Assembly: GCA_002473085.1 (NCBI GenBank)
Contig: DKTP01000057.1
Span: 1-30,800, forward strand
Source of the DNA: Anaerolineales bacterium UBA7227
Lineage (GTDB): Bacteria > Chloroflexota > Anaerolineae > Anaerolineales > Villigracilaceae
Direction of reading: 5' to 3'
Length of the DNA stretch: 30,800 bases
In this document: positions 1 to 30,800 of the stretch, piece after piece
Layout: every line of letters starts with the position of its first letter
Numbering within the stretch: position 1 is the first letter of the stretch
Position numbers and translations under genes: made by a program
The notes under the pieces: generated by a model
What the model was told of the DNA's origin: nothing
Seen by the model: only the letters and a program-made list of their open reading frames with translations
Databases searched by the model: none

Positions 1-434
1 GGCCCGGGACGGTGTTCGATGCGGACCGGGTTCCCGCCCCAATACAGGTCGAGGTTGTGCGTGAAGGAGATCTCCGGCAGCGCCCAGCGGACAGACCCCA
101 GCCCGGGGATGGATTCCCAGTTGGCGCCGGTCTCGTCGCCCTGGGCCTTGAAGGTGGTGGGGCGGTTGCGGAAGGCGTGGGCGGTCTTCTCGTGCGCGAT
201 CACGGTGCAGTCCATGGCGCGCGCGCCCAGCGTCCGGTCGGGATGTGAATCGAGATTAACGAGGACGCGGTCGGGGCCAGCGCCCAGGTTCATAAGGGAG
301 GCGCGCCAGGTGCGGCTGTCGTCGGGCGAGGGGGGCGCGTCGATCTGGACCAGTCCGCGCGGGGCGCTGACGACCCCAAGCGTCACGCCCGGGAGGGCGT
401 CTTCAATATAGACTCTGTCGGCTATGGCTTGCAT
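1..434 (-). CDS. Metallo-beta-lactamase-fold protein, N-terminal part (runs off window)
   Basis: Partial gene: 144 codons are visible and the reading frame stays open through the window edge. The ATG at 434 follows a GGAG ribosome site by a few bases and lies 12 bp after the histidine kinase stop, so the two are probably co-transcribed. The N-terminus (residues 5-60) has the beta-strand pattern typical of MBL-fold hydrolases. The metal-motif region reads D62-S-H64-P-D66-R67, followed by H81. Canonical members have HxHxDH here, so the first His is replaced by Asp and the last by Arg. I infer a divergent or metal-altered MBL member; I cannot assign a substrate or see the remaining metal ligands. 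Family assignment is moderately sure, activity unknown. Confidence 0.7.
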   Translation of the reverse strand, partial: MQAIADRVYIEDALPGVTLGVVSAPRGLVQIDAPPSPDDSRTWRASLMNLGAGPDRVLVNLDSHPDRTLGARAMDCTVIAHEKTAHAFRNRPTTFKAQGDETGANWESIPGLGSVRWALPEISFTHNLDLYWGGNPVRIEHRPG

Positions 435-446
435 GCAAACTCCGTA

Positions 447-2561
447 TTATTTTTCCTGCATTTTGATTTCCTGTGCGGTGGCGATGGGCAGGGTGAAGCG
501 GAAGGACGAGCCCTGCTCCGGCAGGTCTTCCACCCAGATGCGGCCCCCGTGTCCCTGAACGGCGAGGCGGCAGAAGGCCAGTCCCACGCCCAGGCCGCCG
601 GGTTTGTCTTTGCCGCGCAGGCGGGTAAATTTGTCGAAGATGCGTTCGCGGTATTCGGGCGGGATGCCCGGCCCGTTGTCGTTCACCCAGAATTCCGTCC
701 ATTTGCCGTCCTGTTTCGCGCCGATCGTGATGTTTCCGCCGGCCGGCGTGAATTTGATGGCGTTCTCCAACAGGTTGACCGCCACGCGGTGAACCATGCC
801 CGCGTCTGCCCAGAGGATCGGGAGTTGTTCGGGCAGTTCTGAGACCAGCGTCTGGCGGCGGCCCTCGACGGCGGGCGTCACGTCTTTGAGCGCCTGCCGG
901 AGGATGGGCAGCGGGTCGGTCGCCTGCTGGTTCACAACAGACTGGCCGGCTTCGAGACGGTTCAGGTCGAGCAGGGAATCCACCAGGCGCTGGATGCGCG
1001 CGGTGGAGTTGGAGGCGATGTCTAGGATGGAATGCGCCGAGGTTTCGGAGGAATCGATCAAACCCGAAAGCACCTCGATGCTGGAGACGACGTTCGCCAG
1101 CGGCGAGCGCAGGTCGTGATAGATCATAGAGGTCAGGTCGTCGCGCAGGGCGTCCAGTTCCTTGCGCTCGGTGATATCGCGCAGCAGCCATTGGATGGAA
1201 TCGGATTCTTCGAAGTCCACGCGCCGCACGTAGACCTCGACCGGCATTTTCGTCCCCTGCGCCTGTTTGAGCGCGGATTCGTATCCGCACCCGTCGCCTT
1301 CATAGATGGTTTTGAATTTTTCGCCGGTGAGTTCCCATTTGACCGCGTGCAGGTCGGCGATGGACATGGCCCGCAGCTCGCCGTCGCTGTATCCGCTCAT
1401 CGCCACCGCGGGGCGGTTGGCTTCAAGAATGCGCCCATCCCAATCGGTGATGAAGATGGCGTCCATGCTGCCTTCGAACAGTTCGCGGTAGCGGCGGTGG
1501 GCGGCGTCGATGCGTTCGTAGAACTGGACGTTTTGGATGGTCGTCCCCGCGAGCGAACCGAGACCGGTCATCACCAGCAGCGCGTCGGGATCGAACGTCC
1601 CGCTGACGGGGTTGATGGCCTCGATTACGCCGATGACCCCGGCCTGCGTCTGAATGGGAGCCGCGACCACGGCCTTGGCGCGGATGCCGCTGAAGCGGTC
1701 CGCGTCGGTGAAGCGTTTGTCCGAGGCGACGGCGGGGATGACCACGCCGCGTCCCTCGCGCGACACCAGCCCGATCAGCCCTTCGCCGGGAGGCACGCGG
1801 CGGTTGATGATGTTTCCGGCGTTCTGCCCCGTCGCGGCGCGGAAGACGAGATCGCCCGTCTGCGCGTCGTGGAGGGCCACCGCGGCCGTCTCCACCTGCA
1901 GGGCCTGGATGGTTTGATTCAGGATGCGCTGCAACACATCTTCCATGCGGAGCGAAGTGTTGATCGAGGCCGCGCTTTCGGCTAGCGCGGTCATCACGCG
2001 CGCCTGCCGCTGACTTTCGGTGTAGAGACGGGCGTTCAGCACCGCCACACCGGCCTGGTCGGCGATGGCCTGCATCAGTTCGAGATGTTCCTCGTTGAAC
2101 GCGTTGGGGACGGAATGGACCAACGTCAACACGCCCACCAGTTTTTCGCGGGCGAGCAGCGGCACGCAAATGGCCGATTTTGACCCCGTCTTCTCCAGCG
2201 CGTCGTCGGGCCGGCGCAGCCAGCGCTCGTCCTTCATGGTGTCGGGAAGGAGCGCGGCTTTACGGTGACTCACCACCCAGCCGGCCAGTCCGCGTTCGAC
2301 CGTGTCGCGCAACTGCTGGGTGGTATGTTCGTGGAATTGCTGCCCGTAGACGATGGTCGCGTCCACGGGTTTTTTATCGTCGTCCAGCACCACAATGCTG
2401 GCGCGTTCGCCGCCCACGTTTCGCATGGCCTCAAAAAGGACGCGCTGCAACACCGTGCGCAAATCCAGCGCGGTAGCCACCTCGCGGCTGACGTGATAGA
2501 GGAGTTCCAGCAAAGCGCGGGTGCGATCTTCGTGTGCGGGTTTAGAGAATGAACGAAACAC
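447..2561 (-). CDS. Soluble GAF-GAF-PAS sensor histidine kinase
   Basis: Predicted cytosolic sensor kinase that autophosphorylates and passes phosphate to an unidentified response regulator. Numbered from the GTG start, the order is GAF (about 20-180), GAF (195-350), PAS (358-470), HisKA with phospho-acceptor H482 in YHDLRSPL, then HATPase with an N-box (NLLENAIKF, N600), G1 (DNGPGIP) and G2 (GLGVGLAF). No membrane helix or signal peptide is seen. The frame opens at an ATG at 2591, but an extended -10 box (TGCTATACT) lies inside those first codons. The GTG at 2561, preceded by AGAAGG at a spacing of 5, is therefore the better start. No receiver-domain gene is in the window, so it is an orphan kinase here. 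It reads directly into the MBL-fold gene. Ligands of the GAF and PAS domains cannot be deduced. Confidence 0.9.
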   Translation of the reverse strand: MFRSFSKPAHEDRTRALLELLYHVSREVATALDLRTVLQRVLFEAMRNVGGERASIVVLDDDKKPVDATIVYGQQFHEHTTQQLRDTVERGLAGWVVSHRKAALLPDTMKDERWLRRPDDALEKTGSKSAICVPLLAREKLVGVLTLVHSVPNAFNEEHLELMQAIADQAGVAVLNARLYTESQRQARVMTALAESAASINTSLRMEDVLQRILNQTIQALQVETAAVALHDAQTGDLVFRAATGQNAGNIINRRVPPGEGLIGLVSREGRGVVIPAVASDKRFTDADRFSGIRAKAVVAAPIQTQAGVIGVIEAINPVSGTFDPDALLVMTGLGSLAGTTIQNVQFYERIDAAHRRYRELFEGSMDAIFITDWDGRILEANRPAVAMSGYSDGELRAMSIADLHAVKWELTGEKFKTIYEGDGCGYESALKQAQGTKMPVEVYVRRVDFEESDSIQWLLRDITERKELDALRDDLTSMIYHDLRSPLANVVSSIEVLSGLIDSSETSAHSILDIASNSTARIQRLVDSLLDLNRLEAGQSVVNQQATDPLPILRQALKDVTPAVEGRRQTLVSELPEQLPILWADAGMVHRVAVNLLENAIKFTPAGGNITIGAKQDGKWTEFWVNDNGPGIPPEYRERIFDKFTRLRGKDKPGGLGVGLAFCRLAVQGHGGRIWVEDLPEQGSSFRFTLPIATAQEIKMQEK

Positions 2562-2579
2562 GTCGGCCTTCTCGACGAA

Positions 2580-2609
2580 AGTATAGCACATTCGCCTCGC
2601 TGCGGTAAA
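2580..2609 (-). promoter_or_regulatory. Promoter of the histidine kinase gene
   Basis: An extended -10 (TGC + TATACT, 2585-2580) has a -35-like TTTACC at 2609-2604, 18 bp upstream. It overlaps the first codons of the longest kinase frame and argues for the downstream GTG start. It is interleaved with the promoter of the divergent HAD gene. Confidence 0.6.
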
Positions 2610-2611
2610 AT
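2606..2611 (+). promoter_or_regulatory. -10 box of the HAD gene, leaderless geometry
   Basis: TAAAAT ends 6 nt before the ATG at 2618. With normal -10 to start-site spacing, transcription would begin at or next to the A of the ATG, giving a leaderless mRNA. No Shine-Dalgarno sequence is seen. Confidence 0.55.
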
Positions 2612-2617
2612 TCGGTC

Positions 2618-3283
2618 ATGCCTCTCGACCTCTCGCGCATACGCGCCCTGTGCTTCGACGTGGACGGGACTCTGAGCGACACCGACGATCTCTACGCGGG
2701 CCAGGCGGCGCGCTTCCTGCCCCGCTTCCTCTTCCGCGACCCCCAGCGGGCCGCCCGCCGCCTGGTGATGTGGATCGAATCCCCCGGCAACGCGCTGATG
2801 GGGATTCCCGACCGCTTCGGCCTCGACGACGAGCTGGCCGCGCTGGTCAACTGGATGAACCGCCATCGCAAAAAGCGCTGGAAGCGCTACCTCCTCGTCC
2901 CCGGCGTGGACGCCATGCTGGCGCGCCTGCACGGACGTTACCCGATGGCCGTCGTCTCGGCCCGCGACGAAGACGGGACGCGCGCCTTCCTCGACCGCTT
3001 CAACCTGACGCGTTACTTCGACGTAATCGTCGCCGCGCTGACCGCCGAACACACCAAGCCCTATCCCGACCCGGTCATTTACGCGGCGGAGAAGATGGGC
3101 GTCGCGCCCGAATCCTGCCTGATGATCGGCGACACCACCGTGGACATCCGCGCCGGCAGGTCCGCGGGCGCGCAGACGGCGGGCGTGTTATGCGGTTTTG
3201 GCGAAGAGGAGGAATTGAGGAGAGCGGGCGCGGACTTGATTCTCAAGTCCACGACGGACGTGGAAGCGGCGCTGGGCGGGTGA
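2618..3283 (+). CDS. HAD-superfamily hydrolase (phosphoglycolate phosphatase-like)
   Basis: A 221-residue HAD subfamily I phosphatase, the usual size for this group. Motif I is FDVDGT near residue 13 (nucleophile Asp and acid/base Asp), followed by an alpha-helical cap. Motif II is the VVSA segment, motif III Lys lies in HTKPYPDP, and motif IV is MIGDTTVDI with the metal-binding Asp. The family hydrolyses small phosphate monoesters in the cytosol; the actual substrate cannot be read from sequence. It is transcribed divergently from the histidine kinase across 56 bp or less. It has no ribosome site, and its ATG sits 6 nt after a -10 box, suggesting a leaderless transcript. It converges with the acyltransferase gene, leaving 23 bp between stops. 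Confidence 0.88.
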   Translation: MPLDLSRIRALCFDVDGTLSDTDDLYAGQAARFLPRFLFRDPQRAARRLVMWIESPGNALMGIPDRFGLDDELAALVNWMNRHRKKRWKRYLLVPGVDAMLARLHGRYPMAVVSARDEDGTRAFLDRFNLTRYFDVIVAALTAEHTKPYPDPVIYAAEKMGVAPESCLMIGDTTVDIRAGRSAGAQTAGVLCGFGEEEELRRAGADLILKSTTDVEAALGG

Positions 3284-3306
3284 TCGGCGGAGCGGTTTAA
3301 AGCGCT

Positions 3307-3891
3307 CTACAACTCGCTCGTGCGCGCCGGGCGAATCCCGGTCTTGTCCGCGTAGAAGGCTTTGATCGAGCGGATGTCCGCTTCCATGTCGTCGGTCACG
3401 TTGAAAGCGGGACCGATGCCGCAGGTTTTGGCGGCGCTGTCCACGTAGCCGGTGAGAATGGGGACTCCCGCCTTTTTCGCGATGTGATAGAAACCCGTCT
3501 TCCACTCGTTGACTTTGGAACGCGTCCCCTCGGGCGTGATGACCAGCATGAAGCGTTCGTTGGCGCGGAAGGCCTCCGCCATCTGGTCCACCAGCCCCTG
3601 CGATTTGGCGCGGTCCACGGGGTAGCCGCCGCACCAGCGGAAGAATCCGCCGAGGGGAGAGCGGAAGAGCTCGGCTTTGCCTATGAAGCGGAAGTCGCCG
3701 CGCAGGGTGAGGGCCAGGCCGAGGAACACGATGAAATCCCAGTTGGAGGTGTGCGGCGCGCCGACGATGACGAATTTCGGGGCGTCTGGGATGCGTCCGT
3801 CCACGCGCCAGCCGAAAAGTCGGAAGAAGAAGCGGGTGAGGGCGCGGAAAAAATCGGTCAGGATGGGAGTCGTGAAGATGGTCGTCTTCAT
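3307..3891 (-). CDS. PlsC-like lysophospholipid acyltransferase family protein
   Basis: A 194-residue protein with glycerolipid acyltransferase motifs. HTSNWD (HxxxxD catalytic motif) lies near residue 47, then a GYPVDR block, ITPEGTRS (the EGTR substrate-phosphate motif) near 118, and a GVPI block. These enzymes move an acyl chain onto a lysophospholipid or related acceptor at the inner membrane face. The length suits the short, soluble or peripheral branch. Its ATG overlaps the TGA of the upstream ABC ATPase by 4 nt, so it is translationally coupled as the last gene of the importer operon. The link between lipid acylation and peptide import is unexplained and may only be shared transcription. 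The acceptor is not predictable. Confidence 0.85.
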   Translation of the reverse strand: MKTTIFTTPILTDFFRALTRFFFRLFGWRVDGRIPDAPKFVIVGAPHTSNWDFIVFLGLALTLRGDFRFIGKAELFRSPLGGFFRWCGGYPVDRAKSQGLVDQMAEAFRANERFMLVITPEGTRSKVNEWKTGFYHIAKKAGVPILTGYVDSAAKTCGIGPAFNVTDDMEADIRSIKAFYADKTGIRPARTSEL

Positions 3892-4874
3892 GGTTTCACC
3901 AGCCAGCAGGCCGCCTGGTGACCATCTCCCAAGTCAACGTATGGAGGGTCTTCGGTCTTGCAGCGTTCGATGGCGATGGGACAGCGCGGGTGGAAGCGGC
4001 ATCCGCCGGGGAGATGGATCGGGTTGGGAGTCTCGCCCTGCAAAATGACGCGCTCGCGTCGCAGGCGCGGGTTCGGGACGGGGACGACCGAGAGCAGGGC
4101 TTTGGTGTAGGGGTGCTGTGGATTCGCCAGGATCGCGGCGGTGGGACCGATCTCGACGATGCGCCCCAAATACATGACCGCGATGCGGTCCGCGAAGTAG
4201 CCGACCGTGCCGAGGTCGTGGGTGATGAGGATGATGGAGATCTGCCGCGTCTGGCGCAGGTCGGCGAGCAGGTTGAGGATCTCGGCGCGGATGGAGACGT
4301 CCAGCATCGAGACGGGTTCGTCCGCGATGAGCAAATGCGGTTCGAGGACGAGCGCGCCCGCGATGACCACGCGCTGGCGCTGTCCGCCAGAAAGTTGATG
4401 GGGGAAGCGGTGCATGTAGTCCGCGGCGGGTTTCAGCCCCGCGTCCTCCAGCGCTTTGACGACGCGCGCCTCGCGCTCGGCTTTGGCGTGGACCAGCCCA
4501 TGCACGTCGAGCGGCTCGGCCACGATCTCGCCGATGGTCTGGGTGGGGTTGAGCGACTCGTACGGGTCCTGGAAGACCATCTGGATTCGCTGGCGGAGGA
4601 GTTTACGGTCGTGCTCGTTGGCGTGGGTGATCTCCTTCGACTCGAAGACGATCCGTCCTTCGGTCGGCTCCTCCAGCCCCATCAACGTCAACGCCAGCGT
4701 GGACTTGCCGCATCCGCTCTCGCCGACCACGGCCACCGCCTCGCCGCGGCGCAGTTGCAGGCTGATCCCGTCCACCGCGTGGATGTAGTCGACGCGGCGG
4801 GCGAAGAGTCCCGGCCGGCCGGCGAGGAAGCGTTTTTTCAAGTCGTGGATTTCGAGGAAGTAGTCGGCGCTCAT
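3888..4874 (-). CDS. Oligopeptide/dipeptide ABC transporter ATP-binding protein (OppF/DppF type)
   Basis: ATPase subunit of a peptide/nickel-family importer. Walker A is GESGCGKS at residues 51-58; a Q-loop ([12 protein letters not shown]), the signature LSGGQRQR, Walker B (LLIADEP) and switch His (ILITHD) follow. The C-terminus carries the oligopeptide-HPY tail with CRFHPRCP and later Cys, a conserved feature of Opp/Dpp ATPases. The ATG at 4874 overlaps the stop of the permease-ATPase fusion by 4 nt, which I prefer over an in-frame ATG ten codons upstream. It should pair with the ATPase domain of the fusion to form the nucleotide-binding dimer on the cytosolic side. Substrate is not determined. 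Confidence 0.95.
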
Positions 4875-6835
4875 GGCTGTTTCGTTTCCTCCGCCAGATG
4901 ACAACTGGCATAGTGCCAGTCGCTCAATTGATGGATGGCGGGCTGCTCCACGAGGCAGCGTTCGAACGCCAGCGGACAGCGCGGCGCGAATCGGCAGCCG
5001 GGCGGCAGTTGGTCCAATTTGGGAGGATGGCCGGGGATGGAGACCAGGCGTCTTTCGGGATGCGTGAGATCGGGGAAAGCCTTCAACAATTCCTGCGTGT
5101 ACGGATGGCGCGCGGCGTTATAGATGGTGTCCACGTCGGCGTACTCGGCGGTCACGCCGCCGTACATGACCAGGACCGAGTCGCACATCTCGGCGACCAC
5201 GCCCAGGTCGTGCGTGACGAAGATGATGGAAAGTCCAAGTTTGCGGCGGAGCGAGTCGAGCAGTTCCAGCACCTGCGCCTGGATCATCACGTCGAGCGCG
5301 GTGGTGGGTTCGTCCGCGACGATGACTTTCGGGTTGCATGCCAACGCCATGGCGATCATGGCGCGCTGGCGCATCCCGCCCGAATACTGGTGCGGGAAAT
5401 GCCGGTTATGTTCGGGAGAAATGCCGACGAGGTCGAGAAGTTCCGAAACGCGCGCTTCGAGCGCGGCGTCTTTCATCGTCGGGTCGTGCTTGACGATGGC
5501 CTCCGCGATCTGGTCGCCCACCGTGCGCACGGGATTGAGCGCGTTCATCGCGCCCTGGAAGACCATCGAGATTCCCTTCCAGCGCACTTGTTCCATTTCC
5601 TCGTCGGTCAGGCCGGTCAGCTCGGTATCGCCGAACCAGATCTCGCCGTTCACGACCTGCCCGGCCGCAGGGAGCAGGCGGAGCAGGGAAAGCGCCAGCG
5701 TCGTCTTGCCGCAGCCCGATTCGCCGACGAGTCCCATCAGCTCGCCTTCGCGCAGGTAGAACGAGACGTTCTCGACGGCGCGCGCCGGGGGACGGTCGTC
5801 GCTGACGTAGGAGATGGATAGGTCGTTCGCCTGGAGGACGATCGGCGCCTCGGACGGGAGCCGCGTGCGCGGTCCGGGGCGAAGCGGTTTGCCCGTCGCC
5901 TCATGCCTGACGGTGGGCCGGGCGCGCATCAGGTGATGGGTTTCCAGCCTCGGATTCAACACCTGCTCGAGCCCGTGACCGAAGAGCGTCAACCCGAGGA
6001 CGACCCAGACGATCCCGAAGCCCGGCGCGACGAGCGCCCACCACGCGCCGGTGGACATGGCGCCGCGCCCGAACGCGTAGTTGAGCATCTGTCCCCACGA
6101 GAGCGCGGTCGGGTCGCCGAGGCCGAGGAAGGAGAGCACGCTTTCGTCGAGGATGGCCGCGGAGACGACCAGCACCGCGTTGACGACCAGGATCGGCATG
6201 ACCAGCGGGAGGATGTGGCGGCGGATGATGTGACGGTTATCCGCGCCGATGGCGCGCGCCCGCAGGACGAATTTGCGCGATTTGACGGCCAGCGTCTGCG
6301 AGCGGACGATGCGCGAGGTGGTGGTCCATCCAAGCAGGCCGATGACGAAGATGATGTTGAAGAGCGAGGGTTTGGTGAGCGCCACGATGACGACCATCAG
6401 CGGCAGGTCGGGGATGACGAGCATGATGTCGTTGAAGCGCATGAGGACGTTTTCGACGCGTCCGCCATAGTATCCCGCCACGATGCCGATCAACCCGCCG
6501 ATGAAGACGGAGATGAAGGCGGCGAAGAAACCGACGATGAGCGAAACGCGCGCGCCGTAGACGAAGTTGGTGAACACGTCCTGCCCGGCGTCGTCGGTGC
6601 CGAGCCAGTGGGCCGCGCTGGGCGGATTGTAGATGTCGCTCGTCCCCACCCCGTGCTGGGCGTTCGGGCTATACGGCGCGATGACGGGGGCGAAGACCGC
6701 CACAGACACGATGACGAGGAGCATGATAAAGCCGACGATGCCCATCCTGCTGCGGCGGAAGACGCGCCAGAAATCCGCGAAGCGCGTCGCGATGGAAGGA
6801 GTGGCGGGGGCTGAGACTAAGGCTGATTCTGTCAT
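4871..6835 (-). CDS. Fused peptide ABC importer permease (DppC type) and ATPase (DppD type)
   Basis: A single 654-residue frame joins two subunits that are normally separate. Residues 1-300 are a DppC/OppC permease: an N-terminal membrane helix (about 32-54), the HWLGTDDAGQDVF segment, several further helices and an EAA-like loop (RARAIGADNRHIIRRHILP). After a linker rich in Arg, Pro and His (about 300-332), residues 333-654 form an ATPase: Walker A GESGCGKT (371-378), signature YSGGMRQRA, Walker B VIVADEP, switch His FVTHD, and a Cys-containing HPY tail (CRFAPRCP). All catalytic motifs look intact. It sits between the permease and the second ATPase genes and overlaps the latter by 4 nt. The frame is continuous, so this is a genuine fusion unless the assembly is wrong. 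Confidence 0.93.
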   Translation of the reverse strand: MTESALVSAPATPSIATRFADFWRVFRRSRMGIVGFIMLLVIVSVAVFAPVIAPYSPNAQHGVGTSDIYNPPSAAHWLGTDDAGQDVFTNFVYGARVSLIVGFFAAFISVFIGGLIGIVAGYYGGRVENVLMRFNDIMLVIPDLPLMVVIVALTKPSLFNIIFVIGLLGWTTTSRIVRSQTLAVKSRKFVLRARAIGADNRHIIRRHILPLVMPILVVNAVLVVSAAILDESVLSFLGLGDPTALSWGQMLNYAFGRGAMSTGAWWALVAPGFGIVWVVLGLTLFGHGLEQVLNPRLETHHLMRARPTVRHEATGKPLRPGPRTRLPSEAPIVLQANDLSISYVSDDRPPARAVENVSFYLREGELMGLVGESGCGKTTLALSLLRLLPAAGQVVNGEIWFGDTELTGLTDEEMEQVRWKGISMVFQGAMNALNPVRTVGDQIAEAIVKHDPTMKDAALEARVSELLDLVGISPEHNRHFPHQYSGGMRQRAMIAMALACNPKVIVADEPTTALDVMIQAQVLELLDSLRRKLGLSIIFVTHDLGVVAEMCDSVLVMYGGVTAEYADVDTIYNAARHPYTQELLKAFPDLTHPERRLVSIPGHPPKLDQLPPGCRFAPRCPLAFERCLVEQPAIHQLSDWHYASCHLAEETKQP

Positions 6836-6905
6836 GTTTTTTTATGTACGCGAATCTCACGGAGTCACATGCATTAAACGGAATCCGCGCGATCGGGCGT
6901 CGCGG

Positions 6906-7934
6906 TCACTCACTCTGCACACGCGGGTCGAGGTAGGCATAGGTCAGCTCGGCGATGAGATTGGCGACGATGACCGCGACCGCGATGAGCAGGAACGCGC
7001 CCTGCAGCACGGGGAAGTCGCGGCGGTTGACGGCCTCGTAGATGGCGCCGCCCAGTCCGGGCCAGGAGAAGACGGATTCGATCTGCACCGCGCCCGCCAT
7101 CGTGAATCCCAGGTTGATGGCGATGATCGTCACCAGCGGGAGCATGGCATTCTTCAAGGCATGGTCCTTCAAAACCTGGAATGTGTTCAGTCCTTTGGCC
7201 TTGGCGGTGAGGACGTAATCTTCCGAAAGCACGTCCAACAGACTGGAGCGCATGATTAGCATGTACTCGCCCATGTAAACGATAGTGTACGTCAACGTGG
7301 GCAGGAGCATGTGACGGAACACGTCGCCGGCGCGGACGAAGAACGGCTGACTGCTCATGCCGGGCGTCTGCATCCCGCCGACGGGCAGTCCGTGATTCGA
7401 GCCCCAAAAGAGCAGGATGATCCCCAGCCAGAATGTGGGCAAACTCCACGCCAGCAGGCTGACGATGAGCGCGACATAGTCAATGGACGTGCGCGCCTTC
7501 CACGCCGCGAACACGCCGAAGATCACGCCGATGAAGATCGCCAGGAGTTGCCCCGCGCCGATGAGCAGAATGGTATTCCACAACCGTTCGGCGAGGATAT
7601 TCGCCACAGGACGGTTGGTGTGGTAACTGATGCCCATCTCTCCCTGCAGCAGGTTTTTGACGTAAATGAAAAACTGCGTGTCGAGCGGGTTGACCGCGCA
7701 CGAGCCGAACTTGACGGGATTGAGCGACTCGAAGCAGTTGATAACTGGCTTATCCAACCCGAAGCGGACGCGGATGGCCTCGATCGCCTCCTTTTTGAGA
7801 CGCGGGTCGTGGATGCCCGCCCGCGCCGGGTCGCCGGGCAGGACGCGGAAGAGGAAGAAGTTGAGGACAAGCACGAAGATAACGGTGAAAACCGCCCATC
7901 CGATCTTGCCCAGGAGGTAACGCCAGCGTTTCAC
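6906..7934 (-). CDS. Peptide ABC importer permease (DppB/OppB type)
   Basis: A 342-residue inner-membrane permease. An N-terminal helix (about 12-32) precedes the family's FRVLPGDPA motif, and five or so further helices and the EAA loop (TAKAKGLNTFQVLKDHALKNA) follow. The protein ends in the usual ELTYAYLDPRV segment. The start is GTG at 7934, with AAAGGA just upstream at good spacing. It should form the membrane channel together with the permease half of the downstream fusion protein. An extra periplasmic-side loop near residues 60-80 (NCFESLNPVKFGSCAVNP) carries two Cys residues that could form a disulfide; this is common in the family branch but I cannot confirm it. Confidence 0.95.
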   Translation of the reverse strand: MKRWRYLLGKIGWAVFTVIFVLVLNFFLFRVLPGDPARAGIHDPRLKKEAIEAIRVRFGLDKPVINCFESLNPVKFGSCAVNPLDTQFFIYVKNLLQGEMGISYHTNRPVANILAERLWNTILLIGAGQLLAIFIGVIFGVFAAWKARTSIDYVALIVSLLAWSLPTFWLGIILLFWGSNHGLPVGGMQTPGMSSQPFFVRAGDVFRHMLLPTLTYTIVYMGEYMLIMRSSLLDVLSEDYVLTAKAKGLNTFQVLKDHALKNAMLPLVTIIAINLGFTMAGAVQIESVFSWPGLGGAIYEAVNRRDFPVLQGAFLLIAVAVIVANLIAELTYAYLDPRVQSE

Positions 7935-7951
7935 AGGAATCCTTTACCGCG

Positions 7952-7984
7952 CCTCCCCAAATCGAAGCGCGCGGTTTGGGGAGG
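7952..7984 (-). terminator. Intercistronic hairpin between binding-protein and permease genes
   Basis: A perfect 10-bp inverted repeat (CCTCCCCAAA / TTTGGGGAGG) with a 13-nt loop lies just after the binding-protein stop. No T-run follows on the minus strand, so it is more likely an attenuator or mRNA-stabilising hairpin than a full terminator. Such elements often leave the binding protein more abundant than its permease. Confidence 0.55.
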
Positions 7985-7998
7985 GCGGGAGAGCAGTC

Positions 7999-9642
7999 TT
8001 ATTTTTTCACCGCTTCGATCACCACCAGAGAACTGACATCGGTGAGTTCCAACTTCGGGAAACCGGTCAGCCAGCCGGTGAAGCGATCGGTGCGATAGGC
8101 CTGGATGGAGTCCGGATAGTACGGGATGACGTACACCGCGTCGTCGAAAGCGATCTGCTGCATCTTCCAGACCAGCTCGATGCGCTTTTGTAGATTCAAC
8201 TCGGTGGACTGTTGTTTGTAGAGCGCGTCGTATTCGGGATTCGAGTAACCCGTCTCGCTGGAGCCGGTGGGAATCTCGTCGGTGGTCATCACGCCCAGCA
8301 GCAGGTTCGGGTCGGGATCGGATCCCCAGCCCCAGATGATGATGTCGAAGTCGAAGGCGGGACAGCACTGCGCCGTCAACGCGTCGGGGTCCACCGCCTG
8401 CATCTCCACTTTGACGCCGACCTGCGTCCACATCTCGGAGAGCATCTTGGCGACGCGCGGGTCGTCCACGCTGTCCGACGGCCAGTTCAGGCGGAAGGTC
8501 AGCGGGCGCGAACCGTCGGGCATGTCGCGCACGCCGTCGCCGTTCGCGTCCTTGTAGCCGGCGTCGTCGAGGATCTGGTTTGCCCGGGCGACGTCGTACT
8601 GGTTGCCCTGGATGGAACTGTTGAACCACATGCCCAAACCGTCGGGGATGAGCGTGACGCCGGGCGTGCCGTACCCGAGCAGCACCACGTCGATCAATTT
8701 TTGCTTGTCGGTGGCGTGGTCCAGCGCCAGGCGCACATTGCGGTCGCGCAGGGCGGGATGCCCAGTGCAGATGCCGCCCGCGTCCGTCGGACAGTTTTCA
8801 GGCGAGACCTGGTTGAAGATGACGTCCGTCACGGTCGGCGCGAACGGCGCGCCGGACACCACCTGCACGTTGGGATCGCCTTTCAGCGTTTCCACGGCGG
8901 TGGCGGGCATTTCCGCGATCATGTCCACCTGCCCGCTTTTGATGGCCTGCACCAGCACGTCCTGGCTTTCGAAGGTCTGGAAGATGACTTCGTCCACTTT
9001 GGGCGGCGCCAGGAAATGCTTATTGTTGGCCTTCAAATGAACAAACTCATTCTGTTTATATTCCACCATCTCGAACGGCCCGGAGCCGATCATTTCCAGA
9101 TTGTCGAACTCGGTCGCAGCGGAGCCTTCGGCGTAATCTTTCCAGATGTGTTCCGGGAGGATATAGAGATACACCAGCTGGCTTTCAATATTCGGGATGG
9201 CCTCGGTAAGCGTCACCACCACCGTGGAATCATCCGGCGCTTCGACCGTCTCAAAGTACTGGGTATAGGGATTCATGTACGGAAAGTCTTCGTGCGCCCC
9301 GTAGAAATCGTAACTGAACTTGATGTCTTTGGCGGTCAACGGCTGCCCGTCGTGGAATTTGATGTCCTTGTGGATCTTGTAGGTATAGACCAGACCGTCC
9401 GCAGACCGTTCCACGCTTTCAGCCGCCGCGAGAGAAAATGAACCGTCGAGGTTCAGTTCATACATCGAGTCGTAAACCAGTTCGAAGATCGTATACGACT
9501 CGGTCAAGATCGCCACCCCGGGGTTGAGCGAATCGGGGCTTCCCGCCCAGCCGATCCGCACCGTGCCTCCCCCGTCCGCCTTTGATCCGCAGGCGGCCAA
9601 CACAAAAGCCAGGGCCATGACCAACGCAAGAATCTTTCTCAT
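7999..9642 (-). CDS. Peptide/nickel ABC transporter substrate-binding lipoprotein (SBP family 5)
   Basis: A 547-residue extracytoplasmic binding protein of solute-binding family 5. The N-terminus is a lipoprotein signal peptide with lipobox LAAC near residue 18, so the mature protein is anchored to the membrane outer face. The body carries family hallmarks: TVRIGWAGSPDSLNP at the mature N-terminus, then the DGLVYTYKIHKDIKFHDG block and a KANNKHF segment. ATG at 9642 is chosen because AAAGGAG sits 8 nt upstream and the signal peptide starts there; an in-frame ATG 18 codons earlier has neither. It is the first gene of the importer operon and is separated from the permease by a strong hairpin. 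Peptides are the likely cargo, but nickel, sugars or other solutes are possible in this family. Confidence 0.95.
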   Translation of the reverse strand: MRKILALVMALAFVLAACGSKADGGGTVRIGWAGSPDSLNPGVAILTESYTIFELVYDSMYELNLDGSFSLAAAESVERSADGLVYTYKIHKDIKFHDGQPLTAKDIKFSYDFYGAHEDFPYMNPYTQYFETVEAPDDSTVVVTLTEAIPNIESQLVYLYILPEHIWKDYAEGSAATEFDNLEMIGSGPFEMVEYKQNEFVHLKANNKHFLAPPKVDEVIFQTFESQDVLVQAIKSGQVDMIAEMPATAVETLKGDPNVQVVSGAPFAPTVTDVIFNQVSPENCPTDAGGICTGHPALRDRNVRLALDHATDKQKLIDVVLLGYGTPGVTLIPDGLGMWFNSSIQGNQYDVARANQILDDAGYKDANGDGVRDMPDGSRPLTFRLNWPSDSVDDPRVAKMLSEMWTQVGVKVEMQAVDPDALTAQCCPAFDFDIIIWGWGSDPDPNLLLGVMTTDEIPTGSSETGYSNPEYDALYKQQSTELNLQKRIELVWKMQQIAFDDAVYVIPYYPDSIQAYRTDRFTGWLTGFPKLELTDVSSLVVIEAVKK

Positions 9643-9684
9643 ACTGCACTCTCCTTTGGGATATGAGGGTTGGTATACGCGCTC

Positions 9685-9690
9685 ATTATA
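9685..9690 (-). promoter_or_regulatory. -10 box of the ABC importer operon
   Basis: TATAAT on the minus strand, about 43 nt upstream of the binding-protein ATG, leaves a leader carrying the AAAGGAG ribosome site. No convincing -35 is seen. It is divergent from the promoter of the Cas4-like gene, 23 bp away. Confidence 0.5.
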
Positions 9691-9712
9691 AAACATATAC
9701 CTTCAAATGCGA

Positions 9713-9718
9713 TAAAAT
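9713..9718 (+). promoter_or_regulatory. -10 box of the Cas4-like N-terminal half, leaderless geometry
   Basis: TAAAAT ends 6 nt before the ATG at 9725 and no Shine-Dalgarno sequence is present, matching the HAD gene arrangement at 2606-2618. Confidence 0.5.
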
Positions 9719-9724
9719 CCCGCC

Positions 9725-9964
9725 ATGCAAATTATCCGCGCCTCCGAGATCGGAACCTACCTCTACTGCCGCCGCGCCTGGTTCTACCGCAAGCAGGGCG
9801 TGGAATCCGCCAACCAGTCCGAACTGACCGCCGGGACGACTCTCCACCGACAGCACGGACGCGCCGTCCTCGCGGCGGGTCTCTTGCGGACCTTCGGCCT
9901 GCTCCTGCTGCTCCTGGCGTTCACCCTGCTGACGGTTTACCTCGTCGGCATTTTCCTCCGCTAA
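9725..9964 (+). CDS. N-terminal half of a Cas4-like (PD-(D/E)XK) nuclease, membrane-anchored
   Basis: A 79-residue protein that resembles only the start of Cas4/RecB-type nucleases. SEIGTYLYC15RRAW supplies the first Fe-S-type cysteine, and a helix with H41 and H44 (LHRQHGR) matches the family's first conserved His motif. The remainder (about 53-77) is one strongly hydrophobic helix ending in Arg, then a TAA. The catalytic Asp, Glu and Lys are missing and are found in the gene at 10164, in a different frame. The repeat array starts five bases after this stop. I infer either a gene broken by repeat insertion or a natural two-chain nuclease whose halves associate through their membrane helices. 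No cas1, cas2 or CRISPR array is nearby, so a CRISPR role is not supported. Confidence 0.7.
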   Translation: MQIIRASEIGTYLYCRRAWFYRKQGVESANQSELTAGTTLHRQHGRAVLAAGLLRTFGLLLLLLAFTLLTVYLVGIFLR

Positions 9965-9968
9965 CTGG

Positions 9969-10159
9969 GGGCAGTCACGCAGGACTGCCCCTACTCCTGG
10001 CAATCACGCTGGGCTGCTCCTACGCGTCCGACCTCTGGGCAGTCACGCAGGACTGCCCCTACTCCTGGCAATCACGCAGGACTGCTCCTACGCGTCCGAT
10101 ATCTGGGCAGTCACGCAGGACTGCCCCTACTCCTGGCAATCACGCAGGACTGCCCCTAC
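9969..10159 (+). repeat. 68-bp tandem repeat of palindromic (REP-like) units
   Basis: Units begin at 9969, 10037 and 10105 (period 68 bp, the last truncated). Each starts with a perfect palindrome, GGGCAGTC and GACTGCCC around a 6-nt loop, followed by CCTACTCCT. A second, diverged copy of the same core (GGCAATCACGC...CTGC) begins at 9999, 10067 and 10135. There are thus six hairpin-forming cores in about 190 bp. The array exactly fills the gap between the two Cas4-like halves. Confidence 0.9.
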
Positions 10160-10163
10160 GAAT

Positions 10164-10679
10164 ATGCTCTATCTTTCTTTCTTCCTCATCCTCCTCGCCA
10201 TCATCTTTCTCTGGCAATCCAGCCGCCAGCAGAGACAAGCCGGCCTGCCCGGCGGACGCGTCATCTATACCGACACGCGCGCCTGGGGAAGTCCGCTCGA
10301 GGAGCCGCTCTTCGACGCCAGACTCGGGTTGACCGGCAAACCCGATTACCTCGTCGAGCAAAAGGGACAGATCATCCCCATCGAGGTCAAGAGCGGACGC
10401 GCCCCCGACTCTCCGTACGATTCGCACATCTATCAACTCGCGGCGTATTGCCTGCTCGTGGAAAAAGTCTACGGCAAACGCCCGCCCTATGGCATCATCC
10501 ATTATCCGTCCCGCACTTTCGCAGTGGAGTACACCCCCGCGCTCGAATCCTCCCTGCTCGACCTGCTCGCCGACATGCGCCGCGACGAGGCGCGCTCCAG
10601 CGTGGAGCGTTCGCACGACGAGCCGCCGCGCTGCGTCCGCTGCGGCTTTCGGAACGTCTGCGACCAGAAACTGGCGTAA
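10164..10679 (+). CDS. C-terminal catalytic half of a Cas4-like (PD-(D/E)XK) nuclease, membrane-anchored
   Basis: A 171-residue protein that begins with a membrane helix (about 2-18) and then carries the Cas4 catalytic core. GKPD61YL supplies the metal-binding Asp, IPIE74VK76SG the ExK motif, and Q91LAAY95 the QxxxY motif. The C-terminus holds three cysteines, C157-x2-C160-x5-C166, the spacing of the Cas4/AddB iron-sulfur cluster. The fourth cysteine and the conserved His are on the separate protein at 9725. If both are made, cluster and active site would need two chains. Its ATG follows the palindromic array by four bases with no clear ribosome site, so expression may depend on the array. 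nadK follows 69 bp downstream with its own promoter. Confidence 0.8.
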   Translation: MLYLSFFLILLAIIFLWQSSRQQRQAGLPGGRVIYTDTRAWGSPLEEPLFDARLGLTGKPDYLVEQKGQIIPIEVKSGRAPDSPYDSHIYQLAAYCLLVEKVYGKRPPYGIIHYPSRTFAVEYTPALESSLLDLLADMRRDEARSSVERSHDEPPRCVRCGFRNVCDQKLA

Positions 10680-10734
10680 AAAATTGCCGTGAATTATCCC
10701 CTTGCAAAACCGCCTCGCCGCTTGACGAAACTAG

Positions 10735-10740
10735 TATAAT
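10735..10740 (+). promoter_or_regulatory. -10 box of nadK, leaderless geometry
   Basis: TATAAT ends 8 nt before the ATG at 10749. The upstream TTGACG is only 7 bp away, too close to be its -35. The position argues that the ATG at 10749, not a TTG at 10740, is the start. Confidence 0.55.
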
Positions 10741-10748
10741 TGTTCTAT

Positions 10749-11600
10749 ATGCCCGACCCATTCCTGCCGCAGCGCCCGGTTGTGGCTGTCCATCCTAAAA
10801 TGCCCGAAGCGCTCGTGGAAGCCCGCGCCGTCGCCGCCTACTTGAAAGAAAAAGGCCTGGACGCGCCGACCGGCTCCCTGTACGACGAGAGCCTGCGCCG
10901 CCGCGTCAAAAAGAACGAGTTCGACCTGCTCATCGCCCTGGGCGGCGACGGGACCATGCTGCGGGCCGCGCATCTCTGCGCCCCGTCCAACGTGCCGATC
11001 CTGGGCATCAACCTCGGACGTTTGGGGTTTCTAATTCAGGTCGAACACAAGGAAAGCCGCAAACATCTCAACCTGCTGCTGAAAGGCAAAGCCTGGATCG
11101 AAAAACGCATGATGCTGCGGGTCGAATATTTCCGCGCCGGAGAGAGCGGCAGCGTCTCGCACGCGCTCAACGAAGCCGCCGTCAGCCGCGGACAGACGCT
11201 CCGTCCCGTGCGTCTCTCAGTGGACGTGGACGGCCGCCTGCTCACCACCTACGTGGCAGACGGCGTCATCGCCGCCACGCCGACCGGCTCCACCGCCTAC
11301 GCGCTCGCGGCCGGGGGGCCGATCCTGCCTCCCGAATTGCGGAACATCCTCATCGTCCCGATCGCGCCGCATCTCTCCGTGGACCGCGCCGTGGTGCTGT
11401 CGGAAGGCTCGACCGTCAACATCCTCGTCAAAGGCGACAACACCGTCCTGAGCGTGGACGGACAGGAACCGATCATGCTGGCCGAGGACGACCGCGTCAA
11501 CGTGCGCGCCAGCGAGGCCGCCGCCCTGTTCGTCCGCTTCGGCAACCCCGGTTACTTCTATCGCAACCTCACCGAACACATGAACCAGAATTCTCTCTGA
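10749..11600 (+). CDS. nadK: NAD kinase
   Basis: A 283-residue cytosolic enzyme that phosphorylates NAD to NADP, the cell's source of NADP(H). The GGDGT nucleotide motif is at 65-69, followed by NLGRLGF. ALNEAAVSRG carries the conserved Asn-Glu pair. TPTGSTAYALAAGGPI is the family's second signature, and the IAPHLS segment follows. Length is typical. ATG at 10749 is preferred because a TATAAT box ends 8 nt before it. It is followed at a 24-bp gap by the zinc-ribbon membrane protein and then recN; nadK next to recN is a frequent bacterial arrangement, which supports co-transcription. Confidence 0.97.
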   Translation: MPDPFLPQRPVVAVHPKMPEALVEARAVAAYLKEKGLDAPTGSLYDESLRRRVKKNEFDLLIALGGDGTMLRAAHLCAPSNVPILGINLGRLGFLIQVEHKESRKHLNLLLKGKAWIEKRMMLRVEYFRAGESGSVSHALNEAAVSRGQTLRPVRLSVDVDGRLLTTYVADGVIAATPTGSTAYALAAGGPILPPELRNILIVPIAPHLSVDRAVVLSEGSTVNILVKGDNTVLSVDGQEPIMLAEDDRVNVRASEAAALFVRFGNPGYFYRNLTEHMNQNSL

Positions 11601-11624
11601 CCCGCCGACTTTCAACCTCAACCC

Positions 11625-12185
11625 ATGACCGAACTCGCCTGCTACAAACACCCCGACCGCCCCACGCTTCTGCGCTGCAACCAATGCGAGCGTCCCATCT
11701 GCATCTCCTGCGCGGTGCGGACGCCCACCGGCTACCGCTGCAAAGAATGCGTCTCGGGGCAGCAAAAAAAATTCGACACCGCGCTCTGGTCCGATTACGT
11801 GATCGTCTTCTTCACGGGCGCCGTCCTTTCGGGACTGGCCTCGCTGCTCGTGTTGGCGATTTCCTCCTTCATCTGGTTCATCGTCATCATCCTCGCGCCG
11901 ATCACGGGCGCGACCATCGGCAACCTCGCGCGGCGCTTCGTCAAAGGACGACATTCGCGCTGGCTCAACCTGATCTTCGGCGCGAGTATGATCGTCGGCG
12001 CGCTGCCCATGCTGCTGGCGCTTGGTCTCGGCGGGGCGCTCAGCATGATCGCGCTCGGGCAGGGAGGCGGCGCGTCCCCGGCCAGCCTGCTCGCCTTCAC
12101 TCCCCTGCTCTGGCAGGTCGTCTACCTCGTCATTGCCACGCCCGCCGCGTATTCGCAATTCTCCGGCGTGTTCCTGAGAAAATAA
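11625..12185 (+). CDS. B-box-type zinc-finger membrane protein, function unknown
   Basis: A 186-residue protein with an N-terminal zinc-binding module (residues 1-50) and a membrane domain. The module has a B-box-like ligand series: C6 and H9, then CNQC, CISC and CKEC pairs. The rest holds about three to four hydrophobic helices (roughly 58-80, 80-100, 118-145, 155-175). This architecture occurs widely in Chloroflexota and Actinobacteria, but no function is established to my knowledge. It lies between nadK and recN and its stop is 1 nt before the recN ATG, so the two are translationally coupled. Zinc sensing, protein-protein contact or a membrane tether are all possible. Confidence 0.8.
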   Translation: MTELACYKHPDRPTLLRCNQCERPICISCAVRTPTGYRCKECVSGQQKKFDTALWSDYVIVFFTGAVLSGLASLLVLAISSFIWFIVIILAPITGATIGNLARRFVKGRHSRWLNLIFGASMIVGALPMLLALGLGGALSMIALGQGGGASPASLLAFTPLLWQVVYLVIATPAAYSQFSGVFLRK

Positions 12186-12186
12186 C

Positions 12187-13923
12187 ATGCTCGCCGAACT
12201 CCGCATCCAGAACTTCGCCATCATTGACCGCCTCGATCTCAAACTCGGCGCCGGACTCACCATCCTGACCGGCGAGACGGGCGCGGGCAAATCCATCATC
12301 CTCGACGCCGTCACCATGCTCATCGGCGGACGCGCCGACGCGTCCGTCATCCGCGCCGAGGCGGACGCGGCCTTCGTCGAGGGAACCTACGCCCTCGCCG
12401 GGTCCGCGAAAGAAGCGGTGAACGAAATCCTGAAACGCGAGGAACTGGACGACGATCCCAACCACGTGACGTTGACGCGCGAAGTCCGCCGCGAGGGACG
12501 CTCCATCGCCCGCCTCAACGGCCGGACCGTCAGCCTGTCCCTGCTTCGGGAAGTGGGCGCGCATCTCGTGGACATCCACGGGCAGAGCGAGCATCTCTCC
12601 CTGCTCGACCCGCGCGCCCATCTCGGCCTGCTCGACCGTTTCGCGGACGTGACGCCGCTCCTCACGGAGTATCGCAAGACCTACCGCGCGCTGCTCGACC
12701 TGCGCCGCGAACTGACCGACCTGCGCGCCGCCCAGGCCGACGCGGCGCGCCGCGTCGAAATGCTCACCTTCCAGGCCGAAGAGATCGAAGCCGCAAAATT
12801 GAAAAAGGGCGAAGACGAGGAACTGCGCCGCGAGCGCGACCGCCTCGCCAACGCCGAATCCCTCGCGCAGCACGCGCAGGAAGCGCTCGCCGTCCTCGAC
12901 GAATCCACGCCCGAGGCCTCCGCCGCGTCCGACCTGATGGGGCAGGCCGTGCAGGCGTTGTCCGCGCTCGCGAAGACCGACCCGTCGAAAAAAGAACTCG
13001 CCGAGCGGATGGACATCCTGTCCGAAAATCTCGCAGACCTGTCGCGCGAACTGCGCGACTATCTCGAAGAAATCGAGTTCAATCCCAAGCGGTTGGACGA
13101 AGTCGAAGAACGCCTCAACCTCGTCTTCCAGTTGACGCGCAAATACGGCGGGAGCATCGAGGCTGTCAATAAATTCGGCGCGGAGGCGCGGGCGCAGCTC
13201 GAAACCATCTCCACCGCCGGAGAGCGCGTCGAAGAATTATCCGCCGCCGAAGCGAAACTGCTCGAAAAACTTTCCGCGCAGGCGCTGAAACTGTCCGAAA
13301 AACGCAGGCAGGCCGCGGAGACGATGAGCCGCGGCATCGAGACGGAACTCGACGACCTGAAGATGGCCGCCGCCCGCTTCGGCGTGGACTTCCAGACGCG
13401 TCCCGACCCGAACGGGATTCCCCTCGCGGACGGGACGCGCGCCGCCTTCGATCAAAACGGGTTCGACCGCGTCGAGTTCCTCGTCGCGCCGAATCCTGGC
13501 GAGGGACTCAAACCGCTGGCGAAGATCGCCTCGGGCGGCGAGACCTCGCGCCTCATGCTGGGACTCAAAAACGTCCTCGCCCGCGCCGACGAGATTCCGA
13601 GTCTCATTTTCGATGAAATTGATCAGGGCATCGGCGGACGCGTCGGCCTGGTGGTGGGATACAAACTCTGGCGGCTGGCGCGCAACCATCAGGTCTTCTG
13701 CGTGACGCACCTGCCGCAACTGGCCGCCTTTGGAGACCAGCATTATCAGGTGCAGAAACTCGTCGAAAAGAACCGCACGCTCACCCGCGTGGAAAAAGTG
13801 GACGGCGACGCGCGCCTGCTCGAACTCTCGCAGATGCTCGGCGAGGTCGGCGAGGGGACGCTCCGTTCCGCGCACGAAATTTTGCAGACGGCGAGGCAGA
13901 TGACCAAAGAAAGCAAGAAGTGA
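12187..13923 (+). CDS. recN: DNA repair protein RecN
   Basis: A 578-residue SMC-like ATPase that acts early in double-strand break repair by holding DNA ends or sisters together. Walker A (GETGAGKS, 29-36) follows the LRIQNFAIID opening typical of RecN. Long coiled-coil arms rich in Glu, Arg and Ala span about 150-380. The C-terminal lobe has the ABC signature ASGGETSRLML, Walker B (SLIFDEIDQGIGG) and the H-loop region VFCVTHLPQLAA. Length is close to the usual 550-580. It starts 1 nt after the upstream stop. No SOS box was identified in the window upstream of nadK or recN. Confidence 0.97.
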   Translation: MLAELRIQNFAIIDRLDLKLGAGLTILTGETGAGKSIILDAVTMLIGGRADASVIRAEADAAFVEGTYALAGSAKEAVNEILKREELDDDPNHVTLTREVRREGRSIARLNGRTVSLSLLREVGAHLVDIHGQSEHLSLLDPRAHLGLLDRFADVTPLLTEYRKTYRALLDLRRELTDLRAAQADAARRVEMLTFQAEEIEAAKLKKGEDEELRRERDRLANAESLAQHAQEALAVLDESTPEASAASDLMGQAVQALSALAKTDPSKKELAERMDILSENLADLSRELRDYLEEIEFNPKRLDEVEERLNLVFQLTRKYGGSIEAVNKFGAEARAQLETISTAGERVEELSAAEAKLLEKLSAQALKLSEKRRQAAETMSRGIETELDDLKMAAARFGVDFQTRPDPNGIPLADGTRAAFDQNGFDRVEFLVAPNPGEGLKPLAKIASGGETSRLMLGLKNVLARADEIPSLIFDEIDQGIGGRVGLVVGYKLWRLARNHQVFCVTHLPQLAAFGDQHYQVQKLVEKNRTLTRVEKVDGDARLLELSQMLGEVGEGTLRSAHEILQTARQMTKESKK

Positions 13924-13962
13924 ACTAAACGCCCGGGTATTTCCCATGCAGCGCGCCAGGGA

Positions 13963-13982
13963 TGATATACTCTGAACAGAGT
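13963..13982 (+). promoter_or_regulatory. Toxin-antitoxin promoter overlapping a palindromic operator
   Basis: An extended -10 (TGATATACT, 13963-13971) overlaps a perfect 6-bp inverted repeat ACTCTG-AA-CAGAGT (13969-13982). The geometry suits autorepression by the Phd-type antitoxin or the complex. AAAGG lies 8 nt before the antitoxin ATG. Confidence 0.6.
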
Positions 13983-13996
13983 GAAAGGTTAAAGCC

Positions 13997-14224
13997 ATGA
14001 TGCGCCAGGTCAATTTCGACGATGCGAAGGTCCGCTTGATGGATTGGATCGAAGCCGCTTTACGAGGGGACAAGATTATTATCGTAAAGGACGGCAAACA
14101 GATGGCGGAACTTATCCCGATTAAACGCGCCGGGAAACGCAAATTCGGAGGCGCGAAGGGAAAGATCAAGATCAAGGAAGATTTCGACGCCCCGCTGGAC
14201 GATTTCCGCGAGTACATGCAATGA
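13997..14224 (+). CDS. Type II antitoxin, Phd/YefM family
   Basis: A 75-residue protein with the Phd/YefM fold at its N-terminus: VNFDDAKVRLMDWIEAALRG, then the beta-hairpin IIIVKDGKQMAELIPI, which is the conserved core that dimerises and binds operator DNA. The C-terminal tail is basic (GKRKFGGAKGKIKIKED), then acidic, and should wrap and inhibit the toxin. Its last four bases (ATGA) overlap the toxin start, as is usual in these pairs. A palindrome overlapping its -10 box is the likely self-regulated operator. The pair sits between recN and a convergent gene and looks like a self-contained cassette. Confidence 0.85.
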   Translation: MMRQVNFDDAKVRLMDWIEAALRGDKIIIVKDGKQMAELIPIKRAGKRKFGGAKGKIKIKEDFDAPLDDFREYMQ

Positions 14225-14607
14225 ATATTTTGCTGGATACCCACGCCTTTCTATGGTTTGCCGCGGGGAGCGCCAGCACGAGCAAGAAGGCCAGAGCCCT
14301 GATCGAAAACGCTGAAAACGCCGCCTTCCTTAGCGTTGCCAGCCTGTGGGAAATTGCCATCAAAGTCAGTTTGGGAAAACTCGAACTGATGGAGCCTTTC
14401 GAGAAATTAATCCCCGAACAACTGGAAGATAACAATATCGGCCTGCTGCATATCAACGTAAGTCACGCGGCGCTGGTGGCAAACCTTCCTTTTCATCACC
14501 GCGATCCCTTTGACCGCTTGTTGATCGCGCAGGCGAAGGTCGAACAAATCCCCATTATCAGCACGGATAAGATCTTTGATGAGTATGACGTGGAACGAAT
14601 CTGGTAA
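14221..14607 (+). CDS. Type II toxin, PIN-domain ribonuclease (VapC-like)
   Basis: A 128-residue PIN-domain protein. The acidic metal-binding residues are all visible: D6 in LLDTH, E44 in SLWEIAIK, D95/D98 in HRDPFDRLLIAQA, and D116 in ISTDKIFDEY. This LLDTHAFLW...HRDPFDR form is the subgroup usually paired with Phd-type antitoxins. Such toxins cleave RNA, often tRNA or rRNA, to arrest growth; the target here is unknown. It overlaps the antitoxin by 4 nt and is followed by a strong terminator hairpin. The active site appears complete, so the toxin is probably functional. Confidence 0.92.
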   Translation: MNILLDTHAFLWFAAGSASTSKKARALIENAENAAFLSVASLWEIAIKVSLGKLELMEPFEKLIPEQLEDNNIGLLHINVSHAALVANLPFHHRDPFDRLLIAQAKVEQIPIISTDKIFDEYDVERIW

Positions 14608-14650
14608 AAAAGAATTCCAGCGCGCGGCCGCGTAGAGGAGACCCGCGCGG

Positions 14651-14696
14651 ATCAGCCGTCGGATGCCATGTCCCGCATCCGACGGCTGATGTTTTC
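14651..14696 (+). terminator. Terminator after the toxin gene
   Basis: A perfect 15-bp inverted repeat (ATCAGCCGTCGGATG, 14651-14665, with its complement at 14676-14690) has a 10-nt loop and is followed by GTTTTCT. It lies between convergent genes and could also stop transcripts from the minus-strand gene at 14718, although no T-run is seen on that side. Confidence 0.8.
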
Positions 14697-14717
14697 TCCA
14701 AACCGAGCGCCGCGAAA

Positions 14718-15560
14718 CTATCGCATCTTCCCCCACGCCTTCTTCATCCGCAGCGCGTCCTCCTCCATGATGGGGCTTTCGCACAGGATGCGCCCGCCGC
14801 AGCCAAACTTCTTCAACGTCTTCAGCAGGTCTTTCCATTTCAAGTCCGCCTCGTCGAGCGGCAGGTGATTCTTCTCGCCCTTCGGCCCATACTCGATGCC
14901 CGAAAGGTGGATGTGCAGATTCGTCAACGTCTGCGCGCCCAGAACCTGGGCGTACCTCTCCAGCAGGCGCGACCACTCGTCGGCGCTGTTCACCGTCCCG
15001 TCACCGGGACGCGCGTGCAGGTGCGCGAAGTCGAGGCAGGGCTGGACTCCCGCGATCTGCCGCGACATCTCCAGCGCGTCCTCGAACGACCCCAGCATGG
15101 CGGACTTCCCCATCGTTTCGGGACGCAGCGTGACCGGGTTCCCGGCCTTCCGCAGCTCGACGACGCATTTCTCCAACCGCGGCAGCGCGGCTTTCATGAC
15201 CTCGCGCGGGTCGCGGCCAAAGTACGACCCCGGGTGGAAGACGATCTCCGTCGCCCCCGCGAGATGACCGTAGTGGGCCGCGTCCATGAGACGTTTGCGC
15301 GACTTCGGCCATTCGTCCTTGTCCGCGTTCAAATTGATGAAGTACGGCGCGTGGACGCTGAGCGCGACTCCATGAGCCGCGCCCGCGGCTTTGATCGCCG
15401 CGCAGGTCTCCTCGCTGACGCGCACGGCCTGCACCCAGCCCAACTCCAGCGCGTCCAATCCGATGGACTTTGAAAATTCGATCGCGCCGACGCTTCCGCC
15501 CGGCTTCTTGGGCGTGCCGATGGGCGAACCGACTGTGCCAAATTTGAACGAGGGGGTCAT
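14718..15560 (-). CDS. Endonuclease IV-like TIM-barrel protein (AP endonuclease family 2)
   Basis: A 280-residue barrel matching endonuclease IV (Nfo), which cuts the backbone 5' of abasic sites. Zinc-ligand positions fit the Nfo series: H70 (SVHAPYF), H109 (FHPGSY), E148 (RPETMGK), D177 and H180 (CLDFAHLHAR), H218 (HIHLSG), H232 (KNHLPL) and E261 (CESP). The ligand that is Asp two residues before H231 in E. coli Nfo is not obvious; E229 or K230 sits there instead. I therefore call it Nfo-like, since a sugar-phosphate isomerase-type barrel remains possible. ATG at 15560 has GGAG 5 nt upstream, placed directly after a heptamer repeat array. It follows the lipid kinase gene on the same strand. 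Confidence 0.8.
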   Translation of the reverse strand: MTPSFKFGTVGSPIGTPKKPGGSVGAIEFSKSIGLDALELGWVQAVRVSEETCAAIKAAGAAHGVALSVHAPYFINLNADKDEWPKSRKRLMDAAHYGHLAGATEIVFHPGSYFGRDPREVMKAALPRLEKCVVELRKAGNPVTLRPETMGKSAMLGSFEDALEMSRQIAGVQPCLDFAHLHARPGDGTVNSADEWSRLLERYAQVLGAQTLTNLHIHLSGIEYGPKGEKNHLPLDEADLKWKDLLKTLKKFGCGGRILCESPIMEEDALRMKKAWGKMR

Positions 15561-15567
15561 GGTATCT

Positions 15568-15630
15568 CCAGTGATCAGTTATCAGTCATCAGTGAGCAGT
15601 GTTCAGTGTTCAGTGAGCGGCGAGCAGTTG
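15568..15630 (+). repeat. Heptamer short tandem repeat (consensus TCAGTNN)
   Basis: Seven consecutive 7-bp units of the form TCAGTNN run from 15568 to 15616 with fixed TCAGT-like cores and variable last two bases. Two to three decayed units continue to about 15630. The array fills the gap between dgkA-like and nfo-like genes and encodes the last residues and stop of the kinase on the minus strand. Confidence 0.8.
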
Positions 15631-15999
15631 AGTGAGCCGCGACCATAATGGAGGGCCGAGGATCAGCAGTCCCACCAGCGCGGCGGCCAACGCGGCAATG
15701 AGGACGGCGGCCGCGCCCACGTCCTTGCCGATCTTCGCGAGCGGATGACGTTCCTTCGTCGCCAGGTCCACCACCGCTTCGATGGCCGTGTTGATGAATT
15801 CCGCCGTGAAGACCAGGGTGATGCTCAGGATGAGCGCCGCCCAATCGCGCGCGGAAAGTCTCAGCCAGAGACCAACAACGAAAACCGCCGTCGCTGCCGC
15901 CGCGTGGATCCACGCGTTGCGCTGGGTTTTCATCACATACCACCAGCCGCGAAACGCGTAACGGAAGGAGCGAAGGCGGGAGAGCAGAAATTGTTTCAT
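15610..15999 (-). CDS. dgkA: Diacylglycerol/undecaprenol kinase (DagK family)
   Basis: A 129-residue integral membrane kinase with three hydrophobic helices (about 30-48, 52-68, 95-117). The active-site region is intact: E67FINTAIE74 followed by HPLAKIGKDVGAAAVL, the DagK signature. In Gram-positive-type bacteria this family phosphorylates undecaprenol to feed the cell-wall lipid carrier pool, while proteobacterial members use diacylglycerol. Undecaprenol is the more likely substrate given the ybeY-pgpH neighbours, but sequence alone does not decide it. The last six residues and stop are encoded by a heptamer repeat array, suggesting the natural C-terminus was replaced. It is 32 bp downstream of ybeY on the same strand. 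Confidence 0.92.
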   Translation of the reverse strand: MKQFLLSRLRSFRYAFRGWWYVMKTQRNAWIHAAAATAVFVVGLWLRLSARDWAALILSITLVFTAEFINTAIEAVVDLATKERHPLAKIGKDVGAAAVLIAALAAALVGLLILGPPLWSRLTQLLAAH

Positions 16000-16031
16000 G
16001 GAAAGCGTTTGGCGTAAAGTCTCTTACGCAT

Positions 16032-16478
16032 CTATTCTTCGCGAATAGTCACATGCCCCAGCCCCAGTCCGTCCATGATCTCCGCCTGCGCCCGCCACAT
16101 CTTCGACTTCTCCTCCGCTTCGGCGTGGTCGTGACCGAGCAGGTGCAGGACGCCATGCACAACCAACAGCCGCGCCTCGTCCGCGAGGGAGTGACCGGCG
16201 GCGCGGGCCTGCGCGTCGGCGCGGGGGATGGAGAGGAGGACGTCGCCGAGGTAGGCCGCGCCCGTTTCGGGGTCGGTTTCGGAGGCGGGGAAGGAGAGCA
16301 CGTCGGTGGGCGCGTCCACGCCGAGGAAGTCGCGGTTGAGGCGGCGGAGCTGTTCGTCGTCGGCGAGGACGAGGGTCAGGTCGCCGTCCGCGCCTTGATG
16401 AGTTAACGCGGCGCGGGCGGCCTGTTCGAGCAGGTCGAGGTCGAAGGGAGGTTCGAGGGAGGCTTCGATGAAGATCAT
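16032..16478 (-). CDS. ybeY: Endoribonuclease YbeY (16S rRNA maturation)
   Basis: A 148-residue single-domain metalloprotein acting in 16S rRNA 3' processing and ribosome quality control. The zinc motif is H108GVLH112LLGHDH118. Upstream, the conserved LNRDFLGVDAPTDVLSFP and YLGDVLLS segments are present. The ATG at 16478 overlaps the TGA of the upstream HD phosphodiesterase by 4 nt, so it is translationally coupled; a much longer frame reading through from upstream is a shadow of that gene. The pgpH-ybeY-dgkA order matches Firmicutes operons. Confidence 0.96.
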   Translation of the reverse strand: MIFIEASLEPPFDLDLLEQAARAALTHQGADGDLTLVLADDEQLRRLNRDFLGVDAPTDVLSFPASETDPETGAAYLGDVLLSIPRADAQARAAGHSLADEARLLVVHGVLHLLGHDHAEAEEKSKMWRAQAEIMDGLGLGHVTIREE

Positions 16479-18583
16479 TTTCGCGGGGTCGTCGCGAGCG
16501 ATTCGCTGGCGGCGGGAGCGGGTTCGGCCGCGGGGTATTGGATGCGCGGGTGGTAGGCGCCGCGCAGGGTGGCGACGAAGGATTCGATGATGAGGTTGAT
16601 GTCGCGCAGGGTCAGCGTGGTGTTGTCCAACTGGCCTTCCTTTTGGACGTAATCTACCACGCCGCGGATGAGGGCGCGTATTTCCTCTTCCGTGCGGGGA
16701 CTCTGGGCGCGCGTGCGCGCTTCGGCGCCGTCGGCGAGCATGAGGATGGCGGTCTCGCGCGAGCGCGGGGACGGGCCCGGGTAGCGGAATTTTTCGACGT
16801 CCACCGCGGACGCGTCGCCGCCCGCCCGCTCGAGAGCCTGGTTGTATTGGTAGCGCGTCAACATGGAGCCGTGATGCTCCAGCACAAAGTCTTCGAGGCG
16901 GCGCGGCAGGCGGTATTTGCGCGCCAGCGCGACGCCGTCGGTGACGTGGCGGATGATGGTGGCCGCAGCCTCCGCGGGGTCCATGTCTTGATGCGTGTTC
17001 TCCTGTCCCGGCGCCTGGTTTTCGATGAAGAAAGCCGCGTTCTTCGCTTTGCCCATGTCGTGGAAGATCGCGCCGACGCGCGTCAGCAACGGGTCGGCGC
17101 CGATGGCTTCGGCGGCCTGTTCGGCCAGGTTGGCAACCTGCAGGCTGTGCTGGTAGGTGCCGGGCGCGTTGCGGAGCAGAAGCTGCAGGAGCGGGAAATC
17201 GGGACGCGAGATCTCGAGCAGGTGCAGGGGCGTGACGAGACCGAGCGTTTGGGCGAGGAAGTATTGTCCCAGCAGGGCAAAGGCCGCCGAGAGGAAGCCG
17301 CAACCGGCCGCGGCCAGCAGGAGTTGCGCGACGCCCAGCCAATCGAGACCGCCAGCATTAAAGCGGAACGCGACCAGCATGGCCGCGCCGGCCCCGGTCA
17401 CGGCGACCCCGGCCCAAAGGTAGTCCCAGAAGCGGCGCGCCGGCCCAAGGACGAGAACGCCGCACAACGAGGTGAACAGGTAATAAGGCAGAAGGTCGGA
17501 ATTGAATCCGTATGCAGCCAGAATCCCGGTGATGATGGAGATGACGATCCCGGCTTCGATGCCGAACAAGGTGGCGAGCAACATGCCCACCGCCGGCAGG
17601 GGATACAGATAGGGAAGCAGGACGTTGTTGGGAATGGCGAAGCGCGCGCCGATCAGGAACACAAGGTAGACCGCTGCCACCATCAACAGGCTGCGCGCGT
17701 TATAGAGCAGGCCAAGACGCTTGCGGCGGTAAAAGTACAGGCCGGTGAAGATCGCGGTCATTACGATTAGCGCGCCCTTGCCCAGTAATTGCAGCGGCTG
17801 GACGCCCATCCGCACCAGTCCGAGGGAGGCCAGGGCCTCGAGATGCGCGTCGGTGACCACCTCTCCCGCGCGCAGGATGACCTGGCCGGTCTTGAAGGCG
17901 CGCTGTACCGGCTGGACGGCGTCGCGCGCGGCCTGGCGCGCGGCCTCGGTCAGTTCGGGACTGTAATAACTGTTCGCGGCCGCGAACGGGCGGACGAGGT
18001 CGCTGATGAGGCCGACCTCCGACTCGCTGAATGAAAAGCTGACGAGGGACGGCACGGCGCGGCGCGCCGTATCAACGTCCGATTCGCGGATGACGCCGCG
18101 CATGGTCCGTTCCAAAACTGAAAGGGCTTCCGCGCGGAGGGTCTCCCAGCGGTCGCCACTGAGAGAGAGGATGGTTGGGATGTCTTCAGGGGAAAGTTGC
18201 AGTTCGGAGATGGAGGCAAGTTTGGCGCGCTTCTGCTCGGCGGTGAGAGCCGCGTCGACGCGGATAATTAAGATGGAATCCAGCGTGGCGCGCAGGCGCG
18301 TGATCTGCTGGCGCGAGATGGCCGGGTCGGGCGGGGTGTAGACCGGCAGGACGGCGTCGGCGGCGGCCTGTTTACGCTGGGCGGTGAAGACCGCGCTCTC
18401 GAAGGTGATGTCGCGCGGCGCGGTGAAGTCCCGCGGCGCGACGTCGCCCGCCTGCAACGCGAGCGCGGACGGGCGCAGGGCTTCGGGCAGGGTGAGCGCG
18501 CCAAAGGTGGCGATGCCGACCGCGATCAGGAGAACGATGCGAAAGGCGGAAAGACGCTTGCTGGAACTCGGTTCGCCAGTCAT
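16475..18583 (-). CDS. PgpH-type 7TM-HD phosphodiesterase (predicted cyclic di-AMP hydrolase)
   Basis: A 702-residue membrane protein of the PgpH/YqfF family, which hydrolyses cyclic di-AMP to pApA. Residues about 10-35 form a first helix, then a long extracytoplasmic 7TMR-HDED domain (about 45-255), a membrane bundle (about 265-450), and a cytosolic HD domain. HD ligands are visible: H479 in YQHS, H508-D509 in FHDMGKAKN, the DPAEAAATIIRHV segment, and H570-H571 in EHHGSM. I start at ATG 18583 (MTGEPSSSKR) because the upstream 26 codons lie within an octamer repeat array and look unlike protein. It overlaps ybeY by 4 nt. No diadenylate cyclase gene is present in the window. Confidence 0.92.
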   Translation of the reverse strand: MTGEPSSSKRLSAFRIVLLIAVGIATFGALTLPEALRPSALALQAGDVAPRDFTAPRDITFESAVFTAQRKQAAADAVLPVYTPPDPAISRQQITRLRATLDSILIIRVDAALTAEQKRAKLASISELQLSPEDIPTILSLSGDRWETLRAEALSVLERTMRGVIRESDVDTARRAVPSLVSFSFSESEVGLISDLVRPFAAANSYYSPELTEAARQAARDAVQPVQRAFKTGQVILRAGEVVTDAHLEALASLGLVRMGVQPLQLLGKGALIVMTAIFTGLYFYRRKRLGLLYNARSLLMVAAVYLVFLIGARFAIPNNVLLPYLYPLPAVGMLLATLFGIEAGIVISIITGILAAYGFNSDLLPYYLFTSLCGVLVLGPARRFWDYLWAGVAVTGAGAAMLVAFRFNAGGLDWLGVAQLLLAAAGCGFLSAAFALLGQYFLAQTLGLVTPLHLLEISRPDFPLLQLLLRNAPGTYQHSLQVANLAEQAAEAIGADPLLTRVGAIFHDMGKAKNAAFFIENQAPGQENTHQDMDPAEAAATIIRHVTDGVALARKYRLPRRLEDFVLEHHGSMLTRYQYNQALERAGGDASAVDVEKFRYPGPSPRSRETAILMLADGAEARTRAQSPRTEEEIRALIRGVVDYVQKEGQLDNTTLTLRDINLIIESFVATLRGAYHPRIQYPAAEPAPAASESLATTPRK

Positions 18584-18585
18584 TT

Positions 18586-18675
18586 GTCTGATAGTCCGAT
18601 CGTCGCGCAGTCGGATAGCCTGGCAGTCATGCGGATCATTTGGCCCAGACCGTCCAGCCATTTGACCATTCGACT
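18586..18675 (+). repeat. Octamer short tandem repeat between yqeY and the HD phosphodiesterase
   Basis: About eleven 8-bp units, several of the form GTCNGATA or GTCNNNNN (18586, 18594, 18602, 18610, 18626), continue with decay and one 2-nt slip at 18650 to 18675. It fills the gap between the two genes and overlaps an alternative upstream start of the phosphodiesterase frame. Confidence 0.65.
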
Positions 18676-19117
18676 ATTGGAGCAGTTCCTTCACCATCGC
18701 GGAGACGGCGTCGCCGGGGGCGCGTCCGGCGATCTTCGGCATGACGAGTTTCATCACCTTGCCCATGTCGCTGACGGAGGCCGCTCCCGCCTCGGCGATC
18801 GCGGCCTGGACGAGGGCGCGCAGTTCGTCGGCGCTCATGGCTTTGGGGAGGAAGGCTTCGAGGATGGCGATCTCGGCTTCGTTGGCGGAGACGAGGTCGG
18901 CGCGTCCGGCTTTTTTCGCCTCTTCAATCGCCTCGCGGCGGTTTTTGATCTCCTTTTGTAGAAGCGCCAGGATGGCCGGGTTGTCGAGCGCGACGCGTTT
19001 GTCCACTTCCGCCTGTTTGACGGCGGCCAGCGCCATGCGGAGGGTGTCTTTGCGCGTCGCGTCGCCCGCCTTCATAGCGTCTTTGAGCGAGTCGTTAAGT
19101 TGGGTTTTTAGATCCAT
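18674..19117 (-). CDS. yqeY: GatB/YqeY domain protein
   Basis: A 147-residue all-helical protein of the YqeY family, the free-standing relative of the tail domain of the tRNA-dependent amidotransferase GatB. It contains the family segments MKAGDATRKDTLRMALAAVKQAE, then EIKNRREAIEEAKKAGR, LEAFLPK and SDMGKVMKLVMPKIAGRAPG. Its role is thought to involve tRNA but is not settled. ATG at 19117 is chosen over two in-frame upstream ATGs because a TATAAT box ends 7 nt before it, and the resulting length equals the family norm. It is divergent from tmRNA and upstream of pgpH-ybeY-dgkA on the same strand, an order also found in Firmicutes. Confidence 0.95.
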   Translation of the reverse strand: MDLKTQLNDSLKDAMKAGDATRKDTLRMALAAVKQAEVDKRVALDNPAILALLQKEIKNRREAIEEAKKAGRADLVSANEAEIAILEAFLPKAMSADELRALVQAAIAEAGAASVSDMGKVMKLVMPKIAGRAPGDAVSAMVKELLQ

Positions 19118-19124
19118 ACCGTTC

Positions 19125-19133
19125 ATTATAGCA
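19125..19133 (-). promoter_or_regulatory. Extended -10 of yqeY, leaderless geometry
   Basis: TGC + TATAAT (19133-19125) ends 7 nt before the ATG at 19117. Transcription should start at or beside the start codon. It is divergent from the tmRNA promoter. Confidence 0.6.
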
Positions 19134-19163
19134 GAGGCGCGGACGCGGAATGCCACCCGGTTA

Positions 19164-19172
19164 TGTTATACT
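19164..19172 (+). promoter_or_regulatory. Extended -10 of tmRNA
   Basis: TGTTATACT has the TGn extension and lies about 25 nt upstream of the mature tmRNA 5' end, leaving a short 5' extension for RNase P to remove. No clear -35 is seen. Confidence 0.6.
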
Positions 19173-19196
19173 ACAAGCGATGGGCGATGCCCTCCC

Positions 19197-19579
19197 GGGG
19201 ATGACAGGCTTCGACGGAGGAGGCTGGTCCCGGAATGCGAGCCGAGAGGCGCCGATCTCGTTAACTCAGCGCAACCCCTCAAGTGCCAACCGCACTTCCT
19301 ATGCTGCCATGCCCCTCGCTGCATAAGCGATCGGTCTGACAGTACGGTCTTCAACGTAAGACCGCGTCCACCGGCCCCGAACTCCGCCAGGGACCGGCCC
19401 GGGCGAGACAAACGCGGAGCGCCGCACGCGACGCCGTTAACCGTGCGAAAGACTTAACGGCTGGCGGCAGGCGGTTCCCGCCGGACGAGATGCCTGCCGC
19501 GACCGCCTTCGACCGGCTACGCTCGTAGATTTCCGAGGGTCGAATCTTTCGGACGCGGGTTCGATTCCCGCCATCTCCA
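19197..19579 (+). ncRNA. ssrA: Transfer-messenger RNA (tmRNA)
   Basis: One-piece tmRNA that rescues stalled ribosomes. GGGGATG at the 5' end pairs with CATCTCC at 19572-19578 to close the tRNA-like acceptor stem (one G-U). The D-arm region GACAGGCTTCGACG and a T arm with loop GTTCGATTC are both canonical. The tag reading frame begins with GCC at 19285 and ends at TAA 19324-19326. It encodes ANRTSYAAMPLAA, ending in the small hydrophobic residues recognised by ClpXP-type proteases. The discriminator A is at 19579 and CCA is not encoded. A promoter lies just upstream and a strong terminator just downstream. Confidence 0.96.
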
Positions 19580-19583
19580 CTAT

Positions 19584-19610
19584 CGCCTCCCTTGCGGGAG
19601 GCGGTTTTTT
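19584..19610 (+). terminator. Terminator of tmRNA
   Basis: An 8-bp GC-rich stem (CGCCTCCC / GGGAGGCG) with loop TTGC is followed by GTTTTTT, five bases after the tmRNA 3' end. Confidence 0.92.
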
Positions 19611-19855
19611 ATTTCTTGGACTCTTTCGGAAATTTCTCCACCATACAAACTCTATCACGAATGCCGCAAATGGGCGATTGATGTTAGATTTTGTTCTTGC
19701 GGCCGCGAAGCTCGCGTTATTCGCGCCATTCGCAATAAAAGAGCCTGACGATTCCTGCCATGTACGGTAGCGAGTCGGAAATAAGATTCTCGGCCGCGAA
19801 TTTCGCAAATTCGCAGCCTTCACGTTGAGAATTCCCTGACTTTGCTGCATCCCTG
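19611..19855. other. Intergenic region with two diverged CGGCCGCGAA repeats
   Basis: No supported gene. Two related segments, CGGCCGCGAAGCTCGCG (from 19700) and CGGCCGCGAATTTCGCAA (from 19791), are about 91 bp apart and are rich in CGCGAA/TTCGC motifs. Minus-strand open frames crossing here run into the complement of tmRNA or of the lipoprotein promoter and are not credible. A decayed dispersed repeat is the best guess. Confidence 0.4.
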
Positions 19856-19881
19856 GAACATCCCCATTTTAGGGGATGTTC
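19856..19881. terminator. Hairpin upstream of lipoprotein 1
   Basis: A perfect 10-bp inverted repeat, GAACATCCCC and GGGGATGTTC, has a 6-nt AT loop. It lies 14 bp before the extended -10 of the downstream gene, so it may insulate that promoter or act as a regulator site. No T-run follows on either strand. Confidence 0.5.
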
Positions 19882-19895
19882 TATCTCATTGGATG

Positions 19896-19904
19896 TGCTA
19901 TACT
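19896..19904 (+). promoter_or_regulatory. Extended -10 of lipoprotein 1
   Basis: TGC + TATACT leaves a leader of about 58 nt that carries AGAAGGAG 6 nt before the ATG. This promoter makes a normal leadered mRNA, unlike several neighbours. Confidence 0.6.
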
Positions 19905-19969
19905 TTTTGAAATCCGCAGGGAAGGGTTTGCGGAAAATTGTTTCCACATTTGTTCAGAAGGAGAATGAG

Positions 19970-20779
19970 ATGAAACGGAATGTCCTTAAGCCTTTTCTGT
20001 TCCTGGCCGCGCTGATATTGATCGTGGGATTGGCCTGCAGCGTGGACCTCGGCGGCAAGACCCCGGAAGCGCCCGCTCCCCAGCCGATCGTCCCCGCGAC
20101 CGAAGCGCCCACCCAGCAGCAATCCGCGCCGGAGCCGGTTGCGCCCGAGCCTCCCACGGCCGAGCCGCCAACAGCAACGCCGCTCCCGTCCACCGGCTCC
20201 TACTTCAAAGAAGATTTCAATTCGGACGTCCTGGGCAGTTGGACCAACTTCATTACGACAGGCACCACCAAGTCGGATAAATCCAAAGCCAAGCACTCCA
20301 TCGAAAACGGCAAGTTGACCTTCAACATGACGGACAACTACCTGTATTCCTACCTCATCTATGATGGGCAGACCTACGATGACGTGCGCGTCGAGGTCTC
20401 TTTCGATAACCGCGGCAAGAACAACAACAACGTCAGCCTGATCTGCCGCTACTCTGAAGACGGCTGGTACGAGTTCAACATCGCCAGCAACGGCTTGTTC
20501 AATATTTTGGCCTACGACGCCACCGGCGCGGTCCACAAGGGATACAACACCGTCTATTCGAGCGGCTCGACCGCCATCAAAGCCGGCAAAGAGACGAATG
20601 TCTACAGGGCGATCTGCTCAGGCAGGAACCTGTCCCTGTACATCAACGGCACAGAAGCCGCCAACTTCGTCGAGAAGAAGTTCGGATACACCAACGGCAA
20701 GGTCGGGCTCAGCGTCTCGTCCTTCAACGTCTATCCCATCATCGTGGATATTGACTACTTCGACATTGCGAAACCGTAA
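19970..20779 (+). CDS. Lipoprotein with lectin-like beta-sandwich domain (paralog 1)
   Basis: A 269-residue predicted surface lipoprotein. The signal peptide ends in VGLAC, putting the lipidated Cys at residue 23. A Pro/Glu/Ala/Thr-rich linker (about 30-83) leads to a C-terminal beta-rich domain (about 85-269) that resembles concanavalin A-like/LamG or DUF1080-type folds. Its hallmarks are YFKEDFNSD at the domain start, FDNRGKNNNNVSLICRY, GWYEF...NGLF, and the late LSLYINGTEAA strand. The fold suggests glycan or polymer binding; no catalytic residues are recognised. ATG at 19970 has AGAAGGAG at ideal spacing. The next gene encodes a clear paralog, separated by a terminator and with its own promoter, so the two can be expressed independently. 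Confidence 0.85.
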   Translation: MKRNVLKPFLFLAALILIVGLACSVDLGGKTPEAPAPQPIVPATEAPTQQQSAPEPVAPEPPTAEPPTATPLPSTGSYFKEDFNSDVLGSWTNFITTGTTKSDKSKAKHSIENGKLTFNMTDNYLYSYLIYDGQTYDDVRVEVSFDNRGKNNNNVSLICRYSEDGWYEFNIASNGLFNILAYDATGAVHKGYNTVYSSGSTAIKAGKETNVYRAICSGRNLSLYINGTEAANFVEKKFGYTNGKVGLSVSSFNVYPIIVDIDYFDIAKP

Positions 20780-20800
20780 GCAAGACTGCGTCGTTCGTTG

Positions 20801-20829
20801 ACCGGCAGGCGATCCCTGCCGGTTTTTTT
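20801..20829 (+). terminator. Terminator of lipoprotein 1
   Basis: A 9-bp stem ACCGGCAGG / CCTGCCGGT with a 5-nt loop runs straight into a run of seven T, 21 bp after the stop codon. Confidence 0.93.
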
Positions 20830-20837
20830 ATTCCGCG

Positions 20838-20846
20838 TGCTATACT
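20838..20846 (+). promoter_or_regulatory. Extended -10 of lipoprotein 2
   Basis: TGC + TATACT lies directly after the terminator of the previous gene and 25 nt before the ATG at 20872. The short leader contains AGGAACG. Confidence 0.6.
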
Positions 20847-20871
20847 CTTCATCGAAAAACAGGAACGGACC

Positions 20872-21609
20872 ATGACCCGATCCCCTCTCGCGGTGTTTCT
20901 CCTGACAGGCTTGCTGATTTTAACGGTGAGTCTCGCCTGCGCTTCCAGCGGGACGCCTACCGCGCAGCCGACGGTTGCCGTCCCGACCGCCACCCAGCCC
21001 GAGCCGACCGTCGCTGTCACGCCCACCCCGCCGACGGGGTACTTCACGGAAACCTTCGATGGGACTCTGGACAACTGGCTGTCCTTCGCCGCCAAAGGGA
21101 GGCTGAACCAGGCCAGCCTAAACGTTCATGACGGGTTTTACGTCTTCGACCTGCCTCAGCAGAACGTGTCGATCTACTCCATTTACGCGCCCGCGTCATA
21201 TACAGATGTCCGCATTGACGTGGAAGTCGAGAATCGCGGCAACAACAAGAACGGCGTCTCCATCGTTTGCCGTTACAGCGACACGGAAGGCTGGTATGAA
21301 GCCAGCGTCGGCAACAACGGCCTGTTCAAGATCCAGTCCGCCAAATGGGATAAGCGCCACGCCTCCGCAAGTTACGACCTGATTTACAGCGGCGGCTCGA
21401 ACGAGATTCGACAGGGCCGGCAGACCAACACCTATACGTTCATCTGCCAGGGACATACGCTGATCCTGGGGATCAACGGCGCGCTGGCGCAGCAACTGAC
21501 CGACAACTCGCTCTCTGTGAGGGAGGGCAACATCGGCGTCGGCGTTTCCTCCTATAACGTCATCCCGGTCAACGTGGGGGTCAATTCGGTCGAGACCCGC
21601 GAGCCGTGA
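20872..21609 (+). CDS. Lipoprotein with lectin-like beta-sandwich domain (paralog 2)
   Basis: A 245-residue paralog of the preceding lipoprotein. The lipidated Cys is again residue 23 (VSLAC), followed by a shorter Thr/Pro linker (about 26-57). The C-terminal domain shares blocks with paralog 1: YFTETFDG, the YTDVRIDVEVENRGNNKNGVS region, CRYS...GWYEASVGNNGLFKI, YSGGSNEIRQGRQTN, and LGINGALA. Similarity continues to the end, with VGVSSYNVIPV matching VSVSSFNVYPI. The pair most likely arose by tandem duplication and then diverged. Ligand binding at the cell surface is the reasonable inference; no function can be named. RBS AGGAACG is 5 nt before the ATG. Confidence 0.85.
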   Translation: MTRSPLAVFLLTGLLILTVSLACASSGTPTAQPTVAVPTATQPEPTVAVTPTPPTGYFTETFDGTLDNWLSFAAKGRLNQASLNVHDGFYVFDLPQQNVSIYSIYAPASYTDVRIDVEVENRGNNKNGVSIVCRYSDTEGWYEASVGNNGLFKIQSAKWDKRHASASYDLIYSGGSNEIRQGRQTNTYTFICQGHTLILGINGALAQQLTDNSLSVREGNIGVGVSSYNVIPVNVGVNSVETREP

Positions 21610-21736
21610 CCGCAGTTGGCGGGAACGCTTTGACAAATCCAATATTTCGTTAACAGGATTCTTTTACGCGCGGGGTACAGTATGGAAAATCATCAATCGC
21701 AGGAACATATCCTGAAAGAATCGAGAGGAGCGACTT

Positions 21737-23626
21737 ATGGGCAAGATCATTGGCATTGACCTCGGCACGACCAACAGCGTCGTGTCTGTGATGGAAGGCG
21801 GGCAGCCGACCGTCATCTCCACCGCGGAAGGCGGGCGGCTGTGCCCGTCGGTGGTGGCATTCAACAAGAACGGGGAACGGCTCGTCGGTCAGACCGCGAA
21901 GCGGCAGGCCGTCGTCAACCCGGAGAATACCGTTTATTCCATTAAACGTTTCATGGGACGTCACTATGACGAGATCGAATCCGAGCGCGCCATGGTCCCG
22001 TTCCAGGTCGTGCGCGGACCGTCGGACGATGTGCGCGTGAAGATCCCCATCACGAACCGCGAATACAGCCCGCAGGAGATCAGCGCGATGGTGCTGGGCA
22101 AGTTGAAGTCCGACGCGGAAGCGTACTTGGGACAGCCCGTCACGCAGGCGGTCATCACCGTCCCCGCGTATTTTAACGACAGTCAGCGACAGGCCACCAA
22201 AGACGCGGGCCGTATCGCGGGGCTGGAAGTGATGCGCATCATCAACGAGCCGACGGCCTCCGCGCTGGCCTACGGTTTGGACAAGAAAAAGAACGAGACG
22301 ATCCTCGTCTTCGACCTCGGCGGCGGCACCTTCGACGTGTCGGCGCTGGAGGTGGGCGAGGGCGTGATCGAAGTGAAGGCCACCAACGGCGATACGCACC
22401 TCGGCGGCGACGATTGGGACCAGCGCATCGTCAACTGGGCCGCGGACGAGTTCAAGAAGGAGCAGGGCATTGACCTGCGGAACGACCGTCCCGCGTTGCA
22501 GCGTCTGCGCGAGGCCGCGGAGAAGGCCAAGATCGAATTGTCGTCCGTGTTGGAGACGGAGATCAACCTGCCGTACATCACTGCCGACGCCAGCGGTCCG
22601 AAACACATGCAGTTGAAGTTGACGCGCGCCAAATTCGAGCAGATGACCGAAGACCTGCTCCAGCGCTGCCGCCATCCGTTCGAGGCCGCGTTGAAGGACG
22701 CCGGCATCACCGCCGACAAACTGAACGAGGTCGTCCTCGTGGGCGGCTCGACGCGCATGCCGATGGTTCAGGAACTCGTCCGCAAGTTGACGGGCAAAGA
22801 GCCGAACAAGGGCGTGAACCCCGACGAGGTCGTGTCGGTCGGCGCGGCCATCCAGGGCGGCGTGCTGGGCGGCGAAGTCAAAGACATCCTGCTGCTCGAC
22901 GTGACCCCGCTCTCGCTGGGCGTGGAAACCCTCGGCAGCGTGATGACGGTGATGATCGAACGCAACACCACCATCCCCGTCAAGAAGACCGAGACGTACT
23001 CCACCGCCGCGGACAGCCAAACCGCGGTGGACATCCACATCCTGCAAGGCGAACGCCCGATGGCCGCGGACAACATGTCGCTCGGACGCTTCCGCCTCGA
23101 CGGCATCCCGCCCGCGCCGCGCGGCATCCCGCAGATCGAAGTGACCTTCGACATTGACGCCAACGGTATCCTGAACGTCACCGCCAAGGACAAGGCCAGC
23201 GGCAAGGAGCAGAAGGTGACCGTGACCGCCTCGACCAACCTGAACAAGGCCGATATTGACCGCATGGTCAACGAGGCCCGCCAGAACGAGTCGGCGGACA
23301 AGAAACGCCGCGAGACCATCGACGCGAAGAACACCGCCGACAGCCTGGTCTATCAGACCGAGAAAGCCCTGCGCGACCTGGGCGACAAAGTTCCCTCGGC
23401 CGAACGCGGCGAGATCGAATCGAAGATCAACGAGCTCAAATCCGCCGCGCAGACCGAGGACGTGGACCGCATCCGCAAGGCGAGCGAGTCCGTCCAGCAG
23501 GCCTTCCACGCCCTGAGCCAGCAACTCTACGCCCAGGGACAGCCCCAGCCGGAAGGCGCGGGCGGGCCGTCCACGCCGCCTCCCGGTCCCGGCGACGTGA
23601 TTGACGGCGAAGTGAAGGATGCTTAA
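21737..23626 (+). CDS. dnaK: Chaperone protein DnaK (Hsp70)
   Basis: A 629-residue Hsp70 chaperone that binds exposed hydrophobic segments under ATP control. The nucleotide-binding domain (1-370) has [11 protein letters not shown], the [20 protein letters not shown] block, [22 protein letters not shown] and [10 protein letters not shown]. The interdomain linker is [11 protein letters not shown], followed by the substrate-binding domain with [14 protein letters not shown] and a helical lid. The tail is Pro/Gly-rich and ends EVKDA rather than the usual EEVxx form. ATG at 21737 has GAGAGGAG upstream. No grpE or dnaJ is adjacent, so co-chaperones must be encoded elsewhere. No HrcA/CIRCE element was recognised. 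The gene ends in a strong terminator. Confidence 0.98.
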
Positions 23627-23639
23627 GCCGTAATGAGAG

Positions 23640-23677
23640 ACGGACGGTCGTCGAAAGGCGGCCGTCCGTTTTGTTTT
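23640..23677 (+). terminator. Terminator of dnaK
   Basis: A 13-bp stem (ACGGACGGTCGTC pairing with GGCGGCCGTCCGT, some G-U) is capped by a GAAA tetraloop and followed by TTTTGTTTT. The T-run merges with the -10 box of the next gene. Confidence 0.93.
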
Positions 23678-23682
23678 ATAAT
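23677..23682 (+). promoter_or_regulatory. -10 box of the C39 peptidase gene, leaderless geometry
   Basis: TATAAT ends 7 nt before the ATG at 23690. It directly abuts the T-run of the dnaK terminator, so one stretch of bases serves both signals. Confidence 0.55.
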
Positions 23683-23689
23683 GACGTTC

Positions 23690-25069
23690 ATGCAAATTCT
23701 GGAAAAATACCGCGCCGCCTCCAAGCGGACCCGCATCCTGCTCGGCGGTTTACTGGCTTTGATCGTCGCGGCGGGCGTGTACTACATCCCGCCCGTCCAC
23801 GACCGTTTGGCGTGGCGGGTGGCCGAACTGCGCTCAAGGACGATCTACTATTTCAACCCGCCCGAGAAGGCGGTCTTCCAGCCGACGGAACAGGCCATGC
23901 TCGAGACCATCGTCGCGCAGACGATGCAGGCCCTCCAGCCGACGCGCACGCCGACGGAAACCGCGACCCCGCTGCCGGGTCCGTCCGCGACGCCGACGAT
24001 CACGTCCACGCCGCTGCCCGACCTCGTCCAGCTGGAGGGAGTCAAATACGAGCATCAGCACGGACGCAACAATTATTGCGGTCCCGCCAATTTTTCGATG
24101 GCGCTCACTTTCTGGGGCTGGGACGGCAACCGCGACGTGATCGGCCGCGCGGTGATGCCCGGCAACACCGGCCGCGACGGTAAACCCGCTAACAAAGACA
24201 AGAACGTGATGCCGTATGAATTGCAGGATTACATCACGAACAACGTGCCTACGATGTCGTCCGTGCTTCGCTACGGCGGCGATATTGAACTGTTGAAGCG
24301 GATGGTCTCGGCGGGATTCCCTGTGGTGGTGGAAAAGGGCAGTTACGCGGTGGATCTAAATGACAAAATGAGCTGGATGGGCCATTATGCCTTAGTAACA
24401 GGCTACGACGATGCGAAGAAAGAAATTATCTATCAGGATACACTCCAGCCTGATCCGGCAAAATTGCCCGGTCATAACCGTAGAATCTCGTATGAAAAGA
24501 TCGTCGAAGGCTGGCGCGCGTTCAATTATGTGTTTGTGATCGTCTATCCCTACGAGCGCGAGGCGCAGGTATTGTCGCTGCTCGGAGATTGGGCCGATGA
24601 CGCCTGGGCCACCCAGCACGCGCTGGACATGGCAGAAAACGAAAGCCGCACATTGACAGGCATCGACCAGTTCTATGCCTGGTTTAACAAAGGGACGAGT
24701 TACGTCTCGTTCGCCCAACCCGACTACTCCAACGCCGCGCTGGCGTACGATTACGCCTTCAGCCTCTACGCCAAACTGGATACCGACTCGAGCGTCCGTC
24801 CCTACCGCATGATGTGGTATCAGACCGGACCTTATAAAGCCTATTACTGGGTGGGACGCTACACCGACGTAATCAACCTTGCCACCACCACGCTCAAAGA
24901 CACCATCAGCGAGCCGAATTTGGAAGAGAGTCTCTACTGGCGGGCGCGCGCCTATTACATGATCGGCGACACGAACGACGCCATCGCCGACTACCGCGCC
25001 GCGCTGGTCATTCATCCCAAGTGGGGACCTGCCACCCAGGCTTTGCAGGATTTGGGACAGATCCCGTAA
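23690..25069 (+). CDS. Membrane-anchored C39-like peptidase with C-terminal TPR-like tail
   Basis: A 459-residue protein with one N-terminal membrane helix (about 15-32), a Thr/Pro-rich stalk (about 82-110), a papain-like C39 domain, and a helical tail. Catalytic residues are visible: C130 in NYCGPANF, H232 in [10 protein letters not shown], and D251 in IYQDT. The C-terminal region (about 330-459) contains repeats such as [30 protein letters not shown], a TPR signature. Topology places the peptidase outside the cell. C39 domains usually cleave Gly-Gly leader peptides when fused to ABC exporters, but no exporter is fused or adjacent here, so the substrate is open. I take the start at 23690 from the -10 box 7 nt upstream; a longer in-frame start would lie inside the dnaK terminator. 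Confidence 0.85.
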
Positions 25070-25111
25070 ACGCCCCGCTCTTGTCGTTCGCGGGATCGCG
25101 GAAACAGCGGA

Positions 25112-25336
25112 CTATAATTTCTCCCACTGTTCCCGCGTAAGATTGGCCTGCCGGAGAATGCGCGCCAGCAAATCCTTGCTGATTTCGCCCTGATGGGGAT
25201 TGGGAAGGACGAGACGAAGTTCCCCCTTGACCAAAAATTTGTGTTTGCCGCCGACAAACGGTCCCTCGAAGCCCGCTTCTTTGCGCCCTGGCAATAAAAA
25301 GCCCGGACAATTATCCGCTCCTTCTGCGGCGTCCAA
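25112..25336 (-). CDS. HicA-family toxin-like ORF, N-terminus degenerate, no HicB partner
   Basis: A 74-codon minus-strand frame whose C-terminal two thirds match the HicA/YcfA mRNA-interferase fold: [13 protein letters not shown] with the conserved catalytic-type His, then [34 protein letters not shown]. The N-terminal part ([12 protein letters not shown]) does not look like a HicA start helix and has no ribosome site. No HicB antitoxin gene lies on either side: uvrA is upstream on the opposite strand and the C39 gene is downstream. I judge it a decayed or truncated remnant of a HicAB pair; a live orphan toxin is less likely. It overlaps the uvrA promoter region on the opposite strand only slightly at its start. 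Confidence 0.5.
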
Positions 25337-25361
25337 AAATTTTTTCTTTCTGAAACAAATG

Positions 25362-25370
25362 TGCTATAAT
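25362..25370 (+). promoter_or_regulatory. Extended -10 of uvrA
   Basis: TGC + TATAAT, with a leader of about 30 nt before the ATG at 25406. AAGG lies 6 nt before the ATG. No LexA-type operator was recognised. Confidence 0.6.
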
Positions 25371-25405
25371 ACAAAATTGCTTTCCGGGCAGAATTAAGGT
25401 TTCCC

Positions 25406-28327
25406 ATGTCACCCAATTCCATTCGCGTCGTGGGCGCGCGCGTCCACAACCTGAAAAATATCACCGTCGAGATTCCGCGCGACAAGTTTGTCGTCATCAC
25501 GGGACTCTCGGGTTCGGGCAAGTCCTCGCTGGCCTTTGATACCATCTTCGCCGAGGGACAGCGCCGCTATGTCGAGTCGCTCTCGGCGTACGCGCGCCAG
25601 TTCATCGGTCAGATGGCGAAGCCCGACGTGGACTACATCGAGGGTCTCTCCCCCGCCGTCAGCATTGACCAGAAATCCACCAGCCACAACCCCCGTTCCA
25701 CCGTCGGCACGGTGACCGAGATCTACGACTACCTGCGTCTGCTGTTCGCGCGCGTCGGGATTCCGCACTGTCCGATCTGCGGACGCGAAGTGGTCAAGCA
25801 GTCCGCGCAGGAGATCGTGGACGCCATCGAGTCGCTCCCCGAGGGGACGCGCATCCTGCTCCTCGCCCCGGTCGTGCGCGCCCGCAAAGGGACGTACCAG
25901 GCCGTGTTCGAGGAGATCCGCAAGGCGGGATTCGTCCGCGCCCGCGTGGACGGGACGGTCCATTCCCTCGACGAGGAGATCGAACTCGACCGCTACAAGA
26001 TCCACACCATCGAAGCGGTGGTGGATCGCCTCGTCATCGCGCATCCCGAAGATAAGGAAGAGAAAAAAGCCAACCGCACGCGACTGACGGATTCGGTGGA
26101 GACGGCGCTGAAGTTTGGCGACGGCTACGTCACGGTGAACATCGTAGAGAATAGAGAACAGAGAACAGAGAACAGTAAGGGCGATAAGGGACTGCTCTCT
26201 GCTCCTCCGCTCTCTGATCTCCATTTTTCCGAACACCTCGCCTGTCCCGAACACGGCATCTCCATCCCTGAAATTGAGCCGCGCACATTTTCGTTCAACA
26301 CGCCGCACGGCGCCTGTCCCGACTGCCAGGGACTCGGCACAAAATTCGAAATTGACCCCGACCGCATCATCCCCGACCGCGACCGTTCGCTCATGGACGG
26401 CGCCATCGCCAGCATGGAGTGGAGCGGGCCGAAAGAGGAAGGCGGCTACTACTGGCAGACTCTCGAAGCCGCGGCGCGCGCCTATCGCATTGACCTCAAC
26501 AAGCCCGTCAAAGACCTGACCGAGGAACAACTCAACATCATCCTTTACGGCACCGGCAGCCGGCAGGTGCAGATGACCTATCACAACAGCAGCGGCAACG
26601 AGTTCAAATTCTCGCGCGCTTTCGAGGGCGTCATCACCAACCTCGAACGCCGCTACAAAGACACCAACTCGGAATACATCCGCGCCAAGGTCAGCGAGTT
26701 CATGTCGAACAAGCCCTGTCCCACCTGCGGCGGCAAACGCCTGCGCCCCGAAGCCATCGCCGTCACTGTGGACGACGCCAACATCATTGACGTGACGGGC
26801 TGGCCTGTGATCCAAACCCAGGAGTGGGCGGCCAAACTCGGCAAAAAACTGACGTCCCGACAGAAAGCCATCTCGGAGCGAATCTTAAAGGAAATCGTCG
26901 AGCGTCTGACCTTCCTCGTCAACGTGGGACTCGACTACCTGACGCTGAACCGCTCCGCCGCGACGCTCTCGGGCGGCGAGGCCCAACGCATCCGCCTCGC
27001 GACGCAGGTGGGCTCGCGGCTCGTCGGCGTCCTCTACGTGCTGGACGAACCCTCCATCGGACTCCATCCGCGCGACAACACGCGCCTGCTCGACACGCTC
27101 AAGGGACTGCGCGACCTCGGCAACACGGTCCTCGTCGTCGAACACGACAGCGACACCATCCTGACCTCGGACTGGGTCGTGGACCTCGGCCCCGCCGCGG
27201 GCGAACACGGCGGGCGCGTCGTCGCCGAGGGGACGCCGAAGCAGATCCTCGCGCACCCCAGGTCGCTGACGGGCGCGTACCTGTCCGGGCGCAAACAGGT
27301 CGCCGTCCCGCGCGAGAGGCGGACGGGAAACGGCAGGAAGTTGAAGATCGTCGGCGCGCGGGCGAACAACCTGAAAAATATTGACGTCACGATCCCGCTC
27401 GGCAAGTTGGTCTGCATCACGGGCGTCAGCGGCTCGGGCAAGTCCACGCTGATGACGGACGTCCTCTACGAGGCGCTGGCCGGGAAATTAATGGGCGCGC
27501 GCACGCAGCCCGGCGAACATACGCGCATCGAGGGCATCGAGCATCTCGACAAGATCATCAACATTGACCAGTCGCCGATCGGCCGCACGCCGCGCTCCAA
27601 TCCCGCCACTTATACGGGACTGTGGGACGAGATGCGCAAGTTGTTCGCAGAACTGCCCGAGTCGAAGATGCGCGGCTACAAGCCGGGCCGCTTCTCGTTC
27701 AACGTCCACGGCGGGCGCTGCGAGGCCTGCCAGGGACAGGGGGAACTGCGAATCGAAATGCAATTCCTGCCGGACGTGTACGTGCCGTGCGACGTGTGCC
27801 ACGGCAGCCGTTTCAACCGCGAGACGCTGCAAGTCCGCTTCAAGGAACATTCCATCGCGGACGTGCTGGGCATGACGGTTGACCGCGCGCTGGAAACGTT
27901 CGCCGCCTTCCCCCACATGGTGAACAAACTCAAACTGCTGCAGGAAGTCGGTCTCGGCTACGCGCGCGTCGGGCAGCCCGCGACCACGCTTTCGGGCGGC
28001 GAGGCGCAGCGCGTGAAACTGGCGAAGGAACTCTCCCGCCGCGCCACGGGACGTACGCTCTACGTGCTGGACGAACCCTCCGTCGGGCTCCACGCCGCGG
28101 ACGTTCACAAACTGATCGAGGTGTTGCAACGCCTCGTCGACGCGGGGAACTCCGTCCTCATCATCGAGCACAACCTCGACATTATCAAAGTGGCCGACTG
28201 GATCATTGACCTCGGTCCCGAGGGCGGCGGCCGCGGCGGCGAGCTGATCGCCGAGGGGACGCCCGAGCAGATTATGAAGGCCAGAAACTCATACACGGCG
28301 AAATTCCTGAAAGAACACATGAAATGA
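25406..28327 (+). CDS. uvrA: Excinuclease ABC subunit A (UvrA)
   Basis: A 973-residue damage-recognition ATPase of nucleotide excision repair that loads UvrB onto lesions. Both ABC modules are complete: Walker [10 protein letters not shown] and GVSGSGKST, signatures [12 protein letters not shown] and [12 protein letters not shown], and Walker [14 protein letters not shown] and [13 protein letters not shown]. Zinc modules include [17 protein letters not shown], and CEACQGQG...CDVCHGS. The first zinc pair reads CPEHG where E. coli has CPICG, so one Cys is replaced by His. Between about 26146 and 26222, heptamer repeats in a fold-back arrangement add about 25 residues ([14 protein letters not shown]...) upstream of the LHFSEH block, explaining the slightly long protein. 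The frame is intact, so the gene is probably functional. Confidence 0.98.
26146..26222 (+). repeat. In-frame fold-back heptamer repeat inside uvrA
   Basis: Four AGAGAAY heptamers (26146-26173) are followed by an 18-bp spacer. Four pyrimidine-rich heptamers (CTGCTCT type, 26192-26219) follow, which pair imperfectly with the first arm (12 of 14 positions, the rest A-C). The element can form a long hairpin yet keeps the reading frame. Confidence 0.75.
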
Positions 28328-28333
28328 ATATGA

Positions 28334-28364
28334 GAGGCCGGGCTGTTACGGGAATCCCGGCCTC
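28334..28364 (+). terminator. Hairpin after uvrA
   Basis: A 9-bp GC stem GAGGCCGGG / CCCGGCCTC with a 13-nt loop lies 6 bp after the uvrA stop. No T-run follows, so termination may be weak or Rho-assisted. Confidence 0.6.
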
Positions 28365-28444
28365 ATAAATCGAGCAAGTTCAGGTAGAATTGGGGCGGCT
28401 TCGGGGAGCGAGATCCCTGCCCGAGGCCAAAAGGATGACGATCT

Positions 28445-29194
28445 ATGAATAGACCTGGAAGACCATCTACGTTCAAGCCTCTTACGCCCCGGCGACGGCG
28501 TCGTTTGCCGAGTCCCAACCTGCTTGTCATCGGCGCGGTTGTCGTCGTGGCGCTCGGATTGATCCTCATTGGGAGTTCGCTCATCGGACCGGGCAAGCCC
28601 ATCAACAACTGGCTGGCCACCGATACGCCCACTCCCACCGTCACGAACACGCCCACCGCCACGGCCACCGCGACTTCCACGCCGACCGAGACGCCCACCC
28701 CCACCGTCACGAATACGCCCACGCCGTCGGCGCCTTTCCAATACACCATCCAGGATGGCGACAACCTCGTAACCATCGCCCAGAAATTCAGCCTGGCCGA
28801 GGACGGCATCCCGCTCATCCTGCAACTCAACGCAGCCATTGCGGACAACAAAGGCATCATCTTCCCCAACCAGGTAATCTGGATCCCCAACCCGGACATG
28901 CGCCTGCCGACGGCTACGCCGATCCCTCCCACCATTCCACGCGGCACGATCTTCGAATACATGGTGTTGCCCGGCGACACGCTGGCAGGCATCGCGGCCA
29001 AGTTCAACAGTTCCGTGGACGAGATCATGAAACTCAACAAGATCGACGACCCCAACGCGTTGAGCGCCTACGTCACGTTGAAGATCCCCGTAAACATGGT
29101 CACGCCCACATCCACCCGCCCGCCGACTTCCACGCCGGTCACGTTTACCGCGACGCCGCCCTTCCTGACCCCCGCGCCTACAAATACGCCTTAA
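28445..29194 (+). CDS. Membrane-anchored double LysM protein
   Basis: A 249-residue protein: a basic N-terminal tail, one membrane helix (about 24-45), a Thr/Pro linker of TPTPTVTNT type (about 60-95), and two LysM domains at about 99-149 (YTIQDGDNLVTIAQKF) and 171-216 (YMVLPGDTLAGIAAKF). A second Thr/Pro tail ends the protein. LysM binds N-acetylglucosamine-containing polymers such as peptidoglycan, so the protein should sit at the outer membrane face attached to the wall. No catalytic domain is present. The start has AAAAGGA about 9 nt upstream. It lies between uvrA and rpsT with no clear link to either. Confidence 0.92.
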   Translation: MNRPGRPSTFKPLTPRRRRRLPSPNLLVIGAVVVVALGLILIGSSLIGPGKPINNWLATDTPTPTVTNTPTATATATSTPTETPTPTVTNTPTPSAPFQYTIQDGDNLVTIAQKFSLAEDGIPLILQLNAAIADNKGIIFPNQVIWIPNPDMRLPTATPIPPTIPRGTIFEYMVLPGDTLAGIAAKFNSSVDEIMKLNKIDDPNALSAYVTLKIPVNMVTPTSTRPPTSTPVTFTATPPFLTPAPTNTP

Positions 29195-29200
29195 ACGCGC

Positions 29201-29229
29201 TGGACAAATCCGCGCTTCTCGCGTAAAAT
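29201..29229 (+). promoter_or_regulatory. Promoter of rpsT
   Basis: TGGACA (29201-29206) and TAAAAT (29224-29229) are separated by exactly 17 bp, the best two-box promoter in the window. The leader is about 35 nt, with GGAG upstream of the GTG start. Confidence 0.8.
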
Positions 29230-29270
29230 CCCGCTTCGCTATCGTAAGAATCAAATTTGGAGAAACACCT

Positions 29271-29537
29271 GTGGCAAATATCAAGTCTCAAATCAAACGC
29301 AACAAGCAGAACGAAAAGAAACGCCTGCGCAACCGAACCTACCGCGGCGCGGCGCGCACGGCCGTCAAGAACGCGCGCAAGACCATGTCTGAGGCCGAAG
29401 TTAAGATCGCCATCAGCGCGCTCGATACGGCCGCCGAAAGGGGCGTCATCCACGCGAAGAACGCGGCGCGGCGCAAATCCCGTCTGATGAAGGCCGCCAA
29501 CAAGGCCGCCCAGGCAGGGACCGCCTCCGCCAAGTAA
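29271..29537 (+). CDS. rpsT: 30S ribosomal protein S20
   Basis: An 88-residue, Lys/Arg/Ala-rich helical protein of the small ribosomal subunit. The ANIKSQIKRNKQNEKKRLRN opening and the KNAARRKSRLMKAANKA segment are diagnostic of S20. Start codon is GTG, with GGAG 8 nt upstream; non-ATG starts are a known feature of rpsT and are tied to its autoregulation in some bacteria. It is a single-gene unit with a strong promoter and a strong terminator. Confidence 0.98.
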   Translation: MANIKSQIKRNKQNEKKRLRNRTYRGAARTAVKNARKTMSEAEVKIAISALDTAAERGVIHAKNAARRKSRLMKAANKAAQAGTASAK

Positions 29538-29559
29538 CTGACTGGAAGCGCACATGAGA

Positions 29560-29588
29560 AGCGGGAGTCGAAAGGCTCCCGCTTTTTT
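29560..29588 (+). terminator. Terminator of rpsT
   Basis: Stem AGCGGGAGTC / GGCTCCCGCT (one G-U) with a GAAA tetraloop is followed by seven T, 22 bp after the stop codon. Confidence 0.94.
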
Positions 29589-29690
29589 TCGTTAATTTGA
29601 CGTTGTGCCGCGCCTAAAACAGAAGCTCCTGAAAAGTGTCTCTTGCGTAAGGCATTGCGCGCTTTTGCGGAGGTCTATTTCAAGGCGCGG

Positions 29691-30743
29691 TCAGGGAACC
29701 GTCCAGCGCAGGACGGGGATCTTGCGCATCAGGGCGGTCGCTCCCCACGAGGCGAGGAACGCGATGACCGCTACCAGCGGGATGACGAGGATGGAGGGAC
29801 CCGCGCCGGGGGCGAATCCGAGCGAGGTCCACGCGGCCGCCATCCCCGTCATCAGGATCGAGTGGACGAGGTAGATGCCGAAGGCGTTGGGACTGATAAG
29901 GCTGGAGAGTCGCGCCAGCCACGAGGGGAGTCGTTCCCCCGCGGCTTTGACGAGGAGGAACGCGCCGATCGCCATCAGGACGATGTCGAGGCTGGGGTAA
30001 CTGCGGAGGGCGAGTTCGTTTCCCTGCGGGGGCAGGTCGAAGTAGAAAACGGCGAAGGTGTAGAGATAGCCGAAGACGAAGAGGCCGGCCGCAGTCCAGA
30101 GGAGACGCGGCGTGGTCTGTCGCCGTCCGAGGTAGAGTCCCAGCAAAAAATAGCCGGTGTAGCCCGCGGCGTAGTAGAGTTCGAATCCGCTCTTCAGGGG
30201 CGTGAACGCTTCCATGAGGAACGTGAGGGGCATGATGAGGAACCAGAGCGCGATGTAGTAGAGGATGTCCGACTCTTTGGCTTTGGCGACGAAGAGGCGC
30301 AGGATGGGCGTGAAAAAGTAGAGGCCGATGAGCGAGTAGAAGAACCACAGATGCGCAGCCCGAGGTCCGCGCAGGATGCGGATGAACATCTTGAGGACGG
30401 CGTCCAGCGTGAAGCCGGTGTCGGCGAAACCGTGGGTGGAGATGAGGTCGTAGAGGATGGACCAGACCAGGAAGGGGACCAGAATTTTTGCGGCGCGCTT
30501 TTTGAAGAACGTCCAGGTATCTTCCTCCTTCGAGAGGAGGAGGTAGCCGCTCATCATGAAGAAGAGCGGGACGCCGTTACGGGAGAGGGTGTAGTAGAGT
30601 TTTTGCGCCCAGTCGGGACCGCCGCCCCACACGTCCACATGCGCCAGGACGACGAGGAAAGCGCCGAGGAAGCGCATGAAGTCCACCCAGGGGAGGATGG
30701 GATAGATCGTCTTTTCTTCGTTTTTGGTGAGTTGATAATCCAT
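29691..30743 (-). CDS. Acyltransferase family 3 membrane protein
   Basis: A 350-residue integral membrane protein with about ten hydrophobic helices, a typical acyltransferase-3 size. The family's N-terminal motif is present: DFMRFLGAFLVVLAH with the conserved Arg and His, followed by NGVPLFFMMSGYLLL. These enzymes O-acylate sugars on exopolysaccharide, peptidoglycan or lipids using a cytosolic acyl donor. No glycosyltransferase or polysaccharide gene neighbours it within the window, so the acceptor is unknown. No Shine-Dalgarno sequence or clear -10 box is seen before the ATG at 30743. The gene is convergent with rpsT across about 100 bp in which nothing else was recognised. Confidence 0.92.
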   Translation of the reverse strand: MDYQLTKNEEKTIYPILPWVDFMRFLGAFLVVLAHVDVWGGGPDWAQKLYYTLSRNGVPLFFMMSGYLLLSKEEDTWTFFKKRAAKILVPFLVWSILYDLISTHGFADTGFTLDAVLKMFIRILRGPRAAHLWFFYSLIGLYFFTPILRLFVAKAKESDILYYIALWFLIMPLTFLMEAFTPLKSGFELYYAAGYTGYFLLGLYLGRRQTTPRLLWTAAGLFVFGYLYTFAVFYFDLPPQGNELALRSYPSLDIVLMAIGAFLLVKAAGERLPSWLARLSSLISPNAFGIYLVHSILMTGMAAAWTSLGFAPGAGPSILVIPLVAVIAFLASWGATALMRKIPVLRWTVP

Positions 30744-30800
30744 GCGGTTGTGGTCAGGCGTGCAAATTCCATGCGGTCATGTCGGGCGGATATTGTCGGG

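Follow-up and report, generated by a model that had tools for sequence, protein, structure and literature searches.

A predicted two-chain, membrane-anchored nuclease of the Cas4 kind in Chloroflexota

Introduction

To our knowledge, Cas4-type nucleases occur as single chains or as domains of helicases. In the accessible parts of one study, Cas4 Sso0001 is described as an exonuclease acting 5'-3' on ssDNA, its Fe-S cluster bound by four cysteines, and AddB as the carrier of a four-cysteine staple (PMC3466216). The Fe-S nuclease domains of AddB, AdnAB and Dna2 are parts of large helicase-nuclease chains. Outside the CRISPR neighbourhood, Cas4-family proteins include the Argonaute-associated ACE1 (9iab, 9iac), which has a Cas4-family fold and whose structure titles are missing Cas1-Cas2, and the solo-Cas4 proteins (COG1468, TIGR00372, PF01930). 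A monophyletic group of solo-Cas4 is reported for many Chloroflexi (Hudaiberdiev et al., 2017; PMC5704561); the available part of that article mentions neither a split nor membrane anchoring, and its text contains the word 'membrane' once and 'split' not at all. SNIPE, as presented in the accessible portion of PMC13190303, is a membrane-bound nuclease that faces the cytoplasm and cuts phage DNA during injection.

Here we describe a pair of genes, ORF1 and ORF2, in a stretch of 30,800 nt from Anaerolineales bacterium UBA7227, the whole of which we call the window. The pair resembles solo-Cas4 in its catalytic motifs, four cysteines, predicted fold and lack of a CRISPR neighbourhood, but its two chains are encoded separately, and a membrane helix is predicted for each. 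The Chloroflexi solo-Cas4 of PMC5704561 could well correspond to ORF2-type genes. The pair differs from the Cas4 of CRISPR adaptation (for example 7mi4 and 8d3l) in that no cas1 was found in its genome; four CRISPR Cas4 controls are, unlike the pair, single chains with no hydrophobic segment. With AddB, AdnAB and Dna2 it shares a RecB-like fold, predicted for the pair, whereas its two proteins are small (79 and 171 aa), have no helicase domain and are not fused to an SF1 helicase as in AddB, AdnB or RecB. The likeness to SNIPE is one of functional analogy only, a membrane-bound and cytoplasm-facing nuclease (a predicted placement for the pair); SNIPE, as described in that portion of its source, is a single-chain GIY-YIG nuclease with DUF4041, and the pair has neither domain. 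No published account of a split or membrane-bound Cas4 turned up in a literature search that covered few subscription papers. We conclude that the pair is a new two-chain form of the Cas4 kind, predicted to be membrane-anchored.

Results

Two reading frames carry complementary parts of Cas4

ORF1 and ORF2 lie on the same strand in different reading frames. The features of the locus, in window positions, are the following.

9725 to 9964, + strand: ORF1, 79 aa, the Cas4 N-terminal part (Cys15, His41) with a membrane helix at its end
9767 to 9769, + strand: Cys15 codon of ORF1, predicted fourth Fe-S ligand, on chain 1
9893 to 9958 (approximate), + strand: C-terminal membrane helix of ORF1, residues 57-78, from hydropathy; an AF2 helix spans 32-78 in a relative's read-through model
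9969 to 10172, + strand: array of hairpin repeats (3 x 68 nt) between the ORFs, its final unit reaching past 10163 into the start of ORF2; an incidental dispersed repeat
10164 to 10679, + strand: ORF2, 171 aa, a membrane helix, a PD-(D/E)XK nuclease core and three C-terminal cysteines
10164 to 10214 (approximate), + strand: N-terminal membrane helix of ORF2, residues 1-17, from hydropathy; AF2 helix 83-110 in the same read-through model
10344 to 10391, + strand: active-site codons of ORF2, D61 to E74-x-K76
10632 to 10661, + strand: codons C157-x2-C160-x5-C166 of ORF2, predicted Fe-S ligands, on chain 2
10749 to 11600, + strand: NAD kinase gene (nadK), downstream neighbour
11625 to 12185, + strand: neighbouring gene that weakly matches a B-box zinc finger (21.2 bits, against a cut-off of 24.1)
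12187 to 13923, + strand: neighbouring recN-like gene (RecF/RecN/SMC domain)

Both ORFs, and the residues that the preliminary description had picked out in them, are present as it stated. Across 20 rows from the order to which the window belongs, C15, G37 and H41 of ORF1 and D61, E74, K76, Q91, Y95, C157, C160 and C166 of ORF2 are invariant. The Cas4 active-site motifs PD-(D/E)xK and QxxxY are on ORF2. The set of one N-terminal and three C-terminal cysteines is complete solely across the two chains (C15 on ORF1; C157, C160 and C166 on ORF2), and neither polypeptide of the pair carries all the Cas4 motifs. Profile matches are divided in the same place. The NCBIfam Cas4 model TIGR00372 has 180 positions and a cut-off of 65 bits; its positions 2-45 are covered by ORF1, which scores below that cut-off (20.3 bits, E 4e-4), and its positions 62-178 by ORF2, which exceeds it (71.1 bits). 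PADLOC models are covered in the same complementary way. PDDEXK_1 and Cas_Cas4 are the only Pfam domains above cut-off on either ORF, with no helicase, GIY-YIG or DUF4041 domain, and ORF2 scores 39.1 bits against PF12705 and 36.0 bits against PF01930. Only one other PF12705 protein was found in the same genome, a second RecB-like nuclease of 272 aa on a single chain (L291, C182:6234-6929).

The motifs were followed in 119 split pairs with start codons chosen by rule, 75 from named loci and 44 more distant. The named loci are the best 80 of 437 relatives, mostly with Anaerolineae or Chloroflexi in their titles. The cysteine motif of ORF1 is found in 115 of the 119 pairs; of the four misses, three are truncated by a contig end and one (L237) is a broken copy. 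In ORF2, CxxC..C is found in 117 pairs, PD in 113 and ExK in 111. Over 22 close pairs without overlap, dN/dS has a median of 0.134 and a maximum of 0.31 in ORF1, and a median of 0.074 and a maximum of 0.19 in ORF2.

A membrane helix on each half had been proposed from the window alone; in the wider comparison, a hydrophobic segment (KD19 >= 1.6) occurs in 119/119 ORF1 and 114/119 ORF2 proteins. By hydropathy, a positive-inside bias accompanies the predicted membrane placement in 106 and 114 of the 119, respectively. None of nine single-chain relatives has a membrane-like segment (KD19 maximum 0.61-1.44). In the read-through model of a relative, the predicted structure has the RecB-like fold of Cas4, and its structure matches include AdnA, Dna2 and ACE1. 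TM-scores of the Cas4 matches from Foldseek are low (0.26-0.49 by model length), and the C-terminal cysteine region of the model is mostly below pLDDT 50.

The split is shared within the order and across the phylum

We searched the genome of the window and 100 relatives (101 genomes). ORF2 is found in 86 and missing from 15. ORF1 is found in 87 at E <= 1e-3, with 85 strong matches and two weak ones (G098, 2.3e-5; G057, 4.6e-4). All 85 genomes with a strong ORF1 fall within the 86 that have ORF2, and both weak matches are among the 15 that do not; in the remaining genome with ORF2 and no ORF1 match (G005), ORF2 lies about 200 nt from a contig end. One locus was read in 74 of the 86 genomes. ORF1 is upstream on the same strand in 72, the exceptions being a locus at a contig end (L032) and one whose ORF1 is on another contig (L056, genome G002). 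The preliminary description had named relatives with one continuous frame, this genome alone being interrupted, as the mark of a broken gene; none of the 74 loci is fused. Among the named loci, whose genomes partly overlap the 101, ORF1 is upstream in 75 of 80.

An ORF2 match at E <= 1e-3 is present in 156 of 400 Chloroflexota genomes. At E <= 1e-44 there are 86 such genomes, all of them with ORF1 at E <= 1e-14. Another 36 genomes match at mid-range (1e-39 to 1e-19), and 28 of these belong to f41, a family with large genomes. Of the 36, 16 are matched by the ORF1 profile; loci were retrieved from 11 of the 20 that it missed, and with an iterated profile ORF1 proved to be upstream of ORF2 or fused to it in 11/11. 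At the f41 loci fetched, ORF1 is present in 15/15 (13 separate, two fused). These counts cover ORF2 matches down to mid-range, the remaining 34 being weaker, and are not independent, because the genomes are related. ORF1 without a detected ORF2 occurs in G157 (82% complete, strong match) and G410 (weak, 4.8e-6). Five weak-match single-chain Cas4 loci (L246, L247, L249, L250 and L251), some from genomes that also carry the pair, are placed outside the split clade on the tree.

No cas1, which the preliminary description had remarked was missing nearby, was found in the whole genome of the window, which is 97% complete, and the pair has no adjacent cas1/cas2 adaptation module. Of the 101 genomes 37 have cas1, which occurs anywhere in just 36 of the 86 that bear ORF2. 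The other 50 are without it, indicating that the pair is independent of CRISPR. A two-part, CRISPR-independent membrane nuclease appears to be kept in most Chloroflexota genomes found to carry the enzyme.

Plasmid copies and chromosomal neighbours

Searching plasmids with ORF2 by tblastn gave four records at E <= 1e-5, Paludisphaera borealis PALBO2 and three B. subtilis plasmids; a copy on Singulisphaera pSINAC03 was found at a looser limit. Three copies were translated (PALBO2, NRS6107_2 and pSINAC03). In each, a small upstream protein with a cysteine motif and a C-terminal hydrophobic segment is followed by an ORF2-like protein with an N-terminal hydrophobic segment, PD, E-x-K and CxxC..C. 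Beyond the order, the split is also seen in other families and classes within Chloroflexota, on two plasmids of Planctomycetota and on one of B. subtilis, which supports the two-chain alternative offered by the preliminary description. A fourth planctomycete copy, on a plasmid of Planctomyces sp. SH-PL62 (L298, 8837-9336), is a short ORF2-type gene beside an IS701 transposase and is probably decaying. In a tree built without the membrane columns, 29 split-type rows (26 Chloroflexota, one fusion among them, two Planctomycetota and one Bacillus) separate from eight single-chain Cas4s with support 99/95, the single-chain rows being few and drawn from ORF2 matches, and the Bacillus row and one Cas4 row being long-branched and unsure in placement. 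Phages gave no match to the ORF2 of the window or to that of B. subtilis, and carriage by viruses was rejected: 32 pattern matches on viral contigs yielded no confirmed case.

A mobF relaxase gene begins 1.6 kb after the end of ORF2 on pSINAC03 (typed conjugative; L297, 8651-13832) and 4.1 kb after it on PALBO2 (typed non-mobilizable; L295, 14642-22238). On NRS6107_2, no relaxase is listed within 15 kb. The two copies close to relaxase genes would be compatible with an action on DNA in transfer. On the chromosome, nadK, the zinc-finger-like gene and recN follow the pair in 70, 69 and 65 of the 80 named loci, a conserved setting in keeping with a nuclease that is inherited vertically and acts at the membrane. 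The neighbours of the more distant loci are different.

The pair may trim or destroy ssDNA ends at the inner face of the membrane, for example on DNA arriving by conjugation, injection or uptake; this is tentatively the most likely role. We slightly favour DNA that crosses the membrane over a housekeeping repair nuclease docked there, for instance in resection or in the removal of stray ssDNA with RecN, a role that we regard as nearly as likely. Repair would account for the place of the pair ahead of recN, for its chromosomal conservation in 86/101 genomes under purifying selection and for a genome in which only two PF12705 proteins were found; in the accessible parts of PMC3466216, the exonuclease Sso0001 is itself proposed to resect. 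Against repair, no recN was seen in 54 more distant loci read about 3 kb each way, the pair is absent from 15 of the 101 genomes, and the plasmid copies near mobF are ill-suited to a pure repair role.

Natural fusions and the loss of catalytic residues

A search with the fused protein L230 gave 438 proteins at E <= 1e-3. Among the 120 matches listed, 22 are fused (P0121-P0141 and P0143; 276-339 aa; P0131 is without its N-terminus), including records from Reticulibacter and Dictyobacter. Fused proteins have two hydrophobic spans with a short connecting loop. In a 123-row tree the fused rows number 23, including near-duplicates (L236/P0140, L230/P0121), and lie among split rows inside one clade with Ktedonobacteria; fused forms were found solely within this clade. 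Counted without direction, there are nine changes between split and fused on the tree, at least two of which are forced by well-supported branches.

All 22 listed fused proteins keep CxxC..C, and the active-site D, E and K are all kept in only two (P0132 and P0137). Some split copies of the same clade have also lost D or E; among the 119 split pairs, PD is missing in six and ExK in eight. The ORF2 of L244 (G108) has lost both PD and ExK and kept its C-terminal cysteines, and the adjoining ORF1 keeps its own. The loss of catalytic residues while cysteines stay indicates that catalysis is not always under selection. In the members of the Ktedonobacteria clade concerned, the loss of D, E or K counts against catalysis and suggests that the cysteine-stapled fold may outlive it. 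The pair could be mainly a structural or redox Fe-S membrane module, its nuclease chemistry lost or secondary, as the greater persistence of cysteines in the 119 pairs and the 20 of 22 listed fusions short of at least one of D, E and K would allow. We consider this improbable, since the active-site residues are invariant in the 20 rows from the window's order and present on the three plasmid pairs read.

Unlinked genes and variable spacing

Both genes are present and not neighbours in 13 genomes. G294, G370 and G429 carry the two on a single contig, separated by 2.8, 0.9 and 0.18 Mb. The remaining genomes, as draft assemblies, have them on separate contigs, and the ORF1 of G002 is near a contig end. 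The separate-contig genomes have no ORF1 upstream of ORF2 in the stretch read (2.4 kb or more), and the ORF2 loci of four of the unlinked genomes have none within 3.2-4.5 kb upstream. Ten of the 13 unlinked ORF1s were read, and all ten keep the cysteine motif and, as judged by eye, a C-terminal hydrophobic stretch. A TGA that seemed to lie inside unlinked ORF1s proved to be their own stop codon.

This unlinking, together with the strong ORF1 of G157 in a genome where no ORF2 was detected, could mean that the chains act separately, with ORF1 serving, for instance, as a membrane adaptor to a different partner. Such separate action is quite improbable: ORF1 holds the Cas4 N-terminal segment that is missing from ORF2, both genes are kept in all 13 unlinked cases, and the fusions of one clade join the two.

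Where the genes are neighbours, their spacing varies. Among the 119 pairs, 58 lie within 30 nt of each other, 28 overlap (20 by 4 nt) and 24 are separated by more than 400 nt; among the loci read, the length of the gap and the frame vary freely. In 23 of the 80 named loci the pair is kept with a gene of about 210 aa between its members (e.g. L007:865-1491), which gave no match in Pfam or PADLOC and which we take to be HEAT-like. The short overlaps and the existence of natural fusions might suggest that programmed frameshifting or stop read-through produces one protein from both frames. We judge this very unlikely, given the free variation in gap and frame, and the widely spaced pairs, many with the HEAT-like gene in between; the genes unlinked in 13 genomes rule it out as a general mode.

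The hairpin array

As the preliminary description noted, a hairpin array stands between the halves. Its unit is built on a 22-nt palindrome-like repeat, of which the genome has 14 copies, with up to two mismatches, on nine contigs. The repeat is a dispersed REP-like element outside the nuclease system. In L002, the closest of the relatives read, 35 nt separate the ORFs and the split is there all the same, which shows that the array is unnecessary for it; with the dispersed copies, this excludes the array as a functional part. That the array recently broke a single-chain gene in this genome is hardly credible: it sits exactly between two halves that are each incomplete alone, but split relatives refute a recent break, with no fusion among 74 loci, a split that spans the phylum and recurs in two others, a start and a hydrophobic segment of its own on each half, dN/dS far below 1, and the split L002.

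Discussion

ORF1 and ORF2 are probably two subunits of one Cas4-type (RecB-like, Fe-S) nuclease in the membrane, as judged from sequences, the majority of them out of draft metagenome assemblies. The two are separate genes that are inherited together, carry the motifs and hydrophobic segments and are under selection; complementary profile coverage, natural fusions and the predicted fold also point to a pair. From these we infer a physical heterodimer, its Fe-S cluster, nuclease activity and topology. Chain 1 would have its N-terminus inside and its C-terminus outside, and would supply the first helices, the His motif and one cysteine, the His helix continuing straight into the membrane. Chain 2, with its N-terminus outside and C-terminus inside, would begin with its membrane helix and continue into the strand core with D, ExK, QxxxY and three cysteines. 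The membrane helices of both chains may pair as a hairpin, so placed that the cytoplasmic parts together would complete one Cas4 fold, with the [Fe-S] staple assembled across the chain interface. We propose that, because the staple would span this interface, activity would arise solely where both chains meet in the membrane. In its strongest form the proposal is speculative: an obligate split Fe-S nuclease that would cut only where its chains meet beside DNA crossing the membrane, a CRISPR-independent DNA-entry enzyme.

In annotation, ORF2 is often named CRISPR-associated Cas4, and ORF1 hypothetical or Cas4. Since ORF2 passes the Cas4 cut-off and ORF1 goes under such names, the partnership is easily overlooked. 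The presence of the pair on B. subtilis plasmids offers a tractable host in which to test its function. If the DNA-entry reading is true, such an enzyme would be kept by the majority of genomes in the window's order and by other classes of Chloroflexota; plasmids would carry it too, with some copies near transfer genes. A widespread Cas4 made of two membrane proteins, with its Fe-S ligands divided one and three, would, if true, be an unusual form of nuclease control, and would raise the question of what bacterial solo-Cas4 genes do.
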